Below the pieces are notes generated by a model. It searched no databases and was not told where the DNA came from. It was given only the letters and a program-made list of their open reading frames with translations. A stretch of DNA of 64,000 bases, from positions 7,440,001 to 7,504,000 of the forward strand of contig NZ_CP021780.1 in NCBI RefSeq assembly GCF_002192415.1. The letters run 5' to 3'. The translations under genes were made by a program, and so were the position numbers. Positions 1 through 64,000 of this stretch are shown one piece after another (the stretch's first letter is position 1; each line of letters starts with the position of its first letter). The DNA comes from Paenibacillus donghaensis. Lineage in GTDB: Bacteria; Bacillota; Bacilli; Paenibacillales; Paenibacillaceae.

Positions 1-572
1 TTATGGTTCGGCATCTGCCGAAGGAGCAGCAGAAAAAAGCGCTTTTCTACGGAATCCTCGGGGCTTATATCTTCAGATTCCTGGCGATTGGTCTCGGAAC
101 GTTCCTGATAAAGTTTACGCTGGTTAAGGTTCTCGGGGCACTTTATCTCTTTTATATCGCTTACAAAGGACTTTTCAAGGGTAGTGCCGAAGAACAGAGG
201 GAGAACAAGGGAACCTCTTTTTGGAAAACTGTACTCCTTGTTGAATTAATGGATATTGCATTCAGTATTGACAGCGTAATTGCCGCGTTCGGACTCAGTG
301 ACCAGGTGTGGGTATTGTTCCTGGGCGGGATTCTCGGCGTGCTGATGATGCGCGGAGTGGCTCAGGTCTTCCTGAAGCTGATTGACCGTTTCCCTGAGCT
401 GGAGCAGGCAGCCTTTCTGCTGATTGCTATTATTGCCGGCAAGATGCTTGCAGGCGCCTTCGGATTTGAATTATCCCATGCTATTTTCTTCACGATTCTT
501 ATTGCTGTGTTCGTGGGGACCATTCTATACAGCTCTGCACGCAAGAAGAAAGAAGCCAACCGTAAAGCCTAA
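1..572 (+). CDS. TerC-family integral membrane protein (N terminus outside window)
   Basis: Membrane protein of the TerC family, linked to tellurite resistance and metal handling at the membrane. The visible 189 residues contain about five hydrophobic helices. Family motifs are MVRHLP at the left edge and ELMDIAFSIDSV mid-protein, with acidic residues buried in a helix as expected for metal handling. Family members begin about 30 residues earlier with an ADN-containing helix, so the ATG at position 3 is internal and the gene is cut by the window. It lies just upstream of the Ter-type metabolite genes on the same strand, which fits a shared stress operon. It ends with a basic tail typical of a cytoplasmic C terminus. 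Whether it is the YceF or YkoY type cannot be decided. Confidence 0.85.
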   Translation, partial: MVRHLPKEQQKKALFYGILGAYIFRFLAIGLGTFLIKFTLVKVLGALYLFYIAYKGLFKGSAEEQRENKGTSFWKTVLLVELMDIAFSIDSVIAAFGLSDQVWVLFLGGILGVLMMRGVAQVFLKLIDRFPELEQAAFLLIAIIAGKMLAGAFGFELSHAIFFTILIAVFVGTILYSSARKKKEANRKA

Positions 573-692
573 GCAAGAGAGCAGTTGTACCCCAAAGGAC
601 GGCTGTTTCGGGGATACAACAGGGCAGCCATTTCTTCTCCAGGGTAACCGTATATATTTAAGCGTGGCCTTTGCTTGTAGTCAAGCGAGCCG

Positions 693-718
693 GATGCCGT
701 CCCCGACAGGACGGCATC
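693..718 (+). other. 10-bp hairpin between terC-like gene and Ter metabolite genes
   Basis: GATGCCGTCC pairs perfectly with GGACGGCATC across a six-base loop. There is no T-run after it, so it is not a standard terminator. It may be an mRNA processing or stability element, or part of a repeat. Its function is unknown. Confidence 0.4.
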
Positions 719-756
719 GCTGGTTCTGCTGCTGATATGAAATAAGGCTCATGTAA

Positions 757-777
757 GTTTTGCCGGCTTCGCAAAAC
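757..777 (+). promoter_or_regulatory. Hairpin just upstream of the ribosome site of the aldolase gene
   Basis: GTTTTGC and GCAAAAC form a 7-bp stem with a seven-base loop, ending three bases before the AAGGGGGAAG ribosome site (781-790). It could affect translation of the first metabolite gene. This is inferred from position only. Confidence 0.3.
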
Positions 778-794
778 GATAAGGGGGAAGAGCC

Positions 795-2003
795 TTGAGA
801 TACTTTGATTATCTGACGAAAGAACAAGAAACGTCCTTATTCCACGCTCCGCCGATATCCTTTGACCATACCATTGGCAAGGATTTACTGGCTTATGCCG
901 TCGGCGCTGCCCTCTATATGCCGGCTACCCGCCCTACAGTTGCAGAAGATATCCTGAAGCTGAAGAGCTCAGGACTAATGACTGTCATCATTGATTTGGA
1001 GGATGCGATTGGAGACAATGAGGTCGAACAAGGCGAGCATTCCCTTATCCGCCATCTGTCTTACCTGGCCGCTTATGCAGACACTCGGGCTGATGGTGAG
1101 CAGAGCCTGCCGCTCCTATTCGTTCGTGTCCGCAATCCAGACCAGCTGCGGCAGCTGGTGTTTCAACTCGGTTCGTTAATTACCTTGCTGACCGGGTTCG
1201 TATTCCCTAAATTCTCGGTAGACAACGGTGTGGAGTATTTTGAGATAGTTGCCGATTATAACAGCTCGCGCAGCTATGATGCACCTGTGCTGTACGGCAT
1301 GCCGATTCTGGAGAGCGCACCGATTATCTACCGGGAGAGCCGGATGGACACCTTGCTTGCCATCCGCAGCCTGCTGAGCAATTACCGTGAATATGTGCTG
1401 AATGTCAGAATTGGGGCTACGGATTTCTCCAGCCTGTTCGGACTGCGCCGCAGCCCGGATATCAGCATCTATGACCTGACCCCGATCCGCGACTGCATGT
1501 CCGATATCATCAATGTATTCGGGCGGGTGGAGGAGGGGTATGTTATCTCCGGTCCGGTCTGGGAATACTTTGCGAATAAAGGCCATCGGGTGCTCCGGCC
1601 ACAGCTGCGGGAGACTCCCTTTGAGGATACGTATGGTAAGAACGGCCGCAATCTGCGCAACCGTTATATTTCCAGCAGCATGGATGGGTTGATCCATGAG
1701 GTTATCCTGGATAAAGAGAACGGAATCGTAGGTAAAACCATTATCCATCCCTCGCATTTAAGACCTGTACAGGCGATGTATACCGTGATGCATGAGGAAT
1801 ATGTCGACGCGTTAAGCATCGTAGAGAGCAATAACGGCAACCGAGGGGTATTCAAGAGCGAATATTACAACAAGATGAATGAAATCAAGCCGCATTTGAA
1901 CTGGGCGAAACGTATTCTTTTACGATCTCAAATATACGGGGTGTTACATGAACAACAGCATTTTGTCGGATTATTACCCGAGAACGAATATACACACGTA
2001 TAA
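795..2003 (+). CDS. HpcH/HpaI aldolase / citrate lyase CitE-like protein of the Ter pathway
   Basis: 402 residues, starting with TTG after the strong ribosome site AAGGGGGAAG. The HpcH/HpaI (CitE-like) TIM-barrel family is indicated by VIIDLEDAIGDNEVE around residues 65-80, the usual metal/substrate segment, and by FVRVRNPDQL shortly after. Known family members make or break C-C bonds in 2-keto acids. In Ter-linked gene clusters described by comparative genomics this enzyme is proposed to act in making a nucleoside-like metabolite; the real substrate is unknown. It overlaps the next gene by 56 bp, which implies translational coupling. It is first in a five-gene tightly packed operon (795-6410). 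Confidence 0.8.
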   Translation: MRYFDYLTKEQETSLFHAPPISFDHTIGKDLLAYAVGAALYMPATRPTVAEDILKLKSSGLMTVIIDLEDAIGDNEVEQGEHSLIRHLSYLAAYADTRADGEQSLPLLFVRVRNPDQLRQLVFQLGSLITLLTGFVFPKFSVDNGVEYFEIVADYNSSRSYDAPVLYGMPILESAPIIYRESRMDTLLAIRSLLSNYREYVLNVRIGATDFSSLFGLRRSPDISIYDLTPIRDCMSDIINVFGRVEEGYVISGPVWEYFANKGHRVLRPQLRETPFEDTYGKNGRNLRNRYISSSMDGLIHEVILDKENGIVGKTIIHPSHLRPVQAMYTVMHEEYVDALSIVESNNGNRGVFKSEYYNKMNEIKPHLNWAKRILLRSQIYGVLHEQQHFVGLLPENEYTHV

Positions 2004-3384
2004 CATCGTCGAGAACCTTCAGGTTACTGTAACCGAAACTTCCAATCCTTTTCACATCCCGGTCGATGCCCTGTTCTCCATGGCTGCCCGGATTAATATC
2101 AAACGTTCGTTCCTGTTTGTGAGCAAAGTGCTGGGCAAACATATTCCGGTTAATCCGTATACCCCGCTGCTCAGCGGAGCGGCGCTGGGTCTGCTGCTCT
2201 ACCGGGAGCTGAATGCCGGTGCAGCGGATGCGGAGCTGCTGGAGCCGCTGATGGCCCAGGCAGTTCATGGACTGCTTCATCCCGAAGCCGCCCAAGAAGC
2301 GTATCAGGCATTGGCCGCCGCGCAGCTGGTGCTGCCAGAGCCGGTGCTTTTTATCGGCTTTGCTGAGACGGCAACGGCTTTGGGGCACAGTATGTACAAC
2401 ATTTTTGCCGGGAATGCAGCATATATTCATACTACCCGTGAGGATATTCCTGAACTGGAGTCGGTGATCAGCTTCGAGGAGGAGCACTCCCATGCAGTGG
2501 ATCATCTCTGCTATGCGCTGAAGCCAGAGCTGTTGTCCGGCAAGGAGCCGGTCATTCTGGTGGATGACGAGATTACTACCGGCAACACAGCGATCAATAC
2601 AATCCGTGACATCCACTCCAAATTCCCGCGTGAGGAATATGTAGTAGCTTCTATTCTGGACTGGCGCAGTGGCAGCAACCTGGATACCTACAGCCAGCTG
2701 GAGCAGGAGCTGGGCATCCGTATCCGTTCTTTATGCCTGCTGCAGGGCAGTATTGAAGTGAAAGGAACGCCTGATTTGGGGAGCGGCGGTTATACTGAAC
2801 CGGCTGCGCCTGCAGCGGAAGCCCCTCTAATCACTACCTATGTTCAAGATGGTCTGGAGCGCCTTAAGGTGTGCTCCAAGGACTCCACCGGAGAGCGCAA
2901 TCTTGCTCCTTATCTGAAGTACAGCGGACGTTTCGGATTGGTTTGTCAGGACAATGGCGAATTGGACCGGGGCGTATCCAGCGTTGCGGCTCAGCTGAGT
3001 GCACTGCGCGAGGGAGCGAAGGCGCTGGTTATGGGCGTAGGCGAGTTTATGTATCTGCCGATGCGGATCGCTGCTGAGATGGGGGCAGGGGTGTCTTATC
3101 AATCCTCCACCCGCAGCCCGATTCATCCGGACCGCCGCGAGGATTATGGCGTTCACAGTGCTGAGCCGCATCCGTCAGCCGGTGATCCGGGGATTATGAA
3201 TTACATCTACAACATCGACCCGGGCCAGTATGATGATATATTCGTGCTGATTGAACGCGAAGTGCCGGCCGGCCGGATTCAGCCGCTGACAGCTATTCTG
3301 CAGAGGCTGGCCCGTCACAAGGTGCATCTGATTGTGCTGACCCCTAATCTTATGGAAGGAGGTCCTGCACATGAACAAGCTTAA
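1948..3384 (+). CDS. Phosphoribosyltransferase-TRSP domain protein of the Ter pathway
   Basis: 478 residues. The PRPP-binding loop of a type I phosphoribosyltransferase is clear: PVILVDDEITTGNT near residues 197-211. The C-terminal 170 residues resemble the TRSP domain that accompanies this PRTase in tellurite-associated clusters. The predicted reaction is transfer to or from PRPP or a ribosyl-phosphate intermediate, the base being unknown. The ATG at 1948 lies inside the end of the aldolase gene, with GGGGTG just upstream; the 3' end overlaps the StiP gene by 14 bp. Such overlaps suggest coordinated stoichiometric expression. Family membership is seen in the sequence; the pathway role is inferred from the neighbourhood. 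Confidence 0.8.
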   Translation: MNNSILSDYYPRTNIHTYNIVENLQVTVTETSNPFHIPVDALFSMAARINIKRSFLFVSKVLGKHIPVNPYTPLLSGAALGLLLYRELNAGAADAELLEPLMAQAVHGLLHPEAAQEAYQALAAAQLVLPEPVLFIGFAETATALGHSMYNIFAGNAAYIHTTREDIPELESVISFEEEHSHAVDHLCYALKPELLSGKEPVILVDDEITTGNTAINTIRDIHSKFPREEYVVASILDWRSGSNLDTYSQLEQELGIRIRSLCLLQGSIEVKGTPDLGSGGYTEPAAPAAEAPLITTYVQDGLERLKVCSKDSTGERNLAPYLKYSGRFGLVCQDNGELDRGVSSVAAQLSALREGAKALVMGVGEFMYLPMRIAAEMGAGVSYQSSTRSPIHPDRREDYGVHSAEPHPSAGDPGIMNYIYNIDPGQYDDIFVLIEREVPAGRIQPLTAILQRLARHKVHLIVLTPNLMEGGPAHEQA

Positions 3385-4525
3385 TAATGAGGCATTGATG
3401 AATATAAGCATTACTCCGCCAGTCCCGCTGGGCAGCTACCCGGCTGAGGATGTAACCTTCCTGCTGAAGGATCTCAGCAATGTGTCCTTGGAGCGGGCGA
3501 CGGCGGAACGGGAAGAGGCTATCCAATCCGGTGTGCATTATTCGGAGATGCTTCCTGTGGAGTATCAGCCGACAGAGCAATATATTGACTTATTCCACGA
3601 AACGCTTGGGCAGTCTGCGGAGAAGGTGGCACTGGCAGTTGCGGTTGTTTCCGAACTGATCGTTGCCAAGCGGGGTCTGGAGAAGGTGGTGCTGGTCTCG
3701 CTGGCGCGTGCCGGTACACCGATTGGCGTGCTGATCAAACGTTATATCAGCTATAAATATGCAGTAGATCTGCCGCATTACAGCATCTCAATTATCCGGG
3801 GCAAGGGGATCGACGTTAACGCCGTCATCTACATGCTGCAGCAGCATGGGCTGGATGCCGACCTGCAGTTTATTGACGGCTGGACTGGCAAGGGTGCGAT
3901 CCGCCAGGTGCTAATTGAAGCCTGTGAGAGCTTCAACAACAAATATGGCATCCGGCTGAATGACGATCTGGCTGTTCTGGCTGATCCGGGCTACTGCTCC
4001 GGTACATTCGGAACCCGGGAGGATTATCTGATCCCCAGCGCCTGTCTGAATTCGACAGTATCCGGCTTGATGAGCCGGACAGTACTGCGGGACGATCTGA
4101 TCGGACCGGACGACTTCCATGGGGCCAAGTTCTATCAGGAGTGGCTGGATACGGATGTATCCAATGTGTTCATTGATGCGGTCTGTGCTTATTTCGATAC
4201 GGCAGCCGAAGATGGGCAGCCTGCAGCTGAGGTGATGCTGCAAGCGCCACCTGAGATTACTTGGGCAGGCCTGCGCGATATCAAGAGCATTCAGGAGCAG
4301 TTCGGCATCGACAACATTAATCTGGTCAAGCCTGGCGTCGGAGAGACCACACGTGTGCTGCTGCGCCGAGTACCATGGAAAATTCTTGTCGATACTATGG
4401 ATAATCCCAATCTGCGCCATATTCTGCTGTTGGCCGAGGATCGGGGGGTACCGGTGGAGGTATTCCCGGGACTGACGTACTCCTGCTGCGGGATCATTAA
4501 GCCGCTGAAAGGGGAGACGGAATGA
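3371..4525 (+). CDS. StiP-family (PRTase-like) protein with C-terminal PELOTA-like RNA-binding domain
   Basis: 384 residues. The first 270 match the StiP family, often labelled a cysteine protease in databases but regarded by others as a divergent phosphoribosyltransferase. LVSLARAGTPIGVLIKRYI and DPGYCSGTFGTREDYLIPSA are typical conserved stretches. The last ~95 residues, including VKPGVGETTRVLLRRVPW and GVPVEVFPGLTYSCCG, look like the PELOTA/L7Ae-like RNA-binding domain often fused here. The ribosome site GGAGG lies inside the previous gene. The stop overlaps the HAD start (ATGA). Two PRTase-like enzymes in a row support a ribosylated product. The exact reaction is unknown, and the protease label is not supported by anything visible. 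Confidence 0.78.
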   Translation: MNKLNNEALMNISITPPVPLGSYPAEDVTFLLKDLSNVSLERATAEREEAIQSGVHYSEMLPVEYQPTEQYIDLFHETLGQSAEKVALAVAVVSELIVAKRGLEKVVLVSLARAGTPIGVLIKRYISYKYAVDLPHYSISIIRGKGIDVNAVIYMLQQHGLDADLQFIDGWTGKGAIRQVLIEACESFNNKYGIRLNDDLAVLADPGYCSGTFGTREDYLIPSACLNSTVSGLMSRTVLRDDLIGPDDFHGAKFYQEWLDTDVSNVFIDAVCAYFDTAAEDGQPAAEVMLQAPPEITWAGLRDIKSIQEQFGIDNINLVKPGVGETTRVLLRRVPWKILVDTMDNPNLRHILLLAEDRGVPVEVFPGLTYSCCGIIKPLKGETE

Positions 4526-5358
4526 TCTATGCCAGTGACCTTGACCGTACACTGATCTATTCACGCAGTGCCATCGGGGTTCCCGAGAATTCCCCTGGTC
4601 TTATACCGGCTGAGATCATTGATGGTGTTACTGTATCCTATATCTCGCAGCAGGCCCTGGAGCAGCTGCAGGAGCTTGTCGCGGCCAGTCTGGTGTTTAT
4701 GCCGGTAACGACCCGTACCATCCAGCAATACAAGCGGATCAATCTGTTTCAGGAGACAATTATTCCTGATTATGCGATTACCAGCAATGGAGGCAACATT
4801 CTGATTGGCGGTGTGGTGGACCAGGAATGGAGGTCGGCAGTTGGCAGCTTGGTAGCAAGCGGCTCTGCCCCGGCAGCGGAGATTGTGGAGCTGGTAAGGT
4901 CTGTGGTTCGGGAGGAATGGCTGATCAGCGAGCGGTATTGCGACGAATTATTTTATACATTTGTGGTCTACCGTGATCTTCTGCCGATGGATGAGATAAC
5001 CCACATGGCCGACAGGCTGGCCACTCTGGGCTGGAAGGTGTCGCTGCAGGGTCGCAAGCTCTACGTCGTGCCGGTGGCTGTCAACAAGAGCGATGCCATT
5101 CTTCATGTGCGCCGGACGGTCCGCTCAGAGCCAATGGTGGCCTCAGGCGATTCTCTGCTCGACAAAAGCCTGCTGGCCAGTGCCGACTATGCTATCGCAC
5201 CCTGTCATGGAGAAATATTTGCCGAACAGCAGAGTGGTTTAGTAAAATCAAGTTATCCCTTCACGAAACAGTCGGGGGTATTTGCCGGGGATGAGATTCT
5301 GCAGTATGTACGCATGATTTATAATAACTTAACCGTGCTGGGAGTTGGGCCACAATGA
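4522..5358 (+). CDS. HAD-superfamily phosphatase of the Ter metabolite operon
   Basis: 278 residues. HAD motif I is ASDLDRTLIYS at the N terminus, where the two Asp are nucleophile and acid/base. Motif II is in MPVTTRTIQQY. Motif IV is ASGDSLLDKSLL near residue 213, for Mg binding. The layout fits the Cof/sucrose-phosphatase-like (IIB) group. It probably dephosphorylates the product of the neighbouring PRTases. It overlaps both neighbours by 4 bp (ATGA at 4522 and 5355), a strong sign of one translationally coupled operon. The substrate cannot be read from sequence. Confidence 0.8.
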   Translation: MIYASDLDRTLIYSRSAIGVPENSPGLIPAEIIDGVTVSYISQQALEQLQELVAASLVFMPVTTRTIQQYKRINLFQETIIPDYAITSNGGNILIGGVVDQEWRSAVGSLVASGSAPAAEIVELVRSVVREEWLISERYCDELFYTFVVYRDLLPMDEITHMADRLATLGWKVSLQGRKLYVVPVAVNKSDAILHVRRTVRSEPMVASGDSLLDKSLLASADYAIAPCHGEIFAEQQSGLVKSSYPFTKQSGVFAGDEILQYVRMIYNNLTVLGVGPQ

Positions 5359-6410
5359 AAAAGGTCAACATTTATTTCAATCGCTGGTTTTCCGTGGCTT
5401 TTCATTATATGAATCTCATCCGCAACAATGAGGACGGCATTCCGTTTCAGATTTTTGCCACCCATCCCGATATTCGCCATATGTCGCTCCAAGGGGCCGA
5501 TGTGGCTGAGACCGAACCTGCGCTGCAGGGGATCGAATATGTTCAGTTCTGTGTGGAGTTCTGCCGCGCCCATGAAATTGATATCTTCATCCCCCGGCTG
5601 CATATGCTGGATATTGCGCTGCATGCGCAGCTGTTTGATGAGATAGAAACGAAGGTGCTGGTCTGCCGAGATTTGGATCTGCTGGAGACGATTATGGACA
5701 AGGGGAAATTCTATGAAAGCGTAAGCAGCAAAGGCCTTATGACTATTCCCGATTATCATGTGGTCAGCAACGTACAGCAGTTCAGAGCAGCCTATGAAGA
5801 TCTGGTTGCCAGAGGGCACCGTGTCTGCTTCAAACCAACCGAAACCGAAGGTGGTCTTGGCTTCCGCATTATTGACAACGCCCGCAGTCCGCTGGAGGAA
5901 TTGTTCGGGCATGTCACGCCGCTCATCTCATTCGAAGAGGCTAGCCGGATTCTGGGGAGCACGGAGAGCTTCCCCGACCTGATGGTGATGGAACTGCTCG
6001 AAGGGTATGAATACAGCATAGATTGTCTGGCGGACGAGCAGGGCAAGCTGTTGGCTGTAGTGCCCAGGCGTAAGGCAGGAGGCAGGCTGCGGCTGATGGA
6101 GCATATCCCCGAGCTGGAGAAGATTGCCGCCAGTGTGGCGGAGGCCTACCGGATTCCTTTTAATTACAACATTCAGATGAAATATAGCGGCAGTATTCCC
6201 AAGCTGTTGGAGATTAACCCACGAATGTCAGGCGGGTTGCATATCTCTTGTCTGTCGGGCATCAACTTTCCCTATTTGGCTGTCAAAAGCGCGCTCGGCG
6301 GTGAAGTGCAGCCGGCTGCGTTCGTCCATGATGTCTTGGCCAGTCATGTGGAACAGCCCTTGATTATGAGAATAGACGGGCAGTCCGTGGTCTCGGACCC
6401 CGTGAATTGA
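5355..6410 (+). CDS. ATP-grasp ligase of the Ter metabolite operon
   Basis: 351 residues. ATP-grasp features are the KPTETEGGLGFRI glycine-rich loop near residues 158-170, VMELLEGYEYSIDCL, and the metal-binding LEINPRMSGGLHISC near residues 280-295. These enzymes join a carboxylate to an amine via an acyl-phosphate. In this cluster type it is predicted to attach an amino acid or similar group to the nucleoside-like compound. It is the last of five overlapping genes; the next gene follows after 25 bp and differs in kind, so the biosynthetic set ends here. Confidence 0.82.
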   Translation: MKKVNIYFNRWFSVAFHYMNLIRNNEDGIPFQIFATHPDIRHMSLQGADVAETEPALQGIEYVQFCVEFCRAHEIDIFIPRLHMLDIALHAQLFDEIETKVLVCRDLDLLETIMDKGKFYESVSSKGLMTIPDYHVVSNVQQFRAAYEDLVARGHRVCFKPTETEGGLGFRIIDNARSPLEELFGHVTPLISFEEASRILGSTESFPDLMVMELLEGYEYSIDCLADEQGKLLAVVPRRKAGGRLRLMEHIPELEKIAASVAEAYRIPFNYNIQMKYSGSIPKLLEINPRMSGGLHISCLSGINFPYLAVKSALGGEVQPAAFVHDVLASHVEQPLIMRIDGQSVVSDPVN

Positions 6411-6435
6411 GCGCTTTGAAACCCGCTCCCAAGAG

Positions 6436-7164
6436 GTGAGGATCATTCAAGCTAAACTGAAAGTATTGTTGTATGCCGGCGCCGGGTATGCCGCCGCCGT
6501 ATTAACCAGTCCCTTTCTGCCGGAGCTGCTCTCTCTGCTGCTGCCGGTTGCCGGGGCCGCCTATGGCCTGGTGGAAGCCAGTCTGAAGCGGCCCCGAACG
6601 AATCTGCCGGCTGAGGTGCTTCCTGCTGGACCGGCCCAGGAGACGGTACCCGCGCCTCCCCCGCTCCCGGAACAGAAGGCAGGTTCCAACAGCGGGGCCG
6701 CGAATACCGCCGCTTCGCCGAGTCCGGCCGCTGTACTTAACGGAGCCGCTGCGCCGCAGATCGGACCGGAATTTGCTCCAGTGGTGGAGTATTTGAGCAT
6801 TCTGGAGGATATGATTATCTCCGAAGGGCAGAAGGATACCCTGGACAATGAGATTGTCGAGAAGTCCCTGGCGCTGTTCGCCAGACTGCAGCGCGTCATT
6901 CCGCTGCTGCAGGAGCTGAACAACGGCGAAATTAACCATACGGTCCGCAGATTGATTCTGAAGGATCTCAATGGTGTGATCAATCCGTTTCTGCGCCTTG
7001 GCGGTGAAGCCAAGACCCGGAACCGGAGAATGCTGCTGAACGGTCTGCGTGATGTCGATGCCAAAATCTCGGATATCGCTTCGACGATTGAGCATAAAGA
7101 CTTGATGGAACTTCAGACAAAGGCGGAGCTGATTCACCAGCGTTACAGCAGCTCTGAACTATAG
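6436..7164 (+). CDS. Unknown protein with N-terminal membrane helices, partner of TelA
   Basis: 242 residues. Residues 8-45 are hydrophobic (one or two helices), then comes an Ala/Pro-rich linker to about residue 110, then a helical domain of ~130 residues containing SLALFARLQRVIPLLQELNN. I do not recognise the family securely. The position directly before telA recalls the XpaC/YaaN (TelA) pairing in Bacillus, and weak XpaC-like character is possible. The start is uncertain: GTG at 6436 has a ribosome-like GAGGTGAGG overlapping it, and in-frame TTG codons lie at 6466 and 6469. It is 11 bp upstream of telA, so co-expressed. Confidence 0.6.
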   Translation: MRIIQAKLKVLLYAGAGYAAAVLTSPFLPELLSLLLPVAGAAYGLVEASLKRPRTNLPAEVLPAGPAQETVPAPPPLPEQKAGSNSGAANTAASPSPAAVLNGAAAPQIGPEFAPVVEYLSILEDMIISEGQKDTLDNEIVEKSLALFARLQRVIPLLQELNNGEINHTVRRLILKDLNGVINPFLRLGGEAKTRNRRMLLNGLRDVDAKISDIASTIEHKDLMELQTKAELIHQRYSSSEL

Positions 7165-7175
7165 GAGGGAAGCCC

Positions 7176-8273
7176 ATGTCCACTCAGTTGATCCAACTTA
7201 AGAAGGAAGACGAGCAGAAGGTAATTCAGGAGGCCTCCCAGCTGATCGAGCAGGTGGCCAAGACCGATACGGTCACTCTGGATTCGTTGATGGATGATAT
7301 AGGCAAGCTTGGGGTCAAGACGCAAGAGAAAGCCGGTCAGACCCTGAAGCTGCTGGATCGTCCTGTCAATGACCTGATGTCAGGCAAGCGGGTCGAAGTG
7401 CCCAATATGATTATGAAGCTGCGCAATGAATGCGAGACGCTGCAGCAGAGCAAGAATGTCAGCTTGTTCGGCAAAATCATGCGCAAGAGCCCGTTGAAGA
7501 ATTACGTCTACAAATATCAGTCGGTTAGGACGAATATTGACGCGATTATTACCGGCCTGCGCGATGGCAGGGATACGCTGGAGGAGAGCATCGTCAACAT
7601 GCGCCAGCTGAAGCGCACCTCGATGGAGGAAATTTACAATCTCCAGACCAAAATTGCCTTCGGCAACAAGCTGAAGGAACTGTTCGAGGTGGAGATCGCC
7701 AAGCCGGAGAATGAATTCCGCAAAGCGCATCTGGAACGCGGCCTGCGCAAGGTAATGGTACGGATTCAGTCCATGACCGAGATGATTCTGCTCTATAATC
7801 AGGCGATTGCCGCTACGGATATCATCAACGACAACAATGACAAGCTGATTGATTCCGTCAATAATGCGATTGACAAAACCTCCAATCTTATCACCGTATC
7901 AGCGATGATTGCGATGTCGCTGGCCGATCAGGAGAATGTCATTTCCGCCGTGGAAGCAACCAACAAGACGATTGAAGACCAGTTCAAGGAGAACGCACGT
8001 CTGCTCCGCACCACTACGGAGAAGACTACCGAGCTGCTGGCCAAACCGTCCATGTCGCTGGAGTCGGTCAACCAGGCCATTGGTGATCTGCTGAGCGCGC
8101 TCGACACCTCGGAGCAGTCCAACCGTCGTATTATCGAGAGCTGCCAGGACTACACCTCCAAGATGACCACGATCAACACCCAACTAAGCAACCGCCTTGG
8201 ATTGAATGAGGCTGAGCAGCAACCGGCACTGAAGCAAGGGTCGGACAGCGGATTAAGCAGCTTCCTGAACTGA
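7176..8273 (+). CDS. telA: TelA/KlaA-type toxic anion resistance protein
   Basis: 365 residues, ATG with ribosome site AGGAGGG eight bases upstream. The protein is almost wholly alpha-helical, with long heptad-rich stretches such as VNNAIDKTSNLITVSAMIAM and ATNKTIEDQFKENARLLRTT, as in TelA/YaaN proteins. Members protect against tellurite and cell-envelope stress by an unknown mechanism. It closes the Ter block and is followed by a terminator at 8315. Co-location with TerC and the metabolite genes supports one metal/oxyanion stress function. Confidence 0.85.
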   Translation: MSTQLIQLKKEDEQKVIQEASQLIEQVAKTDTVTLDSLMDDIGKLGVKTQEKAGQTLKLLDRPVNDLMSGKRVEVPNMIMKLRNECETLQQSKNVSLFGKIMRKSPLKNYVYKYQSVRTNIDAIITGLRDGRDTLEESIVNMRQLKRTSMEEIYNLQTKIAFGNKLKELFEVEIAKPENEFRKAHLERGLRKVMVRIQSMTEMILLYNQAIAATDIINDNNDKLIDSVNNAIDKTSNLITVSAMIAMSLADQENVISAVEATNKTIEDQFKENARLLRTTTEKTTELLAKPSMSLESVNQAIGDLLSALDTSEQSNRRIIESCQDYTSKMTTINTQLSNRLGLNEAEQQPALKQGSDSGLSSFLN

Positions 8274-8314
8274 TTCGGGACAAGCCTGCAGCCGGTTCCC
8301 AAGTGTTACGAATG

Positions 8315-8347
8315 AAGCCTGGCCGGATTTTCCCGGCAGGCTTTTTG
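8315..8347 (+). terminator. Intrinsic terminator of the Ter block
   Basis: AGCCTGGCCGG pairs with CCCGGCAGGCT (one bulge) and is followed by TTTTT. It sits 42 bp after the telA stop. Confidence 0.8.
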
Positions 8348-8490
8348 GAAATATAAGAAATTATATGTTCTACACTATTATTTATCCTTCTATTTTTCGC
8401 AGAAACGGATGCCTGAAAGCGATACGTAGGATCGCTGCTTCGGAAGCATACGCTTTTCAGAGGACGGCGAAGCCGTTTCTTCTTACGTCC
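8348..8490 (+). repeat. Structured intergenic repeat, family 1, copy A
   Basis: AATATAAGAAATTATATG opens the element and GGACGGCGAAGCCGTTTCT closes it, with CGCAGAAACGGATGCC in the middle. The same blocks occur in the same order at 30277-30381 and 30744-30844. AGAAACGG and CCGTTTCT can pair, enclosing a variable arm that here is longer (about 40 bases, itself palindromic: GCGATACGTAGGATCGC). It looks like a non-autonomous hairpin element. Confidence 0.65.
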
Positions 8491-8564
8491 CAGCAAACAT
8501 ATAACCCTATTCCCGCACATAAGTTGTCACTGGGGCATCTGTGGAGGAAAGAGAGGGTAGGCAT

Positions 8565-8657
8565 ATGATTCTGGGAGGTTTGATACTCGTGCTTATCATC
8601 GTAGCCAGCAGTGAGAAAGCAGAAGCGATCGCAGAACTGAATGAAGACAGGGAATAA
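8565..8657 (+). CDS. Hypothetical 30-residue single-helix membrane peptide
   Basis: ATG at 8565 after GGAGGAAAGAGAGGG (8542-8556). The peptide starts MILGGLILVLIIVASS, one clear membrane helix, followed by an acidic tail EKAEAIAELNEDRE. The helix-then-charged-tail shape is typical of genuine bacterial small membrane proteins. No family is recognised. It stands alone between two structured repeats, upstream of the formate/nitrite channel gene; a regulatory or helper role is possible but not shown. Confidence 0.45.
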   Translation: MILGGLILVLIIVASSEKAEAIAELNEDRE

Positions 8658-8670
8658 GGCGGCTTCCTGT

Positions 8671-8770
8671 AGAACGTGAACTTAAGAATGTTATAAACGG
8701 AGTTGCCAAGAAGCCCTGTATATCAGGCGCCCCTGGCAACTCTATTGTTTTATTCTTAAGTTCATCATAT
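8671..8770. repeat. Palindromic intergenic element, family 2, copy 1
   Basis: Ends are the 13-bp perfect inverted repeat TGAACTTAAGAAT (8676-8688) and ATTCTTAAGTTCA (8752-8764). Inside is a second pairing, GAGTTGCCA with TGGCAACTC. A near copy lies at 45440-45540 with the same ends and interior, so this is a dispersed, foldable ~100-bp element. A short transcript terminator function is possible. Confidence 0.65.
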
Positions 8771-8786
8771 ATGGTTCAAGTAATTT

Positions 8787-8861
8787 CCAGTGGTTTATTG
8801 GGTATAATACCCCTGAAGCTGAAGAAGGCTTTTACCGCTGGAAAATACTGCAAACCACTGG
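8787..8861 (+). promoter_or_regulatory. Promoter region of the formate/nitrite channel gene, bracketed by an inverted repeat
   Basis: TATAAT at 8803-8808 is a good -10. A perfect 10-bp inverted repeat flanks it: CCAGTGGTTT (8787-8796) and AAACCACTGG (8852-8861). The right arm runs into the GGAGG ribosome site of the gene at 8869. Since the left arm lies upstream of the likely start of transcription, a DNA-level operator is more plausible than an RNA hairpin. The regulator is unknown. Confidence 0.4.
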
Positions 8862-8868
8862 AGGTCCT

Positions 8869-9657
8869 ATGGAGAACGAAGCATTGCTGCAGGTTGAACG
8901 GTTAGCTCTGAAGAAGCAAAAGATCTACCGGCAAAGCGTTCTGCGCTATATTGCCAGAGCGATGCTCGCGAGTATGTTTATCGGATTTGGCGTTATTGTA
9001 GCCTTCAAGACCGGGAATTTCTTCTACATGGAGCAATCGCCGATGACGTACCCGATGGCTGCCATTACGTTTGGCGCAGCGATCATTCTGATCTCTTATG
9101 GGGGCGGCGACCTGTTCACGGGAGATACTTTTTATTACACGTACACGGCTCTGCGCCGAAAAATGCAATGGACCGAGGTAGTACGGATGTGGACGATGAG
9201 TTATATCGGCAATATTCTGGGTGCTGCGGCCTTTGCGCTGTTGATTTTTCTGACCGGACTGTTCTATGATTCCAATGTGAACGGCTTTCTGCTGAATGTG
9301 GTTGCCCACAAAATGGAGGCTCCGGCCATGGAGCTGTTCTTCCGGGCGATCCTCTGTAACTGGTTGGTGTGTCTGGCCTTTTTTGTCCCGATGTCAATGA
9401 AAGGGGACGGGGCGAAGATGTTCGCCATGGTCCTGTTCGTCTTCTGCTTCTTCATCTCAGGGTATGAGCACAGCATCGCCAACATGTGTACCTTTGCAAT
9501 CGCGCTTGTACTGGATCATCCCGGGACGATCTCGTGGGGTGGCGTAGTCCACAATCTGGTGCCTGTTACTCTCGGCAATCTGATTGGCGGGGGCGTGCTG
9601 ATGGGTGTAATGTATTATTATGTGAACAAACCTTTTCTGGATGAGGAGCCGCATTAA
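8869..9657 (+). CDS. Formate/nitrite transporter (FNT) family channel
   Basis: 262 residues, six predicted membrane helices. FNT signatures are SYGGGDLFTGDTFYYTYTA near residues 77-95, ISGYEHSIANM near 195-206 with the central His of the pore, and HNLVPVTLGNLIGGG near 227-241. Members form pentameric pores for formate, nitrite or related anions in the cytoplasmic membrane. Choosing between formate (FocA) and nitrite (NirC) is not possible here; no formate lyase or nitrite reductase gene is adjacent. ATG with GGAGG seven bases upstream. A terminator follows at 9712. Confidence 0.9.
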   Translation: MENEALLQVERLALKKQKIYRQSVLRYIARAMLASMFIGFGVIVAFKTGNFFYMEQSPMTYPMAAITFGAAIILISYGGGDLFTGDTFYYTYTALRRKMQWTEVVRMWTMSYIGNILGAAAFALLIFLTGLFYDSNVNGFLLNVVAHKMEAPAMELFFRAILCNWLVCLAFFVPMSMKGDGAKMFAMVLFVFCFFISGYEHSIANMCTFAIALVLDHPGTISWGGVVHNLVPVTLGNLIGGGVLMGVMYYYVNKPFLDEEPH

Positions 9658-9711
9658 GCGGAAGCTCCGGCTTAAGTTCAGCTGCAGATGATTAAGGCGT
9701 ACAACGACAAG

Positions 9712-9742
9712 AAGGTGTCCCGACTGCGGGGCACCTTTTTTG
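9712..9742 (+). terminator. Terminator of the FNT gene
   Basis: AGGTGTCCC, loop GACTGC, GGGGCACCT, then TTTTTT. Confidence 0.85.
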
Positions 9743-9768
9743 GCATTCTCCTTTCCTTAGCTCATCGC

Positions 9769-9812
9769 AAAAAAGACTTCCCCGGCCGAAGGTGCGGCCA
9801 GAGAAGTCTTTA
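9769..9812 (-). terminator. Terminator of the TPM-domain gene
   Basis: On the minus strand AAAGACTTC pairs with GAAGTCTTT, followed by T residues. It lies just after the stop at 9821. Confidence 0.7.
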
Positions 9813-9820
9813 AAATTAGG

Positions 9821-12109
9821 CTACCATTTCGAACCGCCGGAGGAACGCCCCGATTTGCCGCCTCCGCCGCCCCAGGAGGAACCGCCGGAGGATCGTCTAC
9901 TGCTGCTGCCTCCCCAGGAGGAGCCGCCGGAAGAGCGGTTAGAGGAAGACGGCCCGGAGGACATCCGTTTGCGGGCCTGTGTTCTGCGCCGCTGCTCTGC
10001 CAGGCGGGCCAGCTCTGCCTGCCGCTCGGCTTCTTCCTGTTGGCGGACCAGGCGCCTCGCTTCTTCTTCGTAAGCAGTAATCCGCGAATCATAAGCTCGG
10101 CCTAGAGACTCCAGCTCATCGAGGTTGTACGGCCGCTGCGATAACCGCAACTCAAGCTCGCTGTACTCTGGCAGCAAGGATACGTCGAAGTGGCTGGATG
10201 CGGCCAGCCTTCTGCTGTGAAGCAGCTGCCAGGCTGCTTCCGTCCGGCCCTCTCCCCCGTTGAAGATCCGGTTGACCGTATTTAATCGCTCATCTAGTAA
10301 ACTCAGGCCGTCGGCGACCTGCCCAAATTGTCTCCCCGCTTCTTCCTGCAATCTCATTAATTCATCCAGCCCGCTGCGGGCCTGGTCATATTCACCACGT
10401 TCATCACTGGTCCAGGTCTCAATCTGCGGCAGCTGCGCTGCCCCCTCGCGCAGGCGTGTACTCCACTCCTTCAGCAGCTCGTCCGTGCTGGCCACATGGC
10501 TTTCCGCGAACCGTTGACGTGCCTCCGCTATCCGGCCCTGCAGGCCGTCCCGCTGTTCCTTCAGACGGCTCCAGCCGCTGCGCACAGCTTCTACATCCCG
10601 GCGGTTATTCTTCCGCAGCAGCGCCTGCCCCTCGGTCATCGCCAGGGCTTCGTCCAGCAGAAGATCCATCTGGGCGCCGATTCTGCGCACCTCATCCATG
10701 TCTCCGGCTGCAAGCGGGGCCTTCATGGCGGCTGCCGCTGTATTGGCCTGCTCCAGCCTGTCATAAGGCTTAGCCTTCATGTTCTGCAGTGAATTCTGGG
10801 CAATGATTCCGCTGATCTTGGAGCGGGCTTCACCCAGTACAGCGGAGAACCGGTCCAGCTTGTCATCGTAAAGATCGACATCGGCCAGATCCTGCTCAAT
10901 CTGATCCTGTTGCTTCTGGGCCTCCTGAAGAATCTCCTGGGCCGCAATCGGGTCGAACAGCTCCAGCTGATCAGCCCGCGAGGTGTCTTCGGTTAGCTCC
11001 TTAAGATCCTCCGCAATCTCTTGGAGCGGGAAGCCGGTCTCCTTCATCATGTTCTGGAATTGCCCGTCAAGCTCCGGTCCATCCTGCTTCAGCTCGGCAA
11101 TTCGTTGCTTGACATTGCGGTCGGCTTCGGTGACCACCGCAATCTTCTTCTCCTCTTCTCCGATGGCAGAGGAGAAGGTGGCTTCAGTCTCGGTCAGCTG
11201 CCCGAGCGCCGCCTTCAGAGCGCGAAGCCTGAAGACGGCAGGCTGTGAGCTGCGGCCTTCGTTCTGCAGGGCTGCGAGCTGCACCAACTGGCTGGACAGC
11301 CTTCCGGAGATGCCCTCAACCATTTCTTCCGTCTTACCCTGTACGATGCCTTGAAACGGCTTCAGTAGCTCCAGCGCCTGATTGGCCCGCACCATCAGGC
11401 TGGCCAGCTGATCCTGAAGCCCGCTAAGCTGCTTGCGCAGCTTCAGTCCGGAGAGCAGCAGGAAGGCTGCGCCTAGCAGGAGAATTCCGCCCAGGATCGC
11501 CGCATAAGTCAGCGGGGAGAAGCCGGAATTGCCGCTGGCAGCAGGACTGCTTCCGCCTCCGCTGCCAGCCACGGCTCCTGTACTGCCGCTCCCTGCTGAT
11601 CCGGGAAGACCTGCCCCCGCAGCCGCACTCCCGGCAATGGAATGAATCGATTGAATCACCGAGGTAATTCCTCCCGCGAAGTCGCCGTCCTGGGCATAGG
11701 GGATGAAATACGTATCCAGGAATTTCGTCGTGGCTGCACTTCCGGTGCTGCCTCCCTGGGCAGAGGACCAAGTATTCAGGGAAGCCTGAAACTTGTTGCT
11801 TACATTCAGCTCAATCTCCTGGTCCCCGGAGGAGATAAGCAGCAAGATATCGTTTGTAGCTAATTCCCAGTCTTTAATTACACGCTCCGCGTAATCTTTC
11901 GCCGCGAGATTACCGAGCGATTCCACAGTCAACACATGAACGGTTACCTGATCTCCGGCAGCAATGGCGACAACAGCGTCTGCTTCTGCAGAGGTAAGCA
12001 GTCCGGCTTCATCCGTAATCACTCCCTGCTGGGCGGGGACCCCCGCAGCGTAAACACCGGGAATCCACAACAGGCTGAACATTAATAACAAGGTTATATA
12101 TCTCTTCAA
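9821..12109 (-). CDS. TPM-domain secreted/membrane protein with long coiled coil and Gly/Ser tail
   Basis: 762 residues, TTG start with GGAG upstream. It has a signal peptide (MKRYITLLLMFSLLWIPGVYA), then a TPM domain over residues ~28-150 (VITDEAGLLTSAEADAV, TNDILLLISSGDQEIELNV), a Gly/Ser/Ala linker, one membrane helix near 203-225, a very long helical region with coiled-coil character to ~730, and a tail rich in SSGGSSWGG. TPM domains occur in envelope stress and photosystem-repair proteins. The domain order suggests the TPM domain is outside the cell and the coiled coil inside. Low-complexity tails of this kind may be disordered. It is a monocistronic gene with its own terminator. Confidence 0.85.
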   Translation of the reverse strand: MKRYITLLLMFSLLWIPGVYAAGVPAQQGVITDEAGLLTSAEADAVVAIAAGDQVTVHVLTVESLGNLAAKDYAERVIKDWELATNDILLLISSGDQEIELNVSNKFQASLNTWSSAQGGSTGSAATTKFLDTYFIPYAQDGDFAGGITSVIQSIHSIAGSAAAGAGLPGSAGSGSTGAVAGSGGGSSPAASGNSGFSPLTYAAILGGILLLGAAFLLLSGLKLRKQLSGLQDQLASLMVRANQALELLKPFQGIVQGKTEEMVEGISGRLSSQLVQLAALQNEGRSSQPAVFRLRALKAALGQLTETEATFSSAIGEEEKKIAVVTEADRNVKQRIAELKQDGPELDGQFQNMMKETGFPLQEIAEDLKELTEDTSRADQLELFDPIAAQEILQEAQKQQDQIEQDLADVDLYDDKLDRFSAVLGEARSKISGIIAQNSLQNMKAKPYDRLEQANTAAAAMKAPLAAGDMDEVRRIGAQMDLLLDEALAMTEGQALLRKNNRRDVEAVRSGWSRLKEQRDGLQGRIAEARQRFAESHVASTDELLKEWSTRLREGAAQLPQIETWTSDERGEYDQARSGLDELMRLQEEAGRQFGQVADGLSLLDERLNTVNRIFNGGEGRTEAAWQLLHSRRLAASSHFDVSLLPEYSELELRLSQRPYNLDELESLGRAYDSRITAYEEEARRLVRQQEEAERQAELARLAEQRRRTQARKRMSSGPSSSNRSSGGSSWGGSSSRRSSGGSSWGGGGGKSGRSSGGSKW

Positions 12110-12218
12110 GCTGGCACGCTCCGATCTGTTGGCTTTTGCTTCTTCTATATTATGCTGATCTTTATACTATAACATTAAACTTATCGCCGACTTCAGACAC
12201 TTATGGGCAGGGCAACCC

Positions 12219-12268
12219 AAAAAAGAGGTATCCCGCAGCCGCCGAACAAGCGGGTGGGATACCTCTTA
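12219..12268 (-). terminator. Terminator of the 47-residue Fur-box gene
   Basis: On the minus strand AAGAGGTATCCCAC pairs with GCGGGATACCTCTT, followed by TTTTTT. It ends the short gene at 12281-12424. Confidence 0.85.
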
Positions 12269-12280
12269 TACTAAGATCTG

Positions 12281-12424
12281 TTACCTGGTCTGCAAACAAA
12301 GAATATATTGCAGCCTGGATTTAATCTCTTTTTGCCATTTTAAATCTCCAACCTTTACAGCAAGATTGAGCAGATCCAGGTAATCGTCAACCTGCAGAGT
12401 CGTCCGGGTAGTGGCAACATTCAT
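12281..12424 (-). CDS. Small 47-residue protein, predicted iron-regulated
   Basis: ATG at 12424 with AAAGGAGA about ten bases upstream, a TAA stop at 12281-12283 and a strong terminator directly after. The peptide begins MNVATTRTTLQVDDYLDLL and continues with AVKVGDLKWQKEIKSRLQ, forming two likely amphipathic helices; there is no signal peptide. I do not recognise a named family. A near-perfect Fur box lies 60 bp upstream (12484-12502), so it should be made under iron limitation. Iron-controlled small proteins such as FbpA/B/C help iron-sparing sRNA in Bacillus; a similar role is a guess based on size and control only. Confidence 0.65.
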   Translation of the reverse strand: MNVATTRTTLQVDDYLDLLNLAVKVGDLKWQKEIKSRLQYILCLQTR

Positions 12425-12483
12425 CGGTATTCATTCTCCTTTAGGCTCAATTATAGTGAACAAACTGAATTGTAGTAGATTTC

Positions 12484-12502
12484 AATAATGATAATCATTA
12501 TC
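12484..12502 (-). promoter_or_regulatory. Fur box
   Basis: AATAATGATAATCATTATC matches the 19-bp Fur consensus at 18 positions. A TATAAT-like -10 for minus-strand transcription lies at 12450-12455, placing the box over the upstream part of the promoter of the 47-residue gene. Confidence 0.75.
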
Positions 12503-12663
12503 AACCGTTAAAGCTATTATCCACATTTCCCGCTCAAAAAGCAATAAAAAGTTAAAAATTCTTATTTAAATTTGTGAATATTATTGAATAAGGATGTAAC
12601 AGGCAGATGAATTTGCGTATTTTGTCGGGTTGAAAGCGCCTCTAGCAGGAAACCTACCATTTT

Positions 12664-12671
12664 TTGTCGAA
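12664..12671 (+). promoter_or_regulatory. Possible Spo0A box upstream of the GGDEF-EAL gene
   Basis: TTGTCGAA, the core of the Spo0A box, lies 55 bp before the start codon; a weaker TTGTCGGG is at 12623. A short motif like this can occur by chance. Confidence 0.35.
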
Positions 12672-12725
12672 TACAGCTGGATGTAAGTCCATAGCTCCCC
12701 ACTTGATTGAGAAGGAGAATTTGCG

Positions 12726-15700
12726 ATGAAGCGGTGTAACCTCTTGCTTCTGATTAGTATACTGCTTATACTTGCACCCGCTTCTGCCGTTTATGCTGAA
12801 AGAGAGGACATCAGATATCAGGCGGAACTCGACTATCCTCCATATAAATATATCCACAATGGCTACCTTGCCGGCTTCGATATCGATTTGACCGAAATGA
12901 TCTTCGAGAAAAAGGATTATCTGCTCGACTTCAGCACCGGCTCCTGGGAGTATGCATACGAGAAGCTGATTCAGGGGGAGATCGAGACTACAGGACTGAT
13001 GGTCGTCAGTGAGGAGCGCAGTCAGGATGTCTTGTTCTCTCAGCCTGTGCTGGGCAGCTTCATCTCCGTCTACGCCAGAGAATCATTCAGGGATAAGGTG
13101 ACCCTTGGCAACATGGGCAAATACAAGATTGGTGTAGGCAAGCAGCAATATGCCGAAACAATATTGAATAGCAAGGCCGGAGTTAAAGAATACATAGAAT
13201 ACCCCACTGTGCCTGAGGCGCTAGAGGCCCTTCAGAGCGGTGCAATCGATCTTTTGTTTGAGAACCAGGAGGTCGTGGATTATTTAATTGTGGAACGGGG
13301 TCTTACTGGCAAGATTGTCCGCAGAATAAGTGATCTCTACCCCAGAGATGTGGCTTACGGGATCAGTAAATCCTCCCCGGAGCTGGTTCCTTACATCAAT
13401 GCAAGGCTTGAGCACCTGAAGCGCTCAGGGGCTTTTGAAGACCTGTATCAGCAGTATTTCTTCGTCCATTCGGAAGCCTACAATACCATGATCCGCAACC
13501 GGATCATCTCAGGTGCCGTAATCATCTTCTGCCTGCTGGTGTTCGGGGTTGTTGCGGTGCGAATGTATATTAAGCATCTGCGGCGTGCGATTCATTCTGA
13601 GCAGCAATTCCTGGGTGATGTTATTGAGCATAGCGGGATTCTGATCTGGGCGGTCAACACTGACAGTAGGATTACCCGCTTCAATAAATATGCCGAGACG
13701 CTGACGGGACTAAGAGAACGGGACGTGCTTGGAGAGAGCCTGGGCAGCCTTCAGCCGCTGAAGCCGAATGCCGAGCAGCTCCGGAAGCTGCTGGAACGTG
13801 CAGTCCTTCAGGATTATGCTGGCAATGTGGAGCTAAGGCTTCCGGATAACCATCCTAATGCACGTTACTTCTCCATCCGTACGACGCTGATCAAAGGCTT
13901 GGATGATCAGTCGGCCGATATTTATGTGCTTGTCGGCATGGATGTGGATGAGCGCAAGCAGAACGAACTGAAGCTGCAGTCCAGCTATGAAGAGCTGGAA
14001 GCCACCTATGAAGAGCTGGCTGCTACGGAAGTGGAGTTGCAGGATCAATTAGACAAGCTGCGGGTGAGCGAACGCCGGTTCCACCTGGCTTCTGAAGGCT
14101 CCGGGGCCTATATGTGGGAGCTGGACTGGGAAACAGGCTTGTATAAGCTCTCGGACCGCTGGTATGAGGTGATGGGCCACACCGAGGAGGAGATTAATTC
14201 TTTCGAAGGCGGAGTGCTCAGCATCATTCACCCGGATGATCAGGAATCCTCTCGTAATGCAAGGCAGCAGCATCTCACGGGAATAACCCCGATCTATGAG
14301 ACGGAATACCGCATGCGGACGCGGGATAATGGTTATGTATGGTTTGAGGTAAGAGGCAAGGCGATTGTGGACCCAAGGGATAATATTCTGCTGTTTATCG
14401 GTTCGCTGATCGATATCAGCAAGCGCAAGCAGGTTGAATTCAAGCTGAACAACAGCTATCAGGAGCTGGAAGCCACCTATGAGCAGTTAACTGCTACCCA
14501 GCAGGAGCTGGTGGGACAATATGATGTGCTGCTGGAGAACCAGAAGAACATTCACCGCCTGGCTTATGTCGATTCGCTCAGCAATCTGCCCAACCGGCTG
14601 TCGCTGCTGGAAACCATGGAGAATTATTTGCAGAGGCCGGAAGGCAAGGCGGCACTGCTGTTCGTCGATACAGACAATTTCAAATATATCAATGATACCC
14701 TGGGCCACAAATCCGGTGATATCCTGATCCGCAAGGCCAGTGAGCGGCTGCAGTCGGTAGTCAGCGGGAATGAGCTGCTGTCACGGTTGGGCGGAGATGA
14801 ATTTGTTATTTTTATCAAAGACATCACGGACCGCGAGTCTGTGCTGAACTTGGCGGATACCATTCTGGGGGCGTTCCGGCAATCCTTTCTAATCGGGGAG
14901 AGCAATCTGTATGTCTCGGTCAGTATCGGCATTTCCTTCTATCCCGAGGATGGAGAGAGCACGGAAGAAATTCTGAAGAACGCCGATGTGGCGATGTACC
15001 GTGCCAAAGAAGAAGGCAAGGGCACTTATGTGCTCTATGACAAGTCCATGCATACGGCATTTAATGAACGGATGAATATCGAGAAGCATCTGCGCGGTGC
15101 ATTGGGTAATCAGGAGTTTGAGCTGCATTATCAGCCGCAGGTGGACATCCGCTCGGGGATGATCTCCGGATTCGAGGCGTTGATCCGCTGGAACAATCCG
15201 GTACTGGGATTCGTCTCGCCGCTGTCGTTCATCAAGGTTGCCGAGGATTCCAGATTGATTATTGATATCGGGGAATGGGTACTCCGGGAAGCCTGTCTGT
15301 TTATGAAGCAAGTCAATGAACGGATGCTCTATCCATACAAAATCTCAGTCAACATCTCGATCATTCAGATGCTTCAGGAGGACTTCACCGAGATGGTGCT
15401 GGACAGCCTGGCGGTTAGCGGACTGGTACCTAGCCTGCTGGAGCTGGAGATTACCGAGTCGGTCTTTATGAAGTCCTTCGGCAGCATTGTCAGCAAGCTG
15501 GAGTTCCTCAAATCGCAGGGGATTCGGATCGCACTCGATGATTTCGGAACCGGTTACTCCTCGCTCGGTTATCTGCAGCAGCTGCCGATCTCTACGCTGA
15601 AGATGGACAAGACTTTCATTGATTCCTTGTCGGAGAAGGATTACAGCCAGGCTTTCGTGCAGACCATCATTCAGTTGGGACATAATATGGGGCTGGAGGT

Positions 15701-15857
15701 TGTTGCAGAAGGCGTGGAAGACAGTGGCCAGCTGGCTTTTCTGAAGGAGTCGGGCTGTGATAAGGTGCAGGGGTATCTGGTCAGCAAGCCGCTGCCGGAA
15801 TCCGGGGTGAACGTACTGCTTGCCCAGCGCAAGCAATATGGGTTTCCTGATATGTGA
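12726..15857 (+). CDS. Sensor protein with solute-binding, PAS, GGDEF and EAL domains (c-di-GMP turnover)
   Basis: 1043 residues. Signal peptide, then a family-3 type solute-binding domain (~25-250; YPPYKYIHNGYLAGFDIDLTE), one membrane helix (~262-283), two PAS domains (~295-405 and ~450-575) each followed by a short helical spacer (SYEELEATYEEL, SYQELEATYEQL), a GGDEF domain with intact RLGGDEF (~690) and an EAL domain with intact GFEALIRW (~815) and the loop ALDDFGTGYSSLGYL. Both active-site signatures are complete, so it may make and degrade c-di-GMP. The external domain likely binds an amino acid or similar ligand. ATG with AAGGAG upstream. It faces a second diguanylate cyclase gene on the opposite strand. 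Confidence 0.92.
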   Translation: MKRCNLLLLISILLILAPASAVYAEREDIRYQAELDYPPYKYIHNGYLAGFDIDLTEMIFEKKDYLLDFSTGSWEYAYEKLIQGEIETTGLMVVSEERSQDVLFSQPVLGSFISVYARESFRDKVTLGNMGKYKIGVGKQQYAETILNSKAGVKEYIEYPTVPEALEALQSGAIDLLFENQEVVDYLIVERGLTGKIVRRISDLYPRDVAYGISKSSPELVPYINARLEHLKRSGAFEDLYQQYFFVHSEAYNTMIRNRIISGAVIIFCLLVFGVVAVRMYIKHLRRAIHSEQQFLGDVIEHSGILIWAVNTDSRITRFNKYAETLTGLRERDVLGESLGSLQPLKPNAEQLRKLLERAVLQDYAGNVELRLPDNHPNARYFSIRTTLIKGLDDQSADIYVLVGMDVDERKQNELKLQSSYEELEATYEELAATEVELQDQLDKLRVSERRFHLASEGSGAYMWELDWETGLYKLSDRWYEVMGHTEEEINSFEGGVLSIIHPDDQESSRNARQQHLTGITPIYETEYRMRTRDNGYVWFEVRGKAIVDPRDNILLFIGSLIDISKRKQVEFKLNNSYQELEATYEQLTATQQELVGQYDVLLENQKNIHRLAYVDSLSNLPNRLSLLETMENYLQRPEGKAALLFVDTDNFKYINDTLGHKSGDILIRKASERLQSVVSGNELLSRLGGDEFVIFIKDITDRESVLNLADTILGAFRQSFLIGESNLYVSVSIGISFYPEDGESTEEILKNADVAMYRAKEEGKGTYVLYDKSMHTAFNERMNIEKHLRGALGNQEFELHYQPQVDIRSGMISGFEALIRWNNPVLGFVSPLSFIKVAEDSRLIIDIGEWVLREACLFMKQVNERMLYPYKISVNISIIQMLQEDFTEMVLDSLAVSGLVPSLLELEITESVFMKSFGSIVSKLEFLKSQGIRIALDDFGTGYSSLGYLQQLPISTLKMDKTFIDSLSEKDYSQAFVQTIIQLGHNMGLEVVAEGVEDSGQLAFLKESGCDKVQGYLVSKPLPESGVNVLLAQRKQYGFPDM

Positions 15858-15874
15858 GTATGAGATGGATAATG

Positions 15875-15925
15875 AAAAAGGGGGTGTCCACATGCCGGAT
15901 TGGCGTGCAGACAGCCCCTTTTTTT
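15875..15925 (+). terminator. Bidirectional terminator between the two c-di-GMP genes
   Basis: AAAAAGGGG pairs with CCCCTTTTTTT around an inner CATGCC/GGCGTG stem; T-runs on both strands. Confidence 0.85.
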
Positions 15926-15932
15926 GAAATAC

Positions 15933-15975
15933 AAACGGATGTCATCTCTTGCAGAGAAAGTCATCCGTTTCTTTT
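15933..15975 (+). terminator. Second hairpin, related to structured repeat family 1
   Basis: AAACGGATG and CATCCGTTT pair around CTCTTGCAGAG and are followed by CTTTTT. ACGGATG plus CTCTTGCAGAG also occur in repeat copy B (30330-30355), so this may be a shortened relative. Confidence 0.6.
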
Positions 15976-15980
15976 TGCTG

Positions 15981-17075
15981 CTAGAAAATCACAATTTTGT
16001 TTTTCCCCGTTTTTTTGGCCTCATATAAGGCATCATCAGCCCGCTGGAAGATGGAACTCTTGGAATCGGCTCCCGAATAGTTGTGCATGCCGATGCTTAC
16101 CGTGACCGACTTGCCTTCCATTTCGGCTACCGGTGTTCCGGCAATTCCGGTCAATACCTTGTTCATAATTTCCTGCGATTCCTCCAGCGTCTTGGCGGTG
16201 AGAATGACCACGAACTCCTCTCCGCCATAACGGGCGGCGAAATCATCGGTGCCAATATGCGCAAGCAAGCTGGCAGACACCTGCTTCAGCACGATATCGC
16301 CAACCCAGTGCCCGTAGAGATCGTTGACTTTTTTGAAATTATCGATATCCATTACGGCCAGCTGCATCGGGAACGGATTGTTCTGCTGATGTTCGATCAG
16401 CCAGCCAAGGTATTCATGAAAGGTCTTGTGGTTATACAGATCCGTCAGCGGGTCAATCTTGGACAAGCGGTCCATGATGATATTCTGGATGCGCAAATCC
16501 TGCTCCGCCTTCAGGGAGTTCTCCAGCGAAATCTTCAGATCCCGCCCGCGTCCGATAATCCCGAACCCTGCGAGTGAAGTGCCCGCGAAGATCAGAGCGA
16601 TAATGATAATCTGTGTGCGCATCGTGTAATCGGAATGAGAGGTCTGGATGAACAGGGCTATGGTATACACCAGACAGACGGATGAGGATGCCAGAAGATA
16701 GCTGCTTTTGAGATAGATCATGGAGACCAGCAGCGGCAGCAGCATAATCAGCGGCTTCACATGAAATTCCGAACCTAAATGGATAATAATCAGGAGGGCA
16801 TACAGGTGGCTTGCGGCGCTAATCGCCAGTTCAGACCAACTGGGTCTCCATCTATAGGTACATTCGAGCAGAATCATCATCATCAGGATCAGGGAGTCGG
16901 GAACCAGGATATGGCTGATCATATAATCCAGGGTCGAAGTCTTGGGCTGGTCGCTCCAGATGGACCTGGATACAAGGAACTGAGTACATAGATATACAAT
17001 CAGAACTGCCCAAAAAGCGTTAAGAAGCACTCGGTTCCAATAGGCTTGACGAGGAGTTTGTGCGGGGGGATGCAT
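15981..17075 (-). CDS. Membrane-bound diguanylate cyclase (GGDEF)
   Basis: 364 residues. The N-terminal ~185 residues hold about six membrane helices of no named sensor type, then a short helical linker and a GGDEF domain with signature RYGGEEFVVIL near residue 283. DPLTDLYNHKTFHEYL opens the catalytic domain. It should condense two GTP to c-di-GMP. The allosteric RxxD inhibition motif is not evident before the signature. ATG with AGAGGAA upstream. A TTGTCGAA Spo0A-like site lies 40 bp upstream. Together with the neighbour at 12726 it gives the region two c-di-GMP enzymes, about 13 kb from a c-di-GMP riboswitch. Confidence 0.9.
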   Translation of the reverse strand: MHPPAQTPRQAYWNRVLLNAFWAVLIVYLCTQFLVSRSIWSDQPKTSTLDYMISHILVPDSLILMMMILLECTYRWRPSWSELAISAASHLYALLIIIHLGSEFHVKPLIMLLPLLVSMIYLKSSYLLASSSVCLVYTIALFIQTSHSDYTMRTQIIIIALIFAGTSLAGFGIIGRGRDLKISLENSLKAEQDLRIQNIIMDRLSKIDPLTDLYNHKTFHEYLGWLIEHQQNNPFPMQLAVMDIDNFKKVNDLYGHWVGDIVLKQVSASLLAHIGTDDFAARYGGEEFVVILTAKTLEESQEIMNKVLTGIAGTPVAEMEGKSVTVSIGMHNYSGADSKSSIFQRADDALYEAKKTGKNKIVIF

Positions 17076-17114
17076 GGGCTGTTCCTCTTTTCCAGTGTCA
17101 ATATACTTACTATA

Positions 17115-17122
17115 TTCGACAA
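17115..17122 (-). promoter_or_regulatory. Possible Spo0A box upstream of the diguanylate cyclase
   Basis: On the minus strand TTGTCGAA within TATTGTCGAATA, 40 bp before the start codon. It is the same core as at 12664. Confidence 0.35.
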
Positions 17123-17248
17123 TAATCCACAGTTTCCTCCCAAAGGATGTAAGAAGTTTAATGTTCGTGTTTAGTGTGTGATAGACTATTTGTGATATGC
17201 ATTAATGTTATAAAATAAGTCAAAGGCGAATTATAATGAGCTAACTCA

Positions 17249-17277
17249 TTGACATATTCGCTTATTTCCGGTAAACT
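17249..17277 (+). promoter_or_regulatory. Promoter of the purine riboswitch transcript
   Basis: TTGACA at 17249-17254, a 17-bp spacer, then TAAACT at 17272-17277, about 35 bp before the aptamer. Confidence 0.6.
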
Positions 17278-17308
17278 TCCTATTGGCTCAACAATAAAGA
17301 TCAGCTGT

Positions 17309-17415
17309 TCGTATATCCTCAAAGATAAGGTTTGGGGGTTTCTACAGGGAACCGTAAATTCCTGGCTACGGATAGGGTGCTTTTTGCATACCTATGTAAT
17401 AGCCGGGATTTTTTG
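17309..17415 (+). ncRNA. Purine riboswitch, guanine type, with terminator
   Basis: The conserved purine aptamer pieces appear in order: TATCC, GATAAGG, GTTTCTAC, ACCGTAAA, CTACGG, GGATA. The base that reads the ligand is C (in GGCTACGG), as in guanine/hypoxanthine rather than adenine riboswitches. Right after it, CCTGGCTA (inside the aptamer) can pair with TAGCCGGG (17400-17407), followed by ATTTTTT. The terminator therefore competes with the aptamer, as in classic guanine OFF switches. The next gene on this strand is the FAD oxidoreductase at 17847, with a repeat array in between. Confidence 0.85.
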
Positions 17416-17474
17416 CGTCCGGAAATCCTATCGGAGCCGTTAAACATAGTGAGAAGAGCGAGTGTAATCTACGA

Positions 17475-17832
17475 AGCGTAATCAGTGAAGTAGAGCTATA
17501 ACAAAACTCAAGCTTATGCTTTCGAAGTGAGTTTGTACGAAGATTATTCAGTGAGGAATACGCTCACAAACTAAGCGGATGCTTTCGAAGTGAGTTTTGT
17601 ACGAAGCGTAATCAATGAAGCTATCCTAAACAAAACTTAAGTGTATGCTTTCGAAGCGAGTTTTGTACGAAGCGTAATCAATGAAGCTATCCTAAACAAA
17701 ACTTAAGCGGATGCTTTCGAAGCGAGTTTGTACGAAGATTAATCAGTGAGGAATACGCTCACAAACTAAGCGGATGCTTTCGAAGTGAGTTTTGTACGAA
17801 GCGTAATCAATGAAGCTATCCTAAACAAAACT
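17475..17832 (+). repeat. Tandem array of 63/66-bp hairpin units
   Basis: ATGCTTTCGAAG recurs at 17516, 17579, 17645, 17711 and 17774, spacing 63, 66, 66 and 63 bp. Two unit types exist: one with GTTTGT and ACAAAC arms, one with GTTTTGT and ACAAAAC arms. When one arm gains a T the other gains an A, so pairing is kept. The last unit ends a few bases before the ribosome site of the FAD gene. No unique spacers, so not CRISPR. Confidence 0.8.
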
Positions 17833-17846
17833 TTCAGGAGGACAAA

Positions 17847-19277
17847 ATGAGCAATTATGATGTAATCGTCGTGGGAGCGGGGCCGGCCGGGATCTTCGCA
17901 TGTTATGAGCTGTCGCGCAAGGCGCCGCAGTTGAAGGTGCTGCTGGTGGACAAAGGGCATGATATCTATCGCCGCAGCTGTCCGATTCTGGAAGAGAAGA
18001 TCAAGTTGTGTCCGCCGGCCTCTGGCCGTAAAGAATTCGCCGGGTGTCTGCCCGCCTGCTCCATCACTGCAGGATTCGGTGGCGCGGGAGCGTACAGTGA
18101 CGGCAAATTCAACATTACCACTGAATTCGGAGGCTGGATGACAGACTATCTTTCGCCCTCCAAGGTGCTGGAGCTGATCCGTTATGTGGACGAGATTAAT
18201 CTGGAGCATGGGGCTACGCCGACGATTACAGACCCGACGACAGAGAGTATCCGAGATATTGAGCAGCGGGGTTATGCCGCAGGATTGAAACTGCTGCGCG
18301 CCGAGGTACGTCATCTGGGGACTGAGCAGAATCTGGAGATTCTGAAATCAATCTATGAATATCTGAAGACCCGCATTGATATGGTGTTCAAGGCGGAAGT
18401 GCAGGACATTGTTACGGTAAAAGAAGACGGCAAGCACCGCATAACAGGTATTCAGCTCAAGAACGGTGACAGCTATGAAGCGGACCGGGTAATGATTGCA
18501 CCGGGGCGTGACGGCTCTGCCTGGCTGAGCGAAATTCTTAAGAAACGCCGCCTCAAAATGTACAACAATCAGGTGGACGTAGGGGTGCGGGTCGAAACCT
18601 CGGATGTTGTAATGAGAGAGATTAATGAGCATTTATATGAAGGCAAATTTATCTATAATACTTCCGTGGGCACCAGAGTGCGAACCTTCTGCAGCAATCC
18701 TTCCGGACATGTGGTTGTTGAGAATCACAGTGGAGTCATGGCGGCGAACGGCCACTCCTATAAAGATCCGAAGCTTGGCTCAATGAATACCAATTTTGCG
18801 CTGCTGGTGTCCCATACCTTCACCGAACCTTTTGACAAGCCCAACGAATATGCGCGGGAGATCTGCAAGCGGGCCAATGATCTGTCCAATGGTGGCGTGA
18901 TTGTGCAGAAATACGGCGACATCCTGCGTGGGCGGCGTTCTACGGAGACCCGGATCAGCGAAGGGTTTCTGGAGCCTTCACTGAAGGAAGCCGTACCGGG
19001 TGACCTGGGTCTGGTGCTGCCGTACAACACGATGAAGAGCCTGATTGAAATGGTGGAAGCCCTGGAAAAAGTAACTCCGGGTATCGCCTCTGAGCACACA
19101 CTGTTCTATGGAGTGGAGGCCAAATTCTATTCAGCCCGTCCGAAACTGACGGAGAAGCTGGAGACAGAAATTGCCGGACTGTATTGCGGCGGAGACGGGG
19201 CAGGCATTACACGGGGGCTGGCACAGGCCGGTGCGGCAGGAGTCTGGATTGCGCGGGGCATGCTCGAATCGATGTAA
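17847..19277 (+). CDS. FAD-dependent oxidoreductase (COG2509-like)
   Basis: 476 residues. The N-terminal dinucleotide-binding motif is VIVVGAGPAGIFACYELS. A second conserved block ASGRKEFAGCLPACSITAGFGGAGAYSDGKFN has several Cys and Gly. The C-terminal FAD motif GLYCGGDGAGITRGLAQAG is complete. This matches the uncharacterised FAD-dependent dehydrogenase group COG2509 in length and layout. The substrate is not known. ATG with AGGAGGACAAA upstream. The nearest upstream control element is a guanine-type riboswitch (17309), which would tie it to purine metabolism if the transcript reads through the repeat array. A terminator follows at 19367. Confidence 0.85.
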   Translation: MSNYDVIVVGAGPAGIFACYELSRKAPQLKVLLVDKGHDIYRRSCPILEEKIKLCPPASGRKEFAGCLPACSITAGFGGAGAYSDGKFNITTEFGGWMTDYLSPSKVLELIRYVDEINLEHGATPTITDPTTESIRDIEQRGYAAGLKLLRAEVRHLGTEQNLEILKSIYEYLKTRIDMVFKAEVQDIVTVKEDGKHRITGIQLKNGDSYEADRVMIAPGRDGSAWLSEILKKRRLKMYNNQVDVGVRVETSDVVMREINEHLYEGKFIYNTSVGTRVRTFCSNPSGHVVVENHSGVMAANGHSYKDPKLGSMNTNFALLVSHTFTEPFDKPNEYAREICKRANDLSNGGVIVQKYGDILRGRRSTETRISEGFLEPSLKEAVPGDLGLVLPYNTMKSLIEMVEALEKVTPGIASEHTLFYGVEAKFYSARPKLTEKLETEIAGLYCGGDGAGITRGLAQAGAAGVWIARGMLESM

Positions 19278-19366
19278 AAGGGAAGCGCTGGAAGAAATGT
19301 GGTACAGGCTCTCTTAAATAGTGTATCCGCAGAAGTGAGTATGGACAGAGTGTAATTAGAGTTGTG

Positions 19367-19414
19367 AAGGCTGTCTTGGCCGCAGGGTTGCTGCGGGTAA
19401 GGCGGCCTTTGTTT
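19367..19414 (+). terminator. Terminator of the FAD oxidoreductase gene
   Basis: CTTGGCCGCAG pairs with CTGCGGGTAAG, extended by AAGGC/GCCTT, followed by TTTGTTTG. Confidence 0.7.
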
Positions 19415-19528
19415 GTATAATCCACCTCACCATGAAGTGCCTGAAGAATAGCTACAGCCCGCTCAATGGACAGCCGCAGGCGGTATCATTATAATAAACC
19501 GATAGATTAACCTATGGAGGCTGTGACC

Positions 19529-21190
19529 ATGCAAGAAACGTTTACCATCCTGCTGCAAATGTTCGAACGGGCAGCGCTGCTGCTGATGTGTCTGTTCGTG
19601 CTGACCCGGCTGCCGCGGTTTAAGGAGATTTTTCAGAAAGGAGACTACACACCCCAGGAGCTGATGATCGCAACGGTGATTTTCAGTGGCTTCGCGCTCT
19701 TCGGAACCTATAGCGGGATCAATGTGGAAGGGTCGCTGGTGAATGTGCGGATTATCGCAATCGTCTCCGGTGGAATTCTGTTCGGGCCGTGGGTAGGGCT
19801 GATTACCGGTCTGATCTCGGGGGTGCACCGCTTCCTGATTGATATCGGCGGGGTTACGTCGGTGCCCTGTCTGATTACCAGCGTTACCGCAGGGATTGTC
19901 TCCGGCATCATCTACCGCCGCACATCGGGGGAGAAACGCTGGATGGCCGGTATTCTGGCCGGGATGGCTACGGAGGCGCTGACGATGGTGCTGATTCTGG
20001 TGATGGCTGATCCGGTGTCGCTGGGCGTTGAGATTGTATCCAAGATTGCTTTTCCGATGATTATGAGCCAGATCAGTGTGGGCCTGATTGTCATGCTGGT
20101 GCAGAGTGTGGAAGGGGAGAAGGAACGGATTGCCGCCAAGCAGTCGAAGCTGGCTCTGGATATTGCCAACAAAACGCTGCCTTATTTCCGCAGTATCAAT
20201 CCCGAGTCGCTGCATATGATCTGCCAGATCATCAAAGAGGATATCGGAGCGGATGCCGTCGCCATTACGGACACGCGCCTGATCCTCGCTTATGTGGGGG
20301 TCGGAGAAGAATATTATATGGAAGCCAATGAGATTATCAGCGAGGAGACCAAACAGACCATCTCCAGCGGCGAAATTACGATCCGCGACGACGATTCCGA
20401 CTACATCAACCGTGAGATTAAATCGCTGATTATTATACCGCTGAAGGAGAAGGGCGAAATCACCGGCGCGCTCAAGATCTACTATACCAAAGCCCACAAA
20501 ATCACCTACTCCCTGCAGGCGATGGCTGTCGGATTGTCGCAGATGATCTCGACGCTGATGGAGGTGTCACGGGTGGAGGGCATCAAGGAGATGGCGAACA
20601 AGGCGGAGCTGAAGGCGCTGCAGACGAGCATTAATCCCCATTTTCTGTTCAATGCGCTGAACGCGATTATCTCCTCCATCCGCATTGATCCGGACAAGGC
20701 GCGGGAGCTGATCCTCAATCTGTCCGGTTATATGAGATACAATCTGGAGCTGACGGACGAGTTCATTGACATCCGGCGCGAGCTGCAGCAGGTTCAGCAG
20801 TATGTCGAGATTGAGAAGGCCCGTTTCGGCAGCCGGCTTACAGTGCTCTATGAAATTGATGAGGTACAGGTGCGCATCCCCAGTCTGATTATTCAGCCAC
20901 TGGTGGAGAATGCGATTGTGCACGGAATTCTGAAGAGCAAGGGCAAGGGCACCGTGACGATTTCGGTGCAAGAGCAGGACGATACGGTGCGGATCGGCAT
21001 CCGTGACACTGGTGCGGGCATCAGCCAAGAGACTATAGACAAGGTGTACAGCGGAAATATGCCGGAGAACAAAATCGGCTTATACAATGTGCATCAGCGG
21101 GTCAAGCTGATCTATGGGAATGGACTGACCATCCGGCGGCTGGAACAAGGAACGGACATCTCTTTTGATGTCAAAAAGGAGCGAATATGA
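19529..21190 (+). CDS. LytS/YpdA-type sensor histidine kinase
   Basis: 553 residues from the ATG at 19529; an upstream in-frame ATG at 19514 overlaps the GGAGG ribosome site (19516-19520), so the inner start is preferred. Domains: 5TM-LYT membrane sensor (~1-170; [17 protein letters not shown]), GAF-like (~200-345), histidine kinase domain with [14 protein letters not shown] around residue 372 (His phosphorylation site) and an ATPase domain with GIRDTGAGI. LytS-type kinases of this form sense pyruvate in E. coli (YpdA/PyrS, BtsS) and control pyruvate uptake in Bacillus (LytS). It overlaps the regulator gene by 4 bp. Confidence 0.9.
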
Positions 21191-21915
21191 GAGCAATTAT
21201 TGTAGAGGACGAAGAGCTGGCACGTCAGGAGCTGGCTTTTCTGATTGAAACGCATAGCGCGATTGAAATTGTGGCGCAGTTTGAGGACGGACTGGACGCC
21301 CTGAAATATTTGCAGACTGAGCAGGTGGATGTGCTGTTCCTCGATATCAACATTCCTTCCATTGACGGTGTGCTGCTGGCTCAGAACCTCAGCCGGTTCT
21401 CGGTGAAGCCCTATATTGTTTTTATTACGGCCTACAAGGAGCATGCGGCGGAAGCGTTTGAGATTGAAGCCTTGGACTATATTCTCAAGCCATACAGCGA
21501 GCTGCGGATCAAGGCTATGCTGCATAAGCTGGAGGGGGTATATACCGCGCGTGGACGCCAGAGTGAAGAGGGGCAGCATGCCGTAAGTGACAAGGTCAAT
21601 CTGTGGAGAAATGAGAAGATTATCGTCGTCGACGCTGACGATATCTATTATGCTTCGGCGCAGGAGAAGACCACAGCGGTTATGACCCGCACTGAGGAGT
21701 ACAGTATGGCGCTGAGCATCAGTGATTTTCACAGCCGGCTGCCGCAGGATAAGTTCTTTCGCTGTCACCGCTCCTACCTCGTCAACTTGTCCAAAATCAA
21801 GGAGATCATCCCCTGGTTTAACAATACGTACCTGCTGCGGCTGCATGATCTGGACTTCGAGGTGCCGGTGAGCCGCAGCAAGGTCAAGGAATTCCGGCAG
21901 ATTATGCGCCTGTAA
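21187..21915 (+). CDS. LytTR-family response regulator
   Basis: 242 residues. Receiver domain with [11 protein letters not shown] at the N terminus and phosphoacceptor Asp in [14 protein letters not shown] (~54), then a LytTR DNA-binding domain (~140-240; [31 protein letters not shown]). It pairs with the LytS-type kinase through an ATGA overlap. Regulators of this family bind paired direct repeats upstream of -35; just such a pair lies directly after its stop codon (21917-21947) in front of the MFS gene, making that gene its likely target. Confidence 0.92.
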
Positions 21916-21916
21916 A

Positions 21917-21947
21917 GGCAGTTCATTCCGCAGGAACGTCATCTCAT
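21917..21947 (+). promoter_or_regulatory. LytTR-type direct repeat operator upstream of the OFA transporter
   Basis: GGCAGTTCAT, eleven bases, GTCATCTCAT. The E. coli YpdB site recalled from the literature is GGCATTTCAT-N11-GGCATTTCAT; the two halves match at 9 and 8 of 10 positions with identical spacing. A TACAAT -10 at 21980-21985 has no good -35, as expected of an activator-dependent promoter. Confidence 0.65.
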
Positions 21948-22040
21948 TCCGTATTTCGCTCAAGCCGGGAGTCTATCGCTACAATAAAGAGGTAAAGAAC
22001 ACCTCGCAGCGATAACTCGGGAGAGAAAGAAGGAATAGAG

Positions 22041-23294
22041 ATGACGACAGCAAAGGGCGCTACAAGCACCAAGCGTTGGCTCGTTGTATTGGGTACTGTA
22101 ATTATGCAGATGGGCCTTGGCACCATCTATACATGGAGTTTGTTTAATGCGCATCTGGTTAGCAAATTCGGATGGGAGCTAAGCTCGGTTGCGATTACGT
22201 TTTCCATTACCAGCTTTGCTTTGGCTTTTGCCACCTTATTCGCCGGCAAGCTGCAGGATCGCTTCGGACTGCGCCGGTTGACTGCCGCTTCCGGCATTCT
22301 GCTCGGGCTCGGCTTGATTCTAAGCTCACAGGCCAGTTCTCTTCTGATGTTCTATCTGCTGGCGGGTGTTGTGGTCGGCTATGCGGACGGTACGGCTTAT
22401 ATCACTTCCTTGTCGAACCTGATTAAGTGGTTTCCGAAGCATAAAGGCTTAATCTCCGGGGTGTCCGTAGGAGCCTACGGAACTGGCAGCCTGATCTTCA
22501 AATATATCAACGGCGGACTGATTGAGTCGGTGGGTGTATCCAGTGCTTTTCTGTACTGGGGTCTGATCGTTATGGCGATGATCGTCATCGGTTCCACGCT
22601 GGTGCGTGAAGCTCCGGTACCTGCGGCAGTCCCATCGTCGGTAACAGCTGCCGGGGTCAAGGTAGTTCAGAAGGATTATACGGTAAAAGAAATGCTGCGC
22701 ACCAAGCAAGCTTACCTGCTGTTCGTTATTTTCTTCACTGCCTGCATGAGCGGCCTGTATCTGATCGGGATCGTCAAGGATATCGGCGTGCAGCTGGCAG
22801 GATTGGATGTGCAGACGGCAGCTAACGCCGTAGCGATGATTGCCATCTTCAACACAGCCGGACGTTTGATTCTGGGAGCATTGTCTGACAAAATGTCCCG
22901 CCTGAAGCTGGTAGGCGTTTCGCTGGCCGTGACTACAGCAGCCATGCTGACGCTTAGCTTCGCACCGCTCAGCTTCGGCCTGTTCTTCACCTGTGTAGCA
23001 GCCATCGCCTTCTGCTTCGGCGGCAATATCACAGTGTTCCCGGCCATTGTCAGCGACTTCTTCGGACTGAAGAATCACAGCAAGAACTACGGCATTGTGT
23101 ATCAGGGCTTCGGAATCGGCGCGTTATCCGGTTCGTTTATCGCGGCATCGCTGGGCGGCTTCAAGCCTACCTTCATCGTGATTGGCTTCCTGTGCCTGCT
23201 GGCCTGCCTGATTGCGGTTTCGCTGAAGCCGCCAGTCTCCGGCCGCAAAGAAACAAAGGGAATGAGCCTGAAGCCATATGGCCGCACGGCTTAA
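22041..23294 (+). CDS. OFA-family MFS transporter, YhjX-like
   Basis: 417 residues with 12 membrane helices. GTIYTWSLFNAHL in helix 1 and GYADGTAYITSLSNLIKWFPKHKGLISG between helices 4 and 5 are typical of the oxalate/formate antiporter (OFA) group, which includes E. coli YhjX. Members carry small carboxylates. It sits 125 bp after the LytTR gene, with a matching operator and promoter, so it is probably induced by that two-component system, most likely in response to pyruvate. The transported compound is inferred. A terminator follows at 23355. Confidence 0.88.
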   Translation: MTTAKGATSTKRWLVVLGTVIMQMGLGTIYTWSLFNAHLVSKFGWELSSVAITFSITSFALAFATLFAGKLQDRFGLRRLTAASGILLGLGLILSSQASSLLMFYLLAGVVVGYADGTAYITSLSNLIKWFPKHKGLISGVSVGAYGTGSLIFKYINGGLIESVGVSSAFLYWGLIVMAMIVIGSTLVREAPVPAAVPSSVTAAGVKVVQKDYTVKEMLRTKQAYLLFVIFFTACMSGLYLIGIVKDIGVQLAGLDVQTAANAVAMIAIFNTAGRLILGALSDKMSRLKLVGVSLAVTTAAMLTLSFAPLSFGLFFTCVAAIAFCFGGNITVFPAIVSDFFGLKNHSKNYGIVYQGFGIGALSGSFIAASLGGFKPTFIVIGFLCLLACLIAVSLKPPVSGRKETKGMSLKPYGRTA

Positions 23295-23354
23295 CCATAT
23301 ATAGCAGTAAGATGTTGGCTTAGCAGTACAAACATAGAGATGCAAACATGCAGC

Positions 23355-23405
23355 AAAAAAGGGACGTTCCGAGGCCGGTTAAATGGCTGCGGAGTGTCCC
23401 TTTTT
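23355..23405 (+). terminator. Terminator of the OFA transporter gene
   Basis: AAAAAGGGAC pairs with GTCCCTTTTT over a long loop that itself has GGCCGG/TGGCTG-like pairing. Confidence 0.7.
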
Positions 23406-23450
23406 GTTGTGTCGGGTTAAGCGTAGTATGGGAGGACGGCAAGGTGGCGG

Positions 23451-23635
23451 GACGGGACAGGACAGGACAGGACAGGACAGGACAGGACAGGACAGGACAG
23501 GACAGGACAGGACAGGACAGGACAGGACAGGACAGGACAGGACAGGACAGGACAGGACGGGACAGGACAGGACAGGACAGGACAGGACAGGACAGGACAG
23601 GACAGGACAGGACAGGACAGGACAGGACAGGATAG
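23451..23635. repeat. Pentanucleotide microsatellite, 37 units of GACAG
   Basis: 185 bp of uninterrupted 5-bp units: 34 exact GACAG, two GACGG (23451, 23556) and a final GATAG. It lies in non-coding DNA between two gene ends and is open in all three plus frames only because of its period. Confidence 0.98.
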
Positions 23636-23704
23636 CGAGACGGTAGTACGCAACGTGGCGCGGCTTAGCTCCGCTTAGCCGGGGCCAGTTGCAGCTAAGT
23701 CATG

Positions 23705-23900
23705 TTGCTGCGGACCGTATGGCCTCTATTTACGGTTTTGAGCCGATTTTTCAGCATTAACGGACCGAGGAGCCCTTAATCAGGGCAAACAGGGTGTTGC
23801 AGGCAACAATATCCGCGAATAGAGGCTCCTGAGTCCGTTAAGTGCCCCAAGCAAGCCATTTCGGCCAAATAGCGGCTGCTGAGTCCGTAAGCCGCTGAAC
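23705..23900. repeat. Dispersed palindromic repeat cluster, family 4 (CGGACTCAGGAGCC type)
   Basis: Units such as GCGGACCGTATGGCCTCTAT and the inverted form ATAGAGGCTCCTGAGTCCGT occur at about 23711, 23760, 23816 and 23868. The same units recur at 54504-54690. Nothing coding is seen in the rest of 23640-24079. Confidence 0.7.
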
Positions 23901-24079
23901 CCGGGCTTGTGATGCTGGCGCTAGGCAGGTGAAAAGGCAATTGGTGCGCCTTGGCTGAACCTGCCGGTATGAATGGTGTTGTGCTTGACGGAATGAAGGC
24001 GTCTTTTGCCGTTCCCATTCGTTTTTTGCTTTCGCCCCTCATCCTTGTCATTCGCTCTCATCTTTCGTCTTTTGTGGGT

Positions 24080-25057
24080 TTACCAGGCGTAGGCTTCGGG
24101 TGCAGGTTTGCCGGGTCCGGGGAAGATCCGGTCGAGTTCCTGCAGCGTATCCTCTGCTAAAGTAATCTCGACGGCCCGGAGTGAATTCTCCAGCTGTTCT
24201 GCCGTTCTTGGGCCGATAATTGGCGCGGTCATCGCCGGATTCGCCAGCAGCCAGGCCAGAGCAACATTGGATTGGCTCTCGCCCAGGTCAGAGCAGAGTC
24301 CGGCAAAAGCCTCCAGTTGACCGCGTTTAGCCTCGATGGCGCCGCTCTCCTGTGCAGATCTGGAGCCAGGTTGCGGCTTAAGCGCATTCTCGCCAAGCAG
24401 ACCTCCAGCCAAGGGACTCCAGGCTACCACGCCGATTCCGTGATGTTTGGCGGACGGCAGGACCTCCAGTTCCGGTTCTCTGCACAGCAGGCTATATTTA
24501 TGCTGCTCGGAGACGAGTCCCAGCATGCCGCGCTTTTTGGCTTCGGCCTGTGCTACAGCCAGATGCCAGCCGGCAAAGTTGCTGGAGCCGATGTAGTCGG
24601 CAGAGCCTTTTTGGATGATGGACTGAAAAACTTCCCACAGCTCATCCCAGCTGACGCTCAGATCGACATGATGCATCTGGTACAGTTCAATATGCTCCGT
24701 CTGCAGTCGCTTCAGCGAACCCTCCAGATGGCGGCGGATTTTATAGGCGGACAGTCCGTTCTCCGAGTTAGGTCCGTCATTCGCATCCTGCATATCCCCG
24801 TATACCTTCGTGGCCAGCACAACACGCTGCCGACGGTTGCCGCCTTGGGCGAACCAGTGTCCGATGATCTCCTCAGTGAAGCCGCGTTTCTCTCCGCCAT
24901 AGCCGTTTGCGGTATCGAAGAAATTAATGCCCGCGTCCAGCGCGGCGTCCATAATGCGAAAAGCTTCCTTCTGGTCCGTACTTTGACCGAAATTCATTGT
25001 GCCCAAACAGAGCTTGCTTACATTCAGTCCCGTACGTCCTAGCTTGGTATACTTCAT
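24080..25057 (-). CDS. Aldo/keto reductase
   Basis: 325 residues from the ATG at 25057, which has GAGGCGG upstream; a longer reading frame to 25156 adds 33 residues without a ribosome site. It is a (beta/alpha)8 NADPH-dependent oxidoreductase: INFFDTANGYGGEKRGFTEE carries the catalytic Asp and Tyr, VLATKVYGD the Lys and YQMHHVDLS the His. IGPRTAEQLENSLRA is the cofactor end. The whole length and spacing are normal for the family. The substrate is unknown. It stands alone between repeat-rich DNA and the odh operon. Confidence 0.9.
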   Translation of the reverse strand: MKYTKLGRTGLNVSKLCLGTMNFGQSTDQKEAFRIMDAALDAGINFFDTANGYGGEKRGFTEEIIGHWFAQGGNRRQRVVLATKVYGDMQDANDGPNSENGLSAYKIRRHLEGSLKRLQTEHIELYQMHHVDLSVSWDELWEVFQSIIQKGSADYIGSSNFAGWHLAVAQAEAKKRGMLGLVSEQHKYSLLCREPELEVLPSAKHHGIGVVAWSPLAGGLLGENALKPQPGSRSAQESGAIEAKRGQLEAFAGLCSDLGESQSNVALAWLLANPAMTAPIIGPRTAEQLENSLRAVEITLAEDTLQELDRIFPGPGKPAPEAYAW

Positions 25058-25264
25058 AAGTTTGCCGCCTCTAATTCGTATTTTCCAATAATTATTACAG
25101 TATCCAATTATATACACACTCTGACCTATTACCCTTAAACAGCTCAGGGGAATCATGTGGCGGGAGCGGGAAAGGGATGCAATTTAGCATTGCAGACAGA
25201 AGCGGGCGGTAAAAAGCGGTAGTATGCCTATTAGCTGCGAAACTACTTACTCCTTATAACAAAA

Positions 25265-25313
25265 GCCAGGGTATAACCTCTGCTGTATGTGAGAGCAGAG
25301 GTTATACCCTGGC
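25265..25313 (-). terminator. Terminator of the odh operon
   Basis: A perfect 20-bp inverted repeat: arms 25265-25284 and 25294-25313, beginning GCCAGGGTATAACC. On the minus strand it is followed by TTTTGTTAT. It lies 53 bp after the odhB stop. 25058-25260 shows nothing else. Confidence 0.75.
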
Positions 25314-25366
25314 AAGTTAATATGAGAGGCATCTAAAACAACTGTGTGGCTAGTGAAGTCTTCAAC

Positions 25367-26677
25367 CTAACCTTCCAGCAGCAGAGATTCCGGGTCCTCC
25401 AGCAGTTCCTTAACCCGGACAAGGAAGCTTACTGCTTCTGAGCCATCTACGATCCGGTGATCATAGGAGAGCGCGATATACATCATCGGGCGGTTGGCAC
25501 TGCGTTCTTCATCCAGAGCGATGGGACGCAGCTGGATTTTGTGCATGCCCAGAATACCGACCTGAGGTGTGTTCAGGATAGGGGTGGACAACAGTGAGCC
25601 AAACACCCCGCCGTTGGTGATCGTAAATGTGCCGCCCTGAAGATCAGGCAGACCCAATGTATTCGCCCGTGCCTTGGAGGCCAGCTCGCCAATCTGGCGT
25701 TCGATCTGGGCGAAGCTCAGCCGGTCGGCATCGCGGACCACCGGAACAACAAGCCCTTCCTTGGCAGCGACGGCAATACCGATGTCGTAGAATTTCTTCA
25801 GCACCAGATCCTCGCCGTCAATCTCGGCGTTGAGCATCGGGAAGGCCTTCAGCGCGCCGATTACGGCTTTGGTGAAGAAGGACATGAAGCCAAGTCCTAC
25901 CTCATGCTTCTCTTTGAAGGCATCCTTGCGGCGTTTGCGGATGTCAAGGATGGCTGTCATGTCCACCTCGTTGAAGGTGGTCAGCATCGCCGCCGTCTGC
26001 TGCGCTTCGACGAGGCGGCTGGCAATGGTCAGCCGTCTGCGCGACATGCGCTTGCGCTCGACGTTCTTGCCATCGCCCGGCAGCTTCGCGCCCGCCGCCG
26101 CTGGCTTCGCACCCTCCGGCTTGGCTGGCGCCGCCGGAGGGACGGGGGCAGCAGCCTGCGGCGCGGCTGCCCCATGGCCCGAAACATCGGCCTGGATGAT
26201 CCGGCCGAGGGTGTCGCGCGGGCTGACCTCGCCGAGGTCAATGCCGCGCTCACGGGCCAGCTTGCGCGCCCCCGGCGAAGCCAGGGCCGCTGCGCTGTCA
26301 GCCGCCGCCGGCTCTGCAGGCGCGGCCTGCGGCGCTGCGGCGGCTGCACCGTCGACGCTAGCCGCACTTGCGGCAGGCGCACCGCCCGCCGCTGCACTGG
26401 CCCCTGCGGCAGGCGCGCTGCCCGCCGTGTTCCCGCCGCTGCCGGCTGCCTCGATGATGCCGATGGCTTCGCCAACGGCTACATTCTCGCCGGCCTGGCG
26501 CAGGATGGAGGAGATGACGCCATCCTCCTCGGCGCTGATCTCCAGGTTGACCTTGTCGGTCTCCAGCTCGGCAAGCACATCACCCTGGCCGACGGTATCG
26601 CCTTCCTTGACCAGCCATTTGTAGATTGTTCCTTCGGAAATGGATTCGCCCAGATCGGGTACTTTAATTTCGGACAC
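25367..26677 (-). CDS. odhB: 2-oxoglutarate dehydrogenase E2 (dihydrolipoyl succinyltransferase)
   Basis: 436 residues. Lipoyl domain at the N terminus with [12 protein letters not shown], the Lys being lipoylated, then an Ala/Pro linker (~80-130), the E3/E1-binding peripheral domain (~135-170; [16 protein letters not shown]), a second Ala/Pro linker and the catalytic domain ending with [16 protein letters not shown], which carries the His and Asp-Gly active-site motif. It transfers the succinyl group to CoA in the TCA cycle. ATG with GGAGGTAC upstream. It follows odhA by 53 bp. No E3 gene is beside it. High GC and low complexity in the linkers give long antisense reading frames that are not genes. 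Confidence 0.97.
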
Positions 26678-26730
26678 AGGCCGTACCTCCCCAAATATAG
26701 TAGATTACGTTATCGTGACGCCGTCCTCCC

Positions 26731-29598
26731 TCAGGTGGACGGCACAGGCGCTTGTACTTGCGAGTTCAATTTCAGGGCTTCTCTGACAATTCTCCGCTGC
26801 TCATAAGCATGGACGTCTGCGTAACCGCTGGCCGGGCTGGAACGCTCCGGTCGGCCGATGTACTGGACAGGAGCCTTCGGCGGCGCTATAGCCCGCAGCC
26901 TTGGCTCCGTGTAGCTCCAGGCGCCCATATTCTTCGGTTCTTCCTGTACCCAGACAATTTCCTCCAGTGCGCTGAATGTGCTCAGGAAGGCATTAAGCTC
27001 TCGCTCCGGGAACGGATAGAGCTGCTCCAGGCGGAGGATATGCAGCCAGGAGAAGTCCTGGCCGCGCGCGGCCTCCAGCTCGGTCTGCAGATCGACGGCA
27101 AGCTTGCCGCTGCAGACCACCAGCCGTGTAACCTCGGCTGGCTTCTGGCCCAGCAGAGCCTCAGGGAGTACCGGATGGAACTGCCCGGTGCCGAACTCTG
27201 TTCCCGGCGAAGTGCTGCGCGGGTTGCGGATCAGGCTCTTCGGCGTCATGATGACCAGCGGGCGGGCATTCTCCTTGCCGCACAGGGCTGCCTGGCGGCG
27301 CAGCAGATGGAAATACTGCGAGGCGCTGGTCAGGTTCGCTACGGTCCAGTTCTCCTCGGCGGACAACTGCAGATAACGCTCCAGCCTGCCGCTGGAATGC
27401 TCTGGCCCCTGGCCTTCATAGCCGTGAGGCAGCATCACTACCAGATTGCTGCGCTGGGTCCATTTGGCGCGTCCAGCCGCAATGAACTGGTCAAAAATAA
27501 CCTGTGCGGCATTGGCGAAGTCGCCATACTGCGCCTCCCAGATGACCAGCGTCTCCGGCGCAAATACATTATAGCCGTATTCGTAGCCCAGCACTGAAGC
27601 CTCGGACAGCGGACTGTTGTACACGCCGAAGGAAGCATGGGATTCACTCAGCTGGTGCAGTGGTGAGAACAGCTCGCCGTTCTCGCTGTCATGCAGCACC
27701 AGATGGCGGTGGGCGAAGGTGCCGCGCTGTGAATCCTGGCCGCTGAGGCGGATGGGGGTGCCATCCTTCAGAATGGTGGCGAAGGCCAGCGTCTCGGCCA
27801 GCGCCCAATCGACCTTCTCGCCTTCATTCAGCGCATCCTTGCGCCGCTGCAGAATCCGCTCCAGCTTCGGATAGACCTTGAAGCCGGTTGGAACGGTCAG
27901 CAGCTCGCGGTTGATCTGCTGCAGCTGGGGAAGCGGCACAGCAGTGGGAGCTTCAGCAGGACGCTGCGTCTGGATGGCTACCGCTGTTTTGGCTTCCGCA
28001 TTCTTGTGCTTGCCTTCCTTCATCCTATCATAAGCCTGCTGCAAGACTTTCTCCGCTTCGGCATTCATAAGCTTCACTTCGCCCTCTGTAACCACCTTCT
28101 CCTGCTTCAGGCGCTCGGCGTACACATTGTAGACGGTAGGATGGTTGCGCACCTTGCCATACACGACAGGCTGCGTAGTTTCCGGATCATCCATTTCATT
28201 GTGGCCGTGACGGCGGTAGCCGATCAGGTCGATCACGAAATCCTTCTTGAACAGATTGCGGTAAGCGCTGGCGAGCCGCACGGCGGAGATGCAGGCCTCC
28301 GGGTCGTCAGCGTTGACATGGACAATCGGAATTTCGTAGCCTTTGGCCAGATCACTTGCATAATGGGTTGATCGGGAATCTTCGCTCTCTGTAGTAAAGC
28401 CTATGCGGTTGTTGACGATGATATGGATCGTTCCACCATTCTGATACCCATGCAGCTTGCCGATGTTCAGCGTCTCGGCTACGATGCCTTCTCCTGGAAA
28501 AGCAGCATCCCCATGCATCAGCACAGCCATAGCCTTGCTGGTGTCGAGCTTCGGCAATCCGGGTGACTTGCGGTCCTCCTGGGCAGCACGGGTGAAGCCT
28601 TCGACCACAGGGTTGACGAACTCCAGATGGCTTGGGTTGTTGGCAAGCGTCAGCCGGGTGCGGACAGTCTCGCCTTCACGTACGGCACGGTCGGCACCCA
28701 GATGGTATTTCACATCGCCGGACCAGCCGTAGTTAATGCCCATCGACCCTTCGGAAGGGAACAGCTCCTTATTCGGAGAGTGATGGAATTCCGAGAAAAT
28801 AATATCATAAGGCTTGCCCAAAATATGGGCCAGCACATTAAGACGTCCCCGGTGGGCCATGCCCATCAGGATATGCTCTGCACCGTCATGGGCGGCGGCG
28901 CGTACGATTTCGTCAAGCATCGGCACAAGCGCGTCGTTGCCTTCCAGACTGAATCGCTTCTGGCCCACGAAGGTCTTGTGCAGGAACGTTTCGAATTGTT
29001 CTACCTCGATCAGGCGCTTCAGCAGCTCTTTGCGCTCATTGTTGTTCAGCGGAGCAGGGGAACTGGCCGATTCGGCTTGGCTGTTCAGCCAGCGCAGCTC
29101 CTCTTCCCCGTGAACATGCCCGAACTCGTAGGCAATCGTCTGCGTATAGACCTGCCGCATGCGGTGCACGGCATCCCAGCCGTTGCGCACATTCTTGGGT
29201 GCATTCTCCCAGAGCAGCGATGCAGGCAGGGCCATCAGGTCCTCACGGGTCAGCTCGTAGGTCTCATGATCGAGCCACTTGGCCATCGGATTGTGATCCC
29301 GCTCCAGCGGGTCGATATTAGCGGCCATATGGCCATATATTCGAATATTGGTGATTAGCTTGGAGGCTTTGACTGCCTTCTTCAGCCATGCTGTATCGCC
29401 CGTAGGTACAGGCTGAGGAGGCTGGTCGGCACCGGCCGTAAGCGGCGGTGGCCCTGATAGAATAAACAGTTCGCGGTAATTGGCCTCTACCGAGGCGGGG
29501 TCGTTAAGAAACTGGTCGTATTTCTCCTGAATATAGCCCAGGTTGGGTCCATAATACTTGGTCCAAACGGATTCGTTATAGGGCTCATTAGCTGCCAT
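26731..29598 (-). CDS. odhA: 2-oxoglutarate dehydrogenase E1
   Basis: 955 residues from the ATG at 29598 (MAANEPYNESVW), with GGGAGG nine bases upstream; an extension to 29658 lacks a ribosome site. Thiamine-diphosphate-dependent E1: N-terminal WTKYYGPNLGYIQEKYDQFL, catalytic core with MGMAHRGRLNVLAHILGKP, ThDP-binding HGDAAFPGEGIVAETLNI through NNRIGFTTE, and the transketolase-like domain with LSGQDSQRGTFAHRH. It decarboxylates 2-oxoglutarate and passes succinyl to OdhB. It heads the two-gene odhAB operon, whose promoter lies back to back with that of sinI in 29600-29850. Confidence 0.97.
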   Translation of the reverse strand: MAANEPYNESVWTKYYGPNLGYIQEKYDQFLNDPASVEANYRELFILSGPPPLTAGADQPPQPVPTGDTAWLKKAVKASKLITNIRIYGHMAANIDPLERDHNPMAKWLDHETYELTREDLMALPASLLWENAPKNVRNGWDAVHRMRQVYTQTIAYEFGHVHGEEELRWLNSQAESASSPAPLNNNERKELLKRLIEVEQFETFLHKTFVGQKRFSLEGNDALVPMLDEIVRAAAHDGAEHILMGMAHRGRLNVLAHILGKPYDIIFSEFHHSPNKELFPSEGSMGINYGWSGDVKYHLGADRAVREGETVRTRLTLANNPSHLEFVNPVVEGFTRAAQEDRKSPGLPKLDTSKAMAVLMHGDAAFPGEGIVAETLNIGKLHGYQNGGTIHIIVNNRIGFTTESEDSRSTHYASDLAKGYEIPIVHVNADDPEACISAVRLASAYRNLFKKDFVIDLIGYRRHGHNEMDDPETTQPVVYGKVRNHPTVYNVYAERLKQEKVVTEGEVKLMNAEAEKVLQQAYDRMKEGKHKNAEAKTAVAIQTQRPAEAPTAVPLPQLQQINRELLTVPTGFKVYPKLERILQRRKDALNEGEKVDWALAETLAFATILKDGTPIRLSGQDSQRGTFAHRHLVLHDSENGELFSPLHQLSESHASFGVYNSPLSEASVLGYEYGYNVFAPETLVIWEAQYGDFANAAQVIFDQFIAAGRAKWTQRSNLVVMLPHGYEGQGPEHSSGRLERYLQLSAEENWTVANLTSASQYFHLLRRQAALCGKENARPLVIMTPKSLIRNPRSTSPGTEFGTGQFHPVLPEALLGQKPAEVTRLVVCSGKLAVDLQTELEAARGQDFSWLHILRLEQLYPFPERELNAFLSTFSALEEIVWVQEEPKNMGAWSYTEPRLRAIAPPKAPVQYIGRPERSSPASGYADVHAYEQRRIVREALKLNSQVQAPVPST

Positions 29599-29847
29599 GG
29601 ATAGATCCTCCCAACGGATGAACTCCGATATTCGGAGCTGCAATGATTGCGGTTTCATTCCTTACCTTATTGTGCTACTTTCAGGCCCTGTAATCAATTC
29701 ATACTTTCGTCCAATCCGTTCGCAAAACGATATGGTTCATCTTGCATTCTCTATATTTCTATAACTATGCCAAAATATGATAGAATTTTCCGCTTGAATC
29801 AATGAAAAAAATTCCAGAAAACGACACACTTTTCCGTATTGATCTTG

Positions 29848-29881
29848 TATAATGTACTTGCGGATAACGGTTTTTTATAAT
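29848..29881 (+). promoter_or_regulatory. Candidate promoter(s) of the c-di-GMP riboswitch-sinI transcript
   Basis: Two exact TATAAT boxes lie at 29848-29853 and 29876-29881; neither has a strong -35. Either would start an RNA 20-50 nt before the aptamer. 29599-29847 is otherwise AT-rich intergenic DNA. Confidence 0.5.
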
Positions 29882-29904
29882 CATTAGCCAGATCCTTTCA
29901 TGCA

Positions 29905-30021
29905 AAGGGTCCAGTAAAGGGTAAACCTGCCGAAAGACAGGGGCACAAAGTCGCGGGTCTAAGGTAGAAATACTAAGACAGCCGGACTGCCTGGGGACGC
30001 GGAAATCTAGGAGGAGATTTT
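29905..30021 (+). ncRNA. Cyclic-di-GMP-I (GEMM) riboswitch leader of sinI
   Basis: Core elements occur in the order and spacing of GEMM-I: AAAGGGTAAACC, a GAAA-capped helix CCTGCC/GACAGG, GGGCACAAAGTC, GGGTCTAAGG, then ACTAAGACAGCCGGACTGCC. CCAG at 29911 can close with CTGG at 29991. The middle G of AGGGTAAACC is kept, as in c-di-GMP rather than cGAMP-type variants. Downstream, AAATCT and AGATTT (30003-30020) form a small hairpin that puts the AGGAGG ribosome site in its loop, followed by TTTT, so control of translation start is likely. ON or OFF sense cannot be told. Confidence 0.9.
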
Positions 30022-30177
30022 TTGGATAAGTCCAACCAGGGGAAAGATGGAGTTCTGAAGACGATGGATCTGGATGCGGAATGGATTCACCTCATGCTGG
30101 TAGCCAAGAAGGCTGGCATACAAGCAGAGGAGATCCGCCGCTTTTTTGCAGAGAAAGCTTGCCGTGTCATTGTGTAG
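30022..30177 (+). CDS. sinI: SinI-like antirepressor
   Basis: 51 residues from TTG at 30022, with AGGAGG seven bases upstream. The segment MDLDAEWIHLMLVAKKAGI followed by QAEEIRRFF matches the SinI/SinR dimerisation helix pair (compare LDQEWVELMMEAKEANIS in B. subtilis SinI, from memory). SinI binds SinR and releases it from DNA, switching on matrix genes. It has a c-di-GMP riboswitch as leader, which to my knowledge is not the Bacillus arrangement (there Spo0A acts on the promoter). It converges with a sinR-like gene on the opposite strand. A perfect-stem terminator follows at 30211. Confidence 0.88.
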   Translation: MDKSNQGKDGVLKTMDLDAEWIHLMLVAKKAGIQAEEIRRFFAEKACRVIV

Positions 30178-30210
30178 GACGGGTGAAGAGCTCTGGGATG
30201 TTGCATACCA

Positions 30211-30244
30211 GAAGAGGCACAGCGATTCGTCGCTGTGCCTCTTC
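30211..30244 (+). terminator. Terminator of sinI
   Basis: GAAGAGGCACAGCGA, loop TTCG, TCGCTGTGCCTCTTC: a 15-bp perfect stem. The T tail is weak (CCGGTTT). Confidence 0.75.
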
Positions 30245-30276
30245 CGGTTTACGACCAAGGGCTGAAGTATTTTTAA

Positions 30277-30381
30277 AAAGATAAGAATTTATATGCATCG
30301 CGCAATGAAATTAGCCTTCTCTTTCTCGCAGAAACGGATGCCGCCTCTTGCAGAGGACGGCGAAGCCGTTTCTACTTGTCC
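30277..30381 (+). repeat. Structured intergenic repeat, family 1, copy B
   Basis: Opens AAGATAAGAATTTATATG, contains CGCAGAAACGGATGCC and closes GGACGGCGAAGCCGTTTCT then ACTTGTCC. Its right end overlaps the 3' end of sinR and supplies the last codons and the stop. It lies in the same orientation as copy C on the other side of sinR. Confidence 0.7.
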
Positions 30382-30716
30382 TTGTGTTCCAGGCGCCATT
30401 TCTGATAGTCGAGGAATTCCTTGAATTCCCGCTTGCTTATACCTGAAGCCATCGCTTCCTGAACCAGCCCGAACCATTCGGCATCCAACGGGGACTCCCC
30501 GTCTTCGGCCACCTCGCCGTATAGCAGAGCATGTACAGATACCTGAAGCGCATCGGCGATCTTTTCAATGAACTGAATGGAGGGATTGGATTGAATATTT
30601 CTTTCGACATTGCTCAGATACGATTTCGCTACATTAGCCTTGTCTGCAAGCTCGGACAACGACAGCCCCTTCTCCAGACGGAGATGGTGGATGCGGCCTC
30701 CCATATGATCAGGCAC
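30372..30716 (-). CDS. sinR: SinR-like master repressor of biofilm matrix genes
   Basis: 114 residues from GTG at 30716 with GGAGGGG upstream. The N-terminal XRE helix-turn-helix is RIHHLRLEKGLSLSELADKA then VAKSYLSNVERN, very close to SinR. The C-terminal dimerisation domain DAEWFGLVQEAMASGISKRE then FKEFLDYQKWR matches the SinR region bound by SinI. It should bind GTTCTTT-type operators, and these lie upstream of the matrix operon (34253-34417). It is bracketed by two direct copies of a structured repeat, one overlapping its stop codon and one just before its ribosome site. The opposite-strand neighbour is sinI. Confidence 0.9.
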   Translation of the reverse strand: MPDHMGGRIHHLRLEKGLSLSELADKANVAKSYLSNVERNIQSNPSIQFIEKIADALQVSVHALLYGEVAEDGESPLDAEWFGLVQEAMASGISKREFKEFLDYQKWRLEHKDK

Positions 30717-30743
30717 GATAACAACGCCCCTCCGTACTTTTTG

Positions 30744-30844
30744 TAAATATAAGGATTTATATGTTTTACGTTATAAATCATCCTTATATTTCTCGCTGAA
30801 ACGCCCCGTCCTATAAAAGGACGGCGAAGCCGTTTCCACTTGTC
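30744..30844 (+). repeat. Structured intergenic repeat, family 1, copy C
   Basis: AAATATAAGGAT pairs with ATCCTTATATTT (first hairpin), then GAAACGCCCCGTCC and GGACGGCGAAGCCGTTTC form a second. It sits between the ribosome site of sinR and any promoter further out, so it is probably in the sinR leader. Confidence 0.7.
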
Positions 30845-30911
30845 TAGTATAACAAATATCGGCAATTCCGACAAAGCGCGTGGAAATTCAGGTAATGCGC
30901 GTATCATTGCT

Positions 30912-30963
30912 AAAAAAACGGCAGCTCCGGCCCGGACTAGGGCTTGGATCTGCCGTTTTTTAT
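30912..30963 (-). terminator. Terminator of the matrix operon
   Basis: AAAAAACGGCAG pairs with CTGCCGTTTTTT; T-runs on both strands. It is directly downstream of the last tasA-like gene. Confidence 0.85.
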
Positions 30964-30973
30964 AAGAGGGTTA

Positions 30974-31573
30974 TTAATTTGTTCTAATTTCCCCCAAGCC
31001 CTGCAGGGCGTTGAAGGTCCAGCTCAGGCTGATGCCGTCTCCCTGGAATTCATTCTGGTCAGCGTTGTTGTCGGCAAACTCAAAGGCTACTTTGAAATCC
31101 TTGGAGGACCCGGCTGCAATGCCGTTGCTGAATTCAGGCAGCGTAGTGAGATTCAAGGTATTCAAGGCCTTCAGTTCAGCGAAAGTAAGGGTAGTCTCAA
31201 TCTGGTTAGTAATTGCTCCGCTCGTATAGCTGCTCTTGAGAATATGGATCTTGAAATGTTTGCCTAGATCGTCCGCATTGGCCGGTGCACCTTCGCGGTT
31301 CGTTACCGTATATTCCGATTTCAGGCTTAGCCCTTTGATATCCAGGGAGCCGTCATTCTTAAGCTTGAAGCTGCGGACGGCGATATCGCCGGGCTTCAGA
31401 TTGTTGAGTGGAATAAACTGGGTAGGATCAGTGTTCAGGTCGAGGGTTCCGGCCGCGAAGGTTGCGGTTGTTTGTGCAGTATCACTGAAGTAGGCGAAGG
31501 TGCCTCCCCCGATTAAAGACAATCCCAGAGCTGCTGATGCTATGCCAAGACCCAGTGTTTTTTTGATACCCAT
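30974..31573 (-). CDS. tasA: TasA/CalY-family amyloid matrix protein (second copy)
   Basis: 199 residues, ATG with AAGGAGG upstream. The signal peptide KKTLGLGIASAALGLSLIGG ends at a SipW-type cleavage region before GTFAYFSDTAQTTATFAAGT. The mature part has typical TasA/camelysin blocks such as LKPGDIAVRSFKLKNDGSLD and GISLSWTFNALQ. TasA forms extracellular fibres in biofilms; CalY/camelysin is the relative in B. cereus. It is last in the operon and about 50 bp after its paralogue. Which of the two copies is the main fibre subunit cannot be told. Confidence 0.88.
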   Translation of the reverse strand: MGIKKTLGLGIASAALGLSLIGGGTFAYFSDTAQTTATFAAGTLDLNTDPTQFIPLNNLKPGDIAVRSFKLKNDGSLDIKGLSLKSEYTVTNREGAPANADDLGKHFKIHILKSSYTSGAITNQIETTLTFAELKALNTLNLTTLPEFSNGIAAGSSKDFKVAFEFADNNADQNEFQGDGISLSWTFNALQGLGEIRTN

Positions 31574-31623
31574 ATTGATGTTTCCTCCTTAGATTTATAT
31601 TGATTTATTAAATTTGTATTGTT

Positions 31624-32205
31624 TTATTTGTAGACGCCTGCTCCTTGGCTTGCCTCGAAGGTCCAGGTCAGGTTCAACTCGTCGCCTTGATAATAATTCT
31701 GCGGGGTCAGGTTTTCTTTGAAGAAAAAGCTCACGTACAGCTTGTCGCTGGTATTTGCCTTGATCCCTGATTTTTCGCCCCATAAGCCGGTTTTGACCAG
31801 ATCAGGTGTTATTTTCTCCAGATCGGCAAGCGATTTGACCAGGACAGGGATACTGTTCTTGTCATCATTGATCATAATCGTAACAATGATATCTTCCTTC
31901 AGATTGTGGCTGCCGTTATTGCCGTTCAGATCGTTTACGGTAGGTACAGTCTTAAGCAGCACCTTGGTGATGTCCAGAGAGCCGTCGTTCTTCAGCCAGA
32001 ACGTTTTGTTAATGGTGTCCCCGGGCTTCAGATTGTTGAGGTTCACGAAGATGGATGGATCGGAGGTCAGGCTCAATGTTCCGTTGTTAAAAGCAGCGTT
32101 GGTCTGGGCGGTATCGCTGAAATAAGCGAAGGTGCCGCCGCCGATCAGGGTCAGGCCCAAAGCTGCTGAAACGACACCAAGACCCAGTGTTTTCTTTACA
32201 TTCAT
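31624..32205 (-). CDS. TasA/CalY-family amyloid matrix protein (first copy)
   Basis: 193 residues from the ATG at 32205 (MNVKKTLGLG), with GAGAGGG upstream; a longer frame to 32274 adds 23 residues without support. The signal peptide KKTLGLGVVSAALGLTLIGG and mature start GTFAYFSDTAQTNAAFNNGT nearly equal the neighbour, so the pair arose by duplication. Later parts diverge (LKPGDTINKTFWLKNDGSLD, LNLTWTFEASQGAG). It is secreted, processed by the SipW next door and expected to build or modify matrix fibres. Confidence 0.88.
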   Translation of the reverse strand: MNVKKTLGLGVVSAALGLTLIGGGTFAYFSDTAQTNAAFNNGTLSLTSDPSIFVNLNNLKPGDTINKTFWLKNDGSLDITKVLLKTVPTVNDLNGNNGSHNLKEDIIVTIMINDDKNSIPVLVKSLADLEKITPDLVKTGLWGEKSGIKANTSDKLYVSFFFKENLTPQNYYQGDELNLTWTFEASQGAGVYK

Positions 32206-32301
32206 TTGTTCAACCCTCTCTTGTGCTTCTGAATTATAAGACTGGTCTTGCGGCGATGCATATGTGTGCTCCACGTTACGTAAACGGGAGGAGACAACGA
32301 A

Positions 32302-32889
32302 TTAATGAAGCGGATCGGGCACGGTTTCTGCGGCGGCAGGCACACTGTTTTTGCGCTCCAGCACGGATACGGCCTTCCAGGAGGTGTAAAGCGCGTAGAG
32401 CAACAGCAGCAGCCCCGGAACAATCATCAGCAGAATACTGCCTGCTTTGGAGACGGCGAAATTCATGGCATAACCGACATAAGGCACAGTAATTCCGGTA
32501 TATTGGCCTACGACATTAGTCGAGAAAACAGGAGCAGAATCGGCGGCATCATTGGCATCGCCTTTGGTGGTATAGGTAGCTTGATTCAGCGCGGAATTCA
32601 TCTGCACATCAACAATACGGTGGGTGATCAGCCGGCTCTCCTCATCCATGAAGGTGATCACATCGCCTTTCTGGAAGCGGGTCATGTCACCGCCGGGCTT
32701 CAGCGCAACTACAGAACCGGTATGGATGCCAGGCTCCATGGAGCCGGATAGTACGGTTTTGATCTGATAGCCGAAGAGCGAAGGCTCACCGCCGGAGGCT
32801 TTGGAGATGACCACGGCAACCACCAGGACCAGAAACAGCATAAACATCAGGGTGGTCAGGGTATTGGTAATTATTTTTTTGACACGCAT
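32302..32889 (-). CDS. sipW: SipW-type signal peptidase I
   Basis: 195 residues. The ER-type signal peptidase motifs are KTVLSGSMEPGIHTGS (catalytic Ser) and ITHRIVDV with His in place of the usual Lys general base, as in SipW. There are membrane helices at both ends (~10-30 and ~150-172), and the GDANDAADSAPV segment carries the Asp residues. It cleaves TasA-type preproteins during export. It starts 3 bp after the TapA-like gene and is followed by the two tasA-like genes, the same logic as tapA-sipW-tasA in Bacillus. Confidence 0.93.
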   Translation of the reverse strand: MRVKKIITNTLTTLMFMLFLVLVVAVVISKASGGEPSLFGYQIKTVLSGSMEPGIHTGSVVALKPGGDMTRFQKGDVITFMDEESRLITHRIVDVQMNSALNQATYTTKGDANDAADSAPVFSTNVVGQYTGITVPYVGYAMNFAVSKAGSILLMIVPGLLLLLYALYTSWKAVSVLERKNSVPAAAETVPDPLH

Positions 32890-32892
32890 CGT

Positions 32893-34230
32893 TCATTCGC
32901 CGCCTTCTTCGGGAATAGGAGTTGGAGTTGGAGTTGGAGCTTCGGCTGGTGCAGGCGTGGCCTGTGGAGTGTTCTCTGCCAAGTCTGCTGCTGGTTCAGC
33001 CGGTCCATTCGGTGTTTCGCCGGCTGCCGTCCCGGGCGATGGGCTGGGCTGTTCTTGAGCTACGGGCTCAGGAACGGTCAGTTCATCATCGAGAGTAGGG
33101 GTCACAGTTGGTTTGCTGTTGTCGTCCGCAGCTTGTTCTTCGTTCACCGCTGCAGGCTGTTCTTTGTCTTTGTCTTTCTGTAATTTCTGCTCTTCCTCAG
33201 CCTTCCGGGCTTCTTCGGCTTTCCGGGCTTCCTTAGCCTTCCGGGCTTCTTCGGCTTTCCGAGCTTCTTCAGCCTTCCGGGCTTCCTCCAGCTTCTCCTG
33301 CTCCAGTAGTGCGGTCCGGGCTTCCTCCACTTGCTGCTGGCGGCTGTGCAAGCTGTCCAGGCTGGATGCCAGGCGCTTGCCGCTGTTCTCCAGCTCTGCC
33401 TGCAGTTGCTCATAACTGGAGAGCAGCTGTGCTGACATTGCCGGGCCTTCGGCCCCCGCTGCGCTTATAGCTGAAGGATAAGCTGCTCCAGAACTGAAGT
33501 AGCCGGTGGTTTCATCCGGCGGTTGGTTGCCGCTGAACATGATGCCGGGAGAAACGCTGCCCCATTGCTGAATGGAGGTTAAATAGCGGAGGATTCCGTT
33601 CAGCGTATCCATCAGCGGCTCGGACAGCACCCCGCTCTGATTGACATGCTGCTCGAATTCCTGGAAGAACTGTGCGTCACGGATCTCCAGACAGCCTGGC
33701 TCAAGCTCGATCATATATCCTCCAATTTGCGCCAGCAGCTGCGCTGCGCTGCCAAGCTCCTGCAGAATTTGCTGCCAAATGTCCCTGTTCACGCTGCGCT
33801 GCTGTTCTATGGCAGCTATACCGGCATTGGCTGCAGACATTTGCGAGCTAAGGAGCGCTGCGGTCTGCTCTAATTCGTCCAAGGACAGTCCGCTGATATC
33901 GGAAGCATCTCCGATGTCTACAGCAGGTGAGTGTCCGGCGAGTGCTGCCTTCAGCAGGGCGATCCGCTGGATATGGCCGCTGAACTCGCTGAGCAGCTGC
34001 TTGATTTGACCGGGGAACACTTCACACAGCTCTATCGGATTGTCCAACTGCTGCCCCGAACTGTAACCGCCATAAGTGCTCCCGATCTGGCTGGAAGTAT
34101 AGAAGAGAAGGATGGAGACTGCCATGCCTGATTGCAGCACCCGCAGGCCGGTTTTCTTCTTGCGTGTTCTTTTTCTGGCTGCTCTTGGGTACAGAGGAAG
34201 GCCTCCTCTCGTGATGGTTCTGATATGCAA
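32893..34230 (-). CDS. TapA-like anchor protein candidate with KAEEA repeats
   Basis: Up to 445 residues. A basic N terminus (RKRTRKKKTG), a hydrophobic helix (VLQSGMAVSILLFYTSSQIG), a helical middle (~55-300), a repeat of EARKAEEARKAEE units (~315-350) that should be coiled coil, and an acidic Pro/Thr-rich tail. It holds the tapA position before sipW-tasA, and TapA also has a short hydrophobic start and a disordered charged tail, but sequence similarity is not visible. The TTG at 34230 has no ribosome site; AGGAGG at 34202-34207 sits seven bases before an in-frame CTG at 34194, a good non-standard start (433 residues). SinR-type operators lie upstream. Confidence 0.7.
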   Translation of the reverse strand: MHIRTITRGGLPLYPRAARKRTRKKKTGLRVLQSGMAVSILLFYTSSQIGSTYGGYSSGQQLDNPIELCEVFPGQIKQLLSEFSGHIQRIALLKAALAGHSPAVDIGDASDISGLSLDELEQTAALLSSQMSAANAGIAAIEQQRSVNRDIWQQILQELGSAAQLLAQIGGYMIELEPGCLEIRDAQFFQEFEQHVNQSGVLSEPLMDTLNGILRYLTSIQQWGSVSPGIMFSGNQPPDETTGYFSSGAAYPSAISAAGAEGPAMSAQLLSSYEQLQAELENSGKRLASSLDSLHSRQQQVEEARTALLEQEKLEEARKAEEARKAEEARKAKEARKAEEARKAEEEQKLQKDKDKEQPAAVNEEQAADDNSKPTVTPTLDDELTVPEPVAQEQPSPSPGTAAGETPNGPAEPAADLAENTPQATPAPAEAPTPTPTPIPEEGGE

Positions 34231-34252
34231 AAGTTCGTTATTCGCTATAAGT

Positions 34253-34268
34253 GTTCTTTATAAAGAAC
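34253..34268. promoter_or_regulatory. SinR-type operator 1 (perfect palindrome)
   Basis: GTTCTTTATAAAGAAC. The Bacillus SinR half-site is GTTCTYT; here two face each other perfectly, 23 bp upstream of 34230. Confidence 0.8.
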
Positions 34269-34331
34269 AACTTCGTAAGCAAAGCATACACTAAAGACCC
34301 AAGAAATGAAAAACGCGATCTAAGGCTAAAA

Positions 34332-34347
34332 TTCCTTTATAAAGAAC
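34332..34347. promoter_or_regulatory. SinR-type operator 2
   Basis: TTCCTTTATAAAGAAC: one perfect half (AAAGAAC) and one with a mismatch. Confidence 0.7.
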
Positions 34348-34385
34348 GAATATATCTGTTTTTCGCGTACTATCTCCTATAATCA

Positions 34386-34568
34386 TTAATTTACATGAAA
34401 TATTCTTAATAAAGAACGAAAATGTTTGTCTGCAAGTAATCTTTTCAACTTCGGATTCTGCCCTTTGTCACGAATAGCCCAGCGTTTCAGAAGTTCATAC
34501 CCGGCATGTCCTTGATCTGTAAAGCAGGGGGGAGGATAATGTTTGGAACCGGAACCGGCAATAAGCAA
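34386..34568 (-). CDS. Doubtful 60-residue reading frame over SinR site 3
   Basis: It reads GYELLKRWAIRDKGQNPKLK in its middle, which looks protein-like, but it has no ribosome site, its start is unclear and it overlaps an operator. It could be a remnant of a longer gene or chance. No family recognised. Confidence 0.2.
   Translation of the reverse strand: MLIAGSGSKHYPPPCFTDQGHAGYELLKRWAIRDKGQNPKLKRLLADKHFRSLLRIFHVN
34402..34417. promoter_or_regulatory. SinR-type operator 3
   Basis: ATTCTTAATAAAGAAC region with AAAGAAC half-site perfect and TTCTTAAT as the other half. Three such sites in 165 bp suggest cooperative repression of the matrix operon. Confidence 0.65.
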
Positions 34569-34634
34569 GGACGACCACAGGAGCAGCGCAAGACCGCCGG
34601 CCTCAAGCTCAGCGCGCCCCTATACTCTCAGCTA

Positions 34635-34830
34635 CTGCTCCAAATGCCTGCAATTCTACAGTTTTTTTCTTGTGAAAACGGTCATGGGGACCCGAAGCCT
34701 GCAAAAGTGCAGGCTTTTACAACTCCAGCGCGGGTTCGCAGGACTATCTGCCGGAAAACCTGCACTAATGCAGGAATTCGGTGAACAAGGAGAAGAGCAG
34801 AGGAAATGCCTGTATTTTTGCAGGAATTTC
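34635..34830. repeat. Cluster of short CCTGCA-N4-TGCAGG palindromes
   Basis: CCTGCAAAAGTGCAGG (34698), CCTGCACTAATGCAGG (34759), CCTGTATTTTTGCAGG (34809) and a degenerate CCTGCAATTCTACAG (34642). The first is extended to AAGCCTGC/GCAGGCTTTT and could stop transcription. No gene is supported in 34569-34977. Confidence 0.6.
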
Positions 34831-34977
34831 CTCTCTGGGTGAGTATTCGTCCATACGCTTTAGTCCACTCGAATGTGGCTTGTCTGAAGAAACAGGGACG
34901 GAAGGGAAGTATAGGTCATTCATTTGTTCAGTTGCTTTGATATAATTTCTGTCACGTAGATGAAAGGGGATACAGTT

Positions 34978-35739
34978 TTGAAAAAAGAAATTGGTGTGTT
35001 AATGCTGGTGGGAAGTGTTTTGTTATCAGGATGTGGTCCGGACAAGTCAGCGCCAGTCTCTCAAGGATCAATGAGTCAGCCTTCGAGTGTTCAGATAAAT
35101 GCACAAAATGATAATGCAGAATCTAATATGAATTTAGTTGTTGCTTCTGAAGATCAAAAAGTAAAACTGTATGCAAACAAGGAAGAAGGTAAAGGATTTA
35201 ACGGCGTAACGCTTGATGTAAATGGAGTAACAAAAGAATTCGATTGGACTTTTACTAGCACTGGATCTAAACCGGTTGCGCTCTATACTGATCTTACAGG
35301 AGATGGTGCGGAGGAAGCCGTAGTTATCATGCAGACAGCAAACGGAACACAACTAGATAATTATGATATTCATGTATTGAATCCCAAGGATTTATCTGAA
35401 ATCAAAGTACAAGACTTTAAGGATATTGTTTCTCAAAACATTAAATCGCAGGTTTCTAAAAATGACGACGGTACATTATCCATTACCGTGGAAACCCAAG
35501 GGGAAAAAAAGAAATTAAAATATAACTTTGATCCTTCTCCGGATTATAATCAATCGGAACTAGGTTTCGGAGCCATCATTATTTATTATGTCGAAGAGCA
35601 AACAATCAAATTAAACTTCACAGGCTCGGTTGGTACTTCCCCCATTACGGCATGTGAATTTACTGCCACCTATACATTCAATCGTGACAAAAATGAGTTT
35701 GTCGTCGATCAAATTGACGTCAAGCCTGTAGAAGAATAG
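34978..35739 (+). CDS. Hypothetical lipoprotein, AT-rich gene
   Basis: 253 residues from TTG at 34978, with AAAGGGG upstream (an ATG at 34960 lies before the ribosome site). Lipobox LLSGC near residue 19. The mature part begins with a Ser/Gln-rich linker, then a beta-rich domain with LYTDLTGDGAEEAVVIMQT, a Ca-binding-like/FG-GAP-like stretch. No named family. Extended -10 TGATATAAT at 34938-34946. The gene is visibly more AT-rich than its neighbours, with many AAA, AAT and GAT codons, hinting at recent transfer. Perfect-stem terminator at 35739. Confidence 0.75.
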   Translation: MKKEIGVLMLVGSVLLSGCGPDKSAPVSQGSMSQPSSVQINAQNDNAESNMNLVVASEDQKVKLYANKEEGKGFNGVTLDVNGVTKEFDWTFTSTGSKPVALYTDLTGDGAEEAVVIMQTANGTQLDNYDIHVLNPKDLSEIKVQDFKDIVSQNIKSQVSKNDDGTLSITVETQGEKKKLKYNFDPSPDYNQSELGFGAIIIYYVEEQTIKLNFTGSVGTSPITACEFTATYTFNRDKNEFVVDQIDVKPVEE

Positions 35740-35783
35740 AAAAGGAAGCTTGCTCTTGAAATATAGAGCAAGCTTCCTTTTTG
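35739..35783 (+). terminator. Terminator of the lipoprotein gene
   Basis: AAAAGGAAGCTTGCTC pairs with GAGCAAGCTTCCTTTTT. Confidence 0.9.
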
Positions 35784-35846
35784 TGAGGATTTAGCCAGTG
35801 TAATCAATCGCCAAGCCGCATAAACAACCTATTGTGTGGCGGGTGA

Positions 35847-35880
35847 AGAAAAAAGCTTCCTTATAGCCAGGAAGCTTTTT
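35847..35880 (-). terminator. Terminator of the DUF4179/ECF region
   Basis: AAAAAAGCTTCCT pairs with AGGAAGCTTTTT; T-runs on both strands. Confidence 0.8.
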
Positions 35881-36163
35881 GGTAAGAAGTGTACGTAAAA
35901 GATCTAAGGGTGATCGATTTAAATGGATCTTTGATATTCCGGGCATACAGCTTCAGATCCATTTTGAAATGATCAGGAATTTGTTGCTGTTCCTTCCCGG
36001 AGAAGGGGAACAGAAGAGTGTCGCTGCGCGCCTCATCCTCTAAGTGGGGTACAGTGGGAAGAACCGTTGATTTTTGTCCATTCACAGCCACGCTCATTCT
36101 TCTCATACTGTCAGTAATACAATGCTTCCCAACCGTTCCTCCTTTCTGGTGCAGTGTCATCAT
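35861..36163 (-). pseudogene. Fragment resembling the C terminus of a DUF4179-type protein
   Basis: A 100-codon frame runs from 36163 into the terminator. Its middle, HLEDEARSDTLLFPFSGKEQ and IPDHFKMDLKLYA, resembles the closing beta-strands of DUF4179 anti-sigma-like proteins. AAAGGAGG at about 36146 leads to a TTG in another frame coding the hydrophobic peptide MGSIVLLTV, which then hits a stop, as if a signal-peptide start had been separated by a frameshift. A degraded second copy next to the intact gene (36186) is the simplest reading; a genuine small gene is possible. Confidence 0.4.
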
Positions 36164-36185
36164 GAGCTGGTACTGCTCCTGTGTT

Positions 36186-37370
36186 TTATCTATTTACCGG
36201 AAGGGTCATTTCCAGGTCTTTCAGATACGTCCGTGTACCCAGGCTGTCCTTTCCAGGCAGATGATTTCCTTTACTGTCTTTCTTTTCTCCCACAACACTC
36301 CAGTCATTATTCTTCACTGTAAAGGTAAACGGCTTGATCGTAATAGATTTTGGCGTGCCTACAAACGGAGCGTATAACTCATCCAAGTGATAGGCTGTAC
36401 CTGGTTTGCTGTTAAAGTAGCCCAATGTGTGTTGTTCAAGCTCATTACCCTGATCATCCACAATTTCGTAATACACTCTGCTGGCGCTGTATTCGCCTGT
36501 CTGCTCCGAGGTTTGTGGAACGGCCCCCTTGCTGTCCAGAACCAGACGGGTGGTCAATGGTGAGATATACAGCTCCTGTACCGTATAGCTAAACAGCCCG
36601 TCCGATTTGGAGATATTGGGCTTCAGCACAAGGGCCTTGTTATCTATCTGCACCGGGACCTTGAATTCAAAAGGCTCTGACACCTGTGTAACCTTTGCCC
36701 GGATTGTCAGCTCGAATTGGTCGGGCAAGCTCAGCCCCCCAGTCAATTCCCCCTTAAATGAGGTTTTCTGCTGATAAGGCACGTCTCCAAATCCTCCTGA
36801 TGTGTACTTGATCTCTTGACCGTCAGCAAGAAGGGTAAGATTATCTGCACCTTCGATGTACCCTTTGGGCAGCTGAGCTTCAGGGGCATCTTTAAGAATC
36901 AAAGGCAGAGCCATATTCTCCAGATCTACCCCTTCGCGTTCCAATACGAAGGATAGACGGGTACCATCATACAAGTAGGTGGCCAGCTTCAAAGTAATGC
37001 CGTTATGCGTTACACTTTGTTTGGGATCGGATAGGATTCCCTGACTACGGGCAGACTCCACGGCCTGATCGCTCGTTCCATTATAAATGACTCCGAAACC
37101 CGGTATTTTCTTTAGGGCATCTGCCATGGCTGGCGATACAAAACCCGTCCCCAATACTCCGGCACCTAACATAGCCGTTACTGATGCGGCCACCACACTT
37201 TTTTTCAAAACGCTGAATCCAGTTTTTTTTGGTTCTCTGTTCATTTCAATCTCTCCAATCCTGTTCATAATTTGTTTGCTCATGCTTGGTCTTGAAAATG
37301 ATGATTCACGAAGCATATTCTCGAGGGTATTTATTTCAGCGAACTCCCTTTGTTCCGGCAATGGTCCCAT
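36186..37370 (-). CDS. DUF4179 anti-sigma-type membrane protein
   Basis: 394 residues. A cytoplasmic N-terminal ~50 residues, one membrane helix (VVAASVTAMLGAGVLGTGFV, ~58-78) and a large external beta-rich part beginning ADALKKIPGFGVIYNGTSDQ, the mark of DUF4179 proteins. It overlaps the ECF sigma gene by 35 bp, the usual sigma/anti-sigma arrangement, so it probably holds the sigma factor at the membrane until an envelope signal arrives. A zinc-binding anti-sigma motif is not visible. The signal is unknown. Confidence 0.8.
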   Translation of the reverse strand: MGPLPEQREFAEINTLENMLRESSFSRPSMSKQIMNRIGEIEMNREPKKTGFSVLKKSVVAASVTAMLGAGVLGTGFVSPAMADALKKIPGFGVIYNGTSDQAVESARSQGILSDPKQSVTHNGITLKLATYLYDGTRLSFVLEREGVDLENMALPLILKDAPEAQLPKGYIEGADNLTLLADGQEIKYTSGGFGDVPYQQKTSFKGELTGGLSLPDQFELTIRAKVTQVSEPFEFKVPVQIDNKALVLKPNISKSDGLFSYTVQELYISPLTTRLVLDSKGAVPQTSEQTGEYSASRVYYEIVDDQGNELEQHTLGYFNSKPGTAYHLDELYAPFVGTPKSITIKPFTFTVKNNDWSVVGEKKDSKGNHLPGKDSLGTRTYLKDLEMTLPVNR

Positions 37371-37929
37371 GCACTCTCTTCCTTTCTTGGCTTACGTGCT
37401 CCATCAGTTTTTGACGCAAGCGTTCGTATTTTTTGCGGATTGTGGCAGGATTAAGGCACATAATTCCACCAATTTCCTCGAAGGTGTACTGCTCAACCGC
37501 CTTAAGGAGCAGGATATGGCGCTCTTCTGTTGTCTGGTAAGCCATCAGCTCATAGATTACTGATTCGTTGTGGGAGAGTGGCTGCATAGACTGCTGCTCT
37601 TTGTAGTGCTCCACCAGTTTGAGCCAGCGTCCCTGCTTCTTCTTCAGGTTCATCAGATGATGGTAAGCCATCTTGTAGAGCCAGGCGGAGAAGGAAACTT
37701 GTCTGCTGTATTGATGCAGATTCATATAGGCGCGGATGAAGATTTCCTGTACGGCATCCTCCGTTTCCGCGTGATTCTTAAGAATATAAAAGCAGTAGGC
37801 ATACATCTGTCGTTCAAAACTGGTGATGATTGACTCGTATGCCTGCTTGTCCCCTTCTTGGACCTGCTTTACAACAGTTTCAATCGCATTCAGCTTATAT
37901 TCCGCTTCCCCGGGGATGGTTGGTTGCAA
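37336..37929 (-). CDS. ECF-type RNA polymerase sigma factor
   Basis: 197 residues, TTG start with AAGGAGGTGAG upstream. Region 2 has AEDAVQEIFIRAYMNLHQY and FSAWLYKMAYHHLMNLKKKQ; region 4 has LLLKAVEQYTFEEIGGIM and NPATIRKKYERLRQKL. It directs transcription of envelope-stress genes, probably including itself: the promoter at 37956-37988 resembles those of the second ECF system at 47947 and 49758. It is followed by its DUF4179 partner. Confidence 0.92.
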   Translation of the reverse strand: MQPTIPGEAEYKLNAIETVVKQVQEGDKQAYESIITSFERQMYAYCFYILKNHAETEDAVQEIFIRAYMNLHQYSRQVSFSAWLYKMAYHHLMNLKKKQGRWLKLVEHYKEQQSMQPLSHNESVIYELMAYQTTEERHILLLKAVEQYTFEEIGGIMCLNPATIRKKYERLRQKLMEHVSQERKRVHGTIAGTKGVR

Positions 37930-37955
37930 ATTCTCACCTCCTTGCTCGTTTGCCT

Positions 37956-37988
37956 ATATAACAATCCCGAAATGCGATTTCGTGACAT
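37956..37988 (-). promoter_or_regulatory. Putative ECF promoter of the sigma/DUF4179 operon
   Basis: On the minus strand ATGTCACG, 16 bases, TTGTTATAT. It resembles AAATGTCCCG-N15-GTGTTAYAT at 47947 and 49758. Confidence 0.45.
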
Positions 37989-38045
37989 GATTTTGCATAA
38001 GAGGCATCTTACTTGATTAGGCCGCCTGGCAGACTGAATTCCCCG

Positions 38046-38077
38046 CAAAAAAAAGCTTCCTTCAGTCAGGAAGCTTG
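38046..38077 (-). terminator. Terminator of the aldo/keto reductase gene
   Basis: On the minus strand AAGCTTCCT pairs with AGGAAGCTT and a run of eight T follows. Confidence 0.9.
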
Positions 38078-38141
38078 TGGATAAGAAAGCTGTCAGTTGC
38101 TCAGTTCTGCACACACGCTGACCCTTTAAAATACCGCAGTC

Positions 38142-39119
38142 TTACGGCAGGCGTTCCCCGCGCGAGCACACATAGAGGTCATACCACTCTTTGCGGCTGA
38201 GCGGAAACATATCGGCATCGGCGCAGGCAGCGATCCGCTGTGGGTTCACGGTGCCAATGACGGGCTGAATAGCAGCGGGATGGGTCATCAGCCAGGACAG
38301 TACAATCACCTCCGGCGTGGTGCCTTTCTCTGCGGCAAGGTCGGCAACCATAGCCGCCGTGTTGACCACCCGCTCCGGCTGATCGTCCAGCGCACGACCG
38401 CTGAAGAGGCCTTGGGCGAGCGGGCCCCAGGCCTGCAGCTGGATATTCTCCATCCGGCAGAATTCAATAGTCCCTTCAGGGAAGGTGACATCCTTGAAGG
38501 CAGGCCGGTTCAGGCTGAGCCCGGCGTCCAGCCAACTGAGCTGGTTGAGGCTGAGATGGAGCTGGTTCACAATAAACGGCTCATCGCAGTAGGCCTGCAG
38601 CAGCTTGATCTGGGCAGCGCTCATATTGGAGACGCCGAAGTGGCGCACCTTGCCTGATTTCTTCAATTGCTGCAGGGCGGCGGCTACTTCTTCCGGGTCC
38701 ATCAGCGGATCGGGCCGATGCAGCAGCAGGATATCGATATACTCGGTACCCAGCCGCGATAGGGTTCCATCCACGCTGCTGAGGATATGGCCGCCGGAGA
38801 AATCGAACGAATTGGTGCTGTCACCCGGCTCCATCAGCTTGATGCCGCATTTGGATTGCAGGATCATCTCTTCGCGCAGCCCGGGCCGATCCTTGAAGAT
38901 CTGCCCGAAGACTTTCTCGGCCTTGCCCCGTGTGTAAATGTCGGCATGATCGAACAGATTAATGCCAATGGACAGGGCGGCGTCTACAGCCTCGTGCCCC
39001 TGCTTAATCTCTGCGGCCGTAATGGGGCTGCGGTCCCAGTCTCCGCCGAGACCCATGCAGCCCAGGGCAAGCCGGCTGGCCGAGATGCCGTGCTTGTGAA
39101 GTGGTAGCGGTTTCAACAC
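38142..39119 (-). CDS. Aldo/keto reductase, YdhF-like
   Basis: 325 residues, GTG start at 39119 with GGAGGG seven bases upstream. Asp/Tyr in INLFDHADIYTRGKAEKVFG, Lys in ILQSKCGIK and His in LLLHRPDPLMDP form the catalytic set of the aldo/keto reductase fold; GTVNPQRIAACADA is the NADPH site. The overall pattern is nearer E. coli YdhF than to the paralogue at 24080. The substrate is unknown. It is a single gene with its own terminator. Confidence 0.9.
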   Translation of the reverse strand: MLKPLPLHKHGISASRLALGCMGLGGDWDRSPITAAEIKQGHEAVDAALSIGINLFDHADIYTRGKAEKVFGQIFKDRPGLREEMILQSKCGIKLMEPGDSTNSFDFSGGHILSSVDGTLSRLGTEYIDILLLHRPDPLMDPEEVAAALQQLKKSGKVRHFGVSNMSAAQIKLLQAYCDEPFIVNQLHLSLNQLSWLDAGLSLNRPAFKDVTFPEGTIEFCRMENIQLQAWGPLAQGLFSGRALDDQPERVVNTAAMVADLAAEKGTTPEVIVLSWLMTHPAAIQPVIGTVNPQRIAACADADMFPLSRKEWYDLYVCSRGERLP

Positions 39120-39364
39120 AGGTTATCCCTCCGTAACAGTGTAATTGCAGATGCATAAATAATTGTACACCTTTAGAAGCCGGTATGGTATTTCTTGTCA
39201 CTGGAGCTACGTTGTTTGGTCGCTTCCTGTGATGTTGCTCCTTAATAAATATATCTTGGCCCATTTAAACAGCAAAAAGACCCCGGAGGGCCTCCATAGA
39301 TAAACAAATAGTTACTTCTTAGCTCCCACTGAGGTTGTAGAGTGCTGCACTAAAGTTATCAGAG

Positions 39365-39660
39365 AAATTAGATGCGAAAGTGCATCTAATTTCAGCTGAA
39401 ACTCTTGTTATCGGGCAAATAAGTGCGATTCTGCAACTATTTTCGAGTAAATCGATTATTTAGTGATCAGAATGGTAAATTAGATGCGATTTCGCACTTA
39501 TTTACTCTAAAACGGGGAAATACGGCTAATTAGATGCGATTTCGCAACTAAATCATTGGATTGGATAGGTGAACACGATCAACGAACGGAAACTGAAGTG
39601 TTCTAATCTTATGGAGTCCTAAGTAGTAATCGTGTTCGCAACTAAATTCGGTGGCTTAAT
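39365..39660. repeat. Cluster of ATTAGATGCGAAA palindromic repeats, family 3
   Basis: ATTAGATGC followed by GAAAGT and GCATCTAAT forms a clean hairpin; variants GCGATTTCGCACTTATTT and GATGCGATTTCGCAACTAAA follow, five or more units. Related units lie at 45640-45800, 47385-47530 and 54215-54395. A GTCCTAAGTAGTAA segment (39616) recurs at 54796. No gene is seen in 39120-39667. Confidence 0.75.
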
Positions 39661-39667
39661 AGGGTCA

Positions 39668-40231
39668 TCAGGACAAGTCCAGCGGAGATCCAACCTCACT
39701 CAGCCTGCGTGCAGCAACGTCCTCATACAGGCGCTTCAGCCACTTCAGTTCAACGAGCGAATGCTCATATCTGCCGTACATCAGATGCAGCGCCGAACGG
39801 GGAACGATCGCGATATGCTCCTCATACACCTGATAAGCGAGATTGACCTGGTGCTCCGTCTCGCGGATTCGCTCAGCCAACAGCCGTTCCACCTTGTCCT
39901 GGTCTACATGGCGCGACATGGCGAGCGCCATGTAGAGCGGATGGTAGACCGGTTCATTTTTTTTGATCTGCTGCAGGATCAGCTGCTCGAACAGCGTTTT
40001 GCCTTTGGCGGTAATCCGGTAGATGGTCTTGTCCGGCCGGTCGCTGCTGCGGATGACTTCAACGGCTTCAATGTGCGCCTCTTTAGCCAGCTTATCAACG
40101 GCGTAATAGAGCGAGCCCATCTGCATTTTGGTGATCCGATCCATGGAGCGTTCCTTCATGACAATCATAATTTCATAAGGATGCATATTGCGTTCCAGCA
40201 GCAGCCCGAGTATCACCAGTTTCATTGACAT
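39668..40231 (-). CDS. PadR-family transcriptional regulator
   Basis: 187 residues. The winged helix at the N terminus is typical: LVILGLLLERNMHPYEIMIV, then MGSLYYAVDKL, and the wing VIRSSDRPDKTIYRITAKG. The C-terminal half is helical for dimerisation. PadR proteins repress transporter or detoxification genes until a small aromatic or drug binds. It begins 6 bp after the stop of the MFS pump gene and is cotranscribed with it, so it most likely controls that pump. Confidence 0.92.
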   Translation of the reverse strand: MSMKLVILGLLLERNMHPYEIMIVMKERSMDRITKMQMGSLYYAVDKLAKEAHIEAVEVIRSSDRPDKTIYRITAKGKTLFEQLILQQIKKNEPVYHPLYMALAMSRHVDQDKVERLLAERIRETEHQVNLAYQVYEEHIAIVPRSALHLMYGRYEHSLVELKWLKRLYEDVAARRLSEVGSPLDLS

Positions 40232-40237
40232 CGCCGC

Positions 40238-41758
40238 TTACCTTTTGGAAAGGGAAGGCTGGGCTGTTTTGCCGGGGATCAAGAGCCGGTCGCCCGGCAT
40301 CAGCAGCACGAACACAAGGCCAAGCACGGCTGGCACAAGCGCCCACATAAAGGTCTGGGCAATGGACGAGGAGAGAGCACTTGAGATTGTCTCCAGCACC
40401 GGGGCCGGAATCTGCGCTCTGGCTTCAGGAGTCAGCGCTGCGCGCGGATCACCGAAGGAAGAAGCCTCCCCGCTGCCAAAAGCGCTGGTCATGCTGCTGC
40501 TGAAGCTGTTGCGCTGAAGAATACCGAAGATCGTAATGCCCAGCGTCATGCCCAGGGAGCGCATGAAGGTGCTGGTTGAAGTCGCTGAGCCACGCTGGCG
40601 CATCTCGAAATTATGAATTGAGGACATGCTAAGTACAGAGAAGGAGAAGCCCACTCCGAACCCGGTCAGAGCCATATACGTGTTAAGCAGCAGGCGTGAG
40701 GTATCCGGCGACAGTGTGCTTAGCAGATAGATGCCCGCTACAAAGCAGACAGCAGACAGGATCATGATATTGCGGAAACTGGTTTTGGTGGTAAGCAGTC
40801 CGCCGGTCTGGCTGCCGAGTACGGTACCGATCATCATTGGCATCAGAATCAGCCCGGAATTGGTGGCCGAGCCACCCAGTACGCCTTGCACATAGATTGG
40901 AATGTAGATAGTGGCGATAATAAAAGCCGAGCCATAGAACAAGGCGATGATGCTACTGGTGGCGAACAGGCGTCTGCGGAACATCGCAAATGAGATCACC
41001 GGTTCAGACACCTTGGTCTCAATGAAGAGGAAGGCCAGCAGCATGACAGCGAAGCCGGCGAACAGTCCAAGGATGCGGGCCGAATCCCAGGCATACCCTT
41101 CCTTGCCGCCCAGCTCCAGTGCGAACATCAGGCAGATGACCGAGGCCACCAGGGTGAAGGCTCCGCCCCAGTCGATCCGTTGCTTGGAGTGCTCAATGGA
41201 TTCTTTGTAAGACATGGCAATCAGCACAAAAGCAATTACGCCCAGCGGCAGGTTGATGTAGAATACCCACTGCCAGCCGACGTATTCGGTGATATAAGCA
41301 CCCAGCAGCGGACCAAGCACACTGGAGATCCCGAAGACCGCGCCGAAGAGGCCGGTCAGCTTGCCTCTTTTCTCGGCGGGATAGATATCAAAAACAATGG
41401 TGAAGGCAATCGGCATCAGCGCACCGCCACCAACCCCCTGGATCGCCCGGTAAATACTGAGCTGTGTGATACTCTGGGCCGTTCCGCACAAGGCGGAGCC
41501 GATCAGAAATACGACCAGTCCGAACAGGAAAAAACGTTTGCGTCCGTACATGTCGGAGAGCTTGCCGAAGATGGGCGTGCCGGCCATCACCATGACCATA
41601 TAAGCCGAGGTGACCCAGACGATTTTGTCCAGACCCCCGAGGTCGGAGACGATGGTACCCATAGCTGAAGCTACAATGGTATTGTCCATGGCTGACATCA
41701 GAATGCCCAGCAGCAGGCCAACGACCACAAGCTTAAGATTACTTTCTTTGGAATGCAT
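40238..41758 (-). CDS. DHA2-family (EmrB/QacA) multidrug MFS transporter
   Basis: 506 residues with 14 membrane helices. LMSAMDNTIVASAMGTIVSD in helix 1 and the motif GKLSDMYGRKRFFLFGLVVF between helices 2 and 3 define the DHA2 group, and GPLLGAYITEYVGWQWVFYI is motif C of antiporters. It exports drugs or other toxic organics using the proton gradient. ATG with AAAGGAG upstream. It is the first gene of a two-gene unit with the PadR regulator. Confidence 0.93.
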   Translation of the reverse strand: MHSKESNLKLVVVGLLLGILMSAMDNTIVASAMGTIVSDLGGLDKIVWVTSAYMVMVMAGTPIFGKLSDMYGRKRFFLFGLVVFLIGSALCGTAQSITQLSIYRAIQGVGGGALMPIAFTIVFDIYPAEKRGKLTGLFGAVFGISSVLGPLLGAYITEYVGWQWVFYINLPLGVIAFVLIAMSYKESIEHSKQRIDWGGAFTLVASVICLMFALELGGKEGYAWDSARILGLFAGFAVMLLAFLFIETKVSEPVISFAMFRRRLFATSSIIALFYGSAFIIATIYIPIYVQGVLGGSATNSGLILMPMMIGTVLGSQTGGLLTTKTSFRNIMILSAVCFVAGIYLLSTLSPDTSRLLLNTYMALTGFGVGFSFSVLSMSSIHNFEMRQRGSATSTSTFMRSLGMTLGITIFGILQRNSFSSSMTSAFGSGEASSFGDPRAALTPEARAQIPAPVLETISSALSSSIAQTFMWALVPAVLGLVFVLLMPGDRLLIPGKTAQPSLSKR

Positions 41759-41967
41759 GTTGGTTTGGCTCCTTTGTTCTCTAGTATGAACTTCATTGAT
41801 AATGCCGAATTCAATAGAAGCAAATCATATTATATTCAAATTTGAGTAGGGTAGCAATATTTATTTTGAAAATATAATGGGTTACGTTTGGCATCCTACA
41901 GTTTGGACAGGGGAGAGCAAAGATAAACCAGCGTGGTCGAACTATCGCTGCAAGCAGCATACAGACC

Positions 41968-41998
41968 TTGACATACCCATGGGGGGTATATTATAGTG
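41968..41998 (+). promoter_or_regulatory. csoR promoter with CsoR operator
   Basis: TTGACA at 41968-41973. ATACCCATGGGGGGTAT (41973-41989), a GC-rich CsoR-type palindrome, fills the spacer before an AT-rich -10 (TATTATAG region). Apo-CsoR bound here would block polymerase. Confidence 0.75.
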
Positions 41999-42019
41999 AT
42001 GGCAAGGAGGGTTTATTCT

Positions 42020-42367
42020 ATGCCTGCTAAGAAGAAAGAACCTGCCGCCCATACCTGCGGGGAGGATTGCCAATCGGCCGACCCGGGCGAACGCAAGAGC
42101 CATCATTCGACGGAATTCAAGAATGGCCTCACCACCCGGCTTAACCGGATTGAAGGCCAGATCCGCGGAGTGAAGGGCATGATTGAACGAGACACGTACT
42201 GCGACGATGTGCTCAACCAGCTGGCTGCTGTTCAGGCGGCGCTGAACAGCGTCGGGAAGCTTTTGCTGGAAGGGCATATGAAGAGCTGTATTGTGGAACG
42301 GATCGAAGCCGGTGAGCATGAGGTTATCGATGAGCTGCTGATTACCGTCAACAAGCTGATGAGATAA
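42020..42367 (+). CDS. csoR: CsoR copper-sensing repressor
   Basis: 115 residues from the ATG at 42020 (MPAKKKEP), with AAGGAGG upstream; the ATG-like start at 41996 lies inside the promoter. All-helical CsoR/RcnR fold: LTTRLNRIEGQIRGVKGMIE, then the Cu(I) ligands Cys in RDTYCDDVL, and His and Cys in EGHMKSC. This Cys-His-Cys set defines copper-binding members. Copper binding releases it from operators, here 41973 and 42772. It is followed by copZ and copA. Confidence 0.93.
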   Translation: MPAKKKEPAAHTCGEDCQSADPGERKSHHSTEFKNGLTTRLNRIEGQIRGVKGMIERDTYCDDVLNQLAAVQAALNSVGKLLLEGHMKSCIVERIEAGEHEVIDELLITVNKLMR

Positions 42368-42461
42368 ACCATGTGAATTAGGAAGAACTCCGAGCGATCT
42401 GAAGGATCATCAAGATGAGGGTATGCTAACCAGCTCTATATAATCCAAGGAGGTAATATTC

Positions 42462-42662
42462 ATGTCGAACGTTACACTGCAAGTAGAAGGAATGTCCTGC
42501 GGACATTGTGTGAGTGCTGTAGAGAAAGCGGTCAGTGGCGTCGGTGCCGCAGCGAAGGTAGATCTTGCCGCCAAGACGGTGGCCGTCGATTACGATGAGA
42601 GCAAGGTAAGCCTGGGTGCGATCAAGGAAGCGATTGAGGACCAGGGGTATGACGTAGTATAA
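42462..42662 (+). CDS. copZ: CopZ copper chaperone
   Basis: 66 residues, one heavy-metal-associated domain with Cu(I) site GMSCGHC. Ferredoxin-like fold pattern with KVDLAAKTVAVDYDE. It carries Cu(I) to the ATPase encoded next. ATG with AAGGAGG upstream. It lies between csoR and copA on the same strand. Confidence 0.95.
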   Translation: MSNVTLQVEGMSCGHCVSAVEKAVSGVGAAAKVDLAAKTVAVDYDESKVSLGAIKEAIEDQGYDVV

Positions 42663-42771
42663 GGAAGCAATTGACGAATTGGGGTAAGACAAGGATTGCA
42701 GAGTTAAGGCTTGGAGCGGGAAGGACCGTAGGGTTCCGGGAAGCGCCATGCCTTTTCTTTTACAGAGTGGT

Positions 42772-42788
42772 ATACCCCTAAGGGGTAT
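42772..42788 (+). promoter_or_regulatory. CsoR operator of copA
   Basis: ATACCCCTAAGGGGTAT, palindromic apart from the centre, ending 18 bp before the copA start at 42806. Similar to the csoR operator. Confidence 0.75.
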
Positions 42789-42805
42789 GGAGAGGTGTGA
42801 AAAAG

Positions 42806-45256
42806 ATGGATAGAGCAGAACCTGCTGCAGAGCAGGCAACCTTGCAGATTACAGGCATGACCTGCTCGGCCTGCGCCGCGCGCATCGAGAAGGGGCTGGG
42901 ACGAATGGAGGGCGTGTCCCGCGCTAACGTCAATCTGGCCCTGGAGCAGGCCACCGTAAGTTACGATCCGCAGCTGGCGGGTGTGCCGCAGATCGAAGAG
43001 AAGATCCGTTCGCTTGGTTATGATACGGTCCACGAATCGACTGATTTCGATATTACAGGCATGACTTGCGCGGCTTGCTCGGCAAGAATTGAGAAGGTAC
43101 TGGGGCGGATGCCCGGCATTACGACGGTGAATGTGAACCTGGCCCTGGAGACCGCACATGTGGAATATAGAGCGGGTGCCGTAAGTCCCGGAGAGATTAT
43201 GAACAAGGTAGGCAGCATCGGGTATAAGGCTTCCCTCAAGGAGGACCGCAAGCCGAGTGTCGATCACCGTGCGGCAGAGATCCGGCGCAAGCGAAATCAA
43301 TGGATGATCTCGGCGCTGCTGTCACTGCCGCTGCTCTGGGCCATGGTGGGGCATTTCTCCTTCACGTCCTGGATTCCGGCCCCGGATATTCTAATGAACC
43401 CCTGGTTCCAGCTGGCGCTGGCGACCCCTGTGCAGTTTGTGATCGGCTGGCAGTTCTATGTGGGTGCCTACAAGGCGCTTCGCAACGGAAGCGCGAATAT
43501 GGATGTGCTGGTGGCGCTGGGCACCTCGGCGGCCTATTTCTACAGCCTGTACCTGACGGTGGACTCGCTGGGAATGAGTGGAATGAATCATAGTGTGGAA
43601 ATGTATTATGAGACGAGCGCCATCCTGATCACGCTGATTCTGGTCGGCAAGTGGTTCGAGGCGCTCGCCAAGGGCCGTTCCTCGGACGCGATCAAGAGCC
43701 TGATGGGCCTGCAGGCCAAGACGGCGCTGGTGATGCGCGATGGGATTGAGATCAGCATTCCGGTGGAGGAGGTCATCCCCGGCGATCTGGTGCTGGTCAA
43801 GCCGGGAACGAAGATTCCTGTGGACGGTGAAGTGGTGGAGGGCCTCTCCTCGGTCGATGAGTCGATGCTGACCGGAGAGAGCATTCCGGTAGAGAAGCAG
43901 CCCGGCGATACGGTAATCGGCGCTACACTGAACAAGAACGGGATGCTGCGGATCAAAGCCCGCAAGGTGGGCCGGGATACGGCGCTGGCGCAGATTATCC
44001 GCGTGGTTGAGGAGGCGCAAGGCTCCAAGGCGCCGATTCAGCGGATTGCGGATGTGATCTCCGGGATTTTTGTGCCGATTGTGGTTGGCATTGCGGCACT
44101 GACCTTTGTGGTCTGGTATGTGTGGGCAGACCCCGGCCAGTTCGCGGAGGCGCTGGAGAAGGCGATTGCCGTGCTCGTAATTGCCTGTCCCTGCGCACTC
44201 GGACTGGCGACTCCCACCTCCATTATGGCCGGCTCGGGGCGCGCGGCAGAGCTGGGCATTCTGTTCAAGGGCGGCGAGCATCTGGAAGCCGCACAGGGAA
44301 TTCAGGTGGTGGTGCTCGACAAGACCGGCACGGTGACCCGCGGGAAACCGGTATTGACCGATATCCGCACCACCCCGGGCATTGCCGCGCAGGGCAAGGA
44401 GGAGGCGGAGAACCGCCTGCTCGCGCTGACGGCCGCCGCCGAGAAGCTGTCGGAGCATCCGCTGGCCGAGGCGATTGTGGCCGGGGCCGTGGAACGCGGC
44501 CTGACGCTGCCGGAAGGGGCAGCGTTCGAGAATATACCAGGGCGGGGTATCTCCGCCGTGGTTGCCGATGAGGCGGTGCGGGTAGGCACCCGCCGCATGA
44601 TGGAGGAGAGCGGGCTGGACATTGCCCGCTGGACGGTGCTCATGAAAGAGCTGGAGCAGCAAGGCAAAACAGCGATGCTGATAGCGGTAGGCGAGGAGAT
44701 CTCCGGTGTCGTGGCGGTGGCCGACACGATCAAGGAGACCTCCAAGGCAGCCGTGGAGTCGCTGCAGGCGATGGGCATCGAAGTTGTCATGATCACGGGG
44801 GACAACGAGATTACGGCCCGGGCCATCGCGAAGCAGGCAGGCATTCACAAGGTGTTGGCCGAGGTGCTGCCGGAAGGCAAGGCCGAGGAGGTCCGCAAGC
44901 TGCAGAGCGGCGGCGTGAAGGTGGCGATGGTCGGCGACGGCATCAACGATGCGCCTGCGCTGGCAACAGCCGACACCGGCATGGCGATCGGCACGGGCAC
45001 GGACGTCGCGATGGAAGCCGCGGATATCACGCTGATGCGCGGCGATCTGAAGAGCATCCCGGATGCGATCCGGATGAGCCGCAAGACGATGAACAATATC
45101 AAGCAGAATCTGTTCTGGGCGCTGGCCTACAACACCATCGGCATTCCGATTGCAGCGCTGGGCTTCCTGGCCCCCTGGTTGGCCGGTGCCGCGATGGCCT
45201 TCAGCTCAGTTTCCGTGGTGCTGAACGCGCTGCGTCTGCAGCGGGTGAAGCTGTAG
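42806..45256 (+). CDS. copA: Cu(I)-exporting P1B-type ATPase CopA
   Basis: 816 residues from the ATG at 42806, with GAGGTG eight bases upstream (a GTG at 42797 overlaps that site). Two N-terminal metal-binding domains (GMTCSAC and GMTCAAC), eight membrane helices, the transport motif [15 protein letters not shown], phosphorylation DKTGTVTRG, nucleotide-binding SEHPLAEAI and hinge [13 protein letters not shown]. It pumps Cu(I) out of the cytoplasm. Very GC-rich codon use. A second CsoR box directly precedes it, so it can be induced apart from csoR-copZ. Confidence 0.97.
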
Positions 45257-45439
45257 GTTGTGGGAGCTGTAGGCTATTTGAAGCTATAAGGATGAGCGGT
45301 TGAACGGTAATCGGGTTGAACAGCCTAATAGCTCAACAGCTGAAAGTCGCACAATGCACAGTTGAATAGGGAAATAGTGAAATAGTGAAATAGTGAAATA
45401 GTGGAATGTATTTGAATAGTAACATAGTCAGGTATTATA

Positions 45440-45540
45440 GAACGTGAACTTAAGAATGTTACATACGGAGTTGCCAGGGAAGCCCTATGCATCAGGCTTT
45501 CTGGAAACTTCACTACCCCATTCTTAAGTTCATCTTATAT
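45440..45540. repeat. Palindromic intergenic element, family 2, copy 2
   Basis: TGAACTTAAGAAT (45445-45457) and ATTCTTAAGTTCA (45520-45532) are the ends, ACGGAGTTGCCAGGGAAGCC the interior shared with 8671-8770. It lies between copA and its terminator. The preceding 45360-45420 has a run of ATAGTGAAAT direct repeats. Confidence 0.65.
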
Positions 45541-45549
45541 AGCACATTT

Positions 45550-45575
45550 AAAGACACCCATGGGGTGTCTTTTTG
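45550..45575 (+). terminator. Terminator downstream of copA
   Basis: AAAGACACCC pairs with GGGTGTCTTT, followed by TT and TGTTT. Confidence 0.8.
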
Positions 45576-45639
45576 TTTGGTGTCTTATTGCTGCGTAATC
45601 TTTCGTTTGCTGTCTCCTGTACACTAGCTCCATCTAGAG

Positions 45640-45818
45640 TATCTATGTGTAAAAGTACAACTAATTTAGCCGAATTGCCTACCCGCCGCTCCGTAGGGAG
45701 TTCATAAGTTCGAACGATTGATTTAGTTGCAAAACTGCATCTAATTAGCGGAATTTTTGTGTTTTAGAGGAATTAGATGCGAAAAGGAATCTAATTTGGC
45801 ATTTTGAGCGTTATAGAC
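45640..45818. repeat. Family 3 palindromic repeats, left of the IS
   Basis: Units TTTAGTTGCAAAACTGCATCTA and AATTAGATGCGAAAAGGAATCT shortened here: core AGTTGCAAAACTGCATCT (45724) and TTAGATGCGAAAAGGAATC (45772). The cluster continues at 47385 beyond the IS, so the IS split one array. Confidence 0.65.
45810..45818. repeat. Target duplication, left copy
   Basis: GTTATAGAC, repeated at 47364-47372 on the other side of the IS. Confidence 0.85.
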
Positions 45819-47363
45819 CAGTAATTTTGCAAAGAACCTGACATCAAAGTAGTCAGGGAATATTTACAAAAAAAAGAGACTCCATTATCGTAGAAGTATA
45901 CACACACCCACGAAAGGAGATCTCTTGGTTAATAAAGTAGCTGAAAAGGTGTTGTTATGTCAAGTCACCCAATGGTTAGATCGCAATGCTTCCTTGCTGC
46001 TCGGCGACCGTTATGCCAAAAAACTTCACTGGGGCAACACGGTGTTTCTCTTTTTAGAGGCCATATTTAGAGGACGAAAAGGGACTCAAGAAATTGCAGA
46101 TCATGTAGAGAGTTCTACGTGGATGCAAGAATGCACCGGAATTCAATCCATTCACCAGTCGTCCCTGAACCGCAAGCTCGGCGAACTGCCCCCGGAGGTG
46201 CTCCGTGAGCTACACCTCTCTCGCCTGGAGCATCTGTTGGAACAGGAAGGACCGCCCCTGCCTAAAAAACTGAAAAAGTTGGGCCCCCTCGCAGCAGTCG
46301 ATTCCACCAGCCTGACGCTGGGGCGGGTTCGCGGCCAATGGGCCTACCAGCAAACTGGAAAAAACGCCGTCAAGATGCATACCTGCTTGCACCTGACGGG
46401 CGAGCACTCGGCGATTCCCATGGCTCCGGTGCTTTCTACCGCGACGGTGGCCGATATGGACACCGATGTGCTAGCGGCATTGGTTGGGCAAACAGGGATT
46501 ACGTATTTGTTCGACCGGGGGTATATTCACTACACTCAATATCTACAATGGCTCCAGGCAGGCATTCTGTTCGTCGCTCGCCTCAAGCAAAATAGCAAAG
46601 TGAAGGTGCTTAAAACGCGGAAGGTGAAGGCAGCGGGACTGGTGCTGGATGCGGATGTGGAGCTGACGTGTCCGAAGACGGGGAAAACCGGTGTATTTCG
46701 GCTCGTGGAGTACAAGTATACGGACAAGAAAAAGAAGGTTCACCTGGTTCGTGTTCTCACCAATCGCTGGGATATCACGGCTCTCGAAGTCGCACAGCTG
46801 TACCGCTACCGTTGGAAAGTAGAACTCTTTTTTAAATGTATGAAATCCAACTTACACCTGAAAAAAATCTATAGCAGCCGGAACCCGGAAGCCGTATGGA
46901 ACCTGATCTACCTCTACCTGATTGCGTATGTGCTCTGCGAAGAGCTCCGTCTGTGTTATGCACCGAAGCAGCGAATCGGGCGGGTGCTAGCCGTGTTCCG
47001 CTTGTATATAAAAGGAACGTTGGCGGATTTCCTGAAGCATCTAAACCGACCGAAAGAGCGAACGAGCAAAGGGCGAAGGAACAAGGGAGGCAGACCAGCG
47101 ACTCACCCGAAAGTGTTGAAGCCTAAGCCTATCCAATTTTAGTTAAGTTACAAGTGATGAACAACTGAAGCTAGACCAATCCAAAAAAATGAGGTGTGTG
47201 TAGGCTTAAGTGGAGGTGGCTTTTTTTTGCTTTTTTTGAGTAGACCCCAGACGCGTTCGCCTGGGGCCAGGGAAAGTGTACAAAATACGCCCCTCCCAAA
47301 ACGTAACTTACAGTAAATAAGCCTACCACGCCTCCTCGTGTGATGTTCTTTGCAAAATTACTG
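45819..47363 (+). mobile_element. IS4-family insertion sequence, 1545 bp, complete
   Basis: Terminal inverted repeats are perfect over 19 bp: CAGTAATTTTGCAAAGAAC at the left and its complement at 47345-47363. A 9-bp direct repeat GTTATAGAC flanks it (10 bp if one shared base is counted). One intact transposase fills it. Intact ends and duplication point to a recent insertion. Confidence 0.92.
45925..47142 (+). CDS. IS4-family DDE transposase
   Basis: 405 residues, TTG start with AAAGGAGA upstream. The DDE catalytic residues are in LAAVDSTSLTLG (first Asp), YLFDRGYIHYTQY (second Asp) and YRYRWKVELFFKCMKSNL (Glu within the Y-R-E-K signature of IS4-type enzymes). The C terminus is basic. No frameshift or stop is seen, so it is probably active. 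It catalyses cut-and-paste movement of the element at 45819-47363. Confidence 0.93.
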   Translation: MVNKVAEKVLLCQVTQWLDRNASLLLGDRYAKKLHWGNTVFLFLEAIFRGRKGTQEIADHVESSTWMQECTGIQSIHQSSLNRKLGELPPEVLRELHLSRLEHLLEQEGPPLPKKLKKLGPLAAVDSTSLTLGRVRGQWAYQQTGKNAVKMHTCLHLTGEHSAIPMAPVLSTATVADMDTDVLAALVGQTGITYLFDRGYIHYTQYLQWLQAGILFVARLKQNSKVKVLKTRKVKAAGLVLDADVELTCPKTGKTGVFRLVEYKYTDKKKKVHLVRVLTNRWDITALEVAQLYRYRWKVELFFKCMKSNLHLKKIYSSRNPEAVWNLIYLYLIAYVLCEELRLCYAPKQRIGRVLAVFRLYIKGTLADFLKHLNRPKERTSKGRRNKGGRPATHPKVLKPKPIQF

Positions 47364-47372
47364 GTTATAGAC
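47364..47372. repeat. Target duplication, right copy
   Basis: GTTATAGAC, matching 45810-45818. Confidence 0.85.
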
Positions 47373-47384
47373 CTAGTTTACTCG

Positions 47385-47530
47385 AGATTAGTTGCAGATT
47401 CGCATTTATTCGACCGTTAGTGGGGGATTTGGATGGAATTAGTTGCAGTTTCGCATCTAATTGCTCCGAACGTTCCGGGTCAACCTTCTAAATCCATGCT
47501 GGGACCTAGGTGGTGACAAATTAAGCAACT
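47385..47530. repeat. Family 3 palindromic repeats, right of the IS
   Basis: GATTAGTTGCAGATTCGCAT (47387) and GAATTAGTTGCAGTTTCGCA (47438) with following CTAATTG. It continues the array left of the IS. Confidence 0.6.
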
Positions 47531-47634
47531 AATCTTCTGGCGGATCGGTTAAGGGGTCTCCAAACAGCGAAAATTGCTGCCTTTATGCTAACCTTCGACA
47601 TCCCACACTCCTGAGACTGAAGTAGTTACCTGAA

Positions 47635-47735
47635 AATAAGGGATATATCCCATAAATTCAGCGCGTGGAGCCACATGCGAGCAGAAATAAGGAATAAATC
47701 CCATAAATTTCGCGCGTGAAGCCACATGAGCAGAA
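47635..47735. repeat. Two tandem ~50-bp repeats
   Basis: Each has AAATAAGG, AATCCCATAAATT or close, then CGCGTG, AGCCACATG and GAGCAG. Open frames across it reflect the repeat. The rest of 47530-47940 shows no gene. Confidence 0.65.
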
Positions 47736-47946
47736 ACAGCGGATAAGTTGCACAATCCACCGCCGTGACTGGCCACAAGTCTTCTTTTGTATGATAATAT
47801 TTACTAAAAATTTCATAGCTAAGCGCTAGCAAACTTAGATAAGCTGTACTTGAGAATGACGGGATGTAATGGACGTAAAGCCCTGGCACAGAGGGAATTA
47901 CGTCTTTTCAAGCATAACTCTCTGAGATTCACGTTTTATACTACAT

Positions 47947-47980
47947 AAATGTCCCGATTGGAGTGGCTGCGGTGTTACAT
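47947..47980 (+). promoter_or_regulatory. ECF promoter of the second sigma operon
   Basis: AAATGTCCCG, 15 bases, GTGTTACAT. The same two boxes at the same spacing precede the deacetylase gene (49758-49791), indicating auto-regulation by this sigma factor. Confidence 0.7.
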
Positions 47981-48012
47981 AAAGGCAGGGGTTGTCAGGA
48001 AGGAGAACGCGC

Positions 48013-48570
48013 GTGGAATCAATGGAAGACACCATCCGAAGAATACAGGCGGGGGAAGTACATTTATATGCCAACATTATTGCCGTCTATCAGAACCAGA
48101 TTTATAAATATTGTCTGCGTTTATTGAACAACCGGGAAGAGGCGGAGGACGCAGTTCAGGATATATTCCTTAAAGTATATGAGAAGATCAGATATTACCA
48201 GCCCAAGGTGAAATTTATTTCCTGGCTGTATAAAGTCTCCTATAACCACTGCCTCAATCTGCTGCGCAAAAAACGGATTCAACAGCAGGTCAAGCGCATA
48301 CTGGGCCACGAACGGGTTGCGGAGAGCGCGGAGCAGACCGTGGAGAAGAAGATTTTCAGCGAGCCGCTGGCTGCGGCGCTGGACACGCTTACCCTGGAGG
48401 AGCGCAATTTGCTGATCCTGCGGATTTTTGAAGAGAAGACATTCGAGGAAATCGGAGACATTCTCAGCAAGAACATGGAAGCGGTCAAGAAACGGTATGG
48501 ACGGATCAGACAGAAGCTCAAAAATAACATGGAAATCAGGGAGGAAACATTATGCGAGACGGAGATTTGA
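48013..48570 (+). CDS. ECF-type RNA polymerase sigma factor
   Basis: 185 residues from GTG at 48013, with GGAAGGAG upstream; a TTG frame start at 47992 lies before that site, and ATG 48022 is a fallback. Region 2 is REEAEDAVQDIFLKVYEKIR then KFISWLYKVSYNHCLNLLRK; region 4 is LEERNLLILRIFEEKTFEEI and NMEAVKKRYGRIRQKL. It overlaps its anti-sigma partner by 19 bp. Likely regulon: its own operon and the deacetylase at 49846. Confidence 0.92.
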   Translation: MESMEDTIRRIQAGEVHLYANIIAVYQNQIYKYCLRLLNNREEAEDAVQDIFLKVYEKIRYYQPKVKFISWLYKVSYNHCLNLLRKKRIQQQVKRILGHERVAESAEQTVEKKIFSEPLAAALDTLTLEERNLLILRIFEEKTFEEIGDILSKNMEAVKKRYGRIRQKLKNNMEIREETLCETEI

Positions 48571-49715
48571 CTGCAGAGGAGCGGGCGCTGAGGCAATATG
48601 ATACGGCGGGCGAGTTTCCTTCCATTGATATCAGAAGTGCGGTAATGGCCAGAATTACTACTAAGTCTACATCGGAACCGGGGATAGTGCCCATGAGCGT
48701 TCAAGCCATACCAGAGGATGAGAAGCTTACTATTATGGAAAAAGTAGAGCTATCCGCCGGCCACAAGCCGCGCCGCCGCAACGCCGCGCTGCGCCGCAGA
48801 ATCTCGATCGCTGCAGCCTGTTCTGTCCTGCTGCTGGCTGCGGGGACCGGCTACTATAACTATCAGGACGATACCAGTCAGGCTACCGCCATTCCATATG
48901 TTCAGAAAGCCTACGAGCCGCTGATAGACAAGGAGCATAACTTTAAGATTAGTCTGAAGGACCAAGCCGACTATACGGAGCAGACCCAAAACGCTGACCC
49001 CGTTATTCAGGAAAAGCAAAAAGAAGCTAATGAAGAGGTCAAACAGCTGATGGAGCAACTGCAGCCGGGAGAAATGGCCGCCTTCGCAACCCATACCGGA
49101 GCAGAGAATGAGCTTCCATTGTTGTATGTAGCCCAGCCATTCAGCTATGAGAAGTATTCGGATTATGAGTCGGCGCTTGCCGAATGGTCTGCACCGGAAT
49201 TAAGAGTGCCGGACAATCTGCCTGAGGGTTACAAGTTCGCCCAAGGCTTGATTGCTCCGCCTTCCGGAACGAATAGCGCAGGGAATTCGAAGAAGAATCC
49301 GATCATGTTCCTGGGAGAGGCATCCTCCCCGGAAGGAACTGAGCCAAGCGATACGCTCACTGTCTGGAGGAATATCAAATGGGATCAGGCGGAGCGAGCC
49401 AACCTTATCTTCAAGAAAGGTCAGCAAACCCTGAAGATTGGAGCATTTGCCTACAAACCGGGACAAGCTAGTAACTTCTATACAAATGGGATGTCCAGCA
49501 CAGAGAATATTCGCATCCAACTACAGAATGCGGGCAGCACCGAAGATCATGAGCTAATCTACCTGGAAGCCGCTGCGGACGATAAAGTGTATTTCAAGCA
49601 TATGCTGCTGTGGATGGATCGTGACGCACAGGTATCCTACCAGCTGCACGACAGTGGGGACAGCCAGCTCACCAAAGAACAGTTGATTCAAATAGCCGGG
49701 AGTGTAATGAAGTAA
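48552..49715 (+). CDS. Probable anti-sigma factor, single membrane helix
   Basis: 387 residues. N-terminal ~80 residues cytoplasmic and charged, ending in KPRRRNAALRRR, one membrane helix (ISIAAACSVLLLAAGTGYY, ~83-102), then an external domain of ~280 residues with ELRVPDNLPEGYKFAQGLIA. It starts inside the sigma gene, the normal place for its regulator. The external domain resembles DUF4367-like sensing domains in wording (LPEGY) but this is not certain. It probably inhibits the sigma factor until envelope damage. Confidence 0.75.
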   Translation: MRDGDLTAEERALRQYDTAGEFPSIDIRSAVMARITTKSTSEPGIVPMSVQAIPEDEKLTIMEKVELSAGHKPRRRNAALRRRISIAAACSVLLLAAGTGYYNYQDDTSQATAIPYVQKAYEPLIDKEHNFKISLKDQADYTEQTQNADPVIQEKQKEANEEVKQLMEQLQPGEMAAFATHTGAENELPLLYVAQPFSYEKYSDYESALAEWSAPELRVPDNLPEGYKFAQGLIAPPSGTNSAGNSKKNPIMFLGEASSPEGTEPSDTLTVWRNIKWDQAERANLIFKKGQQTLKIGAFAYKPGQASNFYTNGMSSTENIRIQLQNAGSTEDHELIYLEAAADDKVYFKHMLLWMDRDAQVSYQLHDSGDSQLTKEQLIQIAGSVMK

Positions 49716-49757
49716 ATGCCGGAGAGTAACTGGAATGGCAGCACATTATTTTTGCAC

Positions 49758-49791
49758 AAATGTCCCGTTGCGGGTCCTTGAAGTGTTATAT
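49758..49791 (+). promoter_or_regulatory. ECF promoter of the deacetylase gene
   Basis: AAATGTCCCG, 15 bases, GTGTTATAT; same as 47947-47980. Confidence 0.7.
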
Positions 49792-49845
49792 CTAAAACAG
49801 ACGGGATATAATGCTAATATTTCACTTTAAAGGAGTATCTGACAT

Positions 49846-51078
49846 TTGAAAATTCATAAAGCCTACTATTTGCTTCTGATCGCATTACTGTTGCTGATTT
49901 CTGCGGTTATATACTATATGCGGCAGGACTCCGGTATTCAAATTACGGGCATGAACGGACAGACGATTACTGCCGGCGGCGCGGTGCTATCTCTAGACAA
50001 TGAAGTGCTGGTGCCGAAGGAACTGGCGGAGCAGGTGTTGGATACAAAGATTGGTCTTGCGCAGCAGCCTCCGCTGCCTGAAGGTATCTACTATAGAAAC
50101 GACGTGGCTGTGCTGATGTACCATCAGCTTACCGGCGAACCCGGGCAGCACCCGGGACTGCTGACGGCAGGGCAGTTTGAGCATCAGCTTAGCCTGCTGA
50201 AGCAAGGCGGCTTCAAGGTTATTACGATGGAGCAATACCGCCGTTTTAAACTGGAGCAGGGTCCGATACCGGATAATGCCGTGCTGCTGACCTTTGACGA
50301 CGGGTATGAGAGCTTTTATACGGTCGCTTTTCCGATTCTGCAGAAATACGGGTACACGGCGGTTAATTTCGTGATTGTGTCGGATATAGATCACCCGGAT
50401 CGGCATCAGGCCCCCAAGCTGACCTGGGAGCAAATGCGGGAAATGAAGCGGTCGGGGATGGGTTTCTATAATCATACTTATGATCTGCACCATTATGCGG
50501 CGGTAGATGCCGGAGGTGTTATGCGTCCTGCAGCCAGTTCGCTGCTCTATATTGCCGACGAGAACCGCAATGAGATAAATGAAGAGTATTACAGCAGAGT
50601 GACTGCCGATTTAGCATTGGCCGAGCGGAGGCTGAAGGAAGAGCTGGACAATGAGGATTCGGCGCTCGCCTTTCCTTATGGCTCTTTTAATGAACGTCTG
50701 CTGAAGGCCAGCGAGCAGGTCGGTATCCCGCTGACATTCAATATCCATGAGGGAATGAACAGCGCAATGGATGCCAGTGTTTGCCGGATCAATGCGGGCG
50801 GCCGGGGTCTTGCCGGTGCCTTGTCGATTGAACGGCTTAAGCATCTGAAGCCGCCGATGGAGCTAACGGTGGATAACCGGATCATTCCCCTGTCCAAGGT
50901 CCGGCTGGAGCAGGAGCAGGAGCAGGAGCAGGATCGGCTAATGATCCCGCTGGCCCGGCTGTGCCAAGCGCTGGGAATTGAGATTGTGATTGACCGTCCG
51001 GCGAGGACGGTTAAGCTGACCAGAGACGCAGGCGGGCCTACAGACTCGCCTGTCTGTGCTGTAATCGGGGTGTGCTAA
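49846..51078 (+). CDS. Membrane-anchored polysaccharide deacetylase (NodB fold)
   Basis: 410 residues, TTG start with AAAGGAG upstream. N-terminal signal anchor (YYLLLIALLLLISAVIYYM). NodB catalytic motifs are VLMYHQLTGEP, VLLTFDDGYESFYT (Asp-Asp metal/base pair) and MGFYNHTYDLHH (metal His). The closing part, DRLMIPLARLCQALGIEI, looks like half of a copper-amine-oxidase N-terminal-like wall-binding module, and a similar stretch precedes the NodB domain. A short EQEQEQEQ run lies near 355. It probably removes acetyl groups from wall or matrix glycans; its promoter ties it to the upstream ECF sigma factor. Confidence 0.88.
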   Translation: MKIHKAYYLLLIALLLLISAVIYYMRQDSGIQITGMNGQTITAGGAVLSLDNEVLVPKELAEQVLDTKIGLAQQPPLPEGIYYRNDVAVLMYHQLTGEPGQHPGLLTAGQFEHQLSLLKQGGFKVITMEQYRRFKLEQGPIPDNAVLLTFDDGYESFYTVAFPILQKYGYTAVNFVIVSDIDHPDRHQAPKLTWEQMREMKRSGMGFYNHTYDLHHYAAVDAGGVMRPAASSLLYIADENRNEINEEYYSRVTADLALAERRLKEELDNEDSALAFPYGSFNERLLKASEQVGIPLTFNIHEGMNSAMDASVCRINAGGRGLAGALSIERLKHLKPPMELTVDNRIIPLSKVRLEQEQEQEQDRLMIPLARLCQALGIEIVIDRPARTVKLTRDAGGPTDSPVCAVIGVC

Positions 51079-51198
51079 ACTGTTGGAGCAAGCTGTAATC
51101 CGCGGGGTTGGTCCTTGGGCTTTGCGGCTATTTGTGTTAATAATAGAAGGACAGGCGAAGCGTTAGGCCGCCAATTATGATCTGTGGAGGCGTATGAT

Positions 51199-51954
51199 AT
51201 GACCAAACCAACGAATGAAACGCTGGAACTGCTGAACCGGCATGTATCCGTGCGCCAATATCAGGACACACCGGTAAGCGAGGAGCAGCTTGCCGCTATT
51301 ATTGAGGCAGGCCAGATGGCTTCAACCTCCAGCAATGTCCAGGCCTATACCGTGATTGCCGTTACGGAGCCTGAGCTAAAGAAGCAGCTCGCAGGCTTGG
51401 CGGGGAATCAGGCTTATGTTGAGCAGTGCCCGGTATTTCTGGTCTGGTGCGCCGATCTTTACCGGCTGCGTGAGGTGACGAAACCGTATTTGCAGGATAC
51501 AGACACCCATGAGTCTTCTACGGAGAATTTCATTGTCGCTACCGTTGATGTGGCCCTGGCCGCCCAGAATGCGGCAATCGCGGCAGAGTCATTGGGGCTG
51601 GGTATTGTCTATATCGGCGGAATCCGCAACCGGATTGCTGAAGTGTCGGAGCTGTTGGGCCTGCCTGAGCTGGTCTACCCGCTGTTCGGGATGTGCCTCG
51701 GTTATCCGGCGGCGGCTACCGGCCAGCGTCCGCGCCTGCCGCAGCCCGCAGTGCTGCACCGCAACCGTTACAACGCCGGAATCCTGGCGGAGCAGGTCAA
51801 ATCCTACGACGAGGTGACAAGCACCTACCTGCGTGAGCGGACCGGAGGCCAAAAGGATACGCCATGGTCCGAGCTTATGGCTGCCCGCCTGGCGGAGCCG
51901 ATCCGGCTGCATATGAAGGATTTCCTGGACCGCAAAGGGTTCCTGCGTAAATAA
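51199..51954 (+). CDS. NfsA-type NADPH-dependent nitro/flavin reductase
   Basis: 251 residues from the ATG at 51199, with GGAGG upstream (an earlier GTG at 51184 overlaps it). NLLNRHVSVRQYQDTPVS-type opening with HVSVRQY, FMN-phosphate contacts, ASTSSNVQAYTVIAV and the central LGIVYIGGIRN are typical of NfsA/FRP flavoproteins. GMCLGYPAAATGQRPRLP is the C-terminal conserved block. It reduces nitroaromatics, quinones or flavin with NADPH. Monocistronic. Confidence 0.92.
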   Translation: MTKPTNETLELLNRHVSVRQYQDTPVSEEQLAAIIEAGQMASTSSNVQAYTVIAVTEPELKKQLAGLAGNQAYVEQCPVFLVWCADLYRLREVTKPYLQDTDTHESSTENFIVATVDVALAAQNAAIAAESLGLGIVYIGGIRNRIAEVSELLGLPELVYPLFGMCLGYPAAATGQRPRLPQPAVLHRNRYNAGILAEQVKSYDEVTSTYLRERTGGQKDTPWSELMAARLAEPIRLHMKDFLDRKGFLRK

Positions 51955-51972
51955 CGCGGAATTCGCTTCCTC

Positions 51973-52515
51973 TTATCTGCGGGCATGGCGGGCGCGCCGT
52001 CTCAGAAGATCAATCAGCAGGCCCAGGCATAACCAGAAGGCGAGATGCGTGATATACAGCAGCAGCAGCTGCAATGCCTCCGAGTTCATCGTATCAAGAA
52101 GCCGGGTCACCACGGGATTTAGCAGGAGCAGCAGCGGATTGGTGAAGAACAGCAACAGATTCTTGTCATCCATCCCGGAGAAGTTGAAGAGGCAGACCAG
52201 CAGGGAGAAAATGGACAACCACAACGAAAATGTGTTAGCCCGGCGGCTTCGGGTGCGTGGAGTGTTTGCCGCGCTTGTGTTCAGCAGCAGAGCTGAAGCC
52301 AGCAGCATCACTCCTATAAATGCTAACAGCAGGGATGTCCAGAGCTGGACCGGTCCACTGTCAATAGAATCGATAGGGGCGGGCCCCTTAATCAGCCACA
52401 TATGACGTTCGTAATCCTCATGAATGAAACGGTATAGCAGGAAGGGGGCAGCCAGAAACAGTACACCAAGAAGCGCTAACAGCGTTCTTAGGAGCTTGCT
52501 GGTTGTCTTAAGCAA
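51973..52515 (-). CDS. Hypothetical four-helix membrane protein
   Basis: 180 residues from TTG at 52515, chosen because AGGAGG (52525-52530) lies nine bases before it; longer starts at 52533 or 52563 lie at or before that site. Membrane helices at about 10-28, 58-78, 95-115 and 140-162, with a loop RFIHEDYERHMWLIKGPAP and a basic tail RRRARHARR. No family is recognised. It is divergent from the MerR gene. Confidence 0.65.
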   Translation of the reverse strand: MLKTTSKLLRTLLALLGVLFLAAPFLLYRFIHEDYERHMWLIKGPAPIDSIDSGPVQLWTSLLLAFIGVMLLASALLLNTSAANTPRTRSRRANTFSLWLSIFSLLVCLFNFSGMDDKNLLLFFTNPLLLLLNPVVTRLLDTMNSEALQLLLLYITHLAFWLCLGLLIDLLRRRARHARR

Positions 52516-52634
52516 AGAAGTATACCTCCTCATAAATGGTAAATTATAGATGAATATTATCAAGTGTAACTTATTTTGTGTTCTTGAACAATTAGCGCCA
52601 TTGTATAGATGTGGAAAATACAGTGCAGGTGTGC

Positions 52635-52665
52635 TTGACTGTTCCCTTAGGGATTGGTTTACAAT
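52635..52665 (+). promoter_or_regulatory. MerR-type promoter with 19-bp spacer
   Basis: TTGACT at 52635-52640, 19 bases containing TCCCTTAGGGA, TACAAT at 52660-52665. A long spacer with a dyad is the mark of promoters twisted open by MerR-family regulators, so the next gene probably controls itself. Confidence 0.6.
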
Positions 52666-52684
52666 TTATCTTGAGGTGATACCT

Positions 52685-53572
52685 ATGCGGATCAGTGAGG
52701 CCGCCCAGCTATGCGGCATTACGAAGAAAGCGATCAACTATTATGAGCAGCAGGGACTGCTTGCGTTGGCTGCGGATGAGAGTGGATACCGTGAGTTCGG
52801 CGAGCAAGAAGTGAGGACTTTGAAGGAGATCACCCTGCTTCGAAGGCTGGGAATGAGCGTGGCTGAGGTGAAGGCGGTTCTGGAGAGCGACGATCAGCAT
52901 CAGGCGCTGATGAACTACAGGGCAATCAAAGAGGCACAGGTAAGGCAGGTCCAGGCGGAGCGGGAGGCTCTGAATTACCTGCTGGAGAGCGGCTCCAGCC
53001 TGGAAGCAGCCTTTGCTCCACTGGAGCAGATTCTGGATCAGCATGCGAGGATCAAAGACAAGCTGCTGTTGGCTTTTCCGGGCGATTTCGGCAAATACCT
53101 GCGGCTGCATTTCGGCAGATTCCTGAATGAGCGGCTGGATTCTGCCGAGAAGCTGGCTGCATATAGCGCAGTGGTTGAATTTCTGGACCGCACGGCGGAG
53201 CTGCAGTTCCCGGCGGAATTACAGCAATACTTCGCAGAAGCCGGTGGTCCGGCCAGTGAAGAGCATCAGGAGGCTATCAATCTGGACTATCTGGCGGCAA
53301 TAAAGGACGCTCCGTCCTTTATTCAGGCTCACAGGCGCGAGCTGGAGCCATACCTGGAATACCGCAGCTCTGCCGAATACAAGGAAACTCCTGCTTACCG
53401 GATGCGGCAGCTGCTGCTTGAGTTTCAGCAGAGCAGCGGCTACTACGACATTTTTGTAGCCAACCTTCAGATTCTCAGCAGCAGCTATCGGGAGTTTCAA
53501 CAGCAGCTGCAGAAGGCCAACCAGCAGCTGCTGGCGGAATTTCCAGAAGCGGCAGGGCTGTTTGAAAGCTGA
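52685..53572 (+). CDS. MerR-family transcriptional regulator
   Basis: 295 residues from the ATG at 52685, with GAGGTGAT upstream; the longer frame to 52550 covers the promoter. Winged helix: RISEAAQLCGITKKAINYYE then REFGEQEVRTLKEITLLRRL. A dimerisation helix follows, then a ~170-residue helical C-terminal domain without cysteine pairs, so an organic effector rather than a metal is likely. GLLALAADESGYREF is the usual wing. Preceded by a 19-bp-spacer promoter; the downstream DUF1772 gene may be a target. Confidence 0.88.
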   Translation: MRISEAAQLCGITKKAINYYEQQGLLALAADESGYREFGEQEVRTLKEITLLRRLGMSVAEVKAVLESDDQHQALMNYRAIKEAQVRQVQAEREALNYLLESGSSLEAAFAPLEQILDQHARIKDKLLLAFPGDFGKYLRLHFGRFLNERLDSAEKLAAYSAVVEFLDRTAELQFPAELQQYFAEAGGPASEEHQEAINLDYLAAIKDAPSFIQAHRRELEPYLEYRSSAEYKETPAYRMRQLLLEFQQSSGYYDIFVANLQILSSSYREFQQQLQKANQQLLAEFPEAAGLFES

Positions 53573-53663
53573 AGCTTGCTTGGAGAAGCCGATATATATA
53601 AAATTAATATATTAAAAATTATATATATGGGAGCTGAATGTAATCGAGCGCATACTGCCCTAT

Positions 53664-54128
53664 TTGACGATGTTCTCGGCACTGGGCGCCGGTCTGATGG
53701 CTGGATTGTTTTTTGCCTTCTCAGTGTTTGTGATGACGGCTCTGGACCGGCTCCCGCCACCGCAAGGGATGGCGGCGATGAATTCAATCAACGCGGCGAT
53801 ACTTAACCCCGTATTTGGGCTGGTATTTGCAGGAACGGCTGTGGCCAGTGTGATCTTGGCGTTCGGCTCGATTGTCAGCTGGGATGCAGACGGAGCGGGC
53901 TATTTGCTGGCAGGCAGTCTCTTGTATCTGACAGGTTCGTTTCTGATTACGTTAACAGTTCATGTGCCGCTCAACAACAGGCTGGCCGCTGCCGCTTCAA
54001 GTGCAGGCCATGAAGCGTGGAAGCCGTATCTTGCCCGCTGGCTGCCCTGGAATCATGTGCGGACCGTAGCGACACTAGCGGCTGCAGCCTGCTTTATTAT
54101 GGCATTTCGGCAGGTGGGAAGTTCCTGA
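53664..54128 (+). CDS. DUF1772 (anthrone oxygenase-like) membrane protein
   Basis: 154 residues with four membrane helices. GLFFAFSVFVMTALDRLPPP then MAAMNSINAAILNPVFGLVF and FLITLTVHVPLNNRLA are the DUF1772 hallmarks; WLPWNHVRTVATLAAAACFI closes it. Function is not established in bacteria. The start is uncertain: TTG at 53664 and ATG at 53670 have no good ribosome site. It follows the MerR gene by about 90 bp and may be read with it. Terminator at 54147. Confidence 0.78.
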   Translation: MTMFSALGAGLMAGLFFAFSVFVMTALDRLPPPQGMAAMNSINAAILNPVFGLVFAGTAVASVILAFGSIVSWDADGAGYLLAGSLLYLTGSFLITLTVHVPLNNRLAAAASSAGHEAWKPYLARWLPWNHVRTVATLAAAACFIMAFRQVGSS

Positions 54129-54146
54129 GTAAATTATGCATACTGA

Positions 54147-54180
54147 AACAGCCGGGCTTGGTTATGCTCCGGCTGTTTTT
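54147..54180 (+). terminator. Terminator of the DUF1772 gene
   Basis: AAACAGCCGG pairs with CCGGCTGTTT, then TTT. Confidence 0.85.
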
Positions 54181-54214
54181 CTTTTATTCATGAAGATATG
54201 GAATATAGGACGTT

Positions 54215-54395
54215 CAACGCAAATAGATGCAAAAGTGCAACTAATTTCAGCTGACTGTCCAATAATCGGGCGATTAAGTGCGATAGTGCAACTAATTTCG
54301 AGTAAATCAAGATTCTAAAGATTCAAACGCCGAAATAGATGCTTTTTCGCACTTATTTCCTCCAAAACGGAAAAATTCAGCAAAATAGATGCACT
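54215..54395. repeat. Family 3 palindromic repeats
   Basis: AATAGATGCAAAAGTGCAACTA, core GATGCAAAAGTGCAAC (54225), then AGTGCGATAGTGCAACTA and GATGCTTTTTCGCACTTA; the segment TAATTTCGAGTAAATC is shared with 39450. Confidence 0.7.
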
Positions 54396-54503
54396 TTTGG
54401 TTACTACTTAGGACCCTGCGAGGGTATAGAAGGTTACTCGAGAAGGTTATGGGATCGCGCTACCTTAACCCCCAAACACTCCCCCTTCTGGTAACCCACG
54501 TCC

Positions 54504-54690
54504 TAGCGGACCGTATAGCTCCTATTTCCGCATTCCTGCGATGGTTTGGAGTCTAGCGGACCGCATAGCCTCTATATTGGAAAAACAGGCCCTAACTAGT
54601 GGTTTTTTGCCTGAATAGAAGCTCCTGAGTCCGTTAGACCTGCAAAACAGCCTTTTTACAGCAAATAGAGGCTCCTGAGTCCGTTAGTAG
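54504..54690. repeat. Family 4 palindromic repeats
   Basis: AGCGGACCGTATAGC (54505), AGCGGACCGCATAGCC (54554) and the inverted form AGGCTCCTGAGTCCGTTAG (54612 and 54668 regions), as at 23705-23900. 54690-54920 holds a TCCTAAGTAGTAACC segment shared with 39616 and no gene. Confidence 0.7.
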
Positions 54691-54933
54691 TCTGAAAGTT
54701 AAGCGCTGGTTACTGGCGACGGCCTTCATTTGTTATTCTTAGCCTCCTTGTCGTGTTGTATGACAGGCTCGGACGAGTAACACATGAAAAAAAAGGGGGT
54801 CCTAAGTAGTAACCACTTTTGCAACTAAAACGATGGATTGGATTAGGAGCCATCATGGAGCTGAGTCTTCAACGTTAATCCACTCCAGGGAGTATTGCGG
54901 CTCTCCGCTAACGTATCATCCAAGTACAGGTGC

Positions 54934-55761
54934 CTAAGGAGTTACCGCAGGGATCTTGCCCTTGGCCTGCTCCTCGCGCATCCATAACGAGAGCTGCCGC
55001 TTCAGCGCCAGGAATTCCGGCGCATCGGTAATCTCTTCGCGGCGCGGGCGCGGAAACGGCACCTCCACGGTGTGGAGGATGGAGCCGGGGCGGCCGGAGA
55101 AGACGTAGATGCGGCTGGAGAGCAGCAGCGCTTCTTCGATGTTGTGGGTGATGAACAGCACAGAGCGGCGGTTCTCCTCCCACAGCTCCAGCAGCCAGCG
55201 CTGCATCTCAGCGCGGGTCAGCGCATCCAGTGCGCTGAACGGCTCGTCCAGCAGCATCAGCTCCTGGGGCGCAAGCAGCGCCCGCAGGAAGGCGGCGCGC
55301 TGCTGCATCCCGCCGGAGAGCATATGCGGGTAGGCCCGCTCGAAGCCGCCGAGCCCGACCTTGCCCAGCCAGCGGCGGGCTTCCTCACGGGCGGCGTCCT
55401 GTGGCTGGCCTTTGATCTCCCCGGCGAGCAGGACATTGTCCTCAATGGTCCGCCAGGGGAACAGGGCCGGCTGCTGCGGCATGTAGCTGATCTGGCCCCG
55501 CCGGCCTGTGACCGGCTGGCCGTTCATCTGCACCGTTCCGGCATCCGGCAGCTCCAGGCCGCCGATGATGTGGAACAGGGTGCTTTTGCCACAGCCGGAA
55601 GGGCCGACGATGGAGACGAACTCCTGCTGCTCTACCCGCAGTGAGACATCGTTCAGCACTTTGGTTACGCGGCGCCGCTGCGAGAAGGCCTTGGATATAC
55701 CTTTCACTTCAAGGGCAGGCGAACCGGCAGCGGGATTAGACTGTTCTGTTGAGTATGACAA
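54934..55761 (-). CDS. thiZ: ABC transporter ATPase, HMP/thiamine-precursor type
   Basis: 275 residues, TTG start with GGAAGGTG upstream. Walker A GPSGCGKST, signature MLSGGMQQRAAFLRALL and Walker B MLLDEPFSALDALTR; the class is that of nitrate/taurine/aliphatic-sulfonate/HMP importers. It powers uptake by the permease encoded upstream. Last gene of a four-gene operon under a TPP riboswitch, which fixes the substrate as a thiamine precursor, probably hydroxymethylpyrimidine. Confidence 0.88.
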   Translation of the reverse strand: MSYSTEQSNPAAGSPALEVKGISKAFSQRRRVTKVLNDVSLRVEQQEFVSIVGPSGCGKSTLFHIIGGLELPDAGTVQMNGQPVTGRRGQISYMPQQPALFPWRTIEDNVLLAGEIKGQPQDAAREEARRWLGKVGLGGFERAYPHMLSGGMQQRAAFLRALLAPQELMLLDEPFSALDALTRAEMQRWLLELWEENRRSVLFITHNIEEALLLSSRIYVFSGRPGSILHTVEVPFPRPRREEITDAPEFLALKRQLSLWMREEQAKGKIPAVTP

Positions 55762-55779
55762 GAGGATACACCTTCCTTC

Positions 55780-56541
55780 CTATGAATTGCGGCGCGGTTT
55801 CCAGCGTACCAGCCATCGCTCCAGCAAGGCGATCAGGCCAAACAGCACGAGGCTGAGCAGTACAATAACCGTAATCGCCACGAACATCCGGTCTGTGCGG
55901 TAAGCGGACTTCTGCAGCAGCATATAATAACCGATCCCTTTGTCCGCGCCGATCCATTCGGCGACCACGGCGCCCATAACGGCGTAGGACGCCGATATCT
56001 TGATCCCGGAGAACATGCTTGGCAGGGAGTGGGGCAGCTCCAGCTTGGTGAAGATCTGCCACTTGCTGGCCCCGGCCATCTTCATGTAATTCATCATGAC
56101 CCGGTCGCTCTGGGCAAGTCCGCCCATAGCCGCGACGGCAACCGGGAAGAAGCAGACGAGCGTAATCAGCACAATCTTGGGCAGCAGGCCGAAGCCGAAC
56201 CAGATGACAAGCAGCGGGCCAAGCGCAATGGAAGGTACGTTCTGGCTTAGAATCAGCAGCGGATAGAACGCACGCCGTGCCCAGGGCAGCAGATGCAGCA
56301 GCAAGGCGACAAGCAGGCCGACGCCGGTTCCGATCGGGAATCCGATCAGAGTCAGACGCAGCGTAGCCAGCGTGTGATCCCACAGACCTGCCGCATTGCC
56401 GGTAGCTTCACGAAGAATGGCTCCCGGACTGGGCAGAATCCACTGCTCGACCTGAAACCAGCTTACTGCCAGCTGCCACACGGCCAAAAAGAAGATGACC
56501 GCCACAAAGGGCGGCCATATCAGCTTCCAATACGATCTCAC
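55780..56541 (-). CDS. thiX: ABC transporter permease, HMP/thiamine-precursor type
   Basis: 253 residues, GTG start overlapping the stop of the previous gene (GTGA). Six membrane helices and the permease-ATPase contact loop AAMGGLAQSDRVMMNYMKMA with KLELPHSLPSMFSGIKISAS (EAA-type motif). Family as for SsuC/TauC/ThiX. Forms the membrane channel with the ATPase 18 bp downstream. Confidence 0.88.
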   Translation of the reverse strand: MRSYWKLIWPPFVAVIFFLAVWQLAVSWFQVEQWILPSPGAILREATGNAAGLWDHTLATLRLTLIGFPIGTGVGLLVALLLHLLPWARRAFYPLLILSQNVPSIALGPLLVIWFGFGLLPKIVLITLVCFFPVAVAAMGGLAQSDRVMMNYMKMAGASKWQIFTKLELPHSLPSMFSGIKISASYAVMGAVVAEWIGADKGIGYYMLLQKSAYRTDRMFVAITVIVLLSLVLFGLIALLERWLVRWKPRRNS

Positions 56542-56831
56542 GGCCGGTATTTCTCCGTCAGCTTGTCCATGCTGATGCCAGTCGGATTATGGGCGATCTT
56601 GATCTGCGAAATCACGCTGGGGCTGCCGGATTCAATCAGAGCCTCGTGCATTTGGCGTACCACTTCAAGCAGCTCGGTGAGCTCGCCTTCCATCGTGGTT
56701 TCCAGTGGATTGACCTGGTGTTTGACGCCCGATTTCTGAATAACCTCAATCGCTGTATCCACATAGGGGATGGAATCCTCGCCGTTTGGCGTCTTCGGAA
56801 TGACCTGAATACTGAGCAGTGTGTTTGCCAT
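56538..56831 (-). CDS. Thiamine-binding protein, MTH1187/YkoF-like
   Basis: 97 residues from the ATG at 56831, with GAGAGG ten bases upstream. SIQVIPKTPNGEDSIPYVDT and HQVNPLETTMEGELTELLEV match the small MTH1187/YkoF-like ferredoxin-fold family that binds thiamine or its pyrimidine. In such operons it may hold or sense the imported precursor in the cytoplasm. It is tightly coupled to the permease gene. Confidence 0.85.
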   Translation of the reverse strand: MANTLLSIQVIPKTPNGEDSIPYVDTAIEVIQKSGVKHQVNPLETTMEGELTELLEVVRQMHEALIESGSPSVISQIKIAHNPTGISMDKLTEKYRP

Positions 56832-56861
56832 AATTATCAATCCTCTCTGAGTGTGGGAATG

Positions 56862-57926
56862 TTACTTGCCTTCCGGCAGAAAATCATTCGTAAACGTACT
56901 TGTAGCGTCCAGAGGCTTATCCAGCAGCTTCAGACCATACATCCAGTCGGCGTAATTCTGCCAGACCTCGGCCTTCTGCTCGCCCCAACGCGGCGCATCG
57001 TCCTGGTATTTCGGGCTCAGCCATTTCTGGCTGGCGAGCACCAGCTCGGCGTCCAAGTCCGGCACAGCCTTGCTGAGCAGCGCGGCAGCTTCCTCCGGCT
57101 GGTCAATCGCATATTGATAGCCTTTGGAGGTAGCCTTCAGGAATGCCTTCACCAGCTCCGGATTCTCGGCAATCTGCTTCTCGCTGGTGGTCAGCACCGG
57201 AGTATAGTAATCCAGCTGCGGCGCATAATCCTTCAGGTAGAGCATATCGACCGGCTCACCGCGCAGCTCGGCTTCAATCCCGGTCCAGGCGTAGAAGATC
57301 CAGGCGAAGTCAATATCACGCTTCACGGCGGTGAAGTAGTCAGCTTCGCCGATATTGATCAGCTTCACCTTCTTGACGTCGCCGCCTTCCGGGTCCATGA
57401 TCGCCTTCATGGCCGCTTCTTCGGCAGGGGAACCCCAGCCGCCATAGGTTTTGCCTTCGAAGTCCTTGGGAGACTTGATATTGCGGTCCTGCGGTGCGGC
57501 AAATCCTGAAGTATTATGCTGAATGATGGCGGCAATCGAGACCAGCGGCACGCCCTGAAGGCGGGCGAGGGTCAGACTCTCCTGGGCGCCGATGCCGAAA
57601 GCGGCTTCGCCCGAGGTCACCATGGTGTCTGCGCCTGCCGCGCCCGGCTGCACAATCTCTACATCCAATCCTTCTTCCGCGTAGTATCCCAGCTCTTTGG
57701 CTGCATAGAGGCCGGTGTGATTCGTGTTGGGCGTCCAGTCCAGAGCAATCTTGACCGGTGTCAGCTCCTTCGGCGCTTCTGTAGCCGCAGCGCCTGATTC
57801 AGGGCTGGCTTCCGGTGCGGCGCTCCCGGTTGGGCTGGCCGAATTCCCGTTATTACTGCCGCATCCCGCAATGGCGATGACCAGCAGACAGGCTAGGCAT
57901 AACAGTAATGATTTTTTGACTCCCAT
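56862..57926 (-). CDS. thiY: Substrate-binding lipoprotein of the HMP/thiamine-precursor transporter
   Basis: 354 residues from the ATG at 57926 (MGVKKSLL), with AAAGGAG upstream; the open frame to 58046 runs into the riboswitch. Lipobox IAIAGCGSN. NMT1/THI5-like domain with IALDWTPNTNHTGLYAAKEL and GAQESLTLARLQGVPLVSIA, close to ThiY. A Ser/Ala/Glu-rich linker follows the lipid Cys. It captures formylaminopyrimidine or HMP outside the cell. First gene of the operon, controlled by the TPP riboswitch at 58105. Confidence 0.9.
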   Translation of the reverse strand: MGVKKSLLLCLACLLVIAIAGCGSNNGNSASPTGSAAPEASPESGAAATEAPKELTPVKIALDWTPNTNHTGLYAAKELGYYAEEGLDVEIVQPGAAGADTMVTSGEAAFGIGAQESLTLARLQGVPLVSIAAIIQHNTSGFAAPQDRNIKSPKDFEGKTYGGWGSPAEEAAMKAIMDPEGGDVKKVKLINIGEADYFTAVKRDIDFAWIFYAWTGIEAELRGEPVDMLYLKDYAPQLDYYTPVLTTSEKQIAENPELVKAFLKATSKGYQYAIDQPEEAAALLSKAVPDLDAELVLASQKWLSPKYQDDAPRWGEQKAEVWQNYADWMYGLKLLDKPLDATSTFTNDFLPEGK

Positions 57927-58044
57927 CTGTTTCTTCTCTCCTTTAGTATTACCCATATAAACCCTATTCGCATATTTCCGCAATCGTTCTAGTGACTGTC
58001 CACCGGACGGAAGTTTTGCAGTGAAACTGAGTTTCTGCCGATAC

Positions 58045-58072
58045 AAAAAGCGCCCCGGATCTCCGGGGCGCT
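58045..58072 (-). terminator. Terminator of the TPP riboswitch
   Basis: On the minus strand AGCGCCCCGGAG pairs with CTCCGGGGCGCT-like sequence, then TTTTTG. It lies between aptamer and thiY. Confidence 0.9.
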
Positions 58073-58104
58073 GGTTTAGCGCATGAATAGTAAAGGTCAG
58101 AGGA

Positions 58105-58210
58105 CCAGAACTAAATGGCGATTCCTACGCTGGCATTATCCAGATCAGGTGTAAGGGTCAGTATCTCTACGGGATACAATCTCAGCCGGCCAATTCCAGC
58201 ACCCCTGGTT
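58105..58210 (-). ncRNA. TPP (thi-box) riboswitch
   Basis: On the minus strand: CCAGGGGTGCTGG, GGCTGAGATTG, GACCCTTACACCTGATCTGG and ATAATGCCAGCGTAGGAA, the conserved blocks of the TPP aptamer in order. With the terminator at 58045 it should stop transcription when thiamine pyrophosphate is plentiful. It controls the thiY-thiX-thiZ operon. Confidence 0.96.
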
Positions 58211-58212
58211 CT

Positions 58213-59964
58213 ATGGGTTATCGGGTATTCTGCGTTCTTACGCTGTATTATAGCCGCCAGCCACCGGCTTGTCCAGCAGATTGGCCTAATTTAAATCACC
58301 CTCAAATTCCCGGCGAGTTTTGTCGAAGTGTTCCCATCCAGATTATACTCGGTCAGGAGCGTGAGGGGCATGCGCTGGCCGAATTCTCTGCGATGAACAA
58401 TGAATTGATCAGTATGCACCGGCTGCTGGCTAAGAGCAATGCAGAGCTGCAGGCGCTCAAAGAAGAGGCGGAGCGGGCTAACAAGGCCAAAAGTCTGTTT
58501 CTGGCTATGGTCAGCCATGAGATCAGAACGCCAATGAACGGGATTATTGGAATGGCAGAACTGTTGGAGGCTTCCGAGGCTACCTCTGAGCAGCGGCAGC
58601 TGGTGGAGGTGATTCAGGAATCGACACAATATTTGCTGCGGAAGATTAATAATCTGCTGGATGTCTCCAAGATTGAAGCCGGCAAGATGAGGCTGGAGCA
58701 AACGCCTGTCCAGATCGGTACGTTGCTGGAGCATGTGCAGCAGCTTCTGTTACCCTCTGTCCGGAAGCAGGGCAATGCTTTGTACTGCCGGGTAGATGGG
58801 CAAATTGAGACCGAACTGAAGGGAGATGCCACGAAGATCCAGCAGGTATTGATTAATCTGCTCGGTAATGCAATTAAATTCACACGTGACGGCACGGTAG
58901 AGCTCAGGGTAAGACTTATAGAGGATCAACCCGCAAGTCAGCGGCTCCGTTTTGAAGTCATGGATACGGGAATTGGTATTTCCGTCGAGGCCACCCAGGG
59001 ACTGTTCAAGCCCTACTCGCAGATTCAGTACGAGTCGGACAGTACTTCGGAAGGGACGGGTCTAGGCTTGTCCATCTGCAAGACGATGGTGGAGTTGATG
59101 GGTGGTCAGATCACGGTAGACAGCGAGTTGGGGCAAGGCTCATGCTTCTGGTTCGAATTGTTGCTGGAGAAGGTATCTGCGGCTGAGAGAAATCTGCAGG
59201 AGACGGAGAATAACGTTTCTGCAGCGGAATACAGCCCCCTGCCGATACTGATTGCGGAAGATCATCACCTGAATAGCGCGCTGCTCCAGCTGCAGCTGCA
59301 GAAGCTGGGAATTACCGATATTCACATTGTACGCAGTGGTCTGGAGGCTGTGGAGGCTTGGCGGCAGGGGACTTACGGTCTGATACTGATGGATAGCCGG
59401 CTGCCGGGACTGAACGGTCCCGAAGCTGCTGAGAGAATCCGCTTGCTGGAACAGTCCGAAGGACGGCTCCGGGTGCCAATCATTGCGGTTACAGGTGACG
59501 GTTCTTCCGCAGATGAGGAAAGTTCCCGGCGGGCCGGAATGGACGGCTGGGCGCTAAAGCCGGTGGGACTGGACAAGCTTAAACAGCTGCTGGATCAATG
59601 TTTCAAGAGCAAGCCGCGCGCTCCTGTCCTGTATGAAGAGACCCTTAGCGGCATCCTTGAACTGGATGAAGACGGGGAGCAGGGGCTGCTGCGCATGTTG
59701 CTGGAGATGTTCAAGACCGATACCCTGGCAAGAATCACCGCACTGGAGGAAGCCATCGGCAACATGGATGCTCTTGCCAGCGAGGGCACTGCCCATAGCA
59801 TCAAGTCAGGCAGTCTGGGCATCGGGGCACAATATTTGGCGTCCTTGTGTGAACGGATTGAGCATGCCGCCAGAGCCGGTGATCTGGCTGCGGCGGCAGC
59901 GGTTCTGCCCCAGCTTGCCCCGGCTCATGAGGAAGCCTGCAAGGAGCTGGATAAGCTGGTTTGA
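58213..59964 (+). CDS. Hybrid histidine kinase (HK-REC-HPt), probably N-terminally truncated
   Basis: Open for 583 codons, but the first ~45 overlap the thi riboswitch/promoter and do not look like protein. From about 58393 (ATG, residue 61) it is normal: helical linker, HisKA with [20 protein letters not shown], ATPase with [18 protein letters not shown] and [18 protein letters not shown], receiver domain with [11 protein letters not shown], and HPt with [13 protein letters not shown]. All phospho-residues are present. A sensor or PAS input domain, usual in this architecture, is missing, and no ribosome site or promoter is seen. Either a 5' deletion has made a remnant, or a small cytoplasmic kinase starts at an unrecognised codon. 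Confidence 0.7.
58247..58275 (-). promoter_or_regulatory. Promoter of the thi operon
   Basis: On the minus strand TGGACA, 17 bases, TATAAT. It lies inside the first codons of the plus-strand kinase reading frame. Confidence 0.75.
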
Positions 59965-59992
59965 ACGATGGGATCATAAGCTGTACTCCCTC

Positions 59993-61444
59993 TCAGTCGT
60001 GATATTTGAATTTCCTGCGCCGTCGGTTCTTGACTCCCGTCCACAGCTCCCTAACCGTCAGCACCAGGCTGACCATAATCCCGCTGAAGGTCAGGAATAA
60101 GGCCAAGTATTCAAACGGCGAATATTCCAGCAGTTTGCTCCAGTCAATCGGACTCTTCAGGTCCTCGATCACCTGGTTCATGCCATAGATTCCGCTTACC
60201 ACGGTAAATACGGTTAGGATCATCAGCAGTGTATCCCTGCGTTTGGCCTGGTATTTGTCTTGGTATTGGAACAGGTCGTTCAAGGTCTGCTTCACTTCTC
60301 CGAAGAGGGCGTCATTTCCGTACACTTTACGCAACTGGAAGAAGATCTCCCGTCCCTGCGACTGGGAGATCAGCTCCAGGAAATAGAATTTGGCCGAGAA
60401 CTTATTGATCGAGAAGATCAGATTCTCAATTTCATCTACATCATGGTTGATGCGCAGCCGGGAATGTATATTGGCCAGCTTGAGCAGTACGATTTTGTGG
60501 AAAAGGCTTAGCAGCAGCCCGTAATAATATTCACCGTACATTTGATTGGCCAGCTTGACCGCGATCTGTGGTTCGGCTTGGCTGAGGCAGCAGAAGGTCT
60601 GCTCATTGGTCATGTAATAGGTATCCGGTCCCCAGCGGCTGTAGCAGTGCTCCTGACAATATTGCTCAATATATTCAGGGTCGCTGGCACTTGTATAAGG
60701 ATCGCCTCTCAGATTCAGGCCGTCCAGTTGGGAAGCACGGTAGCGCAGCTCGCTGCTGATTGCTTCCCTATCCTCCTGCGGCTTGAACCCGTAGAAGGCC
60801 TGAACCTGCATTCTTTCATCCACAAAAAAAGGCAGCGTCTCAAAGTATGCCCCGTTCAGCTCTGCCTGGTCCATATAATCCTCCAGACCGCTTGCCAGAT
60901 GTTTGAAGACGAAGTCTTCAATCTGATCAAAGCTCTGTTCTCCAAAGTTGATTCTAGTATACTCATCCTGAGTCGAAGTATCCTGCAGCGTGCGGAAACG
61001 ATCGGCGAATTCAACGGCGACGCTGAACGGCAGTTCCTCCTCTTCAAGCTGCACCCGGATTGTCAGAAAGGCAAGCTGGAATGGCAAAACAAACACATCT
61101 GTCGAGAGTACCCGGAAGCGGACGGTTTGGTGTGCCATCGTCAGGGTACATTCCAGGTCGTTGACTATGGAGAAGCGGCGGAAGGAGTCTTCATCCTTCT
61201 CGCGCGGAAACAGTACATGGGCCGCAAACGGGAGGTAGGTCCGTTCCATCTTTTCGTGGGATACACAATATCCCTTTCCGTAATAAGCATCCTCCAGCGT
61301 TGTGTTATCCAGAAAAAACCTTGTAAACCCATTGCCTTCGAGCTTGCGGATCAGCTCATGGGTCTCTTCCTGCTTCACGGAGAAGGGGAAGATAAACTGC
61401 AGGAGTGCGGTGTGCAGTTGCGGTTCGGAGGAAAGCTCACTCAT
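59993..61444 (-). CDS. CorA-like membrane protein with GMN motif
   Basis: 483 residues. A large soluble N-terminal part (~1-400), rich in aromatic residues, ends in a long helix (HDVDEIENLIFSINKFSAKF) leading to two C-terminal membrane helices. The first ends TVFTVVSGIYGMNQV; YGMN is the selectivity signature of CorA Mg channels, in the expected place. The C terminus is basic (RRRRKFKYHD), as in CorA. The N-terminal domain is not the standard CorA one and is not recognised. A divalent cation channel is likely by the motif and topology; the ion is not proven. ATG with AAAGGTGG upstream. Confidence 0.65.
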   Translation of the reverse strand: MSELSSEPQLHTALLQFIFPFSVKQEETHELIRKLEGNGFTRFFLDNTTLEDAYYGKGYCVSHEKMERTYLPFAAHVLFPREKDEDSFRRFSIVNDLECTLTMAHQTVRFRVLSTDVFVLPFQLAFLTIRVQLEEEELPFSVAVEFADRFRTLQDTSTQDEYTRINFGEQSFDQIEDFVFKHLASGLEDYMDQAELNGAYFETLPFFVDERMQVQAFYGFKPQEDREAISSELRYRASQLDGLNLRGDPYTSASDPEYIEQYCQEHCYSRWGPDTYYMTNEQTFCCLSQAEPQIAVKLANQMYGEYYYGLLLSLFHKIVLLKLANIHSRLRINHDVDEIENLIFSINKFSAKFYFLELISQSQGREIFFQLRKVYGNDALFGEVKQTLNDLFQYQDKYQAKRRDTLLMILTVFTVVSGIYGMNQVIEDLKSPIDWSKLLEYSPFEYLALFLTFSGIMVSLVLTVRELWTGVKNRRRRKFKYHD

Positions 61445-61622
61445 TTCACTTCATCCACCTTTATCCTGACGATTGAATACTACATTAATTACCCTATTCC
61501 CTCTGTGCCAACACTTAGCTGCGGATCATAAGTTTGTGGAGTTGTCCCGGATTCAATACGGTACTGACGGGCACACTATAATTAGTACAGCCTATTTGAT
61601 CTAGAGAGGAGTTCATTCGTCA

Positions 61623-62063
61623 ATGGATAACAAACAGCTGGAGCAAACAATCATTAAGGCGCTGGATGACAACAAGTTCGGTTCCTTCGGTACCATTGAA
61701 GCCGGGAACAAACCAAAGGTTCGGTATATGGCAGTCTTTCATGACGGACTAAATATATATCTGGCAACCAATCGCAAGACCCATAAGGTAGAAGAGCTGA
61801 AGGATAATCCGAACGCCTTCCTGCTGCTTGGCTATGAAGCCGGCGGAGGCAAGAATGTGCTGGAAATCGAGGCTACGGTGGACATCACCAAGGATGAAAC
61901 CCTGCGTTCCAAGCTATGGAACAAGGAGCTGGAGAAATGGTTCAAAGGCCCGGATGACCCGGATTATGTCATTCTGGAGCTGACGCCAACACGGATTGAA
62001 TATGAAGGCAAAGATCATAAACACGAGGTTTGGGAACCTGCAGGAGCGGCCTCTGGCAAATAA
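61623..62063 (+). CDS. PNPOx-fold general stress protein (GS26-like)
   Basis: 146 residues. Split-barrel flavin-binding fold of the pyridoxamine phosphate oxidase group: KFGSFGTIEAGNKPKVRYMA, then DGLNIYLATNRKTHKVEEL and FLLLGYEAGGGKNVLEIEAT. Similar to B. subtilis YdaG (general stress protein 26). It probably binds FMN or F420-like cofactor; role in stress unclear. ATG with GAGAGGAG upstream, TATAAT at 61577. Terminator at 62104. Confidence 0.88.
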   Translation: MDNKQLEQTIIKALDDNKFGSFGTIEAGNKPKVRYMAVFHDGLNIYLATNRKTHKVEELKDNPNAFLLLGYEAGGGKNVLEIEATVDITKDETLRSKLWNKELEKWFKGPDDPDYVILELTPTRIEYEGKDHKHEVWEPAGAASGK

Positions 62064-62103
62064 AGAGCGATGAATCTGGAAGCAGACAACCTTATTCAGA
62101 AAA

Positions 62104-62142
62104 AGTCAGCCGGGCCCATGGGGCCGCGGCCGGCTTTTTTTT
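62104..62142 (+). terminator. Terminator of the PNPOx-like gene
   Basis: CAGCCGGGCCCC-like arm pairs with GGCCGGCT and eight T follow. Confidence 0.8.
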
Positions 62143-62241
62143 GGGCTGGACAGCCGACTCGTCTCTACTTGAACATACAGATGTTTCTAGCAGCTATAAC
62201 TCTAGTGAAACATGATATAATAACTTAACATTTGATCTGAT

Positions 62242-62285
62242 ATCCCCGGGTGCGGCCATGAGCTTTGGCTTCCCGGGGATTTTTG
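62242..62285 (+). terminator. Hairpin terminator/attenuator in the leader of the OmpR-type operon
   Basis: ATCCCCGGG pairs with CCCGGGGAT, then TTTTT. It lies between a TATAAT box (62214) and the start at 62333, so it may attenuate the two-component operon rather than end the previous gene, which has its own terminator. Confidence 0.6.
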
Positions 62286-62332
62286 GAAGGCAGGCCAGGA
62301 GATAACGGATACATAAGGAGAGAGGAACAGGC

Positions 62333-63007
62333 ATGAGCATTACACTGTTATATGTAGAGGATGATCAGGACATTGGACAGGTGGTATCCGGTGATTTGCG
62401 GGACCGGAATTATACTGTCCGCTGGCTGCAGAGCGGAGAACGAGCGCTGGAGGAGGCAGAGGGAGTGCAGCTGGTGATACTGGACGTGATGCTGCCGGGA
62501 CTCGACGGATTTACGGTCGGGCAGCGGCTGAAGCGGGCTTATCCCCAGCTGCCTATTCTGATGCTCTCGGCAAGATCGTCCATTGATGACAAGCTGCAGG
62601 GCTTGGAGTTTGCAGACGACTATTTGACGAAGCCCTTCCATCCGGATGAGCTGGCTGCGCGGATTGAAGTGCTGCTCAGACGGGCGGGAACGGGTGTTAC
62701 ACAGGCGCTGGCGCTCAAGCATCTCATGGTCCATGAAGGGGATAACCGGATTATCAGGGTGGACACAGGGGAAGAGATTATGCTTACCGGCAAGCAGTTT
62801 CAGATCTTCACGTATCTGCTGCGCCATCTCGGACAGATTATGACCAAAGAGCAGATCTACGAATCCGTCTGGGGTGAGGCTTATATGGAGGGAGACAAGA
62901 CGCTGATGGTACATATCCGTTATTTGCGCGAGAAGCTGGAGCTTGATCCTGCGGTACCGGAGATTATTGAAACCGTCCGGGGCATCGGCTACCGGATCAG
63001 GGCATGA
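62333..63007 (+). CDS. OmpR/PhoB-type response regulator
   Basis: 224 residues. Receiver domain with LLYVEDDQDIGQVV, phosphoacceptor in LVILDVMLPGLDGF (~51) and DDYLTKPFHPDEL; the C-terminal winged helix has EIMLTGKQFQIFTYLLRHLG and VHIRYLREKLELDP. It activates or represses target promoters when phosphorylated by the kinase encoded next (ATGA overlap at 63004). Target genes are not visible in the window. Confidence 0.94.
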   Translation: MSITLLYVEDDQDIGQVVSGDLRDRNYTVRWLQSGERALEEAEGVQLVILDVMLPGLDGFTVGQRLKRAYPQLPILMLSARSSIDDKLQGLEFADDYLTKPFHPDELAARIEVLLRRAGTGVTQALALKHLMVHEGDNRIIRVDTGEEIMLTGKQFQIFTYLLRHLGQIMTKEQIYESVWGEAYMEGDKTLMVHIRYLREKLELDPAVPEIIETVRGIGYRIRA

Positions 63008-64000
63008 GCAAGGGACGTTTGATGAGCAAGATAAGCAGTTCTCTCTTGTCCCGGTACGCCATTATTGTTATAGGAGCCTTGTTGTTTATCCCGGTGGTGT
63101 TTCCCTTAACGATGCTTGGCGCAATCCTGTTCGCCAATATGAACGACAAGGAGCAGGTCGCTGAAGTCACGCCTTATGATAATATATCGAGGCTGGAGAA
63201 GATATGGCATCTGGAAGCTCTGCAGCTGGAGGGAGCGGACGCTGATGAAATTGATCAACGGCTTATTGAACTAAGCGCCGAATACAGCCGGGCCAGCCTG
63301 TTCTGGGTAGATGAAGCGGGCACAACCCGCTTAACTGTCGGCAACGATTCGCCTGGCAGCAGTATGCCCATTCCCAGTCACTGGGATGCCGCTGAAGCGA
63401 TTTCTTTTATGAAAAGCAGTATGAATCGCGACCCATTGGCAATTATGGCCTTTATCGGAGACCGGGCTGATGCCGGGCAAGGGTTTATGGCGATGCAGAT
63501 TCCTTCAGCTATCCTCACATTAAACAGCCCTCGGAGTCTCAGCGCCTGGTATAGCATGGTGGTGGTGCTGCTGTTTTTTATCGGATTCGTTACGGTATCC
63601 TTATTGTTCTTCATTGGCATCCGCAAGCGCCTGCTGCGGCTGCAGACCGCAATGACCGTGGTTGAGCCGGGAGGAATCCCTGCGCCCATAGACAGAGGCA
63701 AGTCCGATGAGATCGGACGGCTGGAGGAAGCCTTCAATACGATGACAGTCAGACTGGAGAGCAGCAGACGTAGGGAAATAGAGGAGGAGGAGCTGCGCAA
63801 GCGTCTGGTGGCGAATCTGTCCCATGACCTGCGGACGCCGATGACTGTACTCCGCAGCCATATCCATGTCATTACCAAGGAGGAGCTTAGCGAGCAGGGC
63901 AGGGCTTCCCTGAAGCTGATGGATGAACGGATCGCCGACCTCAGTGTGCTGATCGAGAACCTCTTGTCATACAATCTGCTGAACAGCGGACGGATTACGC
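63004..64000 (+). CDS. Sensor histidine kinase (cut by right edge)
   Basis: Starts ATG at 63004, overlapping the regulator stop, and is open to the last base (332 codons). Membrane helix near residues 17-45 (YAIIVIGALLFIPVVFPLTM), an external domain of ~115 residues, a second helix (~180-203; WYSMVVVLLFFIGFVTVSLL), a HAMP linker with DRGKSDEIGRLEEAFNTM and the phosphoacceptor box VANLSHDLRTPMTVLRSHIH. The ATPase domain lies beyond the window. It pairs with the OmpR-type regulator. Confidence 0.9.
   Translation, partial: MSKGRLMSKISSSLLSRYAIIVIGALLFIPVVFPLTMLGAILFANMNDKEQVAEVTPYDNISRLEKIWHLEALQLEGADADEIDQRLIELSAEYSRASLFWVDEAGTTRLTVGNDSPGSSMPIPSHWDAAEAISFMKSSMNRDPLAIMAFIGDRADAGQGFMAMQIPSAILTLNSPRSLSAWYSMVVVLLFFIGFVTVSLLFFIGIRKRLLRLQTAMTVVEPGGIPAPIDRGKSDEIGRLEEAFNTMTVRLESSRRREIEEEELRKRLVANLSHDLRTPMTVLRSHIHVITKEELSEQGRASLKLMDERIADLSVLIENLLSYNLLNSGRIT

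Follow-up and report, generated by a model that had tools for sequence, protein, structure and literature searches.

A putative c-di-GMP-I riboswitch in the leader of sinI, a matrix antirepressor gene, in Paenibacillus

Production of the biofilm matrix is unlocked by the protein SinI, whose gene is coupled to Spo0A in the best-studied species of Bacilli. In Bacillus subtilis this control of sinI is exerted at the promoter, and we know of no riboswitch for the gene in that species. A c-di-GMP-I (GEMM-I) aptamer located directly upstream of a SinI-like gene in Paenibacillus donghaensis raises the question of whether c-di-GMP acts on SinI through RNA and, if so, in which direction. We examined the locus within a window of 64,000 nucleotides (Table 1), along with related loci elsewhere. 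In our judgment, the sinI leader is probably a translational riboswitch of the c-di-GMP-I class, one that most likely turns sinI on.

The sinI locus and its aptamer

Rfam models were applied to the window and genome-wide. The aptamer scores 69.5 bits against RF03167 (E 2.2e-14; gathering score 59) and 76.3 bits against the parent model RF01051 (cut-off 35), and sinI begins 26 nucleotides further on, which bears out the original prediction of a GEMM-I aptamer directly 5′ of this gene. A genome scan with RF01051 yields seven aptamers, among which the copy before sinI scores best. The same genome carries 23 GGDEF matches.

Table 1. Features of the sinI region in window coordinates (a point marks features to which no strand is assigned)
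Feature	Position	Strand	Basis
CGACACACTTTT block, candidate Spo0A-like site	29822-29833	.	5′ of -10 box; genus leader alignment
TATAAT, likely sinI -10 box	29848-29853	+	conserved in 64-leader alignment
P0 hairpin GATCCTTT...AAAGGGTC	29891-29911	+	free fold; 3′ side overlaps P1 start
c-di-GMP-I aptamer	29911-29995	+	RF03167 (c-di-GMP-I-GGC) and RF01051 covariance-model matches
Switching strand CCTGGGGAC	29990-29998	+	includes P1 3′ side; pairs with 30030-30040 (free fold, duplex energies)
Small hairpin AATCT-AGGAGG-AGATT, Shine-Dalgarno GGAGG (30010-30014) in loop	30004-30019	+	sequence; leader alignment
sinI, 51 aa, TTG start	30022-30177	+	PF08671 37 bits, cut-off 31.4
GTCCAACCAGG in sinI codons 3-7, partner of switching strand	30030-30040	+	codons 4-6 identical in 64/64
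15-bp hairpin between sinI and sinR	30211-30244	.	terminator-like, without clear T-run after
sinR	30372-30716	-	1b0n_A match E 2e-37; HTH_3 and SinI-type domain
TasA-like protein 1	30974-31573	-	PF12389 201.2 bits; SipW-type signal peptide TIGR04088 41.3 bits
TasA-like protein 2	31624-32274	-	PF12389 216.9 bits; TIGR04088 30.8 bits
sipW	32302-32889	-	NF046067 251.2 bits, cut-off 190
445-aa protein in tapA position	32893-34230	-	no match at any curated cut-off
Palindrome GTTCTTTATAAAGAAC, likely SinR operator	34253-34268	.	unique in genome at up to 1 mismatch

A pattern scan of 80 class I sinI aptamers found the equivalent of G20, A47, and C92, which are ligand-contact bases in Vc2 numbering, retained in all 80, although the pattern for C92 itself demands a C. 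This bears on whether the RNA might instead sense a different cyclic dinucleotide, for example cGAMP. Some GEMM-I RNAs bind cGAMP (PMC8835794), and the top Rfam label, that of the variant family c-di-GMP-I-GGC, might suggest such sensing. We regard this possibility as highly improbable. The parent model outscores the variant model, the invariant G20 equivalent is reported to be a selectivity factor (PMC9262584), and aptamers of the c-di-GMP-II class are found at sinI elsewhere. The putative ligand of the sinI-leader RNA is c-di-GMP.

The product of the downstream gene is a small standalone protein whose Pfam SinI domain exceeds its cut-off and whose gene adjoins sinR, as expected of a SinI antirepressor. 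It scores 31.1 bits against the NCBI SinI equivalog, under the cut-off of 80, and a Paenibacillus SinI profile matches two SinI chains of known structure, 5tmx_A and 1b0n_B (E 1.4e-8). The sinR gene converges with sinI, again as predicted. Beyond it lie sipW and two TasA-like genes, which together identify a matrix operon, although the two TasA-like proteins score 103 and 106.6 bits against the NCBI TasA equivalog, under its cut-off of 450. The SipW and TasA parts of the predicted TapA/SipW/TasA operon hold in this form. For the 445-residue protein, family searches at curated cut-offs returned no TapA match, so the name TapA reflects position only. The palindrome GTTCTTTATAAAGAAC near this gene, a likely SinR site by its consensus, has no second copy at up to one mismatch in the 8.54-Mb genome. 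Of 33 longer genus loci, 7 have an exact copy.

The region 5′ of the aptamer also has promoter-like features. A consensus promoter scan reported no plus-strand promoter for the sinI leader. The CGACACACTTTT block is strongly conserved in the alignment of 64 genus leaders, and the copy in the window has two mismatches to the Spo0A box consensus TTCGACA. Mismatch counts alone (0 in 12, 1 in 39, and 2 in 13 of the 64 leaders) are not above chance expectation. Because a conserved block resembling a Spo0A box lies 5′ of the genus promoter, Spo0A input need not be displaced, and promoter and riboswitch inputs may both act.

Recurrence at sinI within and beyond the family

Among 100 genus genomes, an aptamer lies directly before sinI in all 64 sinI loci found, a class I count obtained with a custom model (R2) built partly from these same leaders. 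Rfam aptamer models give matches in at least 93 of the 100 genomes. Placement at sinI exceeds chance, since the P. donghaensis genome carries seven aptamers yet 64 of 64 genus sinI loci have one. The start codon of sinI is TTG in 63 of these loci and GTG in one. Among the records L100, L101, L103, L104, and L105, an aptamer directly precedes a SinI-like gene only in L100.

In 394 genomes of the family, the 141 sinI-like matches comprise 80 preceded by class I aptamers, 41 by c-di-GMP-II aptamers, and 20 without an intact riboswitch (neither class, or decayed). Sixteen of the class I loci lie beyond the genus; SinR was found within 1.5 kb in none of these 16, which, like the 20 matches lacking an intact riboswitch, speaks against the model favored here. 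All 57 aptamers of the family outside the genus (16 class I and 41 class II) are sense-oriented and upstream. That two unrelated aptamers serve one gene suggests that the link between c-di-GMP and sinI is itself selected.

Outside the family, 26 of 80 hand-picked loci have a c-di-GMP aptamer directly upstream of sinI. Of 29 aptamer matches in this set, three were not assigned to sinI and were left out: one is antisense and downstream (L218), and two lie 312 (L230) and 542 (L236) nucleotides upstream. The 24 class I loci in this set include two weak cases, L204 (35.9 bits, yet unseen by Rfam at E 0.01) and L219 (only 29 bits in Rfam).

These surveys also bear on whether the aptamer RNA instead controls sinR in antisense, a mode of action put forward for a SinR-like gene of Paenibacillus sp. 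FSL P4 (PMC9943018). The two genes are convergent in 64 of 64 genus loci, so long read-through from sinI would run antisense to sinR, and some read-through is possible because the intergenic hairpin has no clear T-run. However, a sense target begins 26 nucleotides past the aptamer, early sinI codons are conserved for pairing with the aptamer strand (see below), and a hairpin with a stem of 6 to 26 pairs follows sinI in 64 of 64 genus loci. Moreover, the arrangement differs in other families, where sinR is often a same-strand gene downstream of sinI (11 of 24 class I loci). We consider antisense action very improbable, and favor sense control of sinI.

Expression platform and direction of control

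Two predicted pairings in the leader overlap the P1 stem. The P0 pattern occurs in every one of the 64 genus leaders, with one pair varying among T-G, T-A, and C-G. In the free fold, the 3′ strand of P1 can pair with sinI codons 3-7, of which codons 4-6 (TCC AAC CAG) are identical in all 64 genus genes. Across 44 distinct leaders, the median share of random synonymous encodings that pair better than the real codons is 2.35%, and in 34 of the 44 this share is 5% or less. Duplex-energy values for leader G185, which stands also for G190, are void because the pattern took the wrong strand, and in the codon table the 14 proteins of 49 residues lose their register beyond about codon 9. Covariation is scarce because the codon-strand helix is nearly invariant within the genus; outside the genus, some class I leaders have only a weak form of this helix (-6 to -10 kcal/mol). 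Taken in full, the leader folds no better than shuffled sequences (z -1.02). The shared strand and its conserved partner are the elements of an expression platform that excludes P1; folding only partly predicts an effect of this platform on initiation.

That effect was localized by comparing opening costs region by region with P1 forced to form. Opening of +4 to +21 becomes cheaper in 64 of 72 leaders. For the entire stretch from -16 to +19, opening is cheaper in 49 of the 72 and dearer in 7, and for the part from -16 to +3, the cost falls in 16 and rises in 28. We place the class I effect at +4 to +21 on this basis. Release of the Shine-Dalgarno site was rejected as the class I mechanism, because its mean openness hardly changes when P1 is forced (0.517 to 0.541; 71 leaders). 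The original prediction had stressed a hairpin around the ribosome site. The hairpin exists, with GGAGG in its loop, but the predicted partner of the shared strand is codons 3-7, and in folding forced P1 does not open the Shine-Dalgarno site. Folding thus supports freed early codons rather than a freed Shine-Dalgarno site.

The same hairpin could be viewed as a regulated terminator, given that a T-run directly follows it in the window. Its stem has only five A/T-rich pairs, a plus-strand terminator scan found none, and the T-run is broken in many relatives (GATTTC, GATATC). Control of transcription by this element therefore seems very unlikely.

A more serious alternative is an OFF switch, wherein ligand binding lets the Shine-Dalgarno hairpin or start-codon pairing block initiation so that c-di-GMP lowers SinI. 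Forced P1 does reduce mean start codon openness from 0.448 to 0.238 (71 leaders), and GEMM-I aptamers are known as both ON and OFF switches (PMC9262584). We nevertheless find this direction unlikely. Early codons open when P1 is forced, and the class II leaders of sinI point to ON, with forced P1 opening the Shine-Dalgarno site in 28 of 41. In addition, sinI expression rises at high c-di-GMP in Bacillus thuringiensis, according to the accessible part of a report that names no sinI riboswitch there (PMC7793685).

We therefore favor an ON switch that works through the early codons. When ligand is absent, P0 would form and the strand CCUGGGGAC would pair with GUCC-AA-CCAGG, which lies in codons 3-7. 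The domain closed by this pairing would enclose both the Shine-Dalgarno hairpin and the weak UUG start, and would impede loading of the 30S subunit. When c-di-GMP is bound, P1 would close the aptamer and remove the switching strand, freeing the early codons. SinI would then be made and would titrate SinR off the matrix operon, perhaps with Spo0A-type promoter input also needed. The central proposal of the original prediction, an RNA-based setting of SinI by c-di-GMP as the putative ligand, has good sequence-level support: the arrangement is conserved, aptamers of two classes occur at the same gene, and the platform is conserved as well.

Relation to known systems

The locus resembles sinI-sinR of B. 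subtilis in its SinI antagonist, its SinR repressor, and its TasA/SipW target operon. The sinI-sinR locus carries class I aptamers in some genera and class II aptamers in others, and sinI genes that have no aptamer are often preceded by a palindrome resembling a SinR operator or by a Spo0A-like box. Taken jointly, these patterns make it an evenly balanced proposition that c-di-GMP is a general input to SinI-SinR across Bacilli, delivered by interchangeable unrelated aptamers, with promoter-only control as in B. subtilis being the exception. If true, there would be a direct RNA route from c-di-GMP to the master switch for matrix production in Bacilli.

The original prediction knew of no described RNA link to sinI. 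This did not hold, since a putative c-di-GMP riboswitch, located in a sinI 5′-UTR that RNA-seq identified in Bacillus methanolicus MGA3, is already catalogued as "(c-di-GMP)-sinI" (PMC4342826). The accessible part of that report covers it in a table row and a sentence, which give neither the class of the aptamer nor its platform or direction, and it offers no broader survey. Our literature search found no paper on the use of two aptamer classes at sinI, on its breadth, or on the early-codon platform. The FSL P4 case has a c-di-GMP-I aptamer opposite a SinR-like gene and is probably the same kind of locus. However, sinI is unnamed in the accessible part of that report (PMC9943018), whereas the P. 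donghaensis aptamer has a sense target, and sense control of sinI offers a simpler reading of the published case. Finally, the sinI leader belongs to the same aptamer class as the GEMM-I riboswitches Vc2, Cd1, and pilM, but differs from these (PMC9262584) in its target gene and in its early-codon platform.

The sinI locus in Paenibacillus donghaensis and its genus

The original prediction placed a c-di-GMP-I (class I) aptamer before a SinI-like gene that converges with a SinR-like repressor gene. This arrangement is borne out, and Rfam models match the aptamer. Among the seven c-di-GMP-I matches in the genome, the sinI copy scores highest by RF01051. Because there are also 23 GGDEF matches in the genome, c-di-GMP signalling is likely present in this species. 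Two GGDEF proteins are encoded within the window, ~13 kb away from sinI.

Features in the window
Feature	Coordinates	Strand	Remarks
GGDEF protein	12726-15857	+	1043 aa; EAL part judged by eye
GGDEF protein	15981-17075	-	364 aa
Purine riboswitch aptamer	17289-17388	+	above gathering score
c-di-GMP-I aptamer	29911-29995		26 nt 5′ of sinI
SinI-family gene	30022-30177
SinR-like repressor gene	30372-30716
Two TasA-like genes, SipW, 445-aa gene			after SinR; 445-aa gene without a hit at curated family cut-offs
TPP riboswitch aptamer	58216-58105	-	above gathering score

Elsewhere in the genome, a tandem pair of c-di-GMP-I aptamers (L001/L002, G000:C1:7797679-7797925) lies 5′ of the gene for a 269-aa secreted protein that appears transglutaminase-like by eye; tandem c-di-GMP-I aptamers at COG1305 are listed in PMC12452182. 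The remaining aptamers (L004-L007) precede large ORFs, several of whose starts resemble signal peptides by eye.

A search of 100 genomes of the genus with P. donghaensis SinI yielded 64 with a match, and the other 36 are uninformative either way regarding the aptamer. All 64 loci carry a class I aptamer directly 5′ of sinI (78-99 bits with our own class I model), and in all 64 sinI and SinR are convergent. Of the genus loci, 33 exceed 6 kb; TasA- and SipW-like genes are present in 23 of these, and seven contain an exact copy of the palindrome at 34253-34268 of the window, a likely SinR operator. Two upstream elements are conserved in the 64 leaders, the block CGACACACTTT and a TATAAT box. Because the block resembles a Spo0A box, sinI transcription may still be Spo0A-dependent. 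In Paenibacillus radicis (L103), a class I aptamer at 2021-2105 (-) and a SinI-like gene are on opposite strands, ~900 nt apart.

Two aptamer classes at sinI

When a SinI profile was compared with 394 genomes of the family, 141 matches were found in 139 genomes: the 64 described above and 77 from other genera, all of which were retrieved. Rfam models (E 0.01) assign 16 of these 77 loci to class I, 41 to c-di-GMP-II (class II) and 20 to neither, and all 57 aptamers are on the sense strand upstream of sinI. Class I occurs in genera g1, g3 and g5, and class II in g2, g9, g15 and g16; no genus among the 141 matches has both at sinI. Since SinR is convergent with 39 of the 41 class II sinI genes and upstream of the other two, the class I and class II genes appear to represent a single locus that uses either of two unrelated sensors. 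However, SinR was found near none of the 16 class I sinI genes of g3 and g5 within the retrieved 1.5 kb, which counts against so neat a picture.

The 20 upstream regions without an intact aptamer were read by eye. Six, all from g3 (L108, L122, L126, L146, L152 and L166), have a GTTCTTTATAAAGAAC-like palindrome, similar to a SinR operator, before sinI, with zero (two loci), one (two), two (one) or three (one) mismatches; judging from this motif, feedback of SinR on sinI is possible there. TTCGACA, the core of a Spo0A box, precedes sinI in seven, and five have neither motif. In the other two, L115 and L109, a class I aptamer has decayed (28.6 and 17.1 bits, respectively), with the end of the leader preserved.

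Beyond the family, SinI matches were found in 73 of 398 genomes in a class sample and 139 of 296 in an order sample. From 80 loci chosen by hand, so that rates are biased, our own models yield 25 class I and four class II matches, of which 24 and two, respectively, are in sense orientation directly upstream of sinI. These 26 aptamers come from 15 family labels, out of 22 represented in the samples, and Rfam at E 0.01 recovers 28 of the 29 matches. SinR is within the retrieved stretch at 17 of 24 class I loci, neither class II locus and 45 of 54 loci without an aptamer. In Oceanobacillus jordanicus, an RF01051 match of 66.5 bits is immediately 5′ of sinI, with sinR next.

Expression platforms and predicted direction of switching

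In the predicted free fold of the class I leader, the hairpin preceding P1 (P0) is formed, and strand CCUGGGGAC, which contains the 3′ side of P1, pairs with GUCC-AA-CCAGG to enclose the Shine-Dalgarno (SD) hairpin and start. Codons 4-6 of sinI are TCC AAC CAG in 64 of 64 genes, the sole such case among codons 2-30 (14 proteins of 49 aa are out of register past ~codon 9); Leu24 is also invariant as an amino acid but uses five codons. Against random synonymous encodings, the pairing has a median rank of 2.35% (44 distinct cases). Relatedness of the sequences limits the weight of these counts. The helix is kept in g3 leaders while the bulge changes from AA to GC and the amino acid from N to A, and is weak in some g3 and g5 leaders.

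With P1 imposed on the folds of 72 leaders, +4..+21 becomes cheaper to open in 64 and costlier in two; the corresponding numbers are 49 and seven for -16..+19, and 16 and 28 for -16..+3. SD openness is nearly constant and the start codon is less open. From these differences we infer that ligand would release the early codons, not the SD. In leaders of class II, the 3′ strand of P1 doubles as an anti-SD, with mostly matched variants (CCCC or CCCA with TGGGG; CCGA with TCGG); when P1 is imposed, the SD becomes more open in 28 of 41 leaders and less open in six. The folding predictions point to ON switches in both classes, wired differently.

Relation to previous reports

A genuine link between the riboswitch and sinI is very likely. 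It has a precedent, although the original prediction knew of no described RNA link: PMC4342826 lists “(c-di-GMP)-sinI” of Bacillus methanolicus, from inspection of 5′-UTRs longer than 100 nt. The link in this one species was already noted in 2015. Among the matches listed in a search of the accessible literature, no paper was found on c-di-GMP-II at sinI, the platform or the breadth of the link. Related literature includes PMC12452182, PMC9765702, PMC2614493, PMC8835794 and PMC9262584. In B. thuringiensis, sinI is reported to have risen at high c-di-GMP (PMC7793685). For a SinR-like gene in Paenibacillus sp. FSL P4, control by an antisense c-di-GMP-I riboswitch has been proposed (PMC9943018). 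Relative to these reports, what is new is the breadth of the link across genomes, the use of two aptamer classes at one locus, a platform embedded in sinI codons, and a simpler reading of the published antisense case.
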